This document shows, in pieces, positions 1 to 55,681 of a stretch of DNA of 55,681 nucleotides (position 1 is the first letter of the stretch; each line of letters starts with the position of its first letter). Location of the stretch: the NCBI RefSeq assembly GCF_001019615.1, contig NZ_JNBQ01000025.1, forward strand, positions 1 to 55,681, in the 5' to 3' direction. This stretch comes from Cellulosimicrobium funkei (GTDB lineage: Bacteria > Actinomycetota > Actinomycetes > Actinomycetales > Cellulomonadaceae). Both the position numbers and the translations under genes were made by a program. The notes under the pieces are model-generated. The model did not search any database, was not told the origin of the DNA, and saw only the letters and a program-made list of their open reading frames with translations.

Positions 1-3000
1 GCGAGCCGGACGCGCATCACGCGCCGCGCGGACTCGAGCTCGCGGAGCCAGTCGGCTGCGGCGTCGCGCGCGTCCTCGCGCGTGCGGGCCACGACCTCGG
101 CCTCCGTGAGGGGCCCCAGCCGGCGCAGCACGTCCCACACGTCCTCGGCGTGCCGGGCCTGCCGCTCGGGCGCCAGCGCGCCGAGCTCGGCCTCGGTCCG
201 CTCGATCTGCGCGGGGTCGAGCAGGTCGGCGAGCTGTGCCGCGACGCCGTCGCCGCCCAGCAGCTCGGCGAGCAGGGTCGGGTCGAGCGACAGCGCCGCT
301 GCCCGCCGCTCCGCGAGCGGGGCGTCGCCGTCGTAGAGGAACTGCGCCGTGTACCCGAAGAGGAGCGACTGCGCGAACGGCGACGGCGTCGGGGTCGTGA
401 CCTCGACGAGGCGCACGCGCCCCGCCGCGAGGTCACGCATGAGGTCGGTGAGCGCCGCGACGTCGAAGTCGTCCTGGAGGCACTCGCGTGCGGCCTCGAG
501 GACGATGGGGAACTCCGGGTACTCCGACGCCACCGACAGGAGCTGCGCCGAGCGCTGGCGCTGCTGCCACAGCGGCTGGCGCCGGTCCGGACGCCGCCGG
601 GGCAGCAGGAGCGCGCGGGCGGCGGCCTCGCGGAACCGTGACGCGAACATGACCGACCCGCCGAGCTCGTCGCGCACCGCGTCGAGCACGTCGTCCGGGT
701 CGAGCAGCAGGTCCTCGACGCCGACGACGGGTGCGTCCCCGCCGAGACCGCCCGAGCCGTCGGTCGCTCCCTCGAGCCACGAGTCCCCGGTGTCCGGGAG
801 CCGCAGGACGATGCCGTCGTCGGCGTGCATCGCGGCGGCGTCGACCCCGTAGCGCTCGCGCAGGCGCGCGGCGAGCACGAGCGCCCACGGCGCGTGCACC
901 TTCGCGCCGTACGGCGAGTGCACGACGACGCGCCAGTCGCCGAGCTCGTCGCGGAACCGCTCGACGACGACCGTCCGGTCGTCGGGCACGCGCCCGGTCG
1001 CGTCGCGCTGCTCACGGAGGTACGCGAGGAGGTTGTCGCTCGCCCACGCGTCGAGCCCGGCGGCGCGCAGCCGGTCGGCCGCGGCGTCGTGGTCGTCGGC
1101 CGCGAGCGCGTCGGTCTCGCGCACCCAGGCGCCGAGCGCCCGGCCGAGCTCGGCGGGCCGCCCGGGGGAGTCGCCCTTCCAGAAGGGCAGGCGCCCGGGG
1201 ATGCCCGGCGCGGGCGTGACCAGCACGCGGTCCGGCGTGATGTCCTCGATGCGCCACGTGCTCGACCCGAGCGTGAACGTGTCGCCGACGCGCGACTCGT
1301 AGACCATCTCCTCGTCGAGCTCGCCGACGCGCTTGCCGCCGCGCGGGGCACGCCCGCCCGCCGTGTCCGGGTCGCCCGCCACACCTCCTGTCGCGGCGTC
1401 CGTGGCGAGGAAGACGCCGTACATCCCGCGGTCGGGGATGGTCCCGCCGCTCGTCGCCGCGAGCCGCAGCGCGCCCGGTCGCCCCGTGAGCCGGCCCGAC
1501 GCACGGTCCCACACGATGCGCGCGCGCAGCTCGCCGAAGTCCTCGCTCGGGTACCGCCCCGCGAGCATGTCGAGCACCGCGTGCAGCGAGGCGTCGCCCA
1601 GGTGGGCGTACGGCGCGCTGCGCCGCACCACGGTGGCGAGCTCCGCGACCGTCCACTCGTCGACCGCGACCATGGCCACGACCTGCTGCGCGAGCACGTC
1701 GAGCGGGTTCGCGAGCACGTGGAGCTCCTCGATGCCGCCGGTGCGCATGCGCTCGGCGACGACCGCGGAGGGCACGAGGTCGCCCCGGTGCGTGGGGAAC
1801 ACGACGCCGTGCGACACCGCGCCCACCTGGTGCCCCGCGCGCCCGATGCGCTGCAGCCCGGAGGCGACCGACGGCGGGGCGCCGACCTGCACGACGAGGT
1901 CGACCGCGCCCATGTCGATGCCGAGCTCGAGGCTCGACGTCGCGACGACCGCGGGCAGCCGCCCGTCCTTGAGCTCGGTCTCGGTCCGCGTGCGTTCCGC
2001 ACGGCTCATCGAGCCGTGGTGGGCGCGCGCGATGACGGGCTCGACGCCGGAGCTCGCGCCCGACTGCGCCTGCACCTGCGCCGCGGTGATCGTGCCCGGG
2101 TCGAGCACGTCCTCGCCCTGACGTTCCGCCCACACCTCGTTCATGCGTGCCGTGAGGCGCTCGGCGCCGCGGCGGGAGTTCGTGAACACGAGAGTCGAGC
2201 GGTGGTCGGCGACGAGGTCGACGACGCGCTCCTCGACGTGCGGCCACACCGACGGGCGCTGCGGCCGGACGTCCGGCGCCCCGGTCGGGCGGGACGTCGC
2301 AGGCCCCGAGAGGTCCCGCTCGCCCGGCGGCAGGGGTGGCAGCGCGCTCGCGCTCGTCGCCCCGGACGTCGCGCCACGGGCCCCGCCTGCTTCCTTGCCC
2401 GGGCGCGCGCCGGCGTCGGGCACCAGCGCGGCCGTGCCGAGGTCCGCGAGGTCGGGGACGGGCACCACGACGTCGACCTCGATGCGCTTGGCCGCGGGGG
2501 GCTGCACGACGACGACCTCGCGGCCCGCCTCCGCCTCCGGGCGGTGGCCGCCGAGGAACGTCGCCACGGCCTCGACGGGCCGGACGGTCGCCGAGAGCCC
2601 GATGCGCTGCGCGGGCGGGCGGTCCTGCGCCTCGAGGAAGGCGTCGAGACGTTCGAGCGACACCGCGAGGTGCGCGCCGCGCTTGGTCCCCGCCACGGCG
2701 TGGATCTCGTCGACGATCACGGTCTCGACGCCCGCGAGCCCCGCGCGCGCCTGCGAGGTCAGCACGAGGAACAGCGACTCGGGCGTGGTGATGAGGATGT
2801 CCGGCGGGTGCGTCGCGAGGCGGCGGCGCTCGCTCGTGGGCGTGTCGCCCGTGCGGGTGCCGACGACGACGTCCGGCACCTCGAGCCCGAGCCGCACCGC
2901 CGCCTGGCGGATGCCCGCGAGCGGGGAGCGGAGGTTGCGCTCGACGTCCGCGGCGAGCGCCTTGAGCGGCGAGACGTACACGACGCGGCAGCGCTGCTCG

Positions 3001-3221
3001 CGCACGACCTCGCCGGCTGCGGGCGCGCTCATGATCCGGTCGAGCGACCACAGGAACGCCGCGAGCGTCTTGCCCGACCCGGTCGGAGCGACGACGAGCG
3101 CGTGCCGGTCGCTCGACACCGCGTCCCACGCGCCGGCCTGCGCCGCGGTCGGGGCGTCGAACGCGCCCGAGAACCAGGCGCGCGTGGGCGCGGCGAAGCG
3201 CGCGAGCGGGTCCGTGGTCAC
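1..3221 (-). CDS. lhr: Lhr-type DEAD/DEAH-box ATP-dependent helicase (3' end outside window)
   Basis: Large helicase of the Lhr family (superfamily 2), an ATP-driven 3'-5' nucleic-acid translocase linked to DNA repair. About 1073 N-terminal residues are visible; the family usually has about 1500, so the C-terminus lies left of the window. Seen: Walker A APTGSGKT at residues 45-52, DEIH box at 171-174, motif III GLSAT near 209, and helicase domain 2 with VFTNSRRGAERL and QRIGRAGHQ. A low-complexity Gly/Ala/Pro insert separates the two RecA-like lobes near residues 255-310. The start is GTG at 3221, because GAGAAT (3233-3228) lies 6 nt upstream as a leaderless-type -10; no Shine-Dalgarno is visible. 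It is divergent from the DUF3046 gene and shares its inverted-repeat intergenic region. Family assignment is firm; the physiological role is inferred. Confidence 0.9.
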   Translation of the reverse strand, partial: MTTDPLARFAAPTRAWFSGAFDAPTAAQAGAWDAVSSDRHALVVAPTGSGKTLAAFLWSLDRIMSAPAAGEVVREQRCRVVYVSPLKALAADVERNLRSPLAGIRQAAVRLGLEVPDVVVGTRTGDTPTSERRRLATHPPDILITTPESLFLVLTSQARAGLAGVETVIVDEIHAVAGTKRGAHLAVSLERLDAFLEAQDRPPAQRIGLSATVRPVEAVATFLGGHRPEAEAGREVVVVQPPAAKRIEVDVVVPVPDLADLGTAALVPDAGARPGKEAGGARGATSGATSASALPPLPPGERDLSGPATSRPTGAPDVRPQRPSVWPHVEERVVDLVADHRSTLVFTNSRRGAERLTARMNEVWAERQGEDVLDPGTITAAQVQAQSGASSGVEPVIARAHHGSMSRAERTRTETELKDGRLPAVVATSSLELGIDMGAVDLVVQVGAPPSVASGLQRIGRAGHQVGAVSHGVVFPTHRGDLVPSAVVAERMRTGGIEELHVLANPLDVLAQQVVAMVAVDEWTVAELATVVRRSAPYAHLGDASLHAVLDMLAGRYPSEDFGELRARIVWDRASGRLTGRPGALRLAATSGGTIPDRGMYGVFLATDAATGGVAGDPDTAGGRAPRGGKRVGELDEEMVYESRVGDTFTLGSSTWRIEDITPDRVLVTPAPGIPGRLPFWKGDSPGRPAELGRALGAWVRETDALAADDHDAAADRLRAAGLDAWASDNLLAYLREQRDATGRVPDDRTVVVERFRDELGDWRVVVHSPYGAKVHAPWALVLAARLRERYGVDAAAMHADDGIVLRLPDTGDSWLEGATDGSGGLGGDAPVVGVEDLLLDPDDVLDAVRDELGGSVMFASRFREAAARALLLPRRRPDRRQPLWQQRQRSAQLLSVASEYPEFPIVLEAARECLQDDFDVAALTDLMRDLAAGRVRLVEVTTPTPSPFAQSLLFGYTAQFLYDGDAPLAERRAAALSLDPTLLAELLGGDGVAAQLADLLDPAQIERTEAELGALAPERQARHAEDVWDVLRRLGPLTEAEVVARTREDARDAAADWLRELESARRVMRVRL

Positions 3222-3227
3222 TGGCCC

Positions 3228-3233
3228 ATTCTC
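3228..3233 (-). promoter_or_regulatory. Putative leaderless -10 element of lhr
   Basis: On the minus strand this reads GAGAAT, with 6 nt to the GTG start at 3221. It fits the extended pattern seen before many genes in this window. No convincing -35 hexamer is visible. Confidence 0.4.
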
Positions 3234-3298
3234 GCCGCGACCACCCACACGCGCCGCGCGACGGGAGACCGGCGGCCCGCCCGCGCGAGGGAAGTCCT

Positions 3299-3368
3299 CC
3301 GAGCGCTGCGTCGGCGTGCGAGCGATGCGTCCCGGGACGCATCGCTCGCGCACGGACGCAGCGCTCGG
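3299..3368. repeat. 70-bp near-perfect inverted repeat made of four 12-mer units
   Basis: Four copies of GAGCGMTGCGTC: direct at 3301-3312 and 3320-3331, inverted at 3336-3347 and 3355-3366, symmetric about 3333/3334. Outward pairing from the centre gives 35-bp arms with only three non-Watson-Crick positions, one of them G-T. It lies between divergent lhr (start 3221) and the DUF3046 gene (start 3411), so it is not a convergent terminator. The layout (two tandem sites facing two tandem sites) suggests a multi-dimer operator, or a cruciform-forming element. I do not recognise the motif. Confidence 0.85.
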
Positions 3369-3410
3369 CCGTGCGGACCGAGAGGGCGCGCGGCGTGGGA
3401 GGCTGGTCCC

Positions 3411-3644
3411 GTGCGCTACCGCGAGTTCTCCGAGCTGGTCGACGAGGTGTTCGGCGCGTCCCTGGGACGCGCCTACGTCCGCGAGCAGGTGCTGTCCGCG
3501 CTCGGCGACCGGACGGCCGCCCAGGCGCTCGAGGACGGCGTCGAGCCGCGCGTCGTCTGGCACGCCCTGTGCGACGCGCTCGACGTGCCCGACGCGCGAC
3601 GCTGGGGCCACGACGACCACCGCCAGGCCCCGCCGCGCCGCTGA
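3411..3644 (+). CDS. DUF3046 family protein
   Basis: Small protein of 77 residues, function unknown. It matches the actinobacterial DUF3046 family in size and pattern: N-terminal RYREFSELVDEVFG, then a helix with ARVREQ-like residues (GRAYVREQVLSALGDR), then a PRxVWHALCDALDVP segment and a short basic tail. DUF3046 genes typically lie just upstream of recA in actinobacteria, as here. The GTG start is chosen because it begins the conserved RYREFSE segment; a weak GAGGCT -10 (3399-3404) lies 6 nt upstream, so the message may be leaderless. There is no signal peptide or membrane segment. Confidence 0.8.
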   Translation: MRYREFSELVDEVFGASLGRAYVREQVLSALGDRTAAQALEDGVEPRVVWHALCDALDVPDARRWGHDDHRQAPPRR

Positions 3645-3713
3645 CCCCGCCCCTGCCGGTCCACGGAGGACCGCCGAGGGGCGCGACGGGCCTCTCGCCG
3701 CGATGATGGCCGC

Positions 3714-5897
3714 ATGAGCGCTCCCGCCCGAGGCCGTGCCGCGGTCCGCGTGACCGCGGCCGACGTGCGCGGAGCCGTCTGGTCGCTCGTCTCGACGGCC
3801 GTCGGCCTCGGGCTCGCGATCTGGTTCGTCCCCGGGGTCGAGGTCACCAACCCGTGGTCGCTCGTCCTCGCGGCGCTCGCGGTCGGGCTGGGCGACGTGC
3901 TCCTGCGCCCCGTGCTCCGGCGTCTGGCGCACCGGTTCGGCGTGGTCGGCGCGCTCGTGTCCGGCGTGGTGGCACAGCTCGCGGTCGCGTGGGCGGCGCT
4001 CACGTACCTGCCGGGGTTCCGGAGCGGCTCGTGGGTGGACGTGCTCGCGGTGCTCGTGCTCGCGGCCGTCCTCATGGCGCTCGGGCGCTGGGTGGTCGGG
4101 GCGAGCGACAACGAGTACGTCCTCGGTGACCTGCTCCGGCGGGCGCGCCGGCAGGCCGGCGTGCCGCGACGCGGGCCGGGGGCCGCGGGTGCGACCGAGC
4201 GCCCGGCGGGACTGCTCGTCGTCCTGCTCGACGGCGTCGCGCGCCCCACGCTCGACTACGCGCTCCAGGCCGGGCTCGCCCCGACGCTCGCCCGCTGGCT
4301 GGGCAGCGGGAGCCACCACCTCACGACGTGGTGGGCGCGCGTGCCCGCGACGACGCCCGCCTCCACGATCGGCCTCCTGCACGGCTCGACGGAGCACGTG
4401 CCCGCGTTCCGCTGGTGGTCGCGCGCGCTCGGCCGGCTCGTCGTGACGAACCGACCCGCCGACGCGGCGGCGGTCGAGGCGCGCACCAGCGACGGTTCCG
4501 GGCTCCTCGCGGGCGGGGGAGTCGCCGTCTCCACGATGTTCTCCGGCGACGCGGCGACGAGCCTGCTCGTCATGAGCCGGGCGCGCGAGGGGCTCGGGCC
4601 CGGCCAGATGTTCGTGCACTTCTTCGCGAGCCCGTTCGTGCTCGTGCGTGCGGTCGTCGTCGCGCTCGGCGAGCTCTTCAAGGAGCTCTACCAGGGCTGG
4701 CAGCAGGCCGTGCGGGGCGTCGAGCCCCGGGTGTCGCGCCTCGGCTGGTACCCGGTGCTGCGCGCGGTGACGAACGTCGTGCTGCGCGACCTCAACACGA
4801 CGCTCGTCGCGGAGCAGCTCGTGCGCGGGACGCCGGTGGTGTGCGTCGACCTCGTCGACTACGACGAGATCGCCCACCACGCCGGACCGCTGCGCCCCGA
4901 GTCGCTGCGCGCGCTGGAGGGCCTCGACCGGGTCGTCGGGCTCTGGGAGCAGGTCGCCGCCGTCGCGCCCCGCCGCTACGAGGTCGTCGTGCTGTCCGAC
5001 CACGGGCAGTCGCTCGGCTCGACGTTCGAGCAGGTCGAGGGCCGGTCCTTCCTCGACGAGGTCCGGCGCCTCATGGCCCCCGGGCCCGGCGCGCGCGCCG
5101 GGGTGCGCCGCGGCGAGGAGGACGCCCGGGCCGAGGGACGCCGTCGGGCCACCTCGCCCGACAGCGAGTCGTGGGGCCCGGCGAACACCGCCCTCAACGC
5201 GCTGCGGCCCGGGACGTCGGGCGAGGAGGCCGCAGAGCCCGGCCGCATGATGGTCGGCCCGGACCGGACCGAGCGGCGCCCTGGCGCCGAGGACGCCGCG
5301 CTGCCCGAGGTCCCGGAGGTCGCGGTCGTGGGGTCGGGCAACCTGGGCATGGTCTGGTTCCCGCGCGAGCCGCGCCGGCTCACGGGCGACGAGGTCCGCG
5401 AGCGGTGGCCGGGGCTGCTCCCCGGTCTCGTCGCGAACCCGGCCGTCGGCGTCGTCGTCGAGCGCGGTGCGGGCGGCGAGGTGCGGGCGCACGGGTGCGG
5501 CGGCTCGCGCGACCTGCGGTCCGGGGAGGTCGTGGGCGAGGACCCGCTCGCGGGCTACGGGTCGAGAGCCGCGGCGGACCTGCTGCGCGTGGCGGCGCTC
5601 GAGGACGCGGGCGACCTCGTGCTCGTCTCGCGCGTGGACGAGGTCGGGATGGTGCACGCGTTCGAGGGGCTGGTCGGGTCGCACGGCGGCCTCGGCGGGG
5701 CCCAGAACGAGGCCGTCCTGCTGCACCCCGCGCACCTCGGGCTGCCCGACGACGAGCTCGAGGACGTGGACGGCACGCCGATGCTCGTCGGCGCGGAGGC
5801 GGTGCACCGTCGCCTCGTGGCGTGGCTCGTCGACCTCGGCGTGCGGTCCGTCGCCCCGGCGGCGGACGGCGCGGGGCGGCGGGCGGGGGAGCCGTGA
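3714..5897 (+). CDS. Holin-like membrane domain fused to alkaline-phosphatase-superfamily phosphodiesterase
   Basis: A 727-residue fusion. Residues 1-140 hold about four hydrophobic segments resembling the Phage_holin_4_2 / mycobacterial four-helix membrane family. From about residue 160 a type I phosphodiesterase/alkaline-phosphatase fold follows. Candidate metal ligands and nucleophile: Asp173 in LLDGV, Thr213/214 in ATTPAST, Asp379-His388/389 in DLVDYDEIAHH, Asp429-His430 in LSDHG, and a late SHGG motif. A polar linker (about 455-530) interrupts the catalytic domain. The substrate is unknown; a lipid-linked or nucleotide phosphodiester is a guess. GATGAT (3702-3707) lies 6 nt before the ATG, suggesting leaderless expression. 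It overlaps the next gene by 4 bp (GTGA), so translation is probably coupled. Confidence 0.75.
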   Translation: MSAPARGRAAVRVTAADVRGAVWSLVSTAVGLGLAIWFVPGVEVTNPWSLVLAALAVGLGDVLLRPVLRRLAHRFGVVGALVSGVVAQLAVAWAALTYLPGFRSGSWVDVLAVLVLAAVLMALGRWVVGASDNEYVLGDLLRRARRQAGVPRRGPGAAGATERPAGLLVVLLDGVARPTLDYALQAGLAPTLARWLGSGSHHLTTWWARVPATTPASTIGLLHGSTEHVPAFRWWSRALGRLVVTNRPADAAAVEARTSDGSGLLAGGGVAVSTMFSGDAATSLLVMSRAREGLGPGQMFVHFFASPFVLVRAVVVALGELFKELYQGWQQAVRGVEPRVSRLGWYPVLRAVTNVVLRDLNTTLVAEQLVRGTPVVCVDLVDYDEIAHHAGPLRPESLRALEGLDRVVGLWEQVAAVAPRRYEVVVLSDHGQSLGSTFEQVEGRSFLDEVRRLMAPGPGARAGVRRGEEDARAEGRRRATSPDSESWGPANTALNALRPGTSGEEAAEPGRMMVGPDRTERRPGAEDAALPEVPEVAVVGSGNLGMVWFPREPRRLTGDEVRERWPGLLPGLVANPAVGVVVERGAGGEVRAHGCGGSRDLRSGEVVGEDPLAGYGSRAAADLLRVAALEDAGDLVLVSRVDEVGMVHAFEGLVGSHGGLGGAQNEAVLLHPAHLGLPDDELEDVDGTPMLVGAEAVHRRLVAWLVDLGVRSVAPAADGAGRRAGEP

Positions 5898-6694
5898 GCG
5901 TCCGCGTGACGTGGCTCGGCCACTCGAGCGTCGTCCTCGACGTGCGGTCCGGACGCGCGGGGGTGCCGGACGTGCGCCTCGTCACCGACCCGCTCCTGCA
6001 CCGGCACGCGGGGATGCTGCGGCGGCGCGGAGAGCGGCCCGCCGCGGTGTGGCAGGACAGCGACGCCGTCCTGCTGTCCCACCTGCACCACGACCACGCG
6101 GAGCTGCGCTCGTTGCGCCTCCTCGGCGACGCGCCCGTGCTCACGGCCCCGGCGAACGCGCGCTGGCTGCGCGCCAGGGGCCTGCGCGGGGTCGGGCTCG
6201 ACGACGCGTGGCACGCCGTCGGGGCGGAGGCGGCGGGGGTCGAGGTGCGCCTCGTGGCGGCGGTGCACGGGCACCGGCCGATGCCGCACCGGCCCAACGC
6301 GGCGAACGGGCACCTCGTGCGGGCGGACGGCCCGGACGGGGCGCGGGTGTGGGCGGTCGGGGACACCGAGCACTACCCGGACATGGTCCACCTGCCGGCG
6401 CTCGCGGGCGGTCCGGTGGACGTCGCGCTCGTGCCGGTCGGCGGGTGGGGACCTCGGCTCTCGGGCGGGCACCTCGGCCCCGTGCAGGCGGCACGGGTGT
6501 GCGCCGAGGTGGGCGTGGGCGTCGCGATCCCGGTGCACTGGGGCACGCTCCACGCGCCGGGTGGGCGGCACCTCCCGCGTGGCTGGATGGACCACGCGGG
6601 GGCGGCGTTCGAGGCGGCCGCGCAGCGCGAGGCGCCCGGGACGCGCGTCGTGGTCCTGCGACCGGGGGAGTCGTGGTCGTCCGACGACGCGTGA
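5894..6694 (+). CDS. MBL-fold metal-dependent hydrolase (UlaG-like)
   Basis: A 266-residue metallo-beta-lactamase-fold hydrolase of the UlaG/ zinc-dependent hydrolase type. It opens with VTWLGHSSVVLD, has the metal-binding SHLHHDHAEL motif near residue 63, a VHGHRPMPHRPN segment, GDTEHYPDM and a late PVHWGTLH histidine. These are the usual ligand positions of the superfamily. The GTG start overlaps the TGA of the phosphodiesterase gene, so the two are probably one transcript; whether they share a pathway is inference. No signal peptide is visible, so it is cytosolic. The substrate cannot be told from sequence. Confidence 0.82.
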   Translation: MSVRVTWLGHSSVVLDVRSGRAGVPDVRLVTDPLLHRHAGMLRRRGERPAAVWQDSDAVLLSHLHHDHAELRSLRLLGDAPVLTAPANARWLRARGLRGVGLDDAWHAVGAEAAGVEVRLVAAVHGHRPMPHRPNAANGHLVRADGPDGARVWAVGDTEHYPDMVHLPALAGGPVDVALVPVGGWGPRLSGGHLGPVQAARVCAEVGVGVAIPVHWGTLHAPGGRHLPRGWMDHAGAAFEAAAQREAPGTRVVVLRPGESWSSDDA

Positions 6695-6733
6695 GCGGCG
6701 CGGTCGTGACACGCCGAGGTGCGCGTTCCGGGA

Positions 6734-6756
6734 TCGAACACGTGTTCGGCTAGAGT
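6734..6756 (+). promoter_or_regulatory. recA SOS box and putative -10
   Basis: TCGAACACGTGTTCGG (6734-6749) matches the actinobacterial LexA box TCGAAC-N4-GTTCGA at all but the last base. TAGAGT (6751-6756) directly follows and could be the -10, giving a leader of about 140 nt. A second TAGCGT at 6854-6859 could be a nearer promoter. RecA induction after DNA damage is therefore expected. Confidence 0.85.
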
Positions 6757-6904
6757 TGTGCACAGGACGCGCTCCGGCGGGTCCAGGACGCCGGTCCGGC
6801 ACGACGATCCACAGGCTCGAGGGTCGCCGGAGCCGCGTGTCGGTGGCTGCCCGTAGCGTCGGGCCACAACGAACAGATGAACGTCGAACCGAAGGTGGAC
6901 TGAC

Positions 6905-8020
6905 ATGCCCGCACCCGCAGACCGCGAGAAGGCGCTCGAGGCGGCCCTCGCCCAGATCGACCGGAGCTTCGGCAAGGGCTCCGTCATGCGCCTCGGCGAA
7001 GAAGGCCGCGCCCCCGTCGAGGTCATCCCCACGGGCTCCATCGCGCTGGACATCGCGCTCGGCATCGGCGGCCTGCCGCGCGGGCGCGTCATCGAGGTGT
7101 ACGGCCCGGAGTCCTCTGGAAAGACGACCGTCGCGCTGCACGCCGTCGCGAGCGCGCAGCGCGCGGGCGGTATCGCGGCGTTCATCGACGCCGAGCACGC
7201 CCTCGACCCGGAGTACGCCAAGAAGCTCGGCGTCGACACGGACGCGCTCCTGGTCTCCCAGCCGGACACCGGCGAGCAGGCGCTCGAGATCACGGACATG
7301 CTGATCCGCTCGGGCGCGCTCGACATCATCGTCATCGACTCCGTCGCGGCGCTCGTGCCCAAGGCGGAGATCGAGGGCGAGATGGGCGACAGCCACGTCG
7401 GTCTCCAGGCCCGCCTCATGTCGCAGGCGCTGCGCAAGATCACGGGTGCGCTCAACGCGTCCGGGACCACCGCGATCTTCATCAACCAGCTCCGCGAGAA
7501 GATCGGCGTGTTCTTCGGCTCGCCCGAGACGACGACCGGTGGCAAGGCGCTGAAGTTCTACGCGTCCGTCCGCCTGGACATCCGTCGTATCGAGACGCTC
7601 AAGGAGGGCACCGACGCGGTCGGCAACCGGACCCGTGTCAAGGTCGTCAAGAACAAGATGGCCCCGCCCTTCAAGCAGGCCGAGTTCGACATCCTCTACG
7701 GCGTCGGCATCTCCCGCGAGGGTGGCCTCATCGACATGGGCGTGGAGCACGGGTTCGTGCGCAAGTCCGGGTCGTGGTTCACCTACGGCGGCGACCAGCT
7801 CGGTCAGGGCAAGGAGAACGCGCGTTCGTTCCTGCGCGACAACCCGGACCTCGCCAACGAGCTCGAGAAGAAGATCAAGGAGAAGCTCGGCGTCGGGGCC
7901 AAGATCGACGCTCCGGCCGACCCTGCGGCGGGCGTGACGGTCCCGGCCGACGGCGCGGCCGCGCCCGGCGCGGCGAAGGCCCCGGCCGCGGCCGCCAAGG
8001 GGAAGAAGTCGCCGTTCTGA
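6905..8020 (+). CDS. recA: Recombinase RecA
   Basis: RecA, the ATP-dependent strand-exchange protein and co-protease for LexA; 371 residues, normal for actinobacteria, with no intein. Seen: Walker [10 protein letters not shown] at residues 67-75, the LLVSQPD region, Walker B-like [17 protein letters not shown], the L2 loop region [19 protein letters not shown], and an Ala/Pro-rich C-terminal tail. The ATG is preceded by AAGGTGG at a good spacing. An SOS box lies about 160 bp upstream. recX follows with its frame overlapping the recA stop. Confidence 0.99.
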
Positions 8021-8646
8021 TCGACGAGCGGGACGGTGAGGACGGCTTCGAGCCGTCGGACCTGTCTGAGGAGGACGACGGGCGCCGCACCGGCCGCAAG
8101 GCCGGGCGGCGCCCGCGCCCGACCCTGCACGAGCTCGTGGAGCGCGGCGAGATCAGCGACGCCGACCTCGCCGAGCGCGCTCGGGAGACGGTGCTGCGCA
8201 TCCTCACGGCCGCGCCGAAGAGCCGTGCGGAGCTCGCGCAGTCGCTCGCGCGCAAGGGCTACCCCGAGCACGTCGTCCTGCCGATCCTCGACCGGTTCGA
8301 GGAGGTCGGTCTCGTCGACGACGCGCAGTACGCCGAGATGATCGTCCGCACCCGGCACGCCGAGCGCGGGCTGTCACGCCGCGCGATCTCGACCGAGCTG
8401 CGGCGGCGCGGCATCGACGGCGAGGTCGGCGCCGCGGCGCTCGAGCAGGTCGACGACGACTCCGAGGCGGACGCGGCCCTGGAGCTCGCCCGCACGCGCC
8501 TCGCCCGCACGCGCGGCCTCGACCGCGAGGTGCGGGTGCGCCGGACCGTCGGGGCGCTCGCCCGCAAGGGCTACAGCCCGTCGCTGGCCTTCGAGATCGT
8601 CCAGCGAGAGCTCGACGCCGAGGCCGCCGAACCCCCGCTCGACTGA
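8017..8646 (+). CDS. recX: Regulatory protein RecX (start uncertain)
   Basis: RecX modulates RecA filaments. The frame carries the family pattern: [18 protein letters not shown], then [50 protein letters not shown] and a C-terminal [14 protein letters not shown] repeat, i.e. the usual three-helix repeats. There is no ATG or GTG at the expected place. I placed the start at CTG 8017, which overlaps the recA TGA (8018-8020) and follows AAGGGGAAG at about 7997. The first in-frame GTG is 8137 and would cut off an acidic leader but keep the whole RecX core. Translational coupling to recA is likely. The family call is firm; the start is weak. Confidence 0.85.
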
Positions 8647-8651
8647 GGCCG

Positions 8652-9554
8652 TCAGCGGGTGACGGAGACCGCGGGTGCGTCCTCGGCCGGTCCGCCCGCG
8701 ACGACCGTGGGGTTGCCGATGCCCGGGCCGGCGGCCGTGGCCCCCGCGGTGCGACCGCTGAGGAAGCGGGAGAGCCATCGCGCCACGAGGGTCAGCAGCC
8801 AGTTGATGACGATGAAGATCACCGCGGCGAGCACGAGCGACTGGAGGATGTTGCCGTTGCCGACGCCGTAGAGCTGCGCGGCCCGCAGGAGCTCGTTGTA
8901 CGTGATGATCTGGCCGAGCGCGGAGTCCTTGAGGACGACGACGAGCTGCGAGACGAGCGCGGGGAGCATCGCGATGAGCGCCTGGGGGAGCTGGACCGAG
9001 CGCAGCGTCTGCCCCTGGGTAAGGCCGATCGCGAGCCCGGCCTCGCCCTGGCCCTTCGGGAGGTTCCCGACGCCGGAGCGCACGAGCTCGGCGATGACGG
9101 AGCCGTTGTAGAGCACGAGCGCGAAGACCACGGCGAGGAACGGGGCGTCGTCGACGTTGTTGAAGCCCAGGAGCAGCCAGAAGAAGATCATCATGAGCAG
9201 CACGGGCACGGCCCGGAAGAACTCGACGACGATCCCGCACACGGTCCGCACCGCGCGCAGGTGTGACAGCCGGCCGGTGCCGAACAGGAGCCCGAACGCG
9301 AGCGCGCCGACGATGCCGAACGCGGCGGCGCGCAGCGTGTTCTGCAGACCGGGGATGAAGTAGTACTGCCACGCGTCGGCGGTGAACAGCGACGACCACA
9401 GCTCGGGAGCGAGCTGGCCCTTGTTGCCGAGCGCCACGAGCACGAGCGCGGCGATCCCGAGGACGACGACGGCGCCGACGATGTTGCCCAGCAGGATCGC
9501 GCGGCGCGCGCGAGGGCCGGGGGCGTCGAAGAGGACGGACTGCTGGGTGCTCAT
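8652..9554 (-). CDS. gluD: Glutamate ABC transporter permease GluD
   Basis: A 300-residue membrane permease of the polar amino-acid ABC importer family (HisM-type), the fourth gene of gluABCD. It has several hydrophobic spans and the cytoplasmic EAA loop, GLAIGLTQGQTLRSVQLPQA, that docks on the ATPase. A long N-terminal part precedes the GLQNTLRAAAFGIVG span and a polar C-terminal tail follows. The ATG at 9554 overlaps the gluC stop (ATGA, 9551-9554). The 3' end lies 5 bp from the convergent recX end. Corynebacterium glutamicum has the same recA-recX-gluDCBA arrangement, which supports the name. Confidence 0.9.
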   Translation of the reverse strand: MSTQQSVLFDAPGPRARRAILLGNIVGAVVVLGIAALVLVALGNKGQLAPELWSSLFTADAWQYYFIPGLQNTLRAAAFGIVGALAFGLLFGTGRLSHLRAVRTVCGIVVEFFRAVPVLLMMIFFWLLLGFNNVDDAPFLAVVFALVLYNGSVIAELVRSGVGNLPKGQGEAGLAIGLTQGQTLRSVQLPQALIAMLPALVSQLVVVLKDSALGQIITYNELLRAAQLYGVGNGNILQSLVLAAVIFIVINWLLTLVARWLSRFLSGRTAGATAAGPGIGNPTVVAGGPAEDAPAVSVTR

Positions 9555-10240
9555 CGGCGGACCGCCAGTCGGTTGGAGAGGGACGTGGTGAGCAGGCCGA
9601 TGGGGATGACGAGGATGACGTAGCCGATCGCGAACGTCAGGAAGATCCCGTAGATGTAGTTCGAGTTGAACTCGATCATGGTCTTCATGAGGCTCGAGGT
9701 CTCGGTCGTGACGCTCGCCGCGGCCGCGACGGTGGAGTTCTTCAGCAGCGCGATGAGCGTGTTGCCGAGCGGCGCGATCGAGCCGCGGAACGCCTGGGGG
9801 AGGATGATGAGCCGCGCCGCGGGGAGGAACGACAGACCGATCGCCCGCGCCGCCTCCGCCTGGCCGATCGGCACCGTGTTCACGCCCGACCGGATCGACT
9901 CGCACACGAACGCGGCGTGGTAGATCGCCAGGCCCACGACGGCGAGCCGGAAGAAGTTCGCCGCGAAGTCGGGGGCGAGCGTGACGTTGAGCTGGCCCCA
10001 CAGGCCCAGCACCATGAACGTCATGATGATCGTCAGCGGCGTGTTGCGGAACACGTTGACGTACGCGGTCCCCGCCCAGCGCAGGCTCGGCACGGGGGAG
10101 ATCCGCATGAGCGCGAGCGCCGTGCCGAGCACGAGCGAGAGGATCGCGGCCCAGAACGTCAGCTGGATGTTGACCCAGAACGCGCCGAGCACGTCGTACT
10201 CCCGGGCGAGCGCCCAGGTCTGCGACAGGTAGTCACCCAC
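9551..10240 (-). CDS. gluC: Glutamate ABC transporter permease GluC
   Basis: A 229-residue integral membrane permease of the HisQ/HisM family. Seen: an N-terminal span from about residue 18, FRNTPLTIIMTFMVLG, and the EAA loop EAARAIGLSFLPAARLIILPQAFRG split over residues 140-165. It should pair with GluD to form the glutamate channel. The GTG start (10240) has GGAGG about 12 nt upstream. The upstream gap to gluB holds two strong hairpins that may lower permease expression relative to the binding protein. Confidence 0.9.
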   Translation of the reverse strand: MGDYLSQTWALAREYDVLGAFWVNIQLTFWAAILSLVLGTALALMRISPVPSLRWAGTAYVNVFRNTPLTIIMTFMVLGLWGQLNVTLAPDFAANFFRLAVVGLAIYHAAFVCESIRSGVNTVPIGQAEAARAIGLSFLPAARLIILPQAFRGSIAPLGNTLIALLKNSTVAAAASVTTETSSLMKTMIEFNSNYIYGIFLTFAIGYVILVIPIGLLTTSLSNRLAVRR

Positions 10241-10267
10241 GGTTGGTGGTCCTCCGGGAGGGTATGT

Positions 10268-10327
10268 GCCGGGCCGCGTCTACGGCCCGGCGGCCGGGGG
10301 AGCGGCGCACCGGCGCGCGGCTCCCCC
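10268..10327 (-). terminator. Two hairpins in the gluB-gluC gap (attenuator or RNA stabiliser)
   Basis: The first stem is 9 bp with a 6-nt loop (10268-10276 pairs with 10283-10291). The second is GGGGGAGC (10296-10303) pairing with GCTCCCCC (10320-10327). No U-run follows, so full termination is not assured. The position just after the binding-protein gene fits differential expression within the operon. Confidence 0.5.
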
Positions 10328-10339
10328 GACCGTGGACGG

Positions 10340-11215
10340 TCAGGCGCAGGGGTCGACCGTCGGCGGGTTCTCGCTGGCGTTGGGCGTGTACCCGGTCCCC
10401 TCGGTGTTCTTGGTGACGAACTCCTCCCAGGAACCGTCCTCGATCATCTTCTCGATCGCGGCGTTGACGTCCTCGCAGACGTCGTTGTCCTGCGGGAGCC
10501 CGACGCCGTAGCGCTCGGTCGAGAACGGCGCCCCGACGACCTTGACCTTGCCCTTGTTGGCCGGCTGGGCGGCGAGGCCCGCGAGGATGATGTCGTCGGT
10601 CGTGACGGCGTCGACCTGGCCGGCGGTGAGCGCGGTGACGCACTCGGCGTACCCGGGTCGCTCGAGGAGCTGCGCGCCCGCGGCGTACTCGTCCTTGATG
10701 CGCTGCGCGGACGTCGAGCCCGTGACGGAGCACAGGTTCTTGCCCTCGAGCGACTCCGGCCCCGTGATGTCCGTGTTGTCCTCGGCGACGAGCAGGTCCT
10801 GCCCGGCCACGAAGTACGGCCCGGCGAACGCGACCGTCTCCTTGCGCGTGTCGGTGATGGAGTAGGTCGCGAAGATCATGTCGACCTGACCGGTCTGGAG
10901 CATCGTCTCGCGCTGGGCGGACGGCGCCTCGACCCACTCGATCTGGTCCTCGCCGTACCCGAGCTCGCCCGCCACGTACGTGGCGACGTCGACGTCGAAG
11001 CCCGTGTAGGTGGAGCCGTCCTGGTACCCGAGCCCTGGCTGGTCGAACTTGATGCCGATCTTGATCGAGCCCTCGGCGCCACCGCCGGTGTCGCCCGAGT
11101 CGGTGGCTCCGTCGGTCGCGGTGTCCTCGCCGCCGACCTCGCCGCCGCCGCACGCCGCGAGCGTGAGCGCGGTGAGAGCGGCCAGCACGGCAGCACCTGC
11201 GTGTCGTGTGCGCAT
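10340..11215 (-). CDS. gluB: Glutamate-binding lipoprotein GluB
   Basis: A 291-residue extracytoplasmic solute-binding lipoprotein (SBP family 3). It has a basic N-terminus, a hydrophobic core and the lipobox LTLAAC with Cys22 as the lipidation site, followed by a Gly/Asp/Thr linker to about residue 50. Family signatures include [28 protein letters not shown] and the periplasmic-domain stretch [18 protein letters not shown]. It captures substrate, probably glutamate, and delivers it to GluCD. ATG has AGGAACG just upstream. It sits between gluA and gluC in the operon. Confidence 0.92.
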
Positions 11216-11318
11216 CGTTCCTACCCTTCGTGAGTGGTGGCCGCCCGCCGAAGGTGTGCCTCGACGGTCGACCGGGTTCTGGGGCTGTCGGGCCGGGCCC
11301 GTAGGTGCCCGGCGGGCT

Positions 11319-12137
11319 TCAGTGGGTGAGGATCTTCGAGAGGAAGTCCTTGGCGCGGTCGCTCTTGGGCGCCGTGAAGAACTCCTCGGGGTGGGCCTCC
11401 TCGACGATCTGGCCGTCGGCCATGAAGACGACCCGGTTCGCGGCCTTGCGGGCGAAGCCCATCTCGTGCGTGACGACGATCATCGTCATGCCCTCCTTGG
11501 CGAGGGCGACCATGACGTCGAGGACCTCGTTGATCATCTCGGGGTCGAGCGCCGAGGTGGGCTCGTCGAAGAGCATGACCTTGGGCTGCATCGCGAGCGC
11601 GCGGGCGATGGCGACGCGCTGCTGCTGCCCGCCGGAGAGCTGGGCGGGCATCTTCTGCGCCTGGTTCATCACGCCGACGCGGTCGAGCAGCGCGAGCGCG
11701 CGGTCCTTGGCGACCTTCCCCTTCTCACGCCGCACCTTGACCGGGCCGAGCGTGACGTTGTCGAGGATCGTCTTGTGCGCGAAGAGGTTGAAGGACTGGA
11801 AGACCATGCCGACGTCGGAACGCAGGCGGGCGAGCTCCTTGCCCTCCTCGGGCAGGGGCTGCCCGTCGACGCGGATCTCCCCGGAGTCGATCGTCTCCAG
11901 CCTGTTGATCGCCCGGCACAGCGTCGACTTCCCGGAGCCCGACGGGCCGATGACGACGAGCACCTCGCCGCGTCGGACCGTGAGGTTGATGTCCCGCAGC
12001 ACGTGCAGGTCCCCGAAGTGCTTGTTGACGTCGCGCAGCTCGACGAGCGGCTCACCGAGGACCTGCTCGGCGGGGAGGGGCTGAGCGTCCTGCGCGCTGC
12101 GCTGCGCGTCGGACGGCGAAGAGGTTTCGTCGGCCAT
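11319..12137 (-). CDS. gluA: Glutamate ABC transporter ATP-binding protein GluA
   Basis: A 272-residue ABC ATPase of the polar amino-acid uptake family. Walker [11 protein letters not shown]-loop [12 protein letters not shown], signature [15 protein letters not shown], Walker [15 protein letters not shown] and the H-loop VVTHEMGFA are all intact. About 25 polar N-terminal residues precede the conserved [11 protein letters not shown]; these may be a real extension or the start may be downstream. CATAGT (12151-12146) lies 8 nt before the ATG and AGGA is adjacent, so the message may be nearly leaderless. First gene of gluABCD; divergent from miaB across a 102-bp gap. Confidence 0.93.
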
Positions 12138-12157
12138 TCCTGGACACTATGTCCCTT

Positions 12158-12200
12158 CTGTTGCACGGTGCCACCTCATCCGGCAACAGTCGGGCAACAG
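12158..12200. promoter_or_regulatory. CTGTTGC / GCAACAG repeat cluster between gluA and miaB
   Basis: CTGTTGC (12158-12164) is followed by inverted copies GCAACAG at 12183-12189 and 12194-12200. The last two are 11 bp apart, one helical turn. The position upstream of both divergent genes suggests an operator. The regulator is not identifiable from sequence. Confidence 0.4.
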
Positions 12201-12239
12201 TTCAGTAACACGGCACCCGGCGCCGTACCCTGGACGGTG

Positions 12240-13913
12240 ATGTCCACGATCGCCTCCGCCCCCGTCCCGGCCGCACTCGCACCCCGTGCCACCCCCGGTG
12301 CGCCGGTCGACGACGCGCACCCGCGCACCTACGTCGTCCGCACGCTCGGCTGCCAGATGAACGTCCACGACTCCGAGCACATGGCGGGGATGCTGGAGGA
12401 GGCGGGGTACACGCGCGCGAGCGCGGACGACGAGGCCGCGAACCGCGCCGACGTCGTCGTGATCAACACGTGCGCGGTGCGGGAGAACGCCGCGACGCGC
12501 CTCTACGGGAACCTCGGCCAGCTCGCCTCGGTCAAGGCGGCCCGGCCCGGGATGCAGATCGCCGTCGGCGGCTGCCTCGCCCAGAAGGACCGCGGCACGA
12601 TCGTCGAGAAGGCGCCGTGGGTCGACGTCGTGTTCGGCACGCACAACCTCGACGCGCTGCCCGTGCTGCTCGAGCGGGCGCGCCACAACGAGGCCGCGCA
12701 GGTGGAGATCGCCGAGTCGCTCCAGGTCTTCCCCTCCACGCTGCCGACCAAGCGTGAGTCGGTCTACGCCGGCTGGGTCTCGATCAGCGTCGGCTGCAAC
12801 AACACGTGCACGTTCTGCATCGTCCCGCACCTGCGCGGCAAGGAGCGCGACCGCCGCCCGGGCGAGGTCCTCGCCGAGGTCGGGGCGCTCGTCGAGGCCG
12901 GAGCCATCGAGGTCACCCTGCTCGGCCAGAACGTCAACAGCTACGGCGTCGAGTTCGGCGACCGCGGTGCGTTCGCCAAGCTGCTGCGCGCGTGCGGGAC
13001 GATCGACGGGCTCGAGCGCGTCCGCTTCACGTCGCCGCACCCGGCCGCGTTCACCGACGACGTCATCGCGGCGATGGCCGAGACGCCGAACGTCATGCCC
13101 CAGCTCCACATGCCGCTCCAGTCGGGGTCCGACCGGATCCTGCGCGCCATGCGCCGTTCCTACCGCTCCGAGCGCTTCCTCGGCATCCTCGACCGCGTGC
13201 GCGCCGTCCTGCCCGACGCCGCCATCACGACGGACATCATCGTCGGGTTCCCCGGGGAGACCGAGGAGGACTTCGCGGAGACGATGCGCGTCGTCGAGGC
13301 CTCCCGCTTCTCCTCGGCCTTCATGTTCCAGTACTCGCCCCGCCCCGGGACGCCCGCCGCGACGATGGAGGACCAGCTCCCCAAGGAGGTCGTGCAGGAG
13401 CGCTTCGAGCGACTCCAGGCGCTCCAGGAGCGCATCGCCGGCGAGGAGTCGGCCCGTCAGGTCGGTCGGACGATCGACGTGCTCGTCGGCGAGGGCGCCG
13501 GCCGCAAGGACGGCGCCACGCACCGCGTGACCGGACGCGCCCCGGACAACCGGCTCGTCCACCTCGCGCTCCCCGTCGACGTCGTGCCCACGGCGCCCGA
13601 CGACGCCGCGCCGGTCCCCGCCGCCACGCCCGCGTCCGCGGACCCGCGCCTCGCGGACGACCTCGACCCTCGCCTTCCCCGCCCCGGCGACGTCGTGACG
13701 GTGGAGGTCACGCGCTCGGCACCCCACCACCTCATCGCCGACTCGGCGCTCACGGGCGGCTCGTTCGCGGTGCGCCGCACCCGCTCCGGCGACGCGTGGG
13801 CGACGCGCGAGCGCGCTCGCCTCGGCGGTGGCGACGACGACCACGGGCACGGGCAAGGCGGCGGCGCCCCGTCCGGCCCGGTCGTCCTGGGCCTCCCCAC
13901 GCTCCGCGCCTGA
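12240..13913 (+). CDS. miaB: tRNA-2-methylthio-N6-dimethylallyladenosine synthase MiaB
   Basis: Radical-SAM methylthiotransferase that converts i6A37 to ms2i6A37 in tRNA, acting after MiaA. It is 557 residues, longer than the usual 450-510 because of N- and C-terminal extensions. The N-terminal Fe-S cysteines are Cys38 (TLGCQMN), Cys78 (NTCAVRENA) and Cys112 (GGCLAQK). The radical-SAM CxxxCxxC is Cys186-Cys190-Cys193 (GCNNTCTFC). A TRAM-like segment follows near residue 400, with an Ala/Pro insert. TACCCT (12226-12231) lies 8 nt before the ATG; a GTG one codon upstream is an alternative start. miaA lies 8 kb downstream. Confidence 0.96.
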
Positions 13914-13968
13914 GCCGCTGATCCCGCCGGCGGACCCGACCGCGCGTGCCTGGCCGCCGCGGCCGGCG

Positions 13969-14481
13969 TCAGTCGTCCAGCGTTCCCGGGGGGAGCTGCG
14001 CGCCGATGGCGTGGAAGAGCTGCACGGCGGTCCCGAGACCGCACGAGACGGTCTGCGCGAGCTGGTCGTCCGTCGCGCCGTGCTCGAGGTCCACGGAGAC
14101 CTCGGCGTAGAGCGCGAGCCGGCCCGCCTCCTCGCGGACGTAGACCTTGGGCCAGATGCGCTCGCGGTTCCAGTCGTTGACGGCCTGCAGGGTCACGAGG
14201 CGTGACTCGAGGGGGAGCGACGTCGACCAGCGGCCCCGGACCTGGAGGATCTCGGACCGGTCGCCGAGCAGCAGGAACCAGAACCGGTGCCCGTCCCACG
14301 TCCCGGTGATGTCGCCGTCGTCGTCCACGCGGAAGTGGTAACCGCGCCGCGTGAGGTGGTCGCCGATGCGCGCCATCGACAGCGCGCGCGGCAGCTCTTC
14401 CTCGCGCGGGAGCGAGTCGGGCGCCTTCGGGCGGCGGTTGCCGAACAGGCGCGTGAACCAGTTGGTGCGGGCCTGCGTCAT
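13969..14481 (-). CDS. YbjN domain-containing protein (paralogue 1)
   Basis: A 170-residue cytosolic protein with a YbjN-type domain, an alpha/beta fold resembling type III secretion chaperones; biochemical role unknown. Conserved signatures shared with the other two copies in this window are YHFRVDDDGDITGTW, EILQVRGRW and WNRERIWPKVYVR. The start is ATG 14481, overlapping the stop of the next YbjN gene (ATGA), so the two copies are translationally coupled. It ends 55 bp from the convergent miaB end. The positively charged N-terminus before residue 30 is variable between copies. Confidence 0.82.
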   Translation of the reverse strand: MTQARTNWFTRLFGNRRPKAPDSLPREEELPRALSMARIGDHLTRRGYHFRVDDDGDITGTWDGHRFWFLLLGDRSEILQVRGRWSTSLPLESRLVTLQAVNDWNRERIWPKVYVREEAGRLALYAEVSVDLEHGATDDQLAQTVSCGLGTAVQLFHAIGAQLPPGTLDD

Positions 14482-15074
14482 GGCGCCTGCCTCGCGGGGT
14501 CGGGGTAGAACTCGTCGAGCGCGTCGAAGAACATCGACCCGGTGCTCAGCCCGCACTGGAGGAGCTGGTCGAGCTGGTCGTCGGTCACCCCGTGCTCGAG
14601 GTCCACGGTCACCTCGGTGAAGACCTGGATCATCCCGTTGTCGCGCACGCGCGTGTACGTCTTGGGCCAGATCCGGTCCGCGTTCCACTCGTTGCAGAAC
14701 TCGAGGATCTCCTCCAGCCGCTCGAGCGCGAGGTCGCGGTTCCACTGACCGCGGACCTGGAGGATCTCGTCGCCGTGGCCGAAGAGCAGGAAGTAGAAGA
14801 GCCGACCGTGCCACAGCCCGCCCACGTCACCGTCGGAGTCGACGAAGTAGCTGTAGCCGCTGTCCGTGATCCACTCGACCACCCGGGAGAGCGCCAGCGG
14901 GGTCGGGGGACGCAGCACGTCGGTCGCGACCTGTCCCAGCTCTCGCGCCAGGAGGTCCTCGACCTGCGACTGCAGATCGTCCCCGGCGCGGCCGGGCGCC
15001 GCCCCGCCGTCCGGAGCCCCGCCGGGATCACCGTCCCGCCGGTCGTCGTCGTCCCGCGCCCCGAAGAACCTCAC
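14478..15074 (-). CDS. YbjN domain-containing protein (paralogue 2)
   Basis: A 198-residue YbjN-domain protein and upstream partner of paralogue 1. After an acidic, Gly/Asp-rich N-terminal region (residues 5-35) come YSYFVDSDGDVGGLW, EILQVRGQW and WNADRIWPKTYTR, then DLEHGVTDDQLDQLLQCGL. The GTG start at 15074 is chosen because TACGGT lies 6 nt upstream as a leaderless -10; a longer frame to 15191 lacks such support. Function unknown. It is divergent from the dioxygenase-like gene. Confidence 0.8.
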   Translation of the reverse strand: MRFFGARDDDDRRDGDPGGAPDGGAAPGRAGDDLQSQVEDLLARELGQVATDVLRPPTPLALSRVVEWITDSGYSYFVDSDGDVGGLWHGRLFYFLLFGHGDEILQVRGQWNRDLALERLEEILEFCNEWNADRIWPKTYTRVRDNGMIQVFTEVTVDLEHGVTDDQLDQLLQCGLSTGSMFFDALDEFYPDPARQAP

Positions 15075-15080
15075 CCACCC

Positions 15081-15086
15081 ACCGTA
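15081..15086 (-). promoter_or_regulatory. Putative leaderless -10 for the YbjN pair
   Basis: Minus strand TACGGT, 6 nt from the GTG at 15074. It supports transcription starting at the start codon. Confidence 0.5.
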
Positions 15087-15274
15087 CTCGCGCGCGCCCC
15101 CGGACGTCGCATCGCGGACCTCGTCCGTCGTCGCCCGTGGCAGCGCACCCGGGCCGCTGCGCGACGTCCGCACGGAACGGCCCCGCCGCATCGACCCGTG
15201 CCGTGGGGCGCCGCCGCCCCTGCTGCCGTCCGTCGCCGGCGTGCGGGCTGACCGGACCTCGTGCCGACGACGGC

Positions 15275-15280
15275 TACGGT
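15275..15280 (+). promoter_or_regulatory. Putative leaderless -10 for the dioxygenase-like gene
   Basis: TACGGT, 6 nt before the GTG at 15287. It is the same arrangement as on the opposite strand at 15086-15081. Confidence 0.5.
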
Positions 15281-15286
15281 GGGCCC

Positions 15287-15943
15287 GTGACCGTCCGCGC
15301 CGTCGTCCTGCCCGGTACCCCGCTCCTCGTCCCCGGCGCCGCGGGCGACACCACGGTGCTCAACGACACGCGCGCCGCGGCGCTCGCGGCGCTGGGCCGA
15401 CTCGTGGACGGTGCCCGGGCCGTGCAGGGGGACGGGACCGCGCCCGTGGTCGTCGTCGCACCGGGACCCGCGCCGGGACCTGCGCCGGGACCCGCGCCGG
15501 GATCCGCGCCGACGCGGGGTCCGGCGCGAGCGTCGCTCGCGGCGGCGGGCGTCGCGGACGCCTGGCTCGACACCACGTGGGCGGTCGCGACACGTCCGGC
15601 CGCGCGGGACTGCCCGGTGGCGGGGGCAGCCGCGTCGGTGGGGCTCCTCGCGCTCGCCGGCGCGGGCTGGACGGGCCCAGTCGACGTCGTCGAGCTCGAC
15701 GACGCCGACGCACCCGCCGCGCACGCGCTCGGCGCGCGCCTCGCCCGGCAGGGCGCGCGCCTCGTCGTCGTACACGACCCGCGGGCCGCGGCGCCGGACG
15801 CGGTGCTCGCCGGGTTCGGCGCCGCGCCCGACGCCGGGCACCGGCACGTCGCGACGGGGGAGTACGAGCAGCGCCGCTACGAGGTGCGCTGGTACGACGA
15901 CGTCGCCCCTTGCGCCCCGGCCGGCAGGTCCGTCAGCCGCTGA
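15287..15943 (+). CDS. Class III extradiol dioxygenase subunit B-like protein
   Basis: A 218-residue alanine-rich protein between miaB and miaA. Many actinobacteria have a small protein here that resembles the class III extradiol (LigB) fold; Mycobacterium tuberculosis Rv2728c occupies the equivalent place. Pattern seen: AVVLPGTPLLVPG, a DAWLDTTWAVATRPA stretch, SVGLLALAGAGW, ARQGARLVVVHDPRA and a C-terminal YEVRWYDDV. The His/Glu metal site of true dioxygenases is not visible, so it may be non-enzymatic. A PAPG tetrapeptide repeated four times sits near residues 59-74. Its 3' end overlaps the convergent TPR gene by 11 bp. Confidence 0.65.
   Translation: MTVRAVVLPGTPLLVPGAAGDTTVLNDTRAAALAALGRLVDGARAVQGDGTAPVVVVAPGPAPGPAPGPAPGSAPTRGPARASLAAAGVADAWLDTTWAVATRPAARDCPVAGAAASVGLLALAGAGWTGPVDVVELDDADAPAAHALGARLARQGARLVVVHDPRAAAPDAVLAGFGAAPDAGHRHVATGEYEQRRYEVRWYDDVAPCAPAGRSVSR
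15461..15508 (+). repeat. Four tandem 12-bp units inside the dioxygenase-like gene
   Basis: The unit CCGGGACCCGCG is repeated at 15461, 15473, 15485 and 15497 with single-base variation, encoding an (A/G)PAPG-type linker. The length is a multiple of three, so copy-number change would keep the frame. Confidence 0.9.
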
Positions 15944-17966
15944 GCCCCGCGCCGACGGCCGCGGCGTCCTGCTCGCGACCGAGGCGACGCAGGGTCGCGA
16001 CGAGCTCGTTGGCGACCAGCGTCCGCGCGTCGCCGTCGTGGACGATCGCGAAGCCCTCCATCGCGGACTCGAGGAGGTCGACGGCCTCCGCGTCGGCACC
16101 GGCCTCGCAGCGGGAGCGCCCCGCGAGCCAGAACGCGTGGGCGGCGTCGCCGACCTGCCCTGCGCGCGCGAACTCCTCTGCCACGGCCTCGGCGAGCGTG
16201 GCGGCGGCGTCGAGCTCTCCCGCGGTCGCCAGCAGCCGCGCTCGGGTGTCCCGCAGGTCGCGGCGCTCCTGCTCGTCGGCCGCCGTGTCCCGCTCGACGA
16301 GGTCGGCAGCGCGGGGGACCTGCTCGGCGGCGGCCGGACCTGCCGCGTCGAGGTCGTCCAGCGTGCGCTGGAGCTGCGCGAGCGCTCCGGTCACGTCGCC
16401 GCGCCCGGCCTCCAGCCGGGCGTACGCACGGACGATCGGGCCGACGAACCGGGGTGCGACTCCACCCGCGCGGACCAGCGCGAGGGCGCGCACGAACGCC
16501 GGGGCGGCGCCCTCGTCGTCGCCCTCGACCGCGGCGAGCTGGGCCGCCTCGGCGAGCGCGAACCCGGCCCGGTCGAGGTGGCCCGCCGACTCCAGCTGCG
16601 CCGACGCGCGCCGCAGGAGCTGGGCCGCGCGCACCGGGTCCTCGCCCGCGACGTCGTCGGCGAGCCGGAGCATCCCCTCGGCGTCGGTCGGCTCGGCCGA
16701 GGCCTGCCCGACGTGCCCGGAGCCGTGCTCCGTGCCGAGGTCCGCGCCGGCCGGAGCGCCGGGGAGCGAGGGGGTCGCGCCGCCCGACGAGGACGTCGCC
16801 CGGACGTCCGCGCCGTCGTCGCCCACCGCGAGACCGGCCGGGTCGCCCGCTCCGGGCTCCGGCGCGGGCGACAGGACCGAGAGGTCGACGCGGAGCGTGC
16901 GGGACCCCTGGTCCCACGCGGCCCGTAGACGCTCGGACGCGGCAGGCGTGCCGTTGCGGGCGTCGAACGAGGATGCGAGGTCGGCCGCCTCGCGGCGGAC
17001 CCAGTCGTCGAGCTCCGCGACGGTCGTCGCGGGCACGTCGCGCAGGGCGAGCGGCGCGTCCGCGTGCTCGGCACGCAGCACGCCTGTGGCGACGCTCACG
17101 CTCGTGAGGAAGCCGAGACGGTCGCCCGGCGAGTCGGCCTCGGTGAGGAACGCCTGGTGCTCGCCGAGCAGGCGCAGCGCGCGCGACGCGTTGCCCGTGC
17201 GCGCGAGGAACTCGACGTGCCGACCCTTCGGGCCCGTCATCGAGACCCCGGTGTCGAGGTGTCGCAGACCGCGCCGGTGCGTGCGGGCGGCAGCCTCGGC
17301 GTCGCCGACCTCCACGTACGCGAGCTGGAGGTGGGAGAGCATGTCACCGGGCTCGGTGGCGCACGACGGCGACCCCTGGAGTACCTGCTCGAGGAGCCGG
17401 ATGCCCTCCTCGTGGCGGCCCGTCTCGAAGAGGTACGCGGCGCGGTCGCCGGGCTCGCACGCCTCGCACTGGGAGTACTCGTCCCGCGGGGTCGCGACCC
17501 ATGCGCGATACGCGTCCTCGACGTCCGCGCCGCCCCGCTCGCGGGCCCACTCGAAGCGCTCCAGCTCGACGGCGTTCGTCCCGTTCCCCGCGAGCGCGTA
17601 GCGCCGCGCCATGTCGTCGAGCGTGCGCTCGATCTGCGCGGCGGGGACGGCGGGGAACTCCATGAGGTGCCCGACCATCCACTTGAACGACCAGAAGAGC
17701 GAGTGCGCGTCCTCCGCGTCGAAGTGCTCGGGGCGCTCGTCCCACCAGCGCAGCATCTTGGTGAACGGCAGGTAGGCCTTGGTGACCTCGCCGCCCCAGA
17801 CGTACGACTCGACGAGGACGAAGAGCGCGTACGCGCGCGTCCCGTCCGGCCCCTCGGCCTCGACGCGCTCGACCTCGGCCGCGGCGGCCGTGGAGCGGGC
17901 GAGGCCGTAGGGCATGCGGCGGACGTCGTACAGCGCGGCGTTCACCTGGTCCACGGACCGGGTCAT
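15933..17966 (-). CDS. Tetratricopeptide-repeat-like protein, partner gene of HSP90
   Basis: A 677-residue all-helical, Ala/Glu/Leu-rich cytosolic protein with degenerate TPR-type helix pairs along its length, for example RAAYLFETGRHEEGIRLLEQ near 180, LQLAYVEVGDAEAAARTHRRG, and C-terminal runs such as AQLLRRASAQLESAGHLDRA. A Gly/Ser/Pro-rich linker around residues 350-400 separates two helical halves. Its ATG overlaps the HSP90 stop (ATGA at 17963-17966), giving the order YbjN-HSP90-TPR. That context suggests an adaptor or cochaperone, but this is inference; no enzymatic motif is seen. It overlaps the convergent dioxygenase-like gene by 11 bp. Confidence 0.75.
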   Translation of the reverse strand: MTRSVDQVNAALYDVRRMPYGLARSTAAAAEVERVEAEGPDGTRAYALFVLVESYVWGGEVTKAYLPFTKMLRWWDERPEHFDAEDAHSLFWSFKWMVGHLMEFPAVPAAQIERTLDDMARRYALAGNGTNAVELERFEWARERGGADVEDAYRAWVATPRDEYSQCEACEPGDRAAYLFETGRHEEGIRLLEQVLQGSPSCATEPGDMLSHLQLAYVEVGDAEAAARTHRRGLRHLDTGVSMTGPKGRHVEFLARTGNASRALRLLGEHQAFLTEADSPGDRLGFLTSVSVATGVLRAEHADAPLALRDVPATTVAELDDWVRREAADLASSFDARNGTPAASERLRAAWDQGSRTLRVDLSVLSPAPEPGAGDPAGLAVGDDGADVRATSSSGGATPSLPGAPAGADLGTEHGSGHVGQASAEPTDAEGMLRLADDVAGEDPVRAAQLLRRASAQLESAGHLDRAGFALAEAAQLAAVEGDDEGAAPAFVRALALVRAGGVAPRFVGPIVRAYARLEAGRGDVTGALAQLQRTLDDLDAAGPAAAEQVPRAADLVERDTAADEQERRDLRDTRARLLATAGELDAAATLAEAVAEEFARAGQVGDAAHAFWLAGRSRCEAGADAEAVDLLESAMEGFAIVHDGDARTLVANELVATLRRLGREQDAAAVGAGLSG

Positions 17967-19939
17967 CGGTTCTCCTCGTCGGTGTGCTCGGTGTGCTCGG
18001 TGTGCTGGCCGGGGCGGGGGTTTGCGAGGGCGCGGGCCAGCAGGAGCGACAGCGAGTCGTTCATGAGCGCGGCCTCGACGGGCTGGAGCGCCTTGCCCGA
18101 CGCCAGCACCGCGGTGACGTACAGGGACCGGACCCCCGCGCTACGGACGTCGGCGTCGGGACTCGCGAGCAGGTCACGCACCGTGTCGTTCGTGTCGTTG
18201 AGGACCAGCCGACGAGGGCGGGCCGGGCCGCTGAGACCCGCGAGGATCTCGCCCCACAGGTCGTCCGTCTCGGCCACACGGGCCGCCTCGCGCGCGTGGT
18301 CGCCGTCGCGGTCGTGCAGCAGCATCGCGGGCAGGGCGTCCGGCTCGTACCGCCGCAGCACGACGTCGCAGTCCTGGTCGGCGAGCGCGGCGTCGACCGA
18401 CGCGAGCGCCTCCGCGACCTCGAGCTCGCGCAGGGGCTCGACCTCGGCGAGGACGTGCGCGACGTCCGTGGCGGAGACCGGCGACAGCCGCCACTGCGGG
18501 AACCGCGCCGCGACGCGCTCGAGCAGGTCCGCGTCGTAGACGTACCCGCCGTTGACGACGGCCAGGCCCTGGGCGGCCGCGACCGGGGCGATGCGGCGGA
18601 ACTCCTCGACGCTCGAGGTGTAGAGCAGGCGGCCCTCCGGTCGAGCGTCCACGAGGTCGGCGAGCGTCCCGGTCCCGGCGGTCGTCTCGAACGGCAGCAC
18701 GCGCGCCGCGACGTCGAGCATCTCGTCGTCGGTGAGCGCGAGGGCTCGGACCGCGAGGTGGTGGGTCTCGAGGAAGCGTCGCGCGAGGACCGTGTCCGCC
18801 GCGAGCGTCTCGAGCAGCCACCGGCGGACCTGCGCGCCGAGAGCGTCCCGGGTCGCGAGCAGGACCTCGTCCTCGTACAGGCCCTCGCGCGACGCGGTCG
18901 GACGCAGCACGGACGCGTCGAGCACGCACCGGACGAAGAACGCCCACGGGGGGAGCAGGTCGTCGACCGCGCTGCCGAGCAGCATGCGCTTGACGTAGAC
19001 CCGGTGCCGCGCCGTGGTCGTCGGCGCGACCGCGGCCGGGAGCACGTACGCCACGCCGGACAGGCCCGCGAGGGGCAGGTCGAGGTCGATCCGGGCGAGC
19101 GGGCCGAAGCCCAACGTCCGCTCGGCGTAGCGCGTCAGGGCCGCGTCGCGGGCAGCGGGCGTCGGGTGCGCGGCCCGCCAGGGGAGCTCGTCGCCGCTCA
19201 GTCGGCGCAGCACGACGGGGGCGGCGTCCGCGCCGTCGGCGGCTTCGCCGTCGAGACGCGTCTCGACGAGCAGCTCGACGGGCAGGAGCGAGCCGAAGTC
19301 CTGCGCGAGCGCGACCACCGTCTCCGGTGCGAGCCAGTGCTCGGTGTCCCGGCGCGGGCGCAGCCGCACGACGCTCCCCGGCTCCGCGGGCGCGTCCGGG
19401 TCGTCCGGGCCCAGCTCGACGAGCTCGTACCGGCCGTCCGCCCGGCCCCGCCAGCGGACCGGGGCCGCCCGTCCTCCCGAGGGCGACGGGCGGGCGGAGC
19501 GCGACACGAGCTCGATCTCGTCGGCGACCATGAACGCCGAGAGCAGCCCGATGCCGAACTGGCCCAGGAACTCCTCGCGCCCCGAGCCCAGCTCGACGTC
19601 GCGCTTCGAGCTGCGCCCGATGGTCGCGAGCAGCTCTTGCGCCTCGTCGCGGGTCAGGCCGACGCCCGAGTCGTGCACCTCGAGACCGCCGTCCGGGAGC
19701 GGGCGCAGCAGGATGCGGCTCGGGGTCTCCGGGCCCTCCAGGGCGACGCGCGCCGTGATCGCGTCGACCCCGTTCTGCAGGAGCTCGCGCAGGTACACGC
19801 GCGGGCTGGAGTACAGGTGCCGGGCGAGGAGGTCCACGACGCCCCGCAGGTCGACCTGGAACGCCGCCGTCGCGTCCCCGCCCGGGGTCGTGCCGTGCGG
19901 GTGGCGCCCGCCGTCGGTGCGCTCGTGCGCCGCGCTCAC
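17963..19939 (-). CDS. HSP90 family chaperone, divergent HtpG-like
   Basis: A 658-residue member of the HSP90/GHKL ATPase family. The Bergerat-fold ATP site is recognisable: RELLQNGVDA with Glu52, Asn56 and Asp59, then HDSGVG (residues 89-94) and GQFGIGLLSAFMVAD (126-140). The middle domain keeps an Arg-containing VKRMLLG segment and SREGLYEDE. It departs from textbook HtpG, with an insert near 145-160 and a non-standard C-terminus ending in a charged tail of three Glu-His-Thr repeats and DEENR. The GTG start overlaps the upstream YbjN stop (GTGA), and the stop overlaps the TPR gene start, so all three are coupled. The client is unknown. Confidence 0.88.
   Translation of the reverse strand: MSAAHERTDGGRHPHGTTPGGDATAAFQVDLRGVVDLLARHLYSSPRVYLRELLQNGVDAITARVALEGPETPSRILLRPLPDGGLEVHDSGVGLTRDEAQELLATIGRSSKRDVELGSGREEFLGQFGIGLLSAFMVADEIELVSRSARPSPSGGRAAPVRWRGRADGRYELVELGPDDPDAPAEPGSVVRLRPRRDTEHWLAPETVVALAQDFGSLLPVELLVETRLDGEAADGADAAPVVLRRLSGDELPWRAAHPTPAARDAALTRYAERTLGFGPLARIDLDLPLAGLSGVAYVLPAAVAPTTTARHRVYVKRMLLGSAVDDLLPPWAFFVRCVLDASVLRPTASREGLYEDEVLLATRDALGAQVRRWLLETLAADTVLARRFLETHHLAVRALALTDDEMLDVAARVLPFETTAGTGTLADLVDARPEGRLLYTSSVEEFRRIAPVAAAQGLAVVNGGYVYDADLLERVAARFPQWRLSPVSATDVAHVLAEVEPLRELEVAEALASVDAALADQDCDVVLRRYEPDALPAMLLHDRDGDHAREAARVAETDDLWGEILAGLSGPARPRRLVLNDTNDTVRDLLASPDADVRSAGVRSLYVTAVLASGKALQPVEAALMNDSLSLLLARALANPRPGQHTEHTEHTDEENR
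17981..18007 (-). repeat. Three 9-bp tandem units encoding the HSP90 acidic tail
   Basis: The plus-strand unit GGTGTGCTC is present at 17981, 17990 and 17999 (last base varies). It encodes HTE/EHT repeats just before the HSP90 stop. Confidence 0.85.
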
Positions 19940-20436
19940 CGCGCGTCGACGTCGGCGGTGCCGTCGGGGACCACGCCCTGCGCCGCCGTGTCGGGGAAGC
20001 GCTCGTCGAGCGCGTCGAAGAACTGCAGGCCCGTGAAGAGGCCGCACTCGACGAGCTGGCCGAGCTGGTCGTCGGCCGCGCCGAACTCGAGGTCGGTCGC
20101 GACCTCGGTGTACACGGCGACCTGGTCGTCCTCGACCCGCGTGTAGACCTTGGGCCAGATCTTGTCGCGGTTGAACTCGTTGGCGACGAGCACGACCTGT
20201 GCCTCCGCCGCGGCGGGCAGCGTCCGGTTCCACCGGCCGCGGACCTGGAGGATCTCCTGCTTCTCGCCCATGAGGAAGAAGAAGAACACCTTGCCGTCCC
20301 AGTTGCCGCCGAGGTCTCCGTCGGAGTCGACGAAGTACTTCCAGTCGCGGCTCTTGAGGAACGCCTCGACCCGCTCGCGCGTCAGCGGCGCGTTCTGGCT
20401 CGTCGGGGCGGCGTCCGGCTTGGTGAAGAAACCCAT
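19936..20436 (-). CDS. YbjN domain-containing protein (paralogue 3), first gene of the HSP90 operon
   Basis: A 166-residue YbjN-domain protein. The signatures WKYFVDSDGDLGGNW, EILQVRGRW and FNRDKIWPKVYTR match the pair at 13969-15074, so it is a paralogue; the C-terminal LVECGLFTGLQFFDALDERFPD closely resembles paralogue 2. The ATG at 20436 has AAGGA about 9 nt upstream, so unlike many neighbours it has a leader. It precedes the HSP90 gene with a 4-bp overlap. Co-transcription with a chaperone and a TPR protein suggests a role in protein quality control; that is inference. Confidence 0.83.
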   Translation of the reverse strand: MGFFTKPDAAPTSQNAPLTRERVEAFLKSRDWKYFVDSDGDLGGNWDGKVFFFFLMGEKQEILQVRGRWNRTLPAAAEAQVVLVANEFNRDKIWPKVYTRVEDDQVAVYTEVATDLEFGAADDQLGQLVECGLFTGLQFFDALDERFPDTAAQGVVPDGTADVDAR

Positions 20437-20551
20437 GTCTCGAGTCCTTGTCGTCGGTGTCAGGGTCCGTGCACCGCCCGCGAGAGGGCAGGTCGGAGCA
20501 CGCGACGGGGTTGGGTGGCGGGCCCGCGAGCAGGCGGACCGTCCACCGGAC

Positions 20552-20557
20552 ACACTA
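20552..20557 (-). promoter_or_regulatory. Putative -10 of the YbjN-HSP90-TPR operon
   Basis: Minus strand TAGTGT, giving a leader of about 110 nt. No HspR (HAIR) or HrcA (CIRCE) inverted repeat is visible in the 177-bp gap. Confidence 0.35.
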
Positions 20558-20600
20558 CGCATCACCGCCCACACGACCCAGGTCCGGGCCACCCGGCCGG

Positions 20601-20606
20601 TACCGT
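20601..20606 (+). promoter_or_regulatory. Putative leaderless -10 of miaA
   Basis: TACCGT, 7 nt before the GTG at 20614; no Shine-Dalgarno is present. Confidence 0.5.
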
Positions 20607-20613
20607 TGCGCGG

Positions 20614-21669
20614 GTGAAAACCGAGCACGACCCGACCGGCGCGCGGGACGGGGGCGATCGGCGCGACCGCCGCGTCGTCGTCGCCGTCGTGGGCCCGACC
20701 GCCACCGGCAAGTCGGACCTCGCCCTCGACCTGGCCGAGCGGCTGTCCGTCCCCGGGGCTCCGGCGGAGATCGTCAACGCCGACGCCTACCAGCTCTACC
20801 GTGGCATGGACGTCGGCACCGCGAAGGTCCCCGTCGACGAGCGCCGCGGCGTGCGTCATCACCTGCTCGACGTGATCGACCCCGTCGAGGACGCGTCGGT
20901 CGCGCGCTACCAGGCCGAGGCCCGGCGCGTGCTCGACGAGATCGCCACGCGCGGGGCGCGCGCGGTCGTCGTCGGCGGGTCGGGCCTGTACGTGCGCGCG
21001 CTCCTCGACGACATGCGTTTCCCCGGGACCGACCCGGCCGTGCGCGCGGCGCTCGAGGCGCGCGCCGAGGCCGAGGGCACGCGCGCGCTGCACGACGAGC
21101 TGGCGCGGCGCGATCCCGCGGCCGCCGCGAGCATCGGCCCCGCCAACACGCGGCGGATCGTGCGCGCCCTGGAGGTCATGGAGCTCACGGGCGAGCCGTT
21201 CACGGCGAACCTCCCGCGGCAGGCTTACGTGCGCCCGACCGTCCAGGTCGGTCTCGACTGCGACCGCGAGGTCCTCGACACGCGCGTGGCCGGACGGGTC
21301 GAGCGCATGTGGGCGCAGGGGCTCGTCGACGAGGTGCGCCGCGTCGAGGCGCAGGGCATGGGCCGGACGGCGCGCCGCGCCGTCGGGTACGCCGAGGTCC
21401 TGGCCGCGCTCCACGGGGAGACGACCGAGGACGCGGCGCGCGAGGCGGTCACCGCGAACACCCGTCGCCTCGCGCGCAAGCAGATGGGCTGGTTCGGCCG
21501 CGACCCGCGCGTGCACTGGCTCGACGCGCAGTCCCCGACCCGCATCGAGGACGCGCTGACCCTCGTGGCCCGGGCGGACGAGCACGCGGACGCCGTCGCG
21601 CGGGGCGACGTCCCCGAGCCGGACGAAGCGGACAGCGACGCCCCGGTGCGCCGTAGTCTGGGCTCATGA
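20614..21669 (+). CDS. miaA: tRNA dimethylallyltransferase MiaA
   Basis: Transfers a dimethylallyl group to A37 of tRNAs reading UNN codons, making the substrate for MiaB. It is 351 residues, slightly longer than typical because of polar N- and C-terminal extensions. Seen: P-loop VVGPTATGKSDLALDLA, NADAYQLYRGMDVGTAKVP, HHLLDVIDP, VVVGGSGLYVRALLD, GPANTRRIVRALEVMELTG and the C-terminal RRLARKQMGWFGRD. The GTG start is supported by the -10 element 7 nt upstream. It overlaps dapF (ATGA, 21666-21669). Confidence 0.96.
   Translation: MKTEHDPTGARDGGDRRDRRVVVAVVGPTATGKSDLALDLAERLSVPGAPAEIVNADAYQLYRGMDVGTAKVPVDERRGVRHHLLDVIDPVEDASVARYQAEARRVLDEIATRGARAVVVGGSGLYVRALLDDMRFPGTDPAVRAALEARAEAEGTRALHDELARRDPAAAASIGPANTRRIVRALEVMELTGEPFTANLPRQAYVRPTVQVGLDCDREVLDTRVAGRVERMWAQGLVDEVRRVEAQGMGRTARRAVGYAEVLAALHGETTEDAAREAVTANTRRLARKQMGWFGRDPRVHWLDAQSPTRIEDALTLVARADEHADAVARGDVPEPDEADSDAPVRRSLGS
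21654..21659 (+). promoter_or_regulatory. Putative internal leaderless promoter of dapF
   Basis: TAGTCT lies within the last codons of miaA, exactly 6 nt before the dapF ATG. It could give dapF its own leaderless transcript besides miaA read-through. Confidence 0.45.
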
Positions 21670-22718
21670 CGCGCACCCGCTTCACCAAGGGCCACGGGAC
21701 CCGCAACGACTTCGTGCTGCTCGCCGACACGAAGGGCGAGCTCGACCTCACGCCCGAGCTCGTGCGCGCGCTCGCCGACCGCCGCGGCGGGATCGGTGGC
21801 GACGGGGTCATCCGCCTCGTGCCGACCGCGCTCGTGCCCGAGTCGCGCGAGGTCCTCGCCGAGGACCCGCACGCCATCTGGTTCATGGACTACCGCAACG
21901 CCGACGGTTCGGTGGCCGAGATGTGCGGCAACGGCGTGCGCGTGTTCGCCGCGTTCGCCGAGCGGCTCGGGCTCGTGAGCTTCGCGGGCGGGACCGAGGT
22001 GCCCGTCGGGACGCGCGCGGGCGTCAAGCGCGTGCGCAAGGAGGCCGACGGCTGGTTCGCGGTCGACATGGGTCGCTGGTTCCTGCCCGGCGGCCGTCCC
22101 GCGCTGCACGACGGCTACGACGCGACGGTGGTGGTGCGCGGCTGGGAGGTCCCGCGGCCCGCGCTGAGCGTCGACCTCGGCAACCCCCACACCGTGCTCG
22201 CCGTCGCGCGCGAGGACCTGCTCGACCGCGCCGACCTCACGGAGGCGCCCGTCGTCGAGCCGCACCCGACGCACGGGACGAACGTCGAGCTCGTGGTGCC
22301 GCTCGGCGAGACGACGGCCGACGACGGCACGCTCGTCGGGCGCGTCCGCATGCGCGTGCACGAGCGCGGGGTCGGGGAGACGCCGTCGTGCGGGACCGGC
22401 GCGTGCGCCGCGGCGCTCGCGGTCCGCGTCTGGGGCGGCCCGGACGCGCCGGACACCTGGCTCGTCGACGTCCCGGGCGGGACCGTCCGCGTGAGGGCGC
22501 TCGAGGGGGACCGTGTCGAGCTCGCGGGGCCTGCCGAGCTCGTGTACGCGGGCGAGGTCGACCTCGCGTCGTTCCTGCCCGCCCCCGCGGCGGCGGAGGC
22601 CGAGGGCGCCGCCGACGCGGCGCCCGAGGGCGACGACGGGTCGGAGGGCGCCCCACGCACCGATTCCGGTGAGGGTGTCCCTGACGGGACGCCGGACGCG
22701 GAGCGCACCGCGGTCTGA
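21666..22718 (+). CDS. dapF: Diaminopimelate epimerase
   Basis: Interconverts LL- and meso-diaminopimelate, the last step before meso-DAP enters lysine or peptidoglycan synthesis. The catalytic cysteine pair is Cys87 (MCGNGVRVFA) and Cys242 (SCGTGACAAA), both intact. It is 350 residues, longer than the 275-300 norm because of an acidic Ala/Glu/Asp tail after about residue 300. N-terminal FTKGHGTRNDFVLL and GGIGGDGVIR are standard. Its ATG overlaps the miaA stop, and an internal leaderless -10 is possible. Confidence 0.96.
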   Translation: MTRTRFTKGHGTRNDFVLLADTKGELDLTPELVRALADRRGGIGGDGVIRLVPTALVPESREVLAEDPHAIWFMDYRNADGSVAEMCGNGVRVFAAFAERLGLVSFAGGTEVPVGTRAGVKRVRKEADGWFAVDMGRWFLPGGRPALHDGYDATVVVRGWEVPRPALSVDLGNPHTVLAVAREDLLDRADLTEAPVVEPHPTHGTNVELVVPLGETTADDGTLVGRVRMRVHERGVGETPSCGTGACAAALAVRVWGGPDAPDTWLVDVPGGTVRVRALEGDRVELAGPAELVYAGEVDLASFLPAPAAAEAEGAADAAPEGDDGSEGAPRTDSGEGVPDGTPDAERTAV

Positions 22719-22770
22719 CGGACTGCTGCGCCCTCGGTCCGGCGGACCGGTCGCGACGCGTCGGTCCGGC

Positions 22771-23460
22771 TCAGCCCGGCGCCACGACCTCCAGGACCCG
22801 GAAGCCCTTCGCGCTCGCGGCGCGCTCGACGACCGCGCCCGGCAGAAGGGGCGGCAGCGCCTCGGCGAGCCAGCGCTGGAGCGAGTCGGACCCGAGGTTG
22901 CGCTGCACGACGAGGTGCGCGCTCGCGCCCGGCGCGAGGCGCGGGAGCCAGTGCAGCAGCATCGCGTGCAGGACGTCCTTGCCGACCCGGATCGGCGGGT
23001 TGGACCACAGGGCGGCGAGCGCGACGTCGTCGGGCACGTCGTCGGGGCCGACGGCGCGGACGTTCGGCAGGCCCAGCCGCTCCGCGTTGCGCCGCACGAG
23101 GTCGAGCGCTCGCTCGTTGACGTCGACGGCCCACACGGTCGCGTCCGGGGCCTCGAGCGCCATCGTCAGCCCGACGGGGCCCCAGCCGCAGCCGAGGTCG
23201 AGGACGTGGGCCGGGCCGGCGCCGGCCCGGGCCGCCACGACCTCGTCGAGCGGCGGGGTGGTGCGGAGCAGTACCTGCGTGCCGAGGTCGAGGCGACCGG
23301 GGGAGAAGACGCCGGACGCGACCTCGACCTCCACGTCCCGGCCTGCCAGGCGCGCCGAGATCGTGCGGCGCTCGGCGGCGGAGGCCGGCTTCGCGGTGAA
23401 GTAGTGGTCGTGCGAGCCGTCCTGCGCGGGGTCGGCGGCGGGGTCCTGGTCCTCGGTCAC
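22771..23460 (-). CDS. Class I SAM-dependent methyltransferase, RsmC-like
   Basis: A 229-residue Rossmann-fold methyltransferase resembling the RsmC/RlmG rRNA guanine-N2 methyltransferases. The SAM motif I is VLDLGCGWGPVGLTMA, followed by WAVDVNERAL and the catalytic SNPPIRVGKD, the NPP(F/Y/I) motif that marks N-methylation of a base amino group. The N-terminal DHYFTAKPASAAERR segment is typical of this actinobacterial family. The GTG start at 23460 has TAGGAT 8 nt upstream. It is convergent with dapF and divergent from hflX. rRNA as target is inferred from family. Confidence 0.85.
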   Translation of the reverse strand: MTEDQDPAADPAQDGSHDHYFTAKPASAAERRTISARLAGRDVEVEVASGVFSPGRLDLGTQVLLRTTPPLDEVVAARAGAGPAHVLDLGCGWGPVGLTMALEAPDATVWAVDVNERALDLVRRNAERLGLPNVRAVGPDDVPDDVALAALWSNPPIRVGKDVLHAMLLHWLPRLAPGASAHLVVQRNLGSDSLQRWLAEALPPLLPGAVVERAASAKGFRVLEVVAPG

Positions 23461-23468
23461 GTCGGCCG

Positions 23469-23474
23469 ATCCTA
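23469..23474 (-). promoter_or_regulatory. Putative leaderless -10 of the RsmC-like gene
   Basis: Minus strand TAGGAT, 8 nt before the GTG at 23460. Confidence 0.45.
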
Positions 23475-23618
23475 CGCGGAGGCGTCCCTCGACGACGCCG
23501 GCCCGGCCCCTCGGCACGGGCCTCACCCGCTAATCCGCTGGCCTCGGGACGATTTTCCGTGCCACGCTTGTTCTCCTACCACGGCGCACGAGCGCCGCTC
23601 CCTGACGAAAGGCGGCAC

Positions 23619-25178
23619 ATGAGCGCTACCCCGGCAAACACCCCAGCGACCCCCACCCCGGCTCAGGACGAGCCGACCGGCGCGACGCGGGACATCGCGA
23701 GCGACGTCGTGGCACGGGTGCTCGCTCGGGCCGGGACGGCGCGCGCCGAGGGCGGCACGGTCCACGCACAGCACGACGGCGAGCAGCTCGAGCTCGAGGA
23801 GCGCAGCGCGCTGCGCCGCGTGGTCGGTCTGTCGACCGAGCTCGAGGACGTCACCGAGGTCGAGTACCGGCAGCTGCGACTCGAGAAGGTCGTGCTCGTC
23901 GGGCTGTGGAGCCCCGGCGCCGACCCGCGCGAGGACGGCGCGCCGAGCTCCGCGGAGGAGGCCGAGATCTCGCTGCGCGAGCTCGCGGCCCTCGCCGAGA
24001 CGGCGGGCTCCCAGGTGCTCGACGGCGTCATCCAGCGCCGCGCGAAGCCCGACCCGGGCACGTACCTCGGCTCCGGCAAGGCGGCGGAGCTCGCCGACGT
24101 CGTCGCCGCCAGCGGCGCGGACACCGTCGTGATCGACGGCGAGCTCGCGCCGTCCCAGCGTCGTGCGCTCGAGGACATCGTCAAGGTCAAGGTGATCGAC
24201 CGGACCGCGCTGATCCTCGACATCTTCGCCCAGCACGCCAAGTCCCGGGAGGGCAAGGCCCAGGTCGAGCTCGCCCAGCTCGAGTACCTCCTCCCGCGCC
24301 TGCGCGGGTGGGGCGAGTCGATGTCCCGGCAGGCCGGCGGCCAGGTCGGCGGCGCCGGCGCGGGCATGGGGTCGCGCGGCCCCGGTGAGACGAAGATCGA
24401 GCTGGACCGCCGCCGCATCCGCAACCGCATGGCGAAGCTCCGCCGCGAGATCCAGGCGATGGCCCCGGGGCGCGAGACCAAGCGCGCCTCGCGCAAGCGG
24501 CACGCCGTGCCGTCCGTCGCGATCGCCGGCTACACGAACGCGGGCAAGTCGAGCCTGCTCAACGCGATCACGGGAGCGGGCGTGCTCGTCGAGAACGCGC
24601 TGTTCGCGACGCTCGACCCGACGGTGCGCCGCACGCGCACCGAGGACGGCCGCGTCTACACGCTCGCCGACACCGTGGGGTTCGTGCGCGCGCTGCCGCA
24701 CCAGCTCGTCGAGGCGTTCCGTTCGACGCTCGAGGAGGTCGGCGACGCCGACCTGCTGCTCCACGTGGTGGACGCGTCGCACCCCGACCCGGAGGGCCAG
24801 ATCGCGGCGGTCCGGCACGTCCTGGCCGACATCCCGGGCGTGGAGGACGTGCCCGAGGTGATCGTCCTGAACAAGGCGGACCTCGCGGACCCGGAGACCA
24901 TCGCGCGCATCCGCCTGCGCGAGCGGCGCACGGTCGTCGTGTCGGCGCACACGGGCGAGGGGATCGAGCACCTGTGCGAGCTCATCGCGCACGAGCTCCC
25001 GCGCCCGGACGTGGAGATCGACGTCGTCGTGCCCTACCACCGTGGTGACCTCGTGCACCGCGTGCACACCGAGGGCGAGATCGACCACGAGGAGCACACG
25101 CCCGAGGGCACGCTCCTGCGGGGTCGTGTCGCCCAGGCGCTCGCGACCGAGCTCGTCGGGGTCTCGACGCAGGGCTGA
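23619..25178 (+). CDS. hflX: Ribosome-associated GTPase HflX
   Basis: GTPase that binds the 50S subunit and rescues or splits stalled ribosomes. It is 519 residues. The N-terminal HflX domain carries KPDPGTYLGSGKAAEL and VVIDGELAPSQRRALED, then a coiled linker with GGAGAGMGSRGPGETKIELDRR. The G domain has P-loop GYTNAGKSSLLNAI, DPTVRRT, DTVGFVRALP and NKAD. The start is ATG 23619, backed by GAAAGGCGG at good spacing; an in-frame start at 23559 has no such support. A strong hairpin terminator follows. Confidence 0.95.
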   Translation: MSATPANTPATPTPAQDEPTGATRDIASDVVARVLARAGTARAEGGTVHAQHDGEQLELEERSALRRVVGLSTELEDVTEVEYRQLRLEKVVLVGLWSPGADPREDGAPSSAEEAEISLRELAALAETAGSQVLDGVIQRRAKPDPGTYLGSGKAAELADVVAASGADTVVIDGELAPSQRRALEDIVKVKVIDRTALILDIFAQHAKSREGKAQVELAQLEYLLPRLRGWGESMSRQAGGQVGGAGAGMGSRGPGETKIELDRRRIRNRMAKLRREIQAMAPGRETKRASRKRHAVPSVAIAGYTNAGKSSLLNAITGAGVLVENALFATLDPTVRRTRTEDGRVYTLADTVGFVRALPHQLVEAFRSTLEEVGDADLLLHVVDASHPDPEGQIAAVRHVLADIPGVEDVPEVIVLNKADLADPETIARIRLRERRTVVVSAHTGEGIEHLCELIAHELPRPDVEIDVVVPYHRGDLVHRVHTEGEIDHEEHTPEGTLLRGRVAQALATELVGVSTQG

Positions 25179-25214
25179 GCACGTCGCGCCGGGAGGCCGG
25201 CCCGACGTCCTCCG

Positions 25215-25246
25215 CGACCCCGTACGGCATGCGTCGTGCGGGGTCG
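25215..25246 (+). terminator. Hairpin terminator after hflX
   Basis: A 12-bp stem with one T-G pair (25215-25226 with 25235-25246) and an 8-nt loop, 37 nt after the hflX stop and upstream of the next gene's promoter. No T-tract follows, which is common in high-GC actinobacteria. Confidence 0.65.
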
Positions 25247-25300
25247 TGCCCGTGCCCGCGCCGTCGTCCACAGGGCGGCCGGCCCGTGGGCGCCCGACCG

Positions 25301-25306
25301 TAGACT
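25301..25306 (+). promoter_or_regulatory. Putative leaderless -10 of the DinG-type helicase
   Basis: TAGACT, 6 nt before the GTG at 25313. No SOS box is visible nearby. Confidence 0.5.
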
Positions 25307-25312
25307 CGGCGG

Positions 25313-27427
25313 GTGCCCCCCTCCACACGACCCGCCCCCGACCGCGTCGACGCCGAGGGGTCGGGCACGACGGCCGGCACCTCGGGTATGAGCGACGTGC
25401 CCGAGGTGGACGCGCTCCTCGACGTCGCCGTCACGCGGCTGGGCGGTGCGCGGCGCGACGGCCAGCACGCGATGGCGCGCGCGGTCACCGAGGCGATCGA
25501 GGGGTCGGAGCACCTCGTCGTCCAGGCGGGCACGGGCACGGGGAAGTCGCTCGGGTACCTCGTGCCCGCCGTGCGGCACGCCGTCGCGACGGACGAGCGG
25601 GTGATCGTCTCGACGGCGACCCTCGCGCTCCAGCGTCAGGTCATCACGCGCGACCTGCCGCTCGTCGCCGACGCCGTGGCGGACCGTCTCCCGCGGCCCG
25701 CCACGATCGCGCTGCTCAAGGGGTGGCACAACTACCTGTGCGTCCACAAGGTCGCGGGCGGGTACCCCGCCGACGAGCCGACGCTGTTCGACCTGCCGGG
25801 CGAGTCCGCGGGAGCCGCCGACCACCCCGCCGCGCGCGGCGGGACCAGCGCGGCCGCGCTCGGAGAGCAGGTCGTGCGGCTGCGGGAGTGGGCCGACGAG
25901 ACGTCGACCGGCGACCGGGACGACCTGGTGCCCGGCGTGAGCGACAAGGCGTGGCGGCAGGTCTCGGTCACCGCCCTCGAGTGTCTCGGCCAGCGGTGCC
26001 CGATGCTCGCCGAGTGCTTCCCCGAGAAGGCGCGCGCGACGGCCCGCGAGGCCGACGTGGTCGTGACCAACCACGCGATGCTCGGCATCGCCGCGATGGG
26101 TTCGCCCGGCGTGCTGCCCGAGCACGACGTGCTCGTCGTCGACGAGGCGCACGAGCTCGCGGACCGGGTGACGGCAGCCGCGACGGTCGACCTGTCGGTC
26201 CCGGCGATCGAGAGCGCGGCACGGCTCGCGCGCCGGCACGGCGGCGTCACGACGGACGCGCTCGACGCGGCGTCGGCGGCGTTCGGGACGGTCGTCGGCG
26301 CTCTGCCCGCCGAGCGGTTCCCGGACGGGCTGCCCGACGCCGCGCGCTCGGCCGTCGCGGCGGTGCGCGACGCGGCGCGCGAGGTCCTCTCGACGCTCAA
26401 GCCTGAGACCGGGGTCACCAAGCCCGCCCAGCCGGACTCCGGGCTGAAGATGGCCCAGTCGACCATGCTGCAGCTCTTCGAGGTCGCCGAGCGCATGGCC
26501 GCCGACCCGACCGGGCACGACGTGCTCTGGTGCTCCCGCCCCGCCGAGGGCGGCTGGTCGGCCGACCGGTTCGGCGAGGGCGCCAGCCGCCTGCACGCCG
26601 CCCCGCTCGGCGTCGCCGGTCTCATCCGCACCCACCTGCTCGCCGAGCGGACCGGGGTGTTCACGTCCGCGACGCTCGCACTCGGCGGGAGCTTCGACGC
26701 CGTCGCGCGCACCTTCGGCCTCGGGAACGGCGGCGAGGGCGGCGACGCCGACGCGCCGCGGTGGCGCGGGCTCGACGTCGGGAGCCCGTTCGACTACGCG
26801 CGGCAGGGCATCCTCTACGTCGCCAAGCGCTTGCCCACTCCGGGCCGCGAGGCGTCGACGGAGCACCAGCTCGACGAGATCGCGGCCCTCGTCGAGGCTG
26901 CGGGCGGGCGCACGCTCGGCCTGTTCTCGTCGCGCCGCGCCGCGGTCGCCGCGGCGGAGGCGATGCGCGAGCGGCTCGACGTGCCGGTCCTGTGCCAGGG
27001 CGACGACCAGCTCCCGACGCTCGTGCGCGAGTTCGCCGCCGACCCGGCGACGTGCCTGTTCGGCACGCTGTCGCTGTGGCAGGGCGTCGACGTGCCGGGC
27101 CCGTCGTGCCAGCTCGTGCTCATCGACCGCATCCCGTTCCCGCGCCCGGACGACCCGGTGAAGTCGGCCCGGGCCCGTGCGGTCGAGGCCGCGGGCGGCA
27201 ACGGGTTCATGCAGGTCTCCGCGACGCACGCCGCGCTCCTGCTGGCGCAGGGCGCCGGCCGGCTCGTGCGGTCCATGGCGGACCGGGGCGTGGTCGCGGT
27301 CCTCGACCCGCGTCTCGTGACCGCGCGCTACGGCACGTTCCTCACGCGGTCCATGCCGGGGTTCTGGCAGACGACCGACCGCGACGTCGCTACCGCTGCG
27401 CTCCGGCGCCTCGCCGCCCTAGGCTGA
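25313..27427 (+). CDS. dinG: DinG-type ATP-dependent DNA helicase (XPD-like)
   Basis: A 704-residue superfamily 2 helicase of the DinG/XPD type, expected to unwind DNA 5'-3', including R-loops or forks. Seen: Walker A QAGTGTGKSLGY near residue 70, four clustered cysteines (YLCVHK, then ECLGQRCPMLAEC) that suit a 4Fe-4S cluster, DEAH box VVDEAHELAD, SATL motif and the domain-2 segment GTLSLWQGVDVPGP with a QGAGRLVRS motif VI. The GTG start is favoured by the -10 element 6 nt away, though the conserved part begins some 25 residues later. The name follows family; unlike E. coli dinG, no LexA site is seen. Confidence 0.9.
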   Translation: MPPSTRPAPDRVDAEGSGTTAGTSGMSDVPEVDALLDVAVTRLGGARRDGQHAMARAVTEAIEGSEHLVVQAGTGTGKSLGYLVPAVRHAVATDERVIVSTATLALQRQVITRDLPLVADAVADRLPRPATIALLKGWHNYLCVHKVAGGYPADEPTLFDLPGESAGAADHPAARGGTSAAALGEQVVRLREWADETSTGDRDDLVPGVSDKAWRQVSVTALECLGQRCPMLAECFPEKARATAREADVVVTNHAMLGIAAMGSPGVLPEHDVLVVDEAHELADRVTAAATVDLSVPAIESAARLARRHGGVTTDALDAASAAFGTVVGALPAERFPDGLPDAARSAVAAVRDAAREVLSTLKPETGVTKPAQPDSGLKMAQSTMLQLFEVAERMAADPTGHDVLWCSRPAEGGWSADRFGEGASRLHAAPLGVAGLIRTHLLAERTGVFTSATLALGGSFDAVARTFGLGNGGEGGDADAPRWRGLDVGSPFDYARQGILYVAKRLPTPGREASTEHQLDEIAALVEAAGGRTLGLFSSRRAAVAAAEAMRERLDVPVLCQGDDQLPTLVREFAADPATCLFGTLSLWQGVDVPGPSCQLVLIDRIPFPRPDDPVKSARARAVEAAGGNGFMQVSATHAALLLAQGAGRLVRSMADRGVVAVLDPRLVTARYGTFLTRSMPGFWQTTDRDVATAALRRLAALG

Positions 27428-27476
27428 GTCCTTCCCGCGAGCATCAGGGAATCCAGCGAACTTTCACGGAGGCGAG

Positions 27477-28487
27477 ATGACGACGAGCACGTCCCCGCAG
27501 GGCACCGGCGACGCGACCACGGGCGGTCCGGGAGGGGGAGCGCGGACCACCAAGCTCGCGATCGTCGGGGCCGGCGCGGTCGGGTCGACGCTCGCGTACG
27601 CGGCCCTCATGCGCGGCGCCGCGCGCACGGTGGCGCTCCTGGACGTCAACAGGGCGAAGGTCGAGGCGGAGGTGCTCGACCTCCAGCACGGCATCCAGTT
27701 CATGCCGATGGCCCGGGTCGAGGGCTCGGACGACGTCGCGGTGTGCGCGGGGGCGGACGTGGTCGTCGTGACGGCGGGGGCGAAGCAGAAGCCCGGCCAG
27801 ACGCGGCTCGACCTCGCCGAGGGCACGATCGGCCTCATGCGCACGATCCTGCCCGGGCTGGTGGAGGTCGCCCCGGACGCGGTCTACGTCATGGTGACCA
27901 ACCCCGTCGACATCGTCACGTACGCGGCGCTCAAGTTCTCCGGGCTGCCGCCGACGCAGCTCTTCGGCAGCGGGACGGTGCTCGACTCGTCGCGCCTGCG
28001 CTTCCTCGTGGCCCAGCACTGCGGCGTCGCGGTGCAGAACGTCCACGCGTACATCGCGGGCGAGCACGGCGACAGCGAGATCCCCCTGTGGAGCTCCGCG
28101 ACCATCGGCGGCGTGCCGCTGCTCGAGTGGCCCGGCCTCGGCGGGCGGGGGCCCCTCACGGGGGAGGTCCGTGACGACATCGCGCGCGAGGTCGTGCAGT
28201 CGGCCTACCGGATCATCGAGGGCAAGGGCGCGACGAACTACGCCGTCGGGCTCGCGGGCACGCGCATCATCGAGGCCGTGCTCGACGACGAGCACCGCAT
28301 CCTGCCGGTCTCGACGCTCCTGGACGGCGCGTACGGGCTCGACGACGTGTGCCTCTCGCTGCCGACGCTCGTCGACCGCCGGGGCGCCGCCGAGCGGGTC
28401 GAGGTCCCGCTGGCCGACGAGGAGCTCGCCGGCCTGCGCTCGTCCGCCGAGTCGCTGCGCGCCGTCGCCCGCCGCTTCGGTCTCTGA
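27477..28487 (+). CDS. ldh: L-lactate dehydrogenase
   Basis: NAD-dependent L-lactate dehydrogenase; interconverts pyruvate and lactate in fermentation and redox balance. It is 336 residues with a Gly/Thr-rich leader of about 25. NAD fold GAGAVGSTLAYA, then Asp56 for ribose binding, specificity Gln104 in AGAKQKPGQTR (Gln favours lactate over malate), VTNPVDIVTYAALK, Arg173 and catalytic His197 in GEHGDSE. The ATG has GGAGG at ideal spacing. It is convergent with lexA across a strong shared terminator. Confidence 0.95.
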   Translation: MTTSTSPQGTGDATTGGPGGGARTTKLAIVGAGAVGSTLAYAALMRGAARTVALLDVNRAKVEAEVLDLQHGIQFMPMARVEGSDDVAVCAGADVVVVTAGAKQKPGQTRLDLAEGTIGLMRTILPGLVEVAPDAVYVMVTNPVDIVTYAALKFSGLPPTQLFGSGTVLDSSRLRFLVAQHCGVAVQNVHAYIAGEHGDSEIPLWSSATIGGVPLLEWPGLGGRGPLTGEVRDDIAREVVQSAYRIIEGKGATNYAVGLAGTRIIEAVLDDEHRILPVSTLLDGAYGLDDVCLSLPTLVDRRGAAERVEVPLADEELAGLRSSAESLRAVARRFGL

Positions 28488-28520
28488 CCGGCCGGGCCCG
28501 GCGGCCGGGCCCGAGCACCG

Positions 28521-28555
28521 CGAGAGCCGGGTGGTCGACGACCACCCGGCTCTCG
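28521..28555. terminator. Bidirectional terminator between ldh and lexA
   Basis: A perfect 16-bp stem (28521-28536 with 28540-28555) and a 3-nt loop, midway between two convergent genes. Confidence 0.85.
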
Positions 28556-28583
28556 GCGTGCTGCGGGGTCGGGCCCCGGTCGC

Positions 28584-29318
28584 TCAGAGGCTGCGCAGGA
28601 CGGAGACGACGCGCCCGAGGACCTGGGCGTCGTCGCCCGGGATCGGGTCGTACGCGGCGTTGTGCGGCATGAGCCACACGTGGCCGTCCGCGCGACGCAG
28701 AGACTTCACCGTGGCCTCGCCGTCGATCATCGCCGCGACGATCTCGCCGTTCTCCGCGACCGGCTGGCGGCGCACGACGACCCAGTCCCCGTCGCAGATC
28801 GCGGCGTCGATCATCGAGTCGCCCTGGACCCGCAGGAGGAAGAGCTCGCCCTCGCCGACGAGCTGGCGGGGCAGCGGGAAGACGTCCTCGACGACCTGCT
28901 CCGCGAGGATCGGCCCGCCGGCGGCGATGCGACCGACGACCGGGACGTACGACGGCGCGGGGTGCGCCTCGTCGTACGCGGGCTGGGGCGCGGCGCCCGC
29001 CGTCCCGAGCGGGGTCGCGCGGCGCGCGTCGTCCGGCTGGACGACCTCGATCGCGCGGGGGCGGTTCGGGTCGCGCCGCAGGAAGCCCTTGCGCTCGAGC
29101 GTCGTGAGCTGGTGCTTCACGGACGACGGGCTCGTCAGGCCGACGGCCTCGCCGATCTCCCGCATGCTCGGCGGGTAGCCACGCTGCTCGACGCAGGCGC
29201 GGATGGTCTCGAGCACGAGGCGCTGCCGCGGCGTGAGCCCGTCACCCCCCGCCGACCCGTCCGGGAGCTCGCGCACCTCGGCGAGCCCCCGTGCCCTGTC
29301 CGTGCCTCGTGCCGCCAT
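28584..29318 (-). CDS. lexA: SOS repressor LexA
   Basis: Transcriptional repressor of the SOS regulon; self-cleaves when RecA filaments form. It is 244 residues. The N-terminal winged helix includes [20 protein letters not shown]; a Pro/Ala linker spans about 95-122. The cleavage site is Ala133-Gly134 in VGRIAAGGP. The catalytic dyad is Ser168 (GDSM) and Lys205 (EATVKSL). The start is ATG 29318, with a GGCGGAGCG-type Shine-Dalgarno. The leader is about 130 nt and starts at a promoter whose -35 is covered by an SOS box, so lexA is autoregulated. Confidence 0.97.
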
Positions 29319-29453
29319 GGTCGCTCCGCCTTCGTCCGTCGCGGCCGCCGACGCCTCCCGGCCTGCGGCCTCCCCTCCCCGGGGCGTGCGCCTCGGGACC
29401 TCGGTCGTTCCTCCAGGTCCGAGCGGACATGTCCGGCGAACCGACCTGACACC

Positions 29454-29482
29454 AGGCTAGGGGAGGTTGCGACACGAATCAA
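29454..29482 (-). promoter_or_regulatory. lexA promoter
   Basis: Minus strand -35 TTGATT (29482-29477), a 17-bp spacer and -10 TAGCCT (29459-29454). The SOS box overlaps the -35. The 332-bp gap between lexA and the LysM gene also holds a 12-bp palindrome CGGACATGTCCG (29424-29435), in the lexA leader. Confidence 0.75.
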
Positions 29483-29494
29483 ACACCTGTTCGA
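29479..29494. promoter_or_regulatory. SOS (LexA) box of lexA
   Basis: On the minus strand it reads TCGAACAGGTGTTTGA, one deviation in the second half-site from TCGAAC-N4-GTTCGA. It covers the lexA -35. Confidence 0.85.
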
Positions 29495-29531
29495 GCATGT
29501 CTCGACTCTGTCGGTCGTTCGTGATAGACCT

Positions 29532-29562
29532 TCGTACAGGTGTTCTACGTACACGTGTTCGA
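29532..29562. promoter_or_regulatory. Double SOS box upstream of the LysM gene
   Basis: Two adjacent LexA-type boxes share base 29547: TCGTACAGGTGTTCTA (29532-29547) and ACGTACACGTGTTCGA (29547-29562), each about 2-3 bases from consensus. Tandem boxes suggest tight repression. Confidence 0.75.
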
Positions 29563-29650
29563 CCGACCCGGTCGGCACGGAGGCAAGAGGCTCGCGGCGT
29601 CCGATCGACCGGGGAAGGCGATCGGGCCCGCGGGCCGGGACGGAGCAGGC

Positions 29651-30019
29651 ATGGATGCGATGGCGATCTCGGCGGTCGGGCCGCTCGGCCGCGCGGGCGG
29701 GGCTGCGGTGCCGGAGCGCGCGGGCGAGCGGCCGCTGCGGCTCACGCGGCGGGGCCGTGTGGTCCTCGTGCTCCTCGCGGCCGTGCTGCTGCTGCTCGCT
29801 GCGCGCGTGGGCGTCGCCGTCGCGAGCGCGCCGGGCGAGCCCGTGGAGGTCCGGGTCCACGTCGTCACCGCGGGGGAGACGCTGTGGGAGCTCGCGCAGG
29901 GCGTGGCGGCTCCGGGCGAGGACCTGCGGGACGTCGTGAACGGGCTCGCCGAGCTCAACGGGCTCTCGTCGTCGGGCCTCCAGGCCGGGCAGAAGATCCT
30001 CCTCCCGGCGTCCGCCTAG
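29651..30019 (+). CDS. LysM-domain membrane protein, probable SOS cell-division inhibitor
   Basis: A 122-residue protein with a basic N-terminus (LRLTRRGR), one hydrophobic span (VVLVLLAAVLLLLAARVGVAV) and a C-terminal extracytoplasmic LysM domain (VHVVTAGETLWELAQGV ... LSSSGLQAGQKILLP). The layout matches proteins encoded beside lexA in Gram-positives, Bacillus YneA and Mycobacterium Rv2719c, which block division during SOS. Two LexA boxes upstream fit that role. The ATG has GGAGCAGG about 5 nt upstream. Cell-division inhibition is inferred from synteny, architecture and operators, not from sequence identity. Confidence 0.85.
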   Translation: MDAMAISAVGPLGRAGGAAVPERAGERPLRLTRRGRVVLVLLAAVLLLLAARVGVAVASAPGEPVEVRVHVVTAGETLWELAQGVAAPGEDLRDVVNGLAELNGLSSSGLQAGQKILLPASA

Positions 30020-30109
30020 GGGGCGCGCGCAGCCCGTCGTCGTCGGCGGGTCCGAGTCCGGTGTGACGCAGGACACGGCAGGAAACCCTCGTGTGTCGGG
30101 TCGCAGGGG

Positions 30110-30138
30110 TTGCATCCCTGATTAGGCGCACCTAAGTT
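30110..30138 (+). promoter_or_regulatory. Candidate promoter with TTAGG-N4-CCTAA palindrome
   Basis: -35 TTGCAT (30110-30115), a 17-bp spacer and -10 TAAGTT (30133-30138). The palindrome TTAGGCGCACCTAA (30122-30135) fills the spacer and enters the -10. It resembles a shortened DtxR/IdeR iron box (half-sites TTAGG/CCTAA, but spacing 4 rather than 9), so the regulator is uncertain. Confidence 0.45.
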
Positions 30139-30144
30139 AGTGTC

Positions 30145-30297
30145 ACCTCACAACGCCGGCTGGGGGGCTGGGCGGACGAGGCGAGGAGCGCGCGGTCCAC
30201 CGCGACTCCTGTGCACGTCGCCGCGCGTGAGGCGAGTCACGCGCGTGATGGGGACGGGGGCGTCCCGACGGGGGCGGTCGATCACGACCGCCCCCGT
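30145..30297 (+). ncRNA. Candidate structured small RNA
   Basis: About 150 nt downstream of the candidate promoter hold three successive strong hairpins and no convincing reading frame. They are 30184-30210 (5-bp stem, 2x1 internal loop, 5-bp stem, loop TCCA), 30222-30245 (perfect 9-bp stem, loop GGCGAG) and the terminator at 30268-30297. The gene-free stretch 30020-30441 holds nothing else I can support except the nrdR ribosome site. It could instead be the long leader of nrdR, but the terminator argues for a separate short transcript. Confidence 0.4.
30268..30297 (+). terminator. Perfect 13-bp hairpin terminator
   Basis: 30268-30280 pairs fully with 30285-30297 around the loop ATCA, followed by TCTGCTG. 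It ends the candidate small RNA, or the LysM transcript. Confidence 0.75.
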
Positions 30298-30441
30298 TCT
30301 GCTGTCCACGGCCGGCCGCCTGTGCGCCGTCGTCCCACCCTCGGCGGGGTCCCCTCGTCGGAGGCGTGTTGCACCGCCCCGCCGCGACGGCATACGTTCG
30401 TCGCGCCGACCCGTCGGCGCGAACCCGCGGAGGAGCCCGCC

Positions 30442-30975
30442 ATGCACTGCCCGTTCTGCCGCCACGCGGACTCCCGCGTCGTCGACTCGCGCACCTCGGA
30501 CGACGGCGCGTCGATCCGTCGGCGCCGCCAGTGCCCCGAGTGCAACCGCCGCTTCACGACGATCGAGACCGCGAGCCTGTCCGTGGTCAAGCGCTCGGGC
30601 GTCACGGAGCCCTTCTCGCGCGAGAAGATCGTCAACGGCGTGCGCAAGGCCTGCCAGGGACGCCCCGTCAACGAGGACGACCTGGCGGTGCTCGCGCAGC
30701 GCGTGGAGGAGACGATCAGGGCGAGCGGCAGCGCGGAGCTCGACGCGTACGAGATCGGGCTCGCGATCCTCGGGCCGCTGCGTGAGCTCGACGAGGTCGC
30801 GTACCTGCGCTTCGCGAGCGTCTACCAGGCGTTCGACTCGCTCGAGGACTTCGAGAGCGCCATCACCTCGCTCCGGGTCGAGCGCGAGGAGCGCGAGTCG
30901 GCGGCACGGGCCGAGGGCCCGGACGGCGCCGCTCCCGCCGAGGACGTGCGCGAGGAGCCCGCGCCCCACGCCTGA
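30442..30975 (+). CDS. nrdR: Transcriptional repressor NrdR
   Basis: ATP/dATP-sensing repressor of ribonucleotide reductase genes. It is 177 residues. The zinc ribbon is Cys3-Cys6 and Cys31-Cys34 (CPFC, CPEC), followed by RRFTTIE and the ATP-cone with [23 protein letters not shown] charged Glu/Ala tail of about 25 residues is extra. The ATG is supported by GGAGGAG. No reductase gene is in the window. It is convergent with the aldo/keto reductase gene. Confidence 0.96.
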
Positions 30976-31037
30976 GACGGCGACACCGTGCCCCGTCGTC
31001 GCTCCCGCGTCGTGGTCACCGGACCGCGTCCGCGGTG

Positions 31038-32129
31038 CTACAGGTCGCTGGACCGCGACGCCCAGATGTTGATGCCCGTGTCCGCGGGCAGGGCGTCGAC
31101 CGCGGCGAGCTCCTCCGCGGTGAGAGCCGGCGCGTCGAGCGCGGCGAGGTTCTCGTCGAGCTGGCGTGTCGAGCTGGCGCCGAGCAGGACCGTGGTGACG
31201 CGTTCGTCCCGCATCGCCCAGAGGATCGCCGTCGTGGCGAGGCTGCGTCCGTGGGCGCGGGCGAGGCCGTCGAGCCGGCGCACGTGGTCGAGGTTCGCGT
31301 CCGAGAGGAACGCCGGACGCAGCGGCCCGCCGCGCGCCGCACGGGAGTCGTCCGGGACCCCGCGCAGGTACCGGTCGGTGAGCATCCCCTGGGCGAGGGG
31401 CGAGAAGGCCACGACGCCGAGGCCCTCGGCCCCGGCGACGTCGAGCACGGACGCCCCCGCGGGATCGTGCGGGTCGGGCTCCTCGACCCACCGGTTGAGC
31501 ATCGAGTACGACACCTGGGTCACGACCAGGTCGACGCCGAGCCGCTCCGCGACGCGCAGCGCCTCCCGGGTGCGGCGCGCCGAGTAGGAGGAGATGCCCG
31601 CGTACCGCGCGCGCCCCGAGCGGACCGCCGTGGCGAGCGCGCCGACGGTCTCCTCGAGCGGCGTCGTCGGGTCGAAGCGGTGGGAGTAGAAGATGTCGAC
31701 GTGGTCGAGCCCGAGGCGGCGCAGCGACGCGTCGAGGGAGGAGAGCAGGTACTTGCGCGAGCCGCCCTCGCCGTAGGGGCCCGGTCCCATGCGGTAACCG
31801 GCCTTGGTCGTCACGACGAGCTCGTCGCGGACCGGCCGCAGCTCGCGCGCGAGCAGGTGACCCAGCGACTCCTCCGCCGCTCCGCCCGGCGGCCCGTAGT
31901 TGTTCGCGAGGTCGAGGTGGGTCACCCCGCGGTCGACCGCGTGGAGCACGATCTCGCGCTGGGTCGCCCGGGGGTCGGCGTCGCCGAAGTTCTGCCACAG
32001 GCCCAGCGAGACGGTCGGCAGCGCGAGCCCGGAACGACCGAGGCGGCGGTGCGGCGGCGGGGCGCCGTCCGTGGGCGACGGCGGCGCGCTCGGTCGGGCG
32101 GCGGGGGCAGGAGAGGCGTCGGGCGGCAC
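31038..32129 (-). CDS. Aldo/keto reductase (YghZ-like)
   Basis: A 363-residue NADPH-dependent (beta/alpha)8-barrel oxidoreductase. Catalytic tetrad: Asp and Tyr in DLANNY, Lys in VVTTKAGYRMG and His in IFYSHRFDP. GPYGEGGSRKYLLSSLDASLRRLGLDHVD is close to E. coli YghZ (L-glyceraldehyde-3-phosphate reductase), so methylglyoxal-type detoxification is possible. About 35 Pro/Ala-rich residues precede the barrel. The GTG start has TAGGTT 7 nt upstream, so it is probably leaderless. The substrate is inferred only. Confidence 0.88.
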   Translation of the reverse strand: MPPDASPAPAARPSAPPSPTDGAPPPHRRLGRSGLALPTVSLGLWQNFGDADPRATQREIVLHAVDRGVTHLDLANNYGPPGGAAEESLGHLLARELRPVRDELVVTTKAGYRMGPGPYGEGGSRKYLLSSLDASLRRLGLDHVDIFYSHRFDPTTPLEETVGALATAVRSGRARYAGISSYSARRTREALRVAERLGVDLVVTQVSYSMLNRWVEEPDPHDPAGASVLDVAGAEGLGVVAFSPLAQGMLTDRYLRGVPDDSRAARGGPLRPAFLSDANLDHVRRLDGLARAHGRSLATTAILWAMRDERVTTVLLGASSTRQLDENLAALDAPALTAEELAAVDALPADTGINIWASRSSDL

Positions 32130-32136
32130 GGTGCCG

Positions 32137-32142
32137 AACCTA
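32137..32142 (-). promoter_or_regulatory. Putative leaderless -10 of the aldo/keto reductase
   Basis: Minus strand TAGGTT, 7 nt before the GTG at 32129. Confidence 0.5.
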
Positions 32143-32296
32143 CCGGACGCCGTCCGACGGCCGTCGGGGAGCCGGCGAGCCGGGGACAAATCAGGTGGCG
32201 TCCGGCGACGGGGTGCGGGAGGCTGGCGAGGTGCCCCGCACCGTCGGGCCGACACCGCAGTGCACGACCGAGTTCCCCATCGACGAGGAGACCGCC

Positions 32297-32491
32297 ATGG
32301 CGTCCGACCAGCAGCGATCCGCTGCAGACACCGCACCGACCGACGAGGCCAAGGCGAAGTTCCGGGAGGCGCTCGACCGGAAGAACGCGGCGCGCCACCG
32401 CACGGCGGACGGCGAGTCCAACACCGGGTCGGTGCACGGCTCCGAGACCGTCGGCCCCGTCCAGCGCACGTTCCGCCGCAAGTCCGGCTGA
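32297..32491 (+). CDS. DUF5302 family small protein
   Basis: A 64-residue, highly polar protein, probably disordered. It carries the actinobacterial DUF5302 pattern: EAKAKFREALDRKNAARHR, then GSETVGPVQRTFRRKSG at the C-terminus. Function unknown. ATG 32297 is chosen because GAGGAG sits 7 nt upstream; an in-frame GTG at 32231, 6 nt after a GAGGCT element, would add 22 non-conserved residues and may instead mark the transcription start. It ends before a strong terminator shared with the convergent flavin-barrel gene. Confidence 0.75.
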   Translation: MASDQQRSAADTAPTDEAKAKFREALDRKNAARHRTADGESNTGSVHGSETVGPVQRTFRRKSG

Positions 32492-32501
32492 CCTGCGTCC
32501 C

Positions 32502-32538
32502 GTCGTCCGGTCGTCCCGCAACGGGGCGGCCGGACGAC
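32502..32538. terminator. Bidirectional terminator between DUF5302 and the split-barrel gene
   Basis: A continuous 17-bp stem including two G-T pairs (32502-32518 with 32522-32538) and a CAA triloop, between convergent genes. Confidence 0.8.
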
Positions 32539-32550
32539 ACGTGTCCGGGG

Positions 32551-32970
32551 TCAGTCCTCCGACCGGGCGAAGCGCCGTCCCGTGAGCTCACGGGCCTCGA
32601 CCACGACCCACTCCTCGGTCGGCACGTCGACCGTGGGGACCAGCGGGTCCGCACCGTCCTGGACGGCGTCCACCTCGTGCTCGTTCCGGACCCGGTGGGC
32701 GGTCCCCCGGGCGACGACGCTCCACGCCCCGTCGTCGTCGACGTGGTCCCACTCGAGCGCGACGCGCTCGTTGGTCGCGAGGGTCGCGAGCTTGGTCCCC
32801 GGCACGGTGCGGAACGCGAGCGTGCGCTGGTGCGCCCGCACGGTGACGGGGTAGATGTCCGGCTCGCCCCGCACGCTCACGGCGAGGCGTGCGACGTGGG
32901 TCCCCTCCACGAGGTCCCACGACGCGTCGGCGTCGAGGATCTGCGGCCCGTCGTGCGTGTATCCGGTCAT
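32551..32970 (-). CDS. Pyridoxamine 5'-phosphate oxidase family (flavin split-barrel) protein
   Basis: A 139-residue protein with the FMN/F420-binding split-barrel pattern: GTHVARLAVSVRGEPDIYPVT, LAFRTVPGTKLATLATNERVALEWDHVDDDG and WSVVARGTAHRV. Such actinobacterial proteins bind FMN, F420 or haem and act as reductases or detoxifying enzymes; the substrate cannot be told here. CACGAT lies about 5 nt before the ATG, so it may be leaderless. It is convergent with DUF5302 and downstream of the serA terminators. Confidence 0.75.
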   Translation of the reverse strand: MTGYTHDGPQILDADASWDLVEGTHVARLAVSVRGEPDIYPVTVRAHQRTLAFRTVPGTKLATLATNERVALEWDHVDDDGAWSVVARGTAHRVRNEHEVDAVQDGADPLVPTVDVPTEEWVVVEARELTGRRFARSED

Positions 32971-33005
32971 GCCTCATCGTGGCACCGACGCGGACGCGGC
33001 GCTCA

Positions 33006-33064
33006 GCGGCGAAGGTCATGCCGCCCGAGGACCTTCGCCGCGTGCGCCGGGCGGCCGGCGCACG
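33006..33064 (-). terminator. Two tandem perfect hairpins after serA
   Basis: A 12-bp stem (33006-33017 with 33030-33041, 12-nt loop) abuts a 10-bp stem (33041-33050 with 33055-33064, loop GCGG). They share base 33041. The nearer stem begins 25 nt after the serA stop. Confidence 0.8.
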
Positions 33065-33088
33065 CGGCGAGATCGCTCGAGGTGGGTG

Positions 33089-34288
33089 TCAGTCCAGGAC
33101 GCGCAGGGCGATCGTCTGCTCCATCGCGGCCAGCGCGTCGATGACGGCGGGCTCGACGCGCGAGCCGACGTCGGTGACGACGTAGCCGATCTCGCCACGG
33201 GTGGCGAGCAGCTGGCCCTCGATGTTCGTGCCGTGCTCCGCGAGCGTCGCGTTGACGGCCGCGAGGACGCCCGGCGTGTTCCGGTGCAGGTGCGTGATGC
33301 GCGTGATCCCGGTGGTCTGCTCGAGCGCGAGGTTCGGCACGTTGACGCTGAGCGTCGTCGAGCCCGTCGTGAGGTAGTCGCGCAGCTTGGCCGACACGAA
33401 CTGGCCGATCGCCTCCTGCGCCTCCTCCGTCGAGCCGCCGATGTGGGGCGTGAGGATGACGTTCGGCAGGCCGCGCAGCTCGGAGTCGAAGCTGTCGCCC
33501 TTGCGCTTGGGCTCCTGCGGGAACACGTCGACGGCGGCGCCGGAGACGCGACCCTCGACGATCGCCTCGCGCAGCGCGCCGTAGTCCACGACGAACCCGC
33601 GCGAGAGGTTGAGGAAGATCGAGCCCTGGCGCATGCGGGCGAACTGCTTGGCGCCGAACAGTCCGGCGTTGCCCTGGCGGCCGTCGACGTGCAGCGTGAC
33701 GACGTCCGCCTGCTCGAGCAGCTCGTCGAGCGTGTCCATGCGGCGCGCGTTGCCGAGCGCGAGCTTCTCCGCCGTGTCGTAGAAGACCACGGACATGCCG
33801 AGGTTCTCGGCCACGACCGAGAGCTGGGTGCCGATGTTGCCGTAGCCCACGATGCCGAGCGTGCGGCCCCGGACCTCGTGCGCGCCCTCCGCCGACTTGT
33901 CCCAGCGGCCCTCGTGCAGCGCGCGGTCGCGCTCGGTGAGGCGGCGCGTGAGCGCGATGATCTCGGCGAGCGCGAGCTCGACCACGGAGCGCGTGTTCTG
34001 GAACGGGGCGTTGAACACGGCGACGCCCTGCGTCGCGGCGGAGCGCAGGTCGATCTGGTTCGTGCCGATGCAGAACGCGCCGAGCGCCACCAGGTCGGGG
34101 GCGTTCTCGAGCACGTTCGCGGTGACGTTCGTCTTGGACCGGATGCCGAGCAGGTGGACCCCGTCGAGGGCCTCGATCAGCTCGGACTCGTCGAGGGCGC
34201 CGGTGCGGACGGTGACGTCGATCCCCGCCGCCTCGAGGTTCGAGGCAGCGAGAGGGTGCAGGTTTTCAAGGAGGAGGGCGCGTAGCAC
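33089..34288 (-). CDS. serA: D-3-phosphoglycerate dehydrogenase with ACT domain
   Basis: First enzyme of serine synthesis: oxidises 3-phosphoglycerate to 3-phosphohydroxypyruvate. It is 399 residues, the shorter E. coli-like type (no intervening ASB domain). Seen: GCFCIGTNQ-like FCIGTNQIDLRSA, Rossmann GIVGYGNIGTQLSVVA, NLSRGFVVD, the catalytic PHIGGSTEEAQ histidine and a C-terminal ACT domain (THLHRNTPGVLAAVNATLAEHG ... ) for serine feedback. The GTG at 34288 gives the usual N-terminus LRALLLENLHP; an in-frame TTG at 34324 is a less likely start. It is followed by tandem terminators. Confidence 0.93.
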   Translation of the reverse strand: MLRALLLENLHPLAASNLEAAGIDVTVRTGALDESELIEALDGVHLLGIRSKTNVTANVLENAPDLVALGAFCIGTNQIDLRSAATQGVAVFNAPFQNTRSVVELALAEIIALTRRLTERDRALHEGRWDKSAEGAHEVRGRTLGIVGYGNIGTQLSVVAENLGMSVVFYDTAEKLALGNARRMDTLDELLEQADVVTLHVDGRQGNAGLFGAKQFARMRQGSIFLNLSRGFVVDYGALREAIVEGRVSGAAVDVFPQEPKRKGDSFDSELRGLPNVILTPHIGGSTEEAQEAIGQFVSAKLRDYLTTGSTTLSVNVPNLALEQTTGITRITHLHRNTPGVLAAVNATLAEHGTNIEGQLLATRGEIGYVVTDVGSRVEPAVIDALAAMEQTIALRVLD

Positions 34289-34384
34289 GATCCCATGGTG
34301 CGCCCGGTCCGCGGTCCGGACCAAACGGGTCTTGACCCTCGGGACGAGGTGAACGCCCGACCCGCGCGGCCCGGACCCGACGCC

Positions 34385-36679
34385 TCACGGGGCGACGCGG
34401 GCACCGCCGTCCGCGTCCGTGCTCACCCGCATGCTCACCCCGGCGCCCGCTCGCGTCTCGGCGCCCGGCGCGCTGCCGGCGACGCCCGCGGGGAGCGCGC
34501 GGGCGTGCACGACGACCAGGCGCTGGGTCGGGCGGGTCATGGCGACGTAGAGGTCCGACGCGCCGGACGGGCCGGTCGCGACGTCGGAGGGCTCCACGAG
34601 CACGACGGCGTCGAACTCCAGCCCCTTCACCTGCACCGGGTCGAGCACCGTGACCGGGGCGTCCGGACCGGCGTCCTCGAGGCCGAGAGCGACGCGCAGG
34701 TCCGCGACGGCCGGAGCGGCGGCGACGACGGCGACGCGCCCCGACTCCGCGGCGACGAACTCCGCGCGGGCGGCCTCGGCCTCGGCCCGGACCAGGGCGG
34801 CGAGGTCGGCGGGCGCCGCCTCGACGACGCGCAGCGCGTCCTCCACGTCGCGCGCGGACGTCAGCGGCGAGACCGGCAGCCCGGCGGCGAGGGCGGCGCG
34901 CCGTGCGGCGTCGGCCACGGTCGCCGGGGTGCGGTAGTTGACGGTCAGCTCCGCGAGGCGCCACGCGTCGCGGAACACCGGGTCGAGCATGCCCTTCCAC
35001 GAGCGCGCGCCCGCGAGCGACGACGTCTGCGCGACGTCGCCGACGACGGTGAACGAGCGCGTCGGGCACCGGCGCACGAGCATGCGCCACGCCATCGCCG
35101 AGAGCTCCTGCGCCTCGTCGACCACGACGTGCCCGTACGTCCACGTGCGGTCCTGCGCGGCGCGCTCGGCCGTCGTGAGGCGTGGGCCGCTCGCCGAGAA
35201 GCGCTCGGCCAGCACGTCCGCGCCGACGATCCCGCCGCCGGCGCCCGACGACTCGAGCACCTGACGTGCGTACTCCAGGTCCTGCGCGCGCTGCGCCGCC
35301 CGGGCGGCGGCCTCGGCCCGCTCCGCCTGGTCGTCCTCGCCGAGCAGCTCGGCGGCCTCGTCGAGGAGCGGGACGTCCGCCGGGGTCCACGGTGAGCCCT
35401 TCGGTCGCTCCAGCAGGCGGCGGTCGGCCGGCGAGAGCTCGGGCGCCGCCTCGGCGAGCCGGTGCGGCTTGGTCCAGAGGTCCTCGACGAGGCGCTCCGG
35501 CGTGAGGGGCAGCCACGCGAGGTTGAGCGCGACGCGTACGTCCCGATGGGAGCGCAGGTCCTCGAGGGCGAGCGCGCGGTCCTCGCCGACGAGCGGCTCG
35601 CCGAGCTGGCGGCCGTACTGGTCGACGAGCCGCGAGAGCATCTCGCGGACGAAGGTCACGCGCGCGAGGTTGTGCGGCTTGTGCGTGCGCCGGGCCTTGG
35701 CGATCGCGTCGCGGACGTCGCGGCGCCGGATCAGCAGGTCGTGGCCGTCCAGGCGCACCGGGACGTCCGCCGCGGGCACGCGCTCGCGCGCCCGCACCGC
35801 GCGTCGCACCGCCCGGGCCATGACGGCCCGGCCCTTGACGCGGGCGACGCGGGGGTCCTCCGCGCCGTCGGCGACGACGCCGGGGAGGAGGTCGGCGATC
35901 GTCGTGCTGACGACCCCCGTCTCGCCGAGCGACGGCAGCACCTGGTCGATGTAGCGCAGGAACGAGTGGCTCGGACCGACGAGAAGGACGCCCGAACGCT
36001 CCAGCACCCTCCGGTGCGCGTAGAGCAGGTACGCGGCGCGGTGCAGGGCGACGGCCGTCTTGCCCGTGCCCGGGCCGCCCTGCACGACGAGCGCCCCCGC
36101 CAGCGCGGACCGGATGATCGTGTCCTGCTCGGACTGGATCGTCGCGACGATGTCGCCCATGCGGCCGGTGCGGCCCGCCGCCATCGCGGCGAGGAGCGCG
36201 CCCTCGCCCGAGAGCGTCGTCCCGGTCACGGCCTCGGGCGCGTCCAGGTCCAGGAGCTCGTCCTCCAGACCCGTCACGTCCCGCCCGCGCGTCACCAGGT
36301 GCCGCCGCCGGACGACGCCGTCGGGGTGGGCCGCCGTCGCACGGTAGAACGACTGCGCCGCGGGCGCGCGCCAGTCGGTGAGGAGGCTCGTGTGCTCGGC
36401 GTCGGTCAGGCCGATGCGCCCGACGTAGCGGCGCGTGCCGTCGTCGAGGTCGAGCCGGCCGAACGCGAGCCGGTCCTCGACGGCGTCGAGCTGCGCGACG
36501 CGGTCCTCGTACAGCGTCGCGAACGCGTCGCGCTCGCTCCGGTTCTGCGGCGAGCCGGACGGTCCGGACCGACGGACGCCGTCGAGCCGCGCGCGGGCGG
36601 CGGCACGCAGCTCGTCGAGGCGCGCGTAGAGGGTGTCCACGACCTCCTGCTCGAGCCTGAGCTCGTCGTTGCGTCCCAC
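34385..36679 (-). CDS. UvrD-like helicase of the HelD/HelR RNA-polymerase-recycling type
   Basis: A 764-residue superfamily 1 ATPase with the architecture of HelD/HelR, which pull stalled RNA polymerase off DNA; some actinobacterial HelR also confer rifamycin tolerance. N-terminal helical arm LRLEQEVVDTLYARLDEL, the family stretch GRIGLTDAEHTSLLTDWRAP, Walker A GGPGTGKTAVALHRAAYLLY, VVVDEAQELS, GDVAQTSSLAG and motif VI DLYVAMTRPTQRLVVV are seen. Start GTG 36679 follows GAAGGGA; a classical -10 CATAAT lies upstream. HelD/R rather than a DNA-repair UvrD is judged from the DWRAP segment and size; drug tolerance is only inference. Confidence 0.85.
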   Translation of the reverse strand: MGRNDELRLEQEVVDTLYARLDELRAAARARLDGVRRSGPSGSPQNRSERDAFATLYEDRVAQLDAVEDRLAFGRLDLDDGTRRYVGRIGLTDAEHTSLLTDWRAPAAQSFYRATAAHPDGVVRRRHLVTRGRDVTGLEDELLDLDAPEAVTGTTLSGEGALLAAMAAGRTGRMGDIVATIQSEQDTIIRSALAGALVVQGGPGTGKTAVALHRAAYLLYAHRRVLERSGVLLVGPSHSFLRYIDQVLPSLGETGVVSTTIADLLPGVVADGAEDPRVARVKGRAVMARAVRRAVRARERVPAADVPVRLDGHDLLIRRRDVRDAIAKARRTHKPHNLARVTFVREMLSRLVDQYGRQLGEPLVGEDRALALEDLRSHRDVRVALNLAWLPLTPERLVEDLWTKPHRLAEAAPELSPADRRLLERPKGSPWTPADVPLLDEAAELLGEDDQAERAEAAARAAQRAQDLEYARQVLESSGAGGGIVGADVLAERFSASGPRLTTAERAAQDRTWTYGHVVVDEAQELSAMAWRMLVRRCPTRSFTVVGDVAQTSSLAGARSWKGMLDPVFRDAWRLAELTVNYRTPATVADAARRAALAAGLPVSPLTSARDVEDALRVVEAAPADLAALVRAEAEAARAEFVAAESGRVAVVAAAPAVADLRVALGLEDAGPDAPVTVLDPVQVKGLEFDAVVLVEPSDVATGPSGASDLYVAMTRPTQRLVVVHARALPAGVAGSAPGAETRAGAGVSMRVSTDADGGARVAP

Positions 36680-36738
36680 GCTGTCCCTTCCCTCGGCCGG
36701 GCGTCGCGCCCGAGCGCACGCCCGTGACACGGCCGTCC

Positions 36739-36744
36739 ATTATG
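36739..36744 (-). promoter_or_regulatory. -10 element of the HelR-type gene
   Basis: Minus strand CATAAT, 5 of 6 bases of TATAAT, placing the start near 36732 with a leader of about 50 nt. Confidence 0.55.
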
Positions 36745-36820
36745 GCCCACGGGCGCCCGGCCACGGACCGGTCCTCGGCGCGTCCCGCACCCGTGACCGG
36801 GCCCGACGCGCGGCTGACGC

Positions 36821-36826
36821 TAGGAT
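36821..36826 (+). promoter_or_regulatory. Putative -10 of the two-component operon
   Basis: TAGGAT, 8 nt before the ATG of a 9-codon leader frame (36835). Confidence 0.5.
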
Positions 36827-36834
36827 CGTGGGCC

Positions 36835-36864
36835 ATGGCGACCAGAGGGGAGCGGGCGTCGTGA
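36835..36864 (+). CDS. Possible 9-residue leader peptide ahead of the response regulator
   Basis: ATG to TGA encodes MATRGERAS. It begins 8 nt after a TAGGAT element, contains the GAGGGGAG ribosome site of the next gene, and its TGA overlaps that gene's GTG (GTGA). The arrangement would let translation of the short frame feed the real start. It may be chance. Confidence 0.3.
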   Translation: MATRGERAS

Positions 36865-38189
36865 CCGGGACCGACCGTCAGGTCCCCGCGCGACCCTCTG
36901 CGCGGGGCGACGAGGCCGGCGCGCGTGACCAGGTGCTGTCCGAGCGCGCGGTCCTCGCCCCCACGGACGAGCTGCGCATCCTCCTCGTCGAGGACGACGA
37001 CGGGGACGCGATCCTCGTCGAGGAGCTGCTGTCGGACGGCGACCTCACGGTCGAGCTCCATCGCGCGACGACGCTCGACGCCGCGCTCGAGATGCTCGCC
37101 TCCCGGCCCGTCGACTGCGTCCTGCTGGACCTCGGGCTGCCCGACTCCGTCGGGCTGTCGGCGGTCGAGCGGGTGCGGACCGGCACCCACCCGCCGGCCC
37201 TGGTGGTCCTCACCGGGCACTCGGGCATCGACCTCGGCGTCCAGGCCGTCGCGGCCGGCGCCGACGACTACCTGGTGAAGGGGGAGGTCGACGGCGACCT
37301 CCTGGGCCGGTCGGTGCGCTACGCCGTGCAGCGGCGCATGTCCGTCGAGCAGCAGCGCGCGCTGTACCGCAGCGAGGTACGGGCGGCCGAGACCGCTCGG
37401 CTGGAGCGCGCGCTCCTGCCCACGCCGCTCGTCCAGGACGACCGGCTCGACGTCATGGTGGGCTACGTCCCCGGCGGCAACGGTCTCCTGGGCGGTGACT
37501 TCTTCGATGCGGTCGAGCGCCCGGACGGGACGGTGCTGTGCGTCATCGGCGACGTCGCGGGCCACGGTCCGGACGAGGCGGCGCTGGGCGCGACGCTGCG
37601 CACGGCCTGGCGCACCATCGTCCTCTCCGACACCCGGCCGGAGGGCATCCTTCCCCTCCTGGAGCGCGTCCTCGTGCCCGAGCGCGCCCGTCCCGAGGTC
37701 TTCGTCACCCTCTGCCAGGTCGTCGTCTCCGCAGACCGCCGGCGTGCGGAGGTCTACCTCGCGGGGCACCTCGCACCGCTCCTGCTGCGCGACACCGCGA
37801 CCGAGATCACGCCCACGGCCCGCGGCCGCGCTCTCGGGATCCCCGTCCAGGGAGGGTGGACGTCGCAGTCCGTCGACCTCGGGGAGCGCTGGGCGCTCAT
37901 GCTCTACACGGACGGGCTCGTCGAGGCGACGGTCGCGGGCTCGGGGGTCCCGGCGGGACGGGCCCGGCCCGAGCGCGTCGGCGTCGACGGCCTGCGCCGC
38001 GCCGTCGACAGGGCTCTCGAACTGGGGGTCGAGGGGGTCGTGGAGCGCGTCTTCCGCCGCGTGCGCGACCTGCACGGCGGCCCGCTGGCGGACGACGCCG
38101 CGCTCCTCGTGCTCGGCTGGGGCGGGGACGAGGGCACCCCCGGCGAGCGCACGGCGACCCTCGCGGACTCGGACGAGTGGGCCCGGTGA
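36861..38189 (+). CDS. Response regulator with PP2C-type SpoIIE phosphatase output
   Basis: A 442-residue protein. Residues 37-155 form a receiver domain: acidic pocket EDDDGD (44-49), phosphoacceptor Asp90 in LLDLGLP, VVLTGHSG and Lys in DDYLVKG. A helical linker leads to a SpoIIE-type Ser/Thr phosphatase: ALLPTPLV, GLLGGDFFDAV, CVIGDVAGHGPDEA, LYTDGLVEA and DDAALLVLG, the usual metal-site motifs. Such proteins dephosphorylate anti-sigma-factor antagonists; no antagonist or anti-sigma gene is adjacent. GTG start with GAGGGGAG; it overlaps the kinase gene by GTGA. Confidence 0.9.
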   Translation: MTGTDRQVPARPSARGDEAGARDQVLSERAVLAPTDELRILLVEDDDGDAILVEELLSDGDLTVELHRATTLDAALEMLASRPVDCVLLDLGLPDSVGLSAVERVRTGTHPPALVVLTGHSGIDLGVQAVAAGADDYLVKGEVDGDLLGRSVRYAVQRRMSVEQQRALYRSEVRAAETARLERALLPTPLVQDDRLDVMVGYVPGGNGLLGGDFFDAVERPDGTVLCVIGDVAGHGPDEAALGATLRTAWRTIVLSDTRPEGILPLLERVLVPERARPEVFVTLCQVVVSADRRRAEVYLAGHLAPLLLRDTATEITPTARGRALGIPVQGGWTSQSVDLGERWALMLYTDGLVEATVAGSGVPAGRARPERVGVDGLRRAVDRALELGVEGVVERVFRRVRDLHGGPLADDAALLVLGWGGDEGTPGERTATLADSDEWAR

Positions 38190-39823
38190 CGCCGGCGGTG
38201 AGCGAGACGACCGGTACGCCGCACTCCAGGCGGCGGCGCGCCCCCACCCTGCGCCGCCGGCTCGGGTGGGCGCTCGTCGTCGCGGGCGTGATCCTGCTCG
38301 GCGTGCTCGCGACGTCGGCCATCGCCCTCTCGCGCGTGCTGACCACCCAGGGCGAGGTCACCGGGCCGTTCTTCGACGCGGTGACCGAGGCGGACGCCGC
38401 GTACGTGGGCCTGCTCGACGCCGAGGTGGCGGTGCGCGCGTACGTCGCGACCGGGGACGACACGGCGCTCGAGGCCTACACCCGGGCGGTCGGGACGGAC
38501 GCCGAGGGCGTCGTCCCCGACCCCGCGCTCGTGGACCTGCTCGGGCTGGACGAGGAGCAGGCGGCGACGCTCGCGCAGGCCGACGCGTCGGTGCGCGCCT
38601 GGGTCACCGACTACGCCGAGCGCGCGATCGCGACCACCGAGGACGACGGCCCGGGGCGGGTGCGCGCCGTGGACCAGGCGCACGGGGCCGAGCTGTTCGC
38701 CGACGCGCGGGCCGACACCGCGCGCTACGTCGACGCGATCCGCGCCGAGCGCCTCGAGCGGCTCGACACGCTCGACCGCTGGAGCAGGGCCCTCTTCGGC
38801 AGCGTCCTCGTCCTCGTGGGCTCGGCGCTCGCGGTCGGGATCATCCTCTGGGTGTGCCTCAAGCGCTGGGTCACCGAACCGATGGCCGAGCTCGCGCACC
38901 GCGTGCGGCTCGTGAGCTCCGGGAGCCTCGACGAACCGGTCGTGACCTCCGGCCCGGCGGAGATCGCGGACCTCGCCCAGGACGTCGAGCACATGCGCGT
39001 CGAGCTCGTCAACCAGGTCGCCGAGATCAAGGCGTCGCACGAGGACGCGGCCCGCTCGCACGAGCTCCTCGCGGAGCAGGCACGTGAGCTCGAACGGTCC
39101 AACCGCGACCTCGAGCAGTTCGCCTACGTCGCGTCCCACGACCTCCAGGAGCCGCTGCGCAAGGTCGCGAGCTTCACGCAGCTCCTCAAGAAGCGGTACG
39201 GCGGCGAGCTCGACGACCGCGCGGACCAGTACATCGACTTCGCGGTCGACGGCGCCAAGCGCATGCAGCGGCTCATCCAGGACCTGCTCGGCTTCTCGCG
39301 GGTCGGCCGGACGGGCAACGAGCGCGTGGACGTGGACCTCGAGCGGGAGCTCGAGGGCGTGCTCGAGGACCTGTCCGAGAAGATCACGGAGACCGGGGCG
39401 AGCATCACGCACGACCCGCTGCCCGTCGTCGTCGGCGAGCGGGCGCTCCTGCACCAGCTCCTGGCGAACCTCCTCGGCAACGCGCTGAAGTTCCGCGACC
39501 CCGAGCGGGCGCCCGCCGTGCACGTGGGCGTGCTCGCACGGGACACGCACTGGGAGATCTCGGTCGAGGACAACGGGATCGGGATCGACCCGCAGTACGC
39601 CGAGCGCGTGTTCGTCATCTTCCAGCGGCTGCACGCGAAGGACGTGTACGAGGGCACCGGCATCGGCCTCGCGCTGTGCAAGCGCATCGTCGAGTACCAC
39701 GGCGGCCGGATCTGGATCGAGCCGCGCGACGGCGGGACGACGATCCGCTTCACGCTCGCCCACGCGTACGTGCACGCGCAGGTCGGCTACGCTCGCTCCG
39801 ACCACGACGGCGCGGAGCAGTGA
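38186..39823 (+). CDS. Membrane sensor histidine kinase with CHASE3-like sensor and HAMP
   Basis: A 545-residue kinase. Order: polar N-terminus; TM1 near 24-46 (LGWALVVAGVILLGVL); an extracytoplasmic helical region of about 155 residues resembling CHASE3; TM2 (LFGSVLVLVGSALAVGIILWV); HAMP; coiled coil; HisKA with His318 in YVASHDLQEPLRKV; and HATPase with NLLGNALKF, DNGIGI and GTGIGLALCKRIVEYHGG. The ASHDLQEPL box is that of bacteriophytochrome-type kinases. It is encoded between two response regulators, likely both its partners. The start overlaps the upstream stop; GTG 38198 is an alternative. Confidence 0.92.
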   Translation: MTPAVSETTGTPHSRRRRAPTLRRRLGWALVVAGVILLGVLATSAIALSRVLTTQGEVTGPFFDAVTEADAAYVGLLDAEVAVRAYVATGDDTALEAYTRAVGTDAEGVVPDPALVDLLGLDEEQAATLAQADASVRAWVTDYAERAIATTEDDGPGRVRAVDQAHGAELFADARADTARYVDAIRAERLERLDTLDRWSRALFGSVLVLVGSALAVGIILWVCLKRWVTEPMAELAHRVRLVSSGSLDEPVVTSGPAEIADLAQDVEHMRVELVNQVAEIKASHEDAARSHELLAEQARELERSNRDLEQFAYVASHDLQEPLRKVASFTQLLKKRYGGELDDRADQYIDFAVDGAKRMQRLIQDLLGFSRVGRTGNERVDVDLERELEGVLEDLSEKITETGASITHDPLPVVVGERALLHQLLANLLGNALKFRDPERAPAVHVGVLARDTHWEISVEDNGIGIDPQYAERVFVIFQRLHAKDVYEGTGIGLALCKRIVEYHGGRIWIEPRDGGTTIRFTLAHAYVHAQVGYARSDHDGAEQ

Positions 39824-39874
39824 TCCCCGAGTGATCCCTGCCCGCGCACGCCACGACGACGAGGAGAGCCCCGC

Positions 39875-40315
39875 ATGAGCCACGGCAGCAAGCCGATCGA
39901 CGTCCTCCTGGTGGAGGACGACCCCGGCGACGTGCTCATGACGCGCGAGGCGTTCGAGGACCACAAGGTCACCAACCGCCTCTCGGTGGTCTCCGACGGT
40001 GTGAGCGCGCTGCAGTTCCTGCGCAAGGAGGGCGAGCACGAGGGCGCGCCGACGCCGGACCTGATCCTGCTCGACCTCAACCTGCCGCGTATGGACGGGC
40101 GCGAGGTCCTCGCCGAGCTCAAGGCGGACGAGGCGCTGCGCAAGATCCCGGTCGTCGTGCTGACGACGTCGGAGGCCGAGGAGGACGTCGTGCGCAGCTA
40201 CTCGTTGCACGCCAACGCGTACGTCACCAAGCCGGTCGACTTCGACCGCTTCATCGACGTGGTGCGCCAGATCGACGACTTCTTCGTCTCCGTGGTGCGG
40301 CTGCCCGGTCGCTGA
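39875..40315 (+). CDS. Single-domain response regulator (Rcp1-like)
   Basis: A 146-residue stand-alone receiver. Acid pocket EDDPGD (14-19), phosphoacceptor Asp67 in [24 protein letters not shown] and Lys in YVTKPVD. There is no DNA-binding output, so it probably acts as a phosphotransfer or protein-interaction switch, as Rcp1 does for Cph1 kinases. GAGGAGAG precedes the ATG. It is the third gene of the RR-phosphatase/kinase/RR unit and is followed by a hairpin. Confidence 0.93.
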
Positions 40316-40336
40316 GCCGGCGCGTGCCGCTCCGGG

Positions 40337-40361
40337 GACCCGCCGGGTACCCGAGCGGGTC
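40337..40361 (+). terminator. Hairpin after the two-component operon
   Basis: GACCCGC (40337-40343) pairs with GCGGGTC (40355-40361), with a further GG-CC pair inside the loop. Confidence 0.5.
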
Positions 40362-40463
40362 TGGCCGCGTCGGGAAGAACCGCGGGACGAGCCGTGTTGT
40401 CCTCGTCAGGCCCGTCGCGCGCCGTCGGCAGCGCACGGGCGAAGGACGTCACGAGGAGGATGC

Positions 40464-41390
40464 ATGCTGGACCCTCGCGGGATCTACGAGCTCGACGAGC
40501 AGGCGGTGGCACGCCTGTGGCCCACGCCGCCCGAGCCGGGCGCGGGGCCCGTGCTGCTGCACGCCGTCGCGGGGTTCGTCGACGCGGGCAGCGCGGGCGA
40601 GGTCGCGGTCGACCACCTGCTGGGGATCGGCGAGGTCACCCGTGTGGTGACGTTCGACGTCGACCAGCTCCTCGACTACCGCTCCAAGCGCGCCACGATG
40701 ACCTTCAGCACGGACCGCTGGTCCGACTACGACGAGCCGCACCTGGTGATCGACCACGTGCGCGACGCCGAGGGGACGGGGTTCCTGCTGCTGCACGGCG
40801 CCGAGCCCGACGTGCAGTGGGAGCGCGTGGTCGCCGCGGTGCGCGACGTCGTCGAGCGCCTCGGCGTGTCGCTCACGGTCGGCTTCCACGGCATCCCGAT
40901 GGGGATCCCGCACACGCGGCCCCTGTCGGTCACCGCCCACGCGACGCGGCCGGAGCTGCTGGGGGAGCACACGTCGTGGTTCGGCACGGTGAAGGTCCCG
41001 GCCAGCCTGGCGGCCCTGCTGGAGCTGCGGCTCGGCCGGGCGGAGCACGACGCGCTCGGCGTCACCGTGCACGTACCGCACTACCTGGCGCAGTCGTCGT
41101 ACCCACCGGCGGCCGTGGTCGCGCTTGAGCACGTGCAGCGCGTCACCGGTCTGGACCTCGCGACGAGCGGGCTCGCGGAGGCGGTGCAGGACGCGAAGAC
41201 CGAGGTCGAGCGGCAGGTGCGCGACTCCGAGGAGGTCGCCGCGGTGGTCCGCGCCCTCGAGGAGCAGTACGACGCGTTCGCGCGCTCCGTCGGGCGCACG
41301 AGCCTGCTCGCGGAGTCCGCGCCGATCCCGACGGCCGACGAGCTCGGCGCCGAGTTCGAGCGCTTCCTCGCGCAGCAGTCGGGCGACTGA
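40464..41390 (+). CDS. PAC2 family protein
   Basis: A 308-residue protein of the PAC2 (proteasome assembly chaperone-like) family, common in actinobacteria; its bacterial function is not settled. Family pattern: VLLHAVAGFVDAGSAGEVAVDHLL, VVTFDVDQLLDYRSKRATMTF, FLLLHGAEPDVQWERV, GVTVHVPHYLAQSSYP and a C-terminal acidic helix. ATG is preceded by GAGGAGG. It stands alone, between the signalling operon and the cold-shock gene. No membrane or export signal. Confidence 0.88.
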   Translation: MLDPRGIYELDEQAVARLWPTPPEPGAGPVLLHAVAGFVDAGSAGEVAVDHLLGIGEVTRVVTFDVDQLLDYRSKRATMTFSTDRWSDYDEPHLVIDHVRDAEGTGFLLLHGAEPDVQWERVVAAVRDVVERLGVSLTVGFHGIPMGIPHTRPLSVTAHATRPELLGEHTSWFGTVKVPASLAALLELRLGRAEHDALGVTVHVPHYLAQSSYPPAAVVALEHVQRVTGLDLATSGLAEAVQDAKTEVERQVRDSEEVAAVVRALEEQYDAFARSVGRTSLLAESAPIPTADELGAEFERFLAQQSGD

Positions 41391-41409
41391 GCCGCGTCGA
41401 CCCGGTTCG

Positions 41410-41428
41410 CCCCGGTTCCGGACCGGGG
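41410..41428 (+). terminator. Hairpin after the PAC2 gene
   Basis: CCCCGGT (41410-41416) pairs with ACCGGGG (41422-41428), 5-nt loop, 20 nt after the stop. Confidence 0.55.
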
Positions 41429-41709
41429 TGGAATGTGCCGAAAAATCATCACGAGAGGTGGCGAGTTCCATGGCGGACCAGACGTGGTCCGTGCCACACT
41501 GTCACCCGTTGCAGTGACGTACTTGCGCACGACCCGGTGCAGGGCCGGTACGTGGGTCCGCCCGGCGGGGTGGTCCGGCGTCGGGCCTGCCGGCCGCACA
41601 CGGCCGGGGCGCCGGCGAAGGACGTGGGACATGGCATTGCGGCGCACGGGGGTGGACGAAGGGTCCGCTCGCTGATGTCCCCGGATGGACAGAAGGTCAG
41701 AGGAAGAGC
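41429..41709 (+). other. Non-coding region, probable long leader of the cold-shock gene
   Basis: About 280 bp without a credible gene. It holds a less GC-rich patch at 41430-41460, a GGACCA/TGGTCC hairpin near 41476-41490 and an inverted GTCAC-N8-GTGAC (41501-41518). Cold-shock genes often have long structured leaders, but no cold-box motif is recognisable and no promoter stands out. Confidence 0.35.
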
Positions 41710-41913
41710 ATGGCGCAGGGTTCTGTGAAGTGGTTCAACGCCGAGAAGGGCTACGGCTTCATCGCGCAGGACGGCGGCGGTGCCGACGTCTTCGTGCACT
41801 ACTCGGCGATCGAGTCGAACGGGTACCGCACGCTCGACGAGGCGCAGCGGGTCGAGTTCGAGATCACCCAGGGGCCGAAGGGCCCGCAGGCGGAGAAGGT
41901 TCGTCCGCTCTGA
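41710..41913 (+). CDS. Cold-shock protein (CspA family)
   Basis: A 67-residue single-stranded nucleic-acid-binding OB-fold protein acting as RNA chaperone. Opens with [15 protein letters not shown] (RNP1 KGYGFI) and has RNP2 VFVHYSAI; the C-terminus is [17 protein letters not shown]. Length and motifs are standard. AGAGGAAG precedes the ATG. A strong hairpin terminator lies 46 bp downstream, so it is monocistronic. Whether it is cold-induced or constitutive cannot be read from the sequence. Confidence 0.96.
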
Positions 41914-41959
41914 CGTCCCCGACGTCTGGCGGCCGGGCCACCCGGTCGTCGCAGCAGTA

Positions 41960-41991
41960 CAGGAGCCGCGCCCCCTCGGGCGCGGCTCCTG
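41960..41991. terminator. Bidirectional terminator after the cold-shock gene
   Basis: A perfect 14-bp stem (41960-41973 with 41978-41991), loop CCTC, between two convergent genes. Confidence 0.85.
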
Positions 41992-41998
41992 TCGCGTC

Positions 41999-42958
41999 TC
42001 ACGACCTGTCCGCCACGGTGCCGCCGGGCGGCGCCCCCTCGGGGTCGTCGAGCACCGGCGCGGTGCCCACGAACGCGCGGAGCTCGTCGCCCGTGACGAC
42101 GCGCGCCGGGACGGCGAGCGAGCGGACGGCGCGCGCCAGCGTCGTGCTCGACAGGCTCGGCGCACCAGACCCGGCACGGACCGCGGCCAGCACGACGTTG
42201 CCGTAGCGCCGGCCCTTGAGCTGCGCGGGCTCCGCGATCGCCGCGACCCGGCCCTCCGCTGCGGACGTCTCCCCGAACGCGGCGGCGAGGGTTGCGGCCT
42301 CGCGGCGCGCCGTCGTGAGCGGCGGACGGTCGGCGCAGTTGACGAGGTAGACGCCGCCCGGGCGCAGGACGCGGTGCACCTCGACCGCCATGCCGAGGGT
42401 CGCGAGGTGGTCGGGCGTGCGGTCGCCGTCGAACACGTCGCGCACGACGACGTCGTACGAGGCGTCGGGCAGGCTCGCCACCGCGTGCCGCGCGTCGTCG
42501 GGACGCAGCCGGAGGCGCGGTGCCCGCGGCAGGTCGAACCACGTGCGCACCAGCTCGAGCAGGCGGGCGTCGAGGTCGACCCCGAGCTGGGTCGACCCCG
42601 GCCTGGTGTGCTCGACCCAGCGGGGCAGGCTGCACCCCGCCGCGCCGAGGTGCAGCGCGCGCAGGGGGGCCGCGCCGAGCTCGTCCATGACGGCCGCCAT
42701 GTGCTGCATGTACTCGAACGCGAGCATCCCGGGGTCGTCGAGGTCGAGGTACGAGCTCGGGACGCCGTTGACGAAGAGCGTGACGGCCGACGGGACGTCC
42801 GGGTCGCGCTCGACGTGCGCGGTGCCCGTCGACGTCGGCACGGGCCCGGCCGGGAGCTCCGGCCTCGCGGTTCCGCCGCGGCCCCCGCTGCCCCGCCGCC
42901 GGGACGGTGTGGGTGGCGCGGAGGACCCTGAGGAGCGTCGGGAGGTGCGGCGAGCCAT
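41999..42958 (-). CDS. Spermidine-synthase-like SAM-binding protein
   Basis: A 319-residue Rossmann-fold protein of the spermidine synthase superfamily. Seen: VTLFVNGVPSSYLDLDDP, MLAFEYMQHMAAVM, the nucleotide-binding LHLGAAGCSLPRWVE, LGVDLDARLLELVR, and DVVVRDVFDGDRTPDHL around the putative active site. The DVF(D) motif lacks the polyamine-site consensus of true SpeE, so this may be a methyltransferase-like paralogue. About 40 basic, low-complexity residues precede the domain. TACGGT lies 6 nt before the ATG, so probably leaderless. It is divergent from the HEPN-dinB promoter. Confidence 0.8.
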   Translation of the reverse strand: MARRTSRRSSGSSAPPTPSRRRGSGGRGGTARPELPAGPVPTSTGTAHVERDPDVPSAVTLFVNGVPSSYLDLDDPGMLAFEYMQHMAAVMDELGAAPLRALHLGAAGCSLPRWVEHTRPGSTQLGVDLDARLLELVRTWFDLPRAPRLRLRPDDARHAVASLPDASYDVVVRDVFDGDRTPDHLATLGMAVEVHRVLRPGGVYLVNCADRPPLTTARREAATLAAAFGETSAAEGRVAAIAEPAQLKGRRYGNVVLAAVRAGSGAPSLSSTTLARAVRSLAVPARVVTGDELRAFVGTAPVLDDPEGAPPGGTVADRS

Positions 42959-42964
42959 GTGCTC

Positions 42965-42970
42965 ACCGTA
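42965..42970 (-). promoter_or_regulatory. Putative leaderless -10 of the spermidine-synthase-like gene
   Basis: Minus strand TACGGT, 6 nt before the ATG at 42958. Confidence 0.5.
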
Positions 42971-42991
42971 CGGGCTGGACGCCGCCCGGCG

Positions 42992-43020
42992 TTGACAGGA
43001 TCGAACAGGTGTTCGATAGT
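42992..43020 (+). promoter_or_regulatory. SOS promoter of the HEPN-dinB operon
   Basis: -35 TTGACA (42992-42997, perfect), 17-bp spacer, -10 GATAGT (43015-43020). A perfect LexA box TCGAACAGGTGTTCGA (43001-43016) fills the spacer and touches the -10. This is the strongest promoter visible in the window. Confidence 0.9.
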
Positions 43021-43037
43021 GGAGGAGGAGGTGCGCG

Positions 43038-43481
43038 ATGTCGAACGAAGCAGGCGCGAGGGGGGCGGTCGCCGTCCCCGCCGAGGTCCGTCGGCTGCTG
43101 GACCGCGCGGACGCGGAGCTCGTCGCGGCAGCGCTCGCGCAGGACGCGGGCGAGCGGTTCGTGCACGCCCATCTTGGCGCTCTGCGCGCCGCAGCGGCGG
43201 TCGTCGCGCTGCGCGCCCGACCGGTGCGTCGCGGGCGGGCCCGCTCGGTGTGGGACCAGCTCGCGGACGCCGAGCCGTCGCTCGCCGCGTGGTCCGGCTA
43301 CTTCGCGAGCGGGGCGCGCGTGCGCGCCGCCGTCGACGCGGGTCGGTTCGACGCCGTGGACCCGCGCCGGGCCGACGAGCTCATGGCGTGCGCCGAGGAC
43401 TTCCGTGACGAGGTCGCGATGCTCGTCGACCCGGACGCCGGGTTCGTCCGGCTGCCCGGTCTGCGGACGGTGGCGTCGTGA
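43038..43481 (+). CDS. SAV_6107-type HEPN-domain protein
   Basis: A 147-residue helical protein matching the actinobacterial SAV_6107 HEPN family, frequently found next to dinB. Key stretch: RFVHAHLGALRAAAAVVALRARP, containing an R-x4-H arrangement (RFVHAH) like HEPN active sites, and VWDQLADAEPSLAAWSGYFASGAR. HEPN proteins are often RNases or nucleotide-binding accessory subunits; which applies here is unknown. The ATG follows GGAGGAGG and is 18 bp after the SOS promoter -10. It shares the transcript with dinB, so it is DNA-damage inducible. Confidence 0.85.
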   Translation: MSNEAGARGAVAVPAEVRRLLDRADAELVAAALAQDAGERFVHAHLGALRAAAAVVALRARPVRRGRARSVWDQLADAEPSLAAWSGYFASGARVRAAVDAGRFDAVDPRRADELMACAEDFRDEVAMLVDPDAGFVRLPGLRTVAS

Positions 43482-43520
43482 CCCAGGCGCGGCCTGCGTC
43501 GAGCGCCCGGTGAGGCGGCG

Positions 43521-44777
43521 ATGAGCCGCGGGCCGCGCGCGCTCGTCCGCAGAGACTGGGGCGACGACGAGGAGGGGTGCTCCATCCTCCACGTCGACAT
43601 GGACGCGTTCTTCGCGTCCGTCGAGCTCGCCCGGCGTCCTCAGCTCGTGGGGCGACCGGTCGTCGTCGGTGGCGCGGAACGAGGGGTCGTCCTCGCGGCG
43701 ACCTACGAGGCGCGGGCGTTCGGCGTCCACTCGGCGATGCCCATGGTGACTGCGCGCCGGCTGTGCCCGCAGGCGATCGTCGTCCCGCCGGACCACACGC
43801 GCTACTACGAGGTCTCCCGCGCGGTCATGGCGGTCATCGGCGAGATCACCGCGCTCGTGGAGCAGGTGAGCGTCGACGAGGCCTTCCTCGACGTGAGCGG
43901 GGCGCGGCGGCGCCTCGGGCCTCCGACGCGGATCGCGGCCGAGCTCCGGCGTCGCGTGCGGGCCGAGCACGGCATCACCTGCTCGGTCGGGATCGCGACG
44001 AACAAGTTCGTCGCCAAGCTGGCCTCGACGCACGCCAAGCCCGACGGCGTGCTCCTCGTGCCGGCGGCCGCCACCGTCCCGTTCCTGCGGACGCTGCCCG
44101 TCGGCGCGCTGTGGGGCGTGGGGGAGCGGACCGAGAGCGCGCTCGCGCAGTGGGGCATCCGCACGGTCGCCCAGCTCGCCGACACGGACGTCGCGTCGCT
44201 CCAGGCGGCGGTCGGCAAGGTCGCGGGAGCGCACCTGCACGACCTCGCGTGGGGGCGCGACCCCCGGCCGGTCGAGCCGGAGCGGTCGGAGCGGAGCATC
44301 GGTGCCGAGACGACGTTCGCGCACGACCTGCGCGACCTCGCGGCGGTCCAGGCGCGCGTGCTCGAGCTCGCGGACCGGTGCGCCGGCCGGCTGCGCCACC
44401 AGGGTCTCGTCGCGCGCACCGTGAGCGTGAAGGTGCGGACGAGCGACTTCCGCACCGTGACCCGCGCGCGGACCCTCGGCGCCCCGACGGACGTCGCACG
44501 CGAGATCTACCTCGTGGCGCGCGAGCTCGTCGCGAGCGTCGACCTGCGGGGCCTCGCCGTCCGGCTCGTGGGAGTCCGCGCGGAGGGCCTCGAACCCCGT
44601 GCGGACGCCGTCGTGCAGCCCACGCTCGAGGAAGCCGTCGAGGAGACGAACGCCGCCCGGCGACGGGTGGAGGAGGCCGTCGACGCGGTCCGAGGGCGCT
44701 TCGGGGTGAGATCCATCGCCATGGGGCCCGCGAGGGCCCGCTCGACTACCACCCCCGCGGATGTCGATCTATCCTGA
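43521..44777 (+). CDS. dinB: DNA polymerase IV (Y-family)
   Basis: Error-prone translesion polymerase, 418 residues. Seen: catalytic ILHVDMDAFFASVE, YEARAFGVHSAMP, SVDEAFLDVSGAR with the acidic pair, the fingers/palm NKFVAKLAST, helix-hairpin-helix LWGVGERTESALAQWGI and little-finger region VARTVSVKVRTSDFRT. There is no clear C-terminal beta-clamp motif of the QxxLF type. It is 39 bp after the HEPN gene, under one SOS promoter, so LexA control is direct. A -10 for DUF3040 sits in its last codons. Confidence 0.95.
   Translation: MSRGPRALVRRDWGDDEEGCSILHVDMDAFFASVELARRPQLVGRPVVVGGAERGVVLAATYEARAFGVHSAMPMVTARRLCPQAIVVPPDHTRYYEVSRAVMAVIGEITALVEQVSVDEAFLDVSGARRRLGPPTRIAAELRRRVRAEHGITCSVGIATNKFVAKLASTHAKPDGVLLVPAAATVPFLRTLPVGALWGVGERTESALAQWGIRTVAQLADTDVASLQAAVGKVAGAHLHDLAWGRDPRPVEPERSERSIGAETTFAHDLRDLAAVQARVLELADRCAGRLRHQGLVARTVSVKVRTSDFRTVTRARTLGAPTDVAREIYLVARELVASVDLRGLAVRLVGVRAEGLEPRADAVVQPTLEEAVEETNAARRRVEEAVDAVRGRFGVRSIAMGPARARSTTTPADVDLS
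44770..44775 (+). promoter_or_regulatory. Putative -10 of the DUF3040 gene
   Basis: TATCCT inside the 3' end of dinB, about 40 nt before the DUF3040 start. Confidence 0.4.
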
Positions 44778-44814
44778 GGGTGACACACGACCACCGTGGA
44801 GAAACGGGGTGCTC

Positions 44815-45210
44815 ATGCCTCTGTCTGAGTACGAGCAGCGGGTCTTGGAGCAGATGGAGCGCGCGCTCACCTCGGACGACCCGCGGTTGGCGAACACGCT
44901 CCAGGCGCCACGACGACGTTCGGCGCTGCGCTATGTCCTGGCCGGAGTCGGCGTCGTCGGCGGCCTCCTCCTCCTCGTGCTGGGTGCTGCGCTGTCGCAG
45001 ACCTGGCTCGGGGTGATCGGCTTCGTCCTCATGTTCGGGGGCGTCGTCCTGGTCTTCCAGTCTCCGCGCTCGTCGCGCAAGGGACCGGTGGGGACCGTCG
45101 AGGCGGACGGCACCGTCCGCCCGGCCGCGCCGAGCAAGCCGGCCCGCAAGCCCTTCCTCAGCCGACTGGAAGAGCGCTGGGACCGTCGGCGCGAGCAGGA
45201 CGGTCGCTGA
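44815..45210 (+). CDS. DUF3040 membrane protein
   Basis: A 131-residue protein. The N-terminal MPLSEYEQRVLEQMERALTSDDPRLANTL is diagnostic of DUF3040, followed by two membrane spans (VLAGVGVVGGLLLLVLGAAL and LGVIGFVLMFGGVVLVF) and a basic Arg/Lys tail. Function unknown; in actinobacteria it typically lies near mraZ, as here. Start ATG 44815, preceded by GGAGAAACGGGG. Its 3' end overlaps the convergent transglutaminase gene by 53 bp. Confidence 0.88.
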   Translation: MPLSEYEQRVLEQMERALTSDDPRLANTLQAPRRRSALRYVLAGVGVVGGLLLLVLGAALSQTWLGVIGFVLMFGGVVLVFQSPRSSRKGPVGTVEADGTVRPAAPSKPARKPFLSRLEERWDRRREQDGR

Positions 45211-47461
45211 GCGACTCCTCGACAGCCTCGACCGCCGAGTCGACGAGCTCCTGGAGCCGGTCGGGACGGGCGACCGTCCGCGGCTCCGGGGCGTAACGCT
45301 CGGCCTCGAGGGCCGACGCCAGCCCGGAGACCGCCTCGGCGACGTCCTCGTCCCGCGCGTGCTGCCCGCGACGGGCCTGCAGCGCTGCGACGACCGCCGC
45401 GGGAACGCGCCGGGGCGTGGTCGACGTCGGCCACCGGACGTCGAGCGCCCCCAGCCGGTCGGTGAGCTCCGCCCATGCGTCCTCGGCGTCCCGCAGGCTC
45501 TGCGTCTCGGACCGGCGGCGGAGCGCGAGCCACAGCGCCCCGCCGACGGCGATCGCGACGAGTAGGAGCGCGACGCCCACGACGAGCAGCCAGGGTGCCC
45601 CGTCGTCCTGAGCGCCGCCGGTCGGCCCGCCCGTGCCGGGCGCGGTGGGCACGGGGCTCGCGGGCGCGGAGGGAGCCGCGGTCGTCGCGCCCGGTGTCGG
45701 CACGTTGCCCGGGTCTCCCGGCCCTCCCGGCGTCACGGCCACGGGCGTCGCCCACCGCGGGGTCGGGCCCGTCTGCTGGGCCGGGGTCGGCTCGAACCGC
45801 ACCCAGCCCTGCCCCGGGAACCAGAGCTCCGGCCAGGCGTGGGAGTCGCGACCGGTGACCTGGAAGCTCGAGTCGTCGACGCGTTCGCCCGGCAGGAACC
45901 CGACGCCGAGACGTGCGGGGATGCCGAGGGTCCGCGCCATCATCGTCATCGAGGTCGCGAACTGGACGCAGTACCCCGTGCGGTCCTGCAGGAAGTCCCA
46001 GACCGCGTCGCCGGAGTCGCCCGGCGGCACCTCGGTCGAGTAGGTGAACTGCGAGACGTCGCGGAAGTAGGTCTGCAGGGCGAGCGCCTGGTCGTAGCGC
46101 GTCGGCGCCCCGTCGACCACGGCGGCGGCCAGGTCGCGGATGTCCTGCTCGTGCTCGGTCGCGGGCACGTCGAGGTAGTTGGGGTCGTCCGGGTCCGCGC
46201 CCGTCGCCCCGCGCAGCGACGCCGCGTCGAGCGGCCGGGAGAAGACCGCGAGCTCGTACGCGGTTCCGGCGCCGGTGGGCTGGTCCCCGAGCACCTCGTC
46301 GCGGACGTCGTCGTACGACCAGTCGCCGTCGATGTCCACGGTGCGGGGCTCGGTCGGGACGGGGAGCCTGGTGTCCCGCAGCGACTCGAGCGTGACGCGC
46401 ACGGACGTGGGCTCCTCGACGCCGGCCGGGTCGGTGGGCCACAGCATCTGGTCGGCCGCCTCGATCGGGGTGCCGTCGCGGTCCGCGCCGCGCCGCCAGT
46501 TGGTGCCGTCGAAACCCGTGAGGGTGAACACCCGGAGCGGGCCGACCTCGTCCGCGTCGGTCCGGTAGCGCAGCACGACCTCACCCGAGCGCTCCGCGAG
46601 GTCGCGACGCATGTCGAGGTCGTCGGAGAGCCGCACCGTCTGCCCGGTCGAGGAGAAGAGGCGCGACCACGACGCGGACGCGACCTCGGGGAGCGAGGCG
46701 CTCGCCGAACCGAGACCCAGGGCGACGACCGCGACGGCGACCGCCACGACGAGGGCGCCGACGGCCCGCAGGCCGCCGGCCGCACGGCCGTCCGCGCGGC
46801 GCGCGGACGCGCCGCGTCGCACGGTGCGGTGCGGGTTGTCGACCGCGAGGAGCAGGACGAGCGCGGCCACGGTCACGACGAACGCCAGGGGAGGGATCTC
46901 GCCCATGATGACGAGTCCCGGGATCCACAGGGCGAGGAGCGGCAGCGCGACCCCGGCGCTCAGGCGGAGCCCGCCGGCCATGAGGTCGGCGACGAGGAAG
47001 ACCACGACCGCGCCCCCGACCGCCATGAGCGCGATCGGCAGGCTCGGGTCGATCGGGGCGACCTCCGCGAGCGTGAGGTCCCGCGCGGTGGAGAGCCGGG
47101 ACAGGACCCGGTCGACGTTGGAGAGGCCGATGAGGAGAGAGAAGCGGTCGGTCGGGCCCCCGTAGAGCCCGAGCAGGGCCCAGAGGCCGACGACGAGACC
47201 GGCGAGCGAGGGAAGCAGCGCGGCCGGAGGGGCGAGGACGTCGCCCCGTGCCGCGTGGCCCCGCTCGAGGGCGTAGCGCGAGACGCCGGTCACGAGGGCG
47301 AGGACCACGATGGTCCGTACGGCGGTGCCGGTCCAGCCGCCCGGACCGATGACGCTGCCGAGCGCGTAGGTCGACGCAACGACGGCGACGGCGACGAGCG
47401 CGCTCGTCGCGAGCACGCGGAGGCCCACGGGGGCCGTGGTGTCCGGTCGGGACGTGGTCAT
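45158..47461 (-). CDS. TgpA-type membrane transglutaminase-like protein
   Basis: A 767-residue membrane protein: about six N-terminal spans (residues 10-225), an extracytoplasmic transglutaminase-like cysteine-protease fold, a Pro/Thr/Gly linker, a late span (WLLVVGVALLLVAIAVGGALWLAL) and a cytosolic tail. The catalytic triad is recognisable: Cys in GYCVQFATSM, His in DSHAW and Asp/Glu region RFEPTP. With DUF58 and MoxR it forms the widespread MoxR-DUF58-TgpA operon, thought to act in envelope or periplasmic protein maturation. The ATG overlaps the DUF58 stop (ATGA). Actual crosslinking or hydrolysis is not known. Confidence 0.9.
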   Translation of the reverse strand: MTTSRPDTTAPVGLRVLATSALVAVAVVASTYALGSVIGPGGWTGTAVRTIVVLALVTGVSRYALERGHAARGDVLAPPAALLPSLAGLVVGLWALLGLYGGPTDRFSLLIGLSNVDRVLSRLSTARDLTLAEVAPIDPSLPIALMAVGGAVVVFLVADLMAGGLRLSAGVALPLLALWIPGLVIMGEIPPLAFVVTVAALVLLLAVDNPHRTVRRGASARRADGRAAGGLRAVGALVVAVAVAVVALGLGSASASLPEVASASWSRLFSSTGQTVRLSDDLDMRRDLAERSGEVVLRYRTDADEVGPLRVFTLTGFDGTNWRRGADRDGTPIEAADQMLWPTDPAGVEEPTSVRVTLESLRDTRLPVPTEPRTVDIDGDWSYDDVRDEVLGDQPTGAGTAYELAVFSRPLDAASLRGATGADPDDPNYLDVPATEHEQDIRDLAAAVVDGAPTRYDQALALQTYFRDVSQFTYSTEVPPGDSGDAVWDFLQDRTGYCVQFATSMTMMARTLGIPARLGVGFLPGERVDDSSFQVTGRDSHAWPELWFPGQGWVRFEPTPAQQTGPTPRWATPVAVTPGGPGDPGNVPTPGATTAAPSAPASPVPTAPGTGGPTGGAQDDGAPWLLVVGVALLLVAIAVGGALWLALRRRSETQSLRDAEDAWAELTDRLGALDVRWPTSTTPRRVPAAVVAALQARRGQHARDEDVAEAVSGLASALEAERYAPEPRTVARPDRLQELVDSAVEAVEESLSDRPARADGPSALPVG

Positions 47462-48798
47462 CGCGAGCCCTCCACGAGCAGGGTCCAGGCGTGCTCCAGG
47501 GACGCCGACGGGTCGACGAGCGCTGCGTGCCACCCGGTGGACCGCAGGGCGGCCACGGTCTCGAGCGCGTCGGCGTGCTCGGGCGCCCAGGGCCGTGCGC
47601 TCACCACGAGCGCGCGGTGCAGGCCGTCCCCGGCCATGGCCGCGACCGTGTGCCGGGCGACGGAGCCGAGCGGGCCGAGCACCGCGACGGTGATCTCGCC
47701 CGGGCGCCGGTCCCGCCGCAGCGCCTCGGAGGTCGCGACGACGGAGCGGTCGGCGTCCGCGACCACATGGTGCCCGTGGAGGTCGACGGTGGCGTCCAGG
47801 AGGTCGGCAGGCCCCTCGCCCGAGCGGTTGACGCGGAAGCCCGTGCCCGACACGACCGGTGCGAGCGACGTCGGGACGAGCCGGACGGGGTGGCCGGCCT
47901 GGAGGAGGGACACGCCGATCGACGCCGCGCACTCGACCGCCCACTCGCCGTCCTCGAGGGCGCGGGGGCTCGACGCGGCGAGCTCCGGGTGGGGCAGGAG
48001 CCCGCGGTCCAGGAGGACGCTGACGGGCGGCAGGCCCGCGCTCTCGTCCGCGCGGACCATGAGCTGGCCGTGCCGGGCCGCGCTGGCCCAGTGCACGCGC
48101 CGCGGGTCGTCGCCGGCGACGTAGTCGCGCAGCACCGAGTCGTCGCTCGACGCGAGCCGAGCACCCGACGCGGAGCGCTCGTGCTCGCCGAACGCCCGCG
48201 ACCCGCGAACGGGCAGCTCGACCGTGCGCGGCCACACCGCGACGGCGGTCGGGTCGCCGAGCTCCTGGGTCGCGCTGACCAGGCCGAAGAGGTCGACCCG
48301 CGTCGTGAGGAGCGGTCCGAGCGGCCACCGGCCGCGGCGGAGCGGGCGCAGGCGGTAGCGGACCGCGATGTGGTCGCCCACCGTCGCGACCTGTGCCCGC
48401 AAGGAGCCCTGGTCGCACAGCTCGTGCGCCGCCTGCTCGCTGATCCGGAGGCGGGCGAGCGTCGTGGCCGTGGACGACGTGGCCCGCGTGGCCGCGACCG
48501 TGAGGCGCGCCGTCGTGAACTGCCCGCGCACGGCGGGGTTCGGCTGGACGCGGCGCGTCACGTGCAGGGCGCCACGGCCACGGTCGATCCGGCGGACGGC
48601 CATCCAGCACCAGGCGGCGCCGACGGCGAGCGCCCCGGCGGCGCCGAGCCCGACGAGGTCCGGCAGCCCGAGCGTGACACCGAGGACGGCGAGCGCGGCG
48701 CCGGCGGCGAGCACCACGGTGCCGCGGCGGGTCAGGCGCGCGCTGGCGAGGCTCCTGCCCCTGCCGCGGAGCCGCGCGAGGAACGACGGGGCGCGCAC
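47458..48798 (-). CDS. DUF58 domain-containing protein
   Basis: A 446-residue protein. A basic N-terminus and two adjacent membrane spans (about residues 27-65) anchor it; DUF58 core DSVLRDYVAGDDPRRVHWASAARHGQLMVR followed by VLLDRG, where a von Willebrand A-like fold with a MIDAS site is expected. It is the middle gene of the MoxR-DUF58-TgpA unit, just 1 bp after MoxR and overlapping TgpA by 4 bp. A role as adaptor between the MoxR ATPase and TgpA is inferred from the conserved operon. Confidence 0.88.
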   Translation of the reverse strand: MRAPSFLARLRGRGRSLASARLTRRGTVVLAAGAALAVLGVTLGLPDLVGLGAAGALAVGAAWCWMAVRRIDRGRGALHVTRRVQPNPAVRGQFTTARLTVAATRATSSTATTLARLRISEQAAHELCDQGSLRAQVATVGDHIAVRYRLRPLRRGRWPLGPLLTTRVDLFGLVSATQELGDPTAVAVWPRTVELPVRGSRAFGEHERSASGARLASSDDSVLRDYVAGDDPRRVHWASAARHGQLMVRADESAGLPPVSVLLDRGLLPHPELAASSPRALEDGEWAVECAASIGVSLLQAGHPVRLVPTSLAPVVSGTGFRVNRSGEGPADLLDATVDLHGHHVVADADRSVVATSEALRRDRRPGEITVAVLGPLGSVARHTVAAMAGDGLHRALVVSARPWAPEHADALETVAALRSTGWHAALVDPSASLEHAWTLLVEGSR

Positions 48799-48799
48799 G

Positions 48800-49819
48800 T
48801 CAGCGTCGCTCGGTCGCGTCCAGGGCGGGGATCGGCGTCTGCGCCACGATCGACGCGACGACGGCCTCGGCGTCCTGGCCCGCGAGCCGGGCCTCGGTCG
48901 TGATGACGAGCCGGTGCGCGAGCACGGGGACGGCGAGGTACTGCACGTCGTCGGGGAGCACGTGGTCGCGGCCCGCCATGGCCGCGAGGGACTTCGCCGC
49001 GCGCAGGAGCTGGAGCGTCGTCCGGGGCGACGCCCCGAGCCGCAGGCCCGGGTGCTCGCGCGTCGCGGTGACGAGGGCGAGCACGTACCTCTTGACGGCG
49101 GTCGACGCGTAGACGGCGCGCGCCACCTCGGCGAACCGCAGGACGGCCGCGCCCGTGGTCACGGGGCGGAGGTGGGCCAACGGGTTGTCCGACTCCTGCC
49201 GGTCGAGCATCCGGAGCTCGGCGTCGACGTCCGGGTAGCCGACCGTCAGTCGCGCCATGAAACGGTCGCGCTGCGCCTCCGGCAAGGGATAGGTGCCCTC
49301 CATCTCGACGGGGTTCTGCGTCGCGACGACGAGGAAGGGGCTCGGCAGCGGGTGGGTCGTCCCGTCGACCGTGGTCTGCCCCTCCTCCATGCACTCGAGG
49401 AGCGCCGACTGCGTCTTGGGAGAGGCGCGGTTGATCTCGTCGCCGATCACGATGTTCGAGAAGACCGGGCCCGGGCGGAACTCGAACTCGTGGTTCGCGG
49501 CACGGTAGATGTTGACGCCGGTGAGGTCGCTCGGCAGGAGGTCCGGCGTGAACTGGATGCGGCCGACCTTGCAGTCGATCGTGCGAGCCAGCGCCTTGGC
49601 GAGCGTCGTCTTGCCGACGCCGGGGACGTCCTCGATGAGGAGGTGGCCCTGGGCGAGGAGGACGGCGACGGTGACGGTCACGAGGTCGGGACGGCCCGTG
49701 ACGACGGACTCGATGCCGGAGCGGATCCGGCCCGTGGTCTCGACCAGCTCGTCGAGGCCGGCCAGGGCGTCGCCCCCGGGATCGTCGGAGGGCGCGACAG
49801 GGGCGATGTCGGGGAGCAC
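48800..49819 (-). CDS. MoxR-type AAA+ ATPase
   Basis: A 339-residue AAA+ ATPase. Walker [31 protein letters not shown], Walker [21 protein letters not shown], sensor 1 [24 protein letters not shown] and arginine-finger/sensor 2 region [15 protein letters not shown]. The GTG at 49819 is chosen because GGAGG lies a few bases upstream; a longer frame to 49978 codes for low-complexity Arg/Pro sequence and is not credible. MoxR proteins act as chaperone-like remodellers for co-encoded proteins. First gene of the MoxR-DUF58-TgpA unit, with TAGGCT as -10. Confidence 0.93.
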
Positions 49820-49877
49820 GGAGACCTCCGTCGTCGGTGGCGCAGTGCCGCGGACCAGGGAGACCGCGGGTGGGAAG

Positions 49878-49883
49878 AGCCTA
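49878..49883 (-). promoter_or_regulatory. Putative -10 of the MoxR operon
   Basis: Minus strand TAGGCT, about 50 nt of leader before the GTG at 49819. The -35 is unclear. Confidence 0.45.
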
Positions 49884-49991
49884 GTGGACCGCCGGCGCTG
49901 CGCCGAGCGCCGGCGCGAGGGCCGGCGGTACCCCGGCCGCTGCGTGCGCGCCCCCGGACCGGGGTCGCGACGCGCCATGGGGAGTGCTCCC

Positions 49992-50007
49992 CTCCACCCC
50001 GCTCCAC
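49992..50007 (-). promoter_or_regulatory. Inverted pair of MraZ-type repeats
   Basis: CTCCAC at 49992-49997 and 50002-50007, i.e. GTGGAG twice on the minus strand with 10-bp period. Confidence 0.45.
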
Positions 50008-50068
50008 CCGGCGTGACCTGCGGAGATCCTGCGAAGGCGGGTGAAAGCCCGTGGATTCACCGAGAGCG

Positions 50069-50094
50069 GTGGAGGGAAGTGGAGTACCGTGGAG
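50069..50094 (+). promoter_or_regulatory. MraZ operator upstream of mraZ
   Basis: GTGGAG at 50069, 50079 and 50089, exactly 10 bp apart, with a degenerate GTGGAT at 50051. MraZ is known to bind TGG-type repeats at this period and to repress its own dcw operon. The block begins 58 bp before the mraZ ATG. Confidence 0.75.
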
Positions 50095-50126
50095 GAGAAG
50101 GGAGCAGGAGGGGAGGTGCCAGGTGC

Positions 50127-50603
50127 ATGTCCGGCTTCGTGGACGACGTGCTCGGCGGTTCCTCCGGCCTGCTCCTGGGCACCTTCACGCCACGTCTGGA
50201 CGACAAGGGGAGGCTCATCCTCCCCGCGAAGTTCCGGTCGCGGCTCGCACCGGGTCTCGTCATGACGCGGGGGCAGGAGCGCTGTCTGTTCCTGCTGCCG
50301 ATGGACGAGTTCCGGCGCATGTACGACCAGATCCGGCAGGCGCCGGTGACGAGCAAGCAGGCCCGGGACTACCTGCGCGTCTTCCTGTCGGGAGCGAGCG
50401 ACGAGATCCCGGACAAGCAGGGACGCGTGTCGATCCCCGCGCCCTTGCGGGCGTACGCGGGGCTCGATCGCGACGTCGCCGTGATCGGCGCCGGCACGCG
50501 GGTCGAGATCTGGGACGCGCAGGCCTGGGAGACGTACCTCGCGGAGCAGGAGTCGGCGTACTCCGACACCTCCGAGGAGGTGTTCCCTGACCTGCGCTTC
50601 TAG
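50127..50603 (+). CDS. mraZ: Transcriptional regulator MraZ
   Basis: A 158-residue AbrB-like regulator of the dcw cluster. Two MraZ repeats: [20 protein letters not shown] and [22 protein letters not shown], each with the DxxGR signature. The N-terminus has about 16 residues ([16 protein letters not shown]) more than the usual MFLGTF start; ATG 50127 was chosen as the first good start after the AGGAGGGGAGG ribosome site. It should bind the GTGGAG repeats just upstream and repress the cluster. First gene of mraZ-rsmH-ftsL-ftsI-murE. Confidence 0.95.
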
Positions 50604-50773
50604 GGCACGACCCACGGTTCCCGCACGGTGAGGCCTCCTCCCGCCCGGTCTGACGCACTTCCCCGGCGCCAGAAAGGACGCGGAGGGAGACCTGACCGTA
50701 CGGGGACCGGCCGGGCGAGGCGCACCACCGGACGGTACGGACCGGCCACGACCAGCACGGAGAGGAGACGGAC

Positions 50774-51808
50774 ATGACGAGCACCCCCGACGACGCCGCC
50801 GAGCGGCACGTCCCGGTCCTCCTCCAGCGCTGCGTCGACCTCCTCGCCCCCGCGCTCGCGGAGCCCGGCGCCGTCCTCGTCGACTGCACGCTCGGCATGG
50901 GCGGGCACACCGAGGCCGTCCTGGAGCAGGTCCCGACGGCGCGTGTCGTCGGCATCGACCGCGACCCCGAGGCCATCGCCCGCGCGTCGCGCCGCCTCGA
51001 GCGGTTCGGCGACCGGTTCCGCGCGGTGCACGCCGTCTACGACGAGATCGGCGACGTCGTGGCCGACGTCGTCGGCGGGCCGGTCCAGGGCGTCCTCATG
51101 GACCTCGGGGTGTCCTCGCTCCAGATCGACGAGGCCGACCGCGGGTTCTCCTACGCGCACGACGCGCCGCTCGACATGCGCATGGACCCGTCGACCGGAC
51201 AGACGGCCGCCGACGTCCTCAACACCTACGACGAGCGCGCGCTCACCCGGATCCTGCGCGACTACGGCGAGGAGCGGTTCGCGCAGCGCGTCGCCCGCGC
51301 GATCGTCCGACGCCGCGAGCAGCGCCCGTGGGAGCGCAGCGCCGAGCTCGTCGAGGTCGTGCGCGACGCGATCCCGGCCGCGACGCGGACGACGGGCGGG
51401 AACCCGGCCAAGCGGACCTTCCAGGCGCTGCGGATCGAGGTGAACGGCGAGCTCGAGGTGCTCGAGCGCGCGGTCCCGGCTGCCGTGGACGTCCTCGCCG
51501 TGGGCGGGCGCCTCGTCGTCGAGTCGTACCACTCGCTCGAGGACCGGATCGTCAAGCGCGTGCTGGCCGCGGGGGCGACGATCAGCGCCCCGCCCGGGCT
51601 GCCCGTCGTGCCGGAGGAGGACCAGCCGTACCTGCGGCTCCTCACCCGCGGCGCGGAGGAGGCGTCGGCCGTCGAGCGGGAGTCCAACCCGCGCTCGGCG
51701 TCCGTGCGGCTCCGCGGCGCCGAGCGCACCCGGCCCACGCCGCCGCACCGCCGCCCGACGCACCGACCGACCGACCGACCGCACGACCCGGGGGAGAGGA
51801 CACGATGA
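50774..51808 (+). CDS. rsmH: 16S rRNA (cytosine(1402)-N4)-methyltransferase RsmH
   Basis: Methylates N4 of C1402 in the ribosomal decoding centre; formerly mraW. It is 344 residues. Seen: [16 protein letters not shown] motif [54 protein letters not shown], and the central [20 protein letters not shown] followed by [14 protein letters not shown]. The C-terminal tail is Pro/Arg rich. GGAGAGGAGA precedes the ATG. It overlaps ftsL by ATGA. Confidence 0.97.
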
Positions 51809-52248
51809 GCGCACAGAGGTCGACCGCCGCCCGCCCGCTCCCGCGCACCGCGCGCCCGGCACCGCGCCCGTCGCTCACGGCGCTGCCGGGCGGCGCGTCG
51901 GAGCGCGCGCTCCGCTCGCGTCTCGAGCTCGTCCGGGCGCCGCTCCAGGCGCGGTCCAAGATCCCGTTCCTCGTCGTCTGCATGTCGATCCTCGGTGCGG
52001 CGCTCCTGTGTGCTCTCCTGGTGAACACGACGATGGCGCGCAACTCCTACGAGATGTCGGAGCTGCGCCGGGAGGTGAGCCGAGTGGCCCAGGACACGCA
52101 GAGCCTGGAGGCACAGGTCGCCGCCCAGAAGACCTCGCTGCCGGACACCGCGGCCTCCCTCGGCATGGTGCCCGCGGAGGACCCGGCGATGGTCCGGCTG
52201 TCCGACGGCACCGTCCTCGGCGGCGCGCAGGAGGAGGCCGGGCAGTGA
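51805..52248 (+). CDS. ftsL: FtsL-like cell-division protein
   Basis: A 147-residue bitopic membrane protein in the ftsL position. About 55 polar, basic residues are cytosolic; one span ([21 protein letters not shown]) follows, then a short extracytoplasmic coiled coil ([31 protein letters not shown], residues about 80-110). This is typical of the FtsL/DivIC layer of the divisome. The name rests on layout and synteny, as FtsL sequences diverge. GGGGGAGAGGA lies before the ATG; it overlaps both rsmH and ftsI by 4 bp. Confidence 0.85.
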
Positions 52249-54299
52249 CGCGACAGACCGGAGCAGGAGGTGCCGGCCGGTCCCGACCGGTCGCGAGCTC
52301 GCAGAAGTCACGTCCGACCCCCACGACCTCCCGGCCCGTGCCGGGAGGTCGTCGTGCTTCCGGTGCCGCTCGTGGGGCCGCCGGAACGGGTGCCGGCTCC
52401 GGCACGCGAGCCGCCGCGACCGCGCGAGGGACCGGCGCGCGCGCGGCGGACGCACCCGCCCGTTCGCCCCGGACGACGGTGCCCCGCGCGCCGAGGGGCG
52501 GCGGGCGCCCGCCAGCGCGCCCCGCCCGGGGGACCCGGGAGCCGGGACGACCCGAGCGGCGCCAGCGCTGGCTCATCGTGGTCGCGGGCGTGATCACGGC
52601 GGTCTTCGTGGGCCAGCTCGTCAACGTCCAGGTGCTCCGCGGGCCGGCGCTCGCCGCCGACGCGCGCGCCGACCGCACGCGCAGCTCGACCCTGCTGGCC
52701 CACCGCGGCGACATCACCGACGCCGACGGCGTGGTGCTCGCGACGTCCGTGGACCGGTACACGGTCGCGGCGGACCCGAAGACGATCGCCGACTTCACGC
52801 CCCGCAGCGCCGACCTCGTCGACGGGGAGCCGCTCGAGGAGGGCGGCGCCGTGGGCGTGGCCAAGCTGCTCGCCCCGATCCTGGGGAAGTCCTCCCCGGA
52901 GCTCGCCGCGCAGCTCAACGGGACGTCGCGGTACGTCGTCCTGGCCAAGGACGTCACGCCCGAGGTGCAGCGCCAGATCGCGGACCTCCAGCTCTCCGCC
53001 TACGTGCGCACGACCATGACGAGCGAGCGGACGTACCCGGCGGGCACGGTCGCGGGCAACCTCGTGGGGTTCGTCAACGAGGAGCAGGCGGGCGGCGGCG
53101 GCGTCGAGGCGTCCTACGACGACGTCCTCGCCGGCGTCTCCGGGTCGCGCGAGTGCGAGGCCGGGCTGGGCGGTCAGGTCATCCCGACCGGCCGGTGCGA
53201 CGTCGTGGACGCGGTGCCCGGGCGGAACGTGCAGCTCACGGTCTCGCGCGACGTGCAGTGGAAGGCGCAGGACTCCGTGGACCGCGCGGTGAGCGAGACC
53301 GGCGCGGAGTACGCGATCGCCGTGGTGCAGGACACGCGCACGGGCGAGATCCTCGCGCTCGCGGACTCGGGTACCGTGAACCCGAACGACCGGACCACGG
53401 ACGCCGTCGCCCGGCCGAGCCGCGCGGTGTCGAACGTCTTCGACCCCGGGTCGACGGGCAAGGTCGTCACGATGGCCGCCGCGATCGAGGGCGGCTACGC
53501 GGACGCCGGCACGCAGTTCGAGGTGCCCGACCGCTACACCACGCCCAACGGGCAGACGTTCAAGGACTCGCACGACCACCCGGTGCAGCGCCTCACCCTC
53601 GCGGGGATCCTCGCCGAGTCCTCGAACACCGGCACCGTCCAGGTCGGGGAGAAGATCCCCAAGCAGGTGCGCTACGACTACCTGCACAAGTTCGGCTTCG
53701 GGCAGAAGTCCGGCCTCGGCCTGCCGGGCGAGTCCGCCGGGATCCTGCACCCCGCCGACGCGTGGGACGGGCGCACCGAGTACGCCGTGCTGTTCGGCCA
53801 GAGCGTGTCGGTGAACGCCATCCAGGCGACGAGCGTCTTCTCGACGATCGCCAACGGGGGCGTCCGCGCGACGCCGCGCATCGTCGCGGGCACCACGGAC
53901 GAGCGAGGTGAGCTCGTCCCCGCGGATCCTCCCGCTCCGGTGCGTGTCGTCTCGCAGGAGACCGCAGACACGGTGCTGCACATGATGGAGTCGGTGGTCG
54001 AGGAGGGCACGGGGTCGAGCGCGGCGGTACCCGGCTACCGCGTCGCGGGCAAGACCGGGACCGCGGAGGCCGCCGGGGACGACGGCCGGTTGTCGGGGAT
54101 CATGGCGTCGTTCATCGGCGTGGCCCCCGCGGACGACCCTCGGTACACGGTGTCGGTGTTCCTCAAGAACCCCCACTCGTCCATCTACGGCGGCGTGGTC
54201 GCGGCGCCCGTGTTCAGCGAGATCATGGGTTTCACGCTCGAGCACGAGGGCGTGCAGCCGAGCACGGAGCCGTACGTGCCGCTCCCGACGACGTGGTGA
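52245..54299 (+). CDS. ftsI: Penicillin-binding protein FtsI (PBP3-type transpeptidase)
   Basis: Septal peptidoglycan transpeptidase, 684 residues. A very long disordered cytosolic tail (about 108 Arg/Pro/Gly/Ala-rich residues) precedes the single span WLIVVAGVITAVFVGQLVNV. The non-catalytic dimerisation domain begins at HRGDITDADGVVLA. The transpeptidase domain holds the SxxK Ser403-Thr-Gly-Lys406, SxN Ser459-Ser-Asn461 and Lys603-Thr-Gly605. GTG start overlaps ftsL with GGAGGAGG upstream. No PASTA repeats are present. Confidence 0.95.
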   Translation: MTRQTGAGGAGRSRPVASSQKSRPTPTTSRPVPGGRRASGAARGAAGTGAGSGTRAAATARGTGARAADAPARSPRTTVPRAPRGGGRPPARPARGTREPGRPERRQRWLIVVAGVITAVFVGQLVNVQVLRGPALAADARADRTRSSTLLAHRGDITDADGVVLATSVDRYTVAADPKTIADFTPRSADLVDGEPLEEGGAVGVAKLLAPILGKSSPELAAQLNGTSRYVVLAKDVTPEVQRQIADLQLSAYVRTTMTSERTYPAGTVAGNLVGFVNEEQAGGGGVEASYDDVLAGVSGSRECEAGLGGQVIPTGRCDVVDAVPGRNVQLTVSRDVQWKAQDSVDRAVSETGAEYAIAVVQDTRTGEILALADSGTVNPNDRTTDAVARPSRAVSNVFDPGSTGKVVTMAAAIEGGYADAGTQFEVPDRYTTPNGQTFKDSHDHPVQRLTLAGILAESSNTGTVQVGEKIPKQVRYDYLHKFGFGQKSGLGLPGESAGILHPADAWDGRTEYAVLFGQSVSVNAIQATSVFSTIANGGVRATPRIVAGTTDERGELVPADPPAPVRVVSQETADTVLHMMESVVEEGTGSSAAVPGYRVAGKTGTAEAAGDDGRLSGIMASFIGVAPADDPRYTVSVFLKNPHSSIYGGVVAAPVFSEIMGFTLEHEGVQPSTEPYVPLPTTW

Positions 54300-54411
54300 A
54301 CCTCACCAGGTCGCGGGAGCCGGGGCGCGCCGTCGGTGAAGGTCCGGTGAAGCGCGCTCCCGCGCGGTGTCCGGGGCCCCACTGCTTGCGAGGGTGCCCG
54401 TCGCGGCACGG

Positions 54412-54417
54412 TAGGTT
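54412..54417 (+). promoter_or_regulatory. Putative leaderless -10 of murE
   Basis: TAGGTT, 6 nt before the GTG at 54424, in the 124-bp gap after ftsI. It suggests that murE starts its own leaderless transcript within the dcw cluster. Confidence 0.5.
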
Positions 54418-54423
54418 CTACAC

Positions 54424-55681
54424 GTGACATCCCCGATCGACCGCCTTCGTCCTGCCGCGACCACCCGTCGGTCGGTCGAGGACCTGGCAGCACGGTTCGG
54501 TCTCGACGTCCGCGCAGGTGGCGGGCCCGGAGGCTCGTCCGCACCGGGCGGCGTCGAGGTGTGGTCCGTCGCGTCCGACGACCGGACGGCCGACGCCGGC
54601 GACCTCTTCGTCGCCCTCCCCGGCGCCCGCGCGCACGGGGCGCGATTCGCGCCCGCCGCCGTCGCGCGCGGGGCGCACGCCGTCCTCACGGACGAGCAGG
54701 GCGCCGTGCTCGTGGCCGAGGCGGGCCTCGGGGTCCCCGTGCTCGTCGCCGCGGACCCGCGCGCGCTGCTCGGACCGGTCGCCGCGTGGGTCTACGGCAG
54801 TCCCGCGCAGGACCTCACGACGTTCGGCGTGACCGGCACGAACGGCAAGACCACCACCACGTACCTGGTCGACCACGCGCTGCGCGCGCTCGGTTGGAAG
54901 GGCGGGCTCATCGGCACGGTGGAGATGCGGTCGGGCGACCGCGTCCTGCCGAGCCGGCTCACGACGCCCGAGGCCGCCGACCTCCAGGCGCTGCTCGCGG
55001 CGATGCGGGAGGACGCCGTGCGCACCCTCGCGATGGAGGTCTCGTCGCACGCGCTGGCGCTGCACCGGGTCGACGGGCTCGTGTTCGACGTCGTGGGCTT
55101 CACCAACCTCAGCCAGGACCACCTCGACTTCCACGGCGACCTCCAGGAGTACTTCGAGGCGAAGGCGCTCCTGTTCACGCCCGAGCACGCCCGCCGCGGC
55201 GTCGTCGTCGTCGACGACGCGTGGGGCGAGCGCATGGTCGCGGCCGCCCGCATCCCGGTCGCGACGCTGCGCGTCGGCGTGCGGAGCCCGGAGGACCAGC
55301 AGCCCGTCGCCGACTGGACCGTGCACGACGTCGAGCCCTCGGCAGCGGGCGGCTCCGCGTTCACGCTGCGGCACCGCGACGGCCGGAGCGTGCGCACGAC
55401 GACGGCCCTGCCGGGCGCGTTCAACGTCGCCAACGCGGCGCTCGCCCTCGCGCTCGTGCTCGAGGCGGGGACCGACCCGCGCGACGTGGAGGCGGCGCTC
55501 GAGGCGGCGGGCGGGCTCGCCCCGGCGGTGCCCGGTCGCATGGAGCTCGTCTCGCGCCCGCCGCACCGCCCGCGCGTCGTCGTGGACTTCGCCCACAACC
55601 CGGACGCGCTGGCGCTCGCCCTCGACGCGCTGCGCCCGACGACCCCGGGCCGCCTGGTCGTCGTCTTCGGTGCCACGGGCG
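54424..55681 (+). CDS. murE: UDP-N-acetylmuramoyl-tripeptide synthetase MurE (3' end outside window)
   Basis: Mur ligase that adds the third amino acid, probably meso-DAP or lysine, to UDP-MurNAc-L-Ala-D-Glu. The first 419 residues are present; about 100 more are expected. Seen: VWSVASDDRTADAGDLFVALPG, the ATP loop GVTGTNGKTTTTYLVDHAL, EVSSHALALHRVDGL, FTNLSQDHLDFHGDLQEYFEAKALLF (the Mur lysine region) and ALPGAFNVANAALAL. The DNPR motif that distinguishes DAP from lysine addition lies beyond the edge. The dapF in this window makes DAP available. Confidence 0.95.
   Translation, partial: MTSPIDRLRPAATTRRSVEDLAARFGLDVRAGGGPGGSSAPGGVEVWSVASDDRTADAGDLFVALPGARAHGARFAPAAVARGAHAVLTDEQGAVLVAEAGLGVPVLVAADPRALLGPVAAWVYGSPAQDLTTFGVTGTNGKTTTTYLVDHALRALGWKGGLIGTVEMRSGDRVLPSRLTTPEAADLQALLAAMREDAVRTLAMEVSSHALALHRVDGLVFDVVGFTNLSQDHLDFHGDLQEYFEAKALLFTPEHARRGVVVVDDAWGERMVAAARIPVATLRVGVRSPEDQQPVADWTVHDVEPSAAGGSAFTLRHRDGRSVRTTTALPGAFNVANAALALALVLEAGTDPRDVEAALEAAGGLAPAVPGRMELVSRPPHRPRVVVDFAHNPDALALALDALRPTTPGRLVVVFGATG

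Follow-up and report, generated by a model that had tools for sequence, protein, structure and literature searches.

A palindrome of 70 bp lies between lhr and a DUF3046 gene in the window, the whole 55,681-nucleotide stretch of Cellulosimicrobium funkei DNA analyzed here, and the question is what kind of element it is. A preliminary description of the window noted four 12-mers in an inverted array that lies upstream of both genes and not between convergent ones, and suggested an operator for a cooperatively binding regulator or a cruciform. In our reading the 70-mer is probably non-autonomous, a solo member of a dispersed repeat family that an AbiEi-Vsr-like nuclease would recognize and spread.

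Architecture of the window array

An inverted-repeat search of the window returned two 35-nt arms, 3299-3333 and 3334-3368, which are 91% complementary with zero gap. The array is built from a 13-bp unit, CGAGCGMTGCGTC, in two direct and then two inverted copies (Table 1). The exact 12-mer occurs four times in the 55.7-kb window, each time inside the array, and lhr and DUF3046 form a divergent pair with the array in between; both the inverted layout and the position upstream of the two genes were thus borne out. RNA folding of positions 3280-3390 gave -82.6 kcal/mol (z -6.8), and 0/200 shuffles were equally low. No terminator-like site or T-run was found in 3150-3450. At the Rfam gathering cut-off the array was unmatched; the sole match in the window was an mraW RNA motif (RF01746, 53.7 bits) at 50615-50713 on the + strand.

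Table 1. Positions in the window of the array, its parts and the neighboring genes
Feature	Positions	Strand	Remarks
Four-unit palindromic array, solo, ++--	3300..3367	.	Unit starts 0, 19, 36, 55
Unit 1, CGAGCGCTGCGTC	3300..3312	+	Family comparison; conserved G of 17-bp motif at 3316
Unit 2, CGAGCGATGCGTC	3319..3331	+	Family comparison of arrays
Array center CCGG, 4 bp	3332..3335	.	Most frequent center, 14/54 arrays
Unit 3, inverted	3336..3348	-	Family comparison of arrays
Unit 4, inverted	3355..3367	-	Family comparison of arrays
lhr, neighbor outside element	3..3221	-	Continues past window edge; Pfam WH_Lhr, DEAD_assoc, DEAD; start codon 3221 by eye
DUF3046, neighbor outside element	3411..3644	+	GTG start 3411; Pfam PF11248, E 2.7e-27

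The arrays of the family were compared base by base using 54 distinct 68-bp sequences, orthologous sites included. Units were conserved and spacer bases mostly variable, and a G four bases past the unit was present on both outer arms in 54/54 arrays. The motif is therefore really about 17 bp long in a 19-bp step; the refined form, CGAGYGMTGCGTCNNNG, joins the 13-bp unit to that G, with a 4-bp center between the arms. Units of the family begin with CGAG in most copies, and the palindrome is the whole array. The palindrome is mainly a consequence of one unit being set in opposite orientations. Arm pairing beyond unit conservation amounted to 84.9% of cells in 26 arrays versus 83.1% in shuffles, 6/500 of which reached 84.9%. 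Since this excess is small, the proposed cruciform, or a hairpin, is possible but is not the main signal.

Some arrays are enlarged to 5-8 units at 19-bp steps, with + units left of the center and - units right of it. In those with 6-8 units (L087 2996-3139, L084 3002-3126, L119 2855-2979 and L122 2967-3072) the extra units are mostly on one arm and nearly identical to each other, which is tandem growth within the element.

Dispersal and orthologous sites

The exact 12-mer was found 27 times in the 4.66-Mb source genome versus 12 times for the reversed control pattern, and 24/27 occurrences grouped by position into 10 arrays with the geometry of the window array. With degenerate copies counted, 15 arrays were scored in this genome. 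Array matches at E 0.001 were obtained in 12/17 genomes of Cellulosimicrobium, a genus of Promicromonosporaceae in Micrococcales, with marginal matches only in G011 and G015. The search of relatives for the 12-mer, proposed in the preliminary description, thus uncovered an array family across the genus, but the site upstream of lhr and DUF3046 was mostly empty.

The genus yielded 76 array records (one place entered twice, L082 4140 = L089 952) in 23 site groups. Their contexts were counted with codon-usage gene calls, and orthologous sites enter these counts repeatedly. Of the records, 55/76 faced the 3' end of a gene, at a median distance of 11 bp, and 48/76 lay no more than 30 bp past a stop codon. 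32/76 were between convergent genes, 12/76 were called divergent, 7/76 were called inside a gene and 3/76 were at contig edges. The window copy was itself miscalled as inside, owing to a false antisense frame. The repeat family is dispersed, mostly directly downstream of genes.

An alignment of the lhr-DUF3046 interval across the 17 genomes was read by eye. The array is present in the source genome (G000), G002 and G004, where the fourth unit is damaged; G006 and G007 have a decayed version, 11 genomes have none, and G001 lay outside the comparison. The surroundings of both start codons carry the same conserved bases with or without the array. Because presence is patchy and these surroundings are unchanged, the window copy is better regarded as an easily gained or lost passenger than as a conserved operator. 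Eight sites with and without arrays were compared, and neither a target-site duplication nor a fixed insertion motif was established at them; one hints at a repeated GCTACC. Loss accounts for part of the presence/absence pattern, as several of the "empty" sites are scars of deletions. Two of them (L309 and L310, the L109 site in G000 and G005) keep 6-9 bases from the start of unit 1, and deletions starting within the first unit can therefore remove arrays.

A predicted nuclease gene framed by arrays

At the junction of genes for Hsp15 and an LPMO (Pfam S4 and LPMO_10), two arrays frame a gene of ~313 aa in G002, G004, G005 and G013, and a fifth congener, G003, has a likewise framed gene at locus L122. 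The upstream array is about 105-190 bp from the gene and the downstream one about 0-40 bp from it. G011 carries a 59%-identical version of the gene with a shifted unit. The source genome holds a 32-codon relic between two arrays, 81% identical to the C-terminus of the gene, and in G014 two arrays stand 26 bp apart. The junction is short and without the gene in G006, G007, G008, G010, G015 and G016; G001, G003, G009 and G012 were left out of this junction comparison. Two of the short junctions (L342 in G015 and L343 in G016) have a single short inverted pair of the CGAGCGATGCAC...GTGCATCGCTCG type within the first 100 bp after Hsp15, which is either a relic or a terminator.

In those Cellulosimicrobium genomes that carry the orthologue, the array-flanked gene occupies this one locus. 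Distant paralogues of the protein occur in all 17 genomes, so "gene absent" means absence of the close orthologue only. Arrays remain in genomes whose gene is lost. The median array score was 71.6 where the orthologue is present (45 arrays), 75.0 where it was recently lost (20) and 59.0 where it is absent (9), with p values of 9e-4 and 3e-4; the contrast was computed both with and without four weak arrays added by hand. The genes beside the arrays were unrelated where compared. No toxin, AbiEii (DUF1814) or defense partner gene was found by Pfam among 12 neighbors sampled around 8 loci; one of these neighbors had no match.

Pfam was run on nine family members and returned AbiEi_1/4, DUF559, MTES_1575 and one weak unrelated match, with 1/9 unmatched; the AbiEi models scored below cut-off. 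The structure model has an N-terminal winged helix plus AbiEi-like domain and a C-terminal Vsr/EDxHD-like (I-Bth0305I-like) nuclease domain. The latter is predicted to adopt a PD-(D/E)XK-type fold with a Vsr-like arrangement and conserved acidic residues. The acidic core is invariant among homologues fetched by profile; this result refers to the profile-fetched loci, as the set fetched by motif pattern is biased by patterns that contained those residues. The N-terminal part is assigned an AbiEi-type antitoxin fold by the model and by comparison with PADLOC, in which AbiEi domains are present in defense systems. Foldseek against the PDB gave nothing at E 0.001 or better, the best match being Rv2827c at 1.4e-3, a profile search of solved-structure sequences gave nothing at E 1, and PHROGs gave only weak matches of unknown function. 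PMC7319586 describes AbiEi as binding two inverted repeats, and Rv2827c four, at their own promoters.

In Isoptericola chiayiensis, arrays of the type flanking its gene were found at 12 places; I. sediminis, the single congener searched, had none. Seven of the 12 copies were compared and are 83-100% identical over 69 bp, with flanks that are only 23-44% identical, i.e. unrelated. The arrays framing the gene are identical to each other, and no target-site duplication was established for the copies. These copies are the clearest sign of recent array duplication.

Homologues of the protein were detected in 142/150 genomes of the family at E 0.001 and in 76/296 genomes drawn from the phylum at E 1e-10, and a pattern-limited scan found at least 519 stretches encoding family members. 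Eighty named loci (Cellulosimicrobium, Cellulomonas, Isoptericola, Promicromonospora, Sanguibacter, Oerskovia, Arthrobacter and others), 78 of them usable, were scored for repeats shared between the upstream and downstream flanks. The median score was 23.5 versus 11 for 360 control pairs (95th percentile 14). Scores of at least 15 were obtained at 61/78 loci versus 9/360 controls, and in distant genomes at 18/28 usable loci versus 1/56 controls. Flank sharing together with a clear inverted repeat was seen at 51/78 named loci. Flank sharing was lacking at 17/78 named and 10/28 distant loci, and the combination at 27/78 named loci. An array of its own at every paralogue is therefore too strong a statement; flanking of the enzyme gene by two arrays is common but not universal. 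The unit sequence varies by protein clade, array similarity tracks protein identity, and paralogues with different arrays coexist in one genome. Array sharing among close homologues could in part reflect simple inheritance of the locus from a common ancestor.

Proposed mechanism, alternatives and relation to known systems

In the mechanism that we propose, the N-terminal AbiEi-like part would bind the 17-bp units with one protein on each, perhaps in a cooperative manner. The array would then assemble a multimer that places the nuclease domains around the center, and the C-terminal Vsr/EDxHD-like domain would cut or nick there. Repair or single-stranded DNA transfer could copy the array DNA to new, mostly intergenic sites, with landing or survival favored directly 3' of genes. 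The gene itself stands between two arrays with its type of unit, as in a REPtron. In the source genome the cognate gene has decayed, and the window array would be a remnant, persisting for now but due to decay as well. Against this mechanism count the lack of an established target-site duplication or fixed insertion motif, the losses within the presence/absence pattern, the single locus of the array-flanked gene in Cellulosimicrobium, the loci that lack flank sharing, and the share that common ancestry may have in array similarity.

The arrays might instead be bound by a regulator of the AbiEi type, a repressor of its own gene and of dispersed targets, with the nuclease domain in a secondary role; we consider this unlikely. 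The units do look like protein sites, each array pair has one member ~105-190 bp on the upstream side of the gene, the window copy precedes both of its neighbors, and PMC7319586 describes AbiEi and Rv2827c as binding pairs or quartets of inverted repeats at their own promoters. Against such a regulator stand 48/76 array records within 30 bp past stop codons beside neighbors that are unrelated where compared, a second array 3' of the gene, orthologous sites that vary between presence and absence, and an invariant acidic core. The suggested operator for a cooperative regulator therefore survives in part: the array resembles a set of protein sites and its partner has an AbiEi-type DNA-binding part, but an operator of lhr and DUF3046 does not fit an array that is absent there in 11/17 genomes. 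Bidirectional terminators or RNA-stability hairpins, common in sequence through copying and owing nothing further to the nuclease, are improbable. They would account for arrays near 3' ends (32/76 between convergent genes), the strong hairpin at the window copy and the slight arm-pairing excess, and a like position bias is reported for REPs in PMC3733652. They would not account for a window copy between divergent genes without a T-run, conservation of unit, step and lone G well past pairing while spacers pair poorly, or arrays of 5-8 units that lack hairpin symmetry, and they leave the type-specific array pair around nuclease genes unexplained.

A role in defense or self-recognition, with arrays marking the chromosome and the nuclease attacking DNA without, or with, such sites, likewise has a low probability in our estimate. 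AbiEi domains in the defense systems of PADLOC, the Vsr/DUF559 type of the nuclease and paralogues with different arrays within one genome speak for it; the lack of a toxin or defense partner among the 12 neighbors sampled, the survival of arrays after gene loss and the small number of sites for self-marking, about 15 per genome, speak against it. Short inverted repeats are common in GC-rich DNA (16 pairs per 281 bases here), but one geometry recurring at 23 site groups in the genus and around homologous genes phylum-wide makes the probability of a chance or mutational palindrome negligible.

A repeat spread by its own nuclease most closely recalls REP/REPIN elements and their RAYT enzymes. 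In both systems, short palindromes lie scattered, mainly close to the 3' ends of genes, the gene for the cognate enzyme sits between two repeat copies, and repeat and enzyme have diverged together. The array-gene layout equals the REPtron layout, an enzyme gene framed by repeats, as described in PMC2817692, PMC3116915 and PMC3733652, and both enzyme and repeat are outside the REP/RAYT family. The enzyme is AbiEi-like plus Vsr-like and not an IS200/IS605-like Y1 protein (Transposase_17). The arrays have 13-bp units, a 19-bp step, ++-- order and a 4-bp center, whereas REPs are single hairpins of 20-40 bp with a GTAG head. Arrays number about 15 in this genome, but REPs usually >100. AbiEi antitoxins and Rv2827c share the N-terminal fold and the known binding of two or four inverted repeats; here, however, a Vsr-like nuclease is fused, no AbiEii toxin gene was seen among the 12 sampled neighbors, and arrays flank the gene on both sides and are spread through the genome. 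EDxHD homing endonucleases (I-Bth0305I), Vsr and DUF559/MTES_1575 nucleases share the predicted C-terminal catalytic fold and its acidic residues, but the gene here is free-standing between host genes and tied to a dispersed palindromic array.

In a search of the open-access literature, with subscription journals outside it, no paper among the matches listed linked AbiEi/DUF559-type nucleases to palindromic arrays. We rate the system as categorically new by enzyme and repeat, with a logic resembling REP/RAYT. These arrays may well be undescribed minimal mobile elements found throughout Actinomycetota, multi-unit palindromes of which each family has its own AbiEi-Vsr fusion as mobilizer, encoded by an array-framed gene; they would then form an independent PD-(D/E)XK-type analogue of REP/RAYT. 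Dispersed palindromes are common in bacteria and an enzyme is known for few. If this reading is true, short mobile DNA has another enzyme class. Nucleases so far described just as AbiEi-like or DUF559-like gain a sequence-specific partner that is often readable beside the gene, so the DNA targets of many unexplained proteins become testable, and natural protein-site pairs are on offer for decoding specificity.

A second unit type, of the GAGGTAGARC type, occurs in the source genome as a pair framing paralogue L174, an open frame at G000:C11:80224-81472. It gave matches in 16/17 congeners, with 26 match rows in G000 in both orientations. This type is matched many times in G006 and G007, yet their listed paralogues resemble another clade; the arrays may have outlived their gene there, or a relative may serve them.
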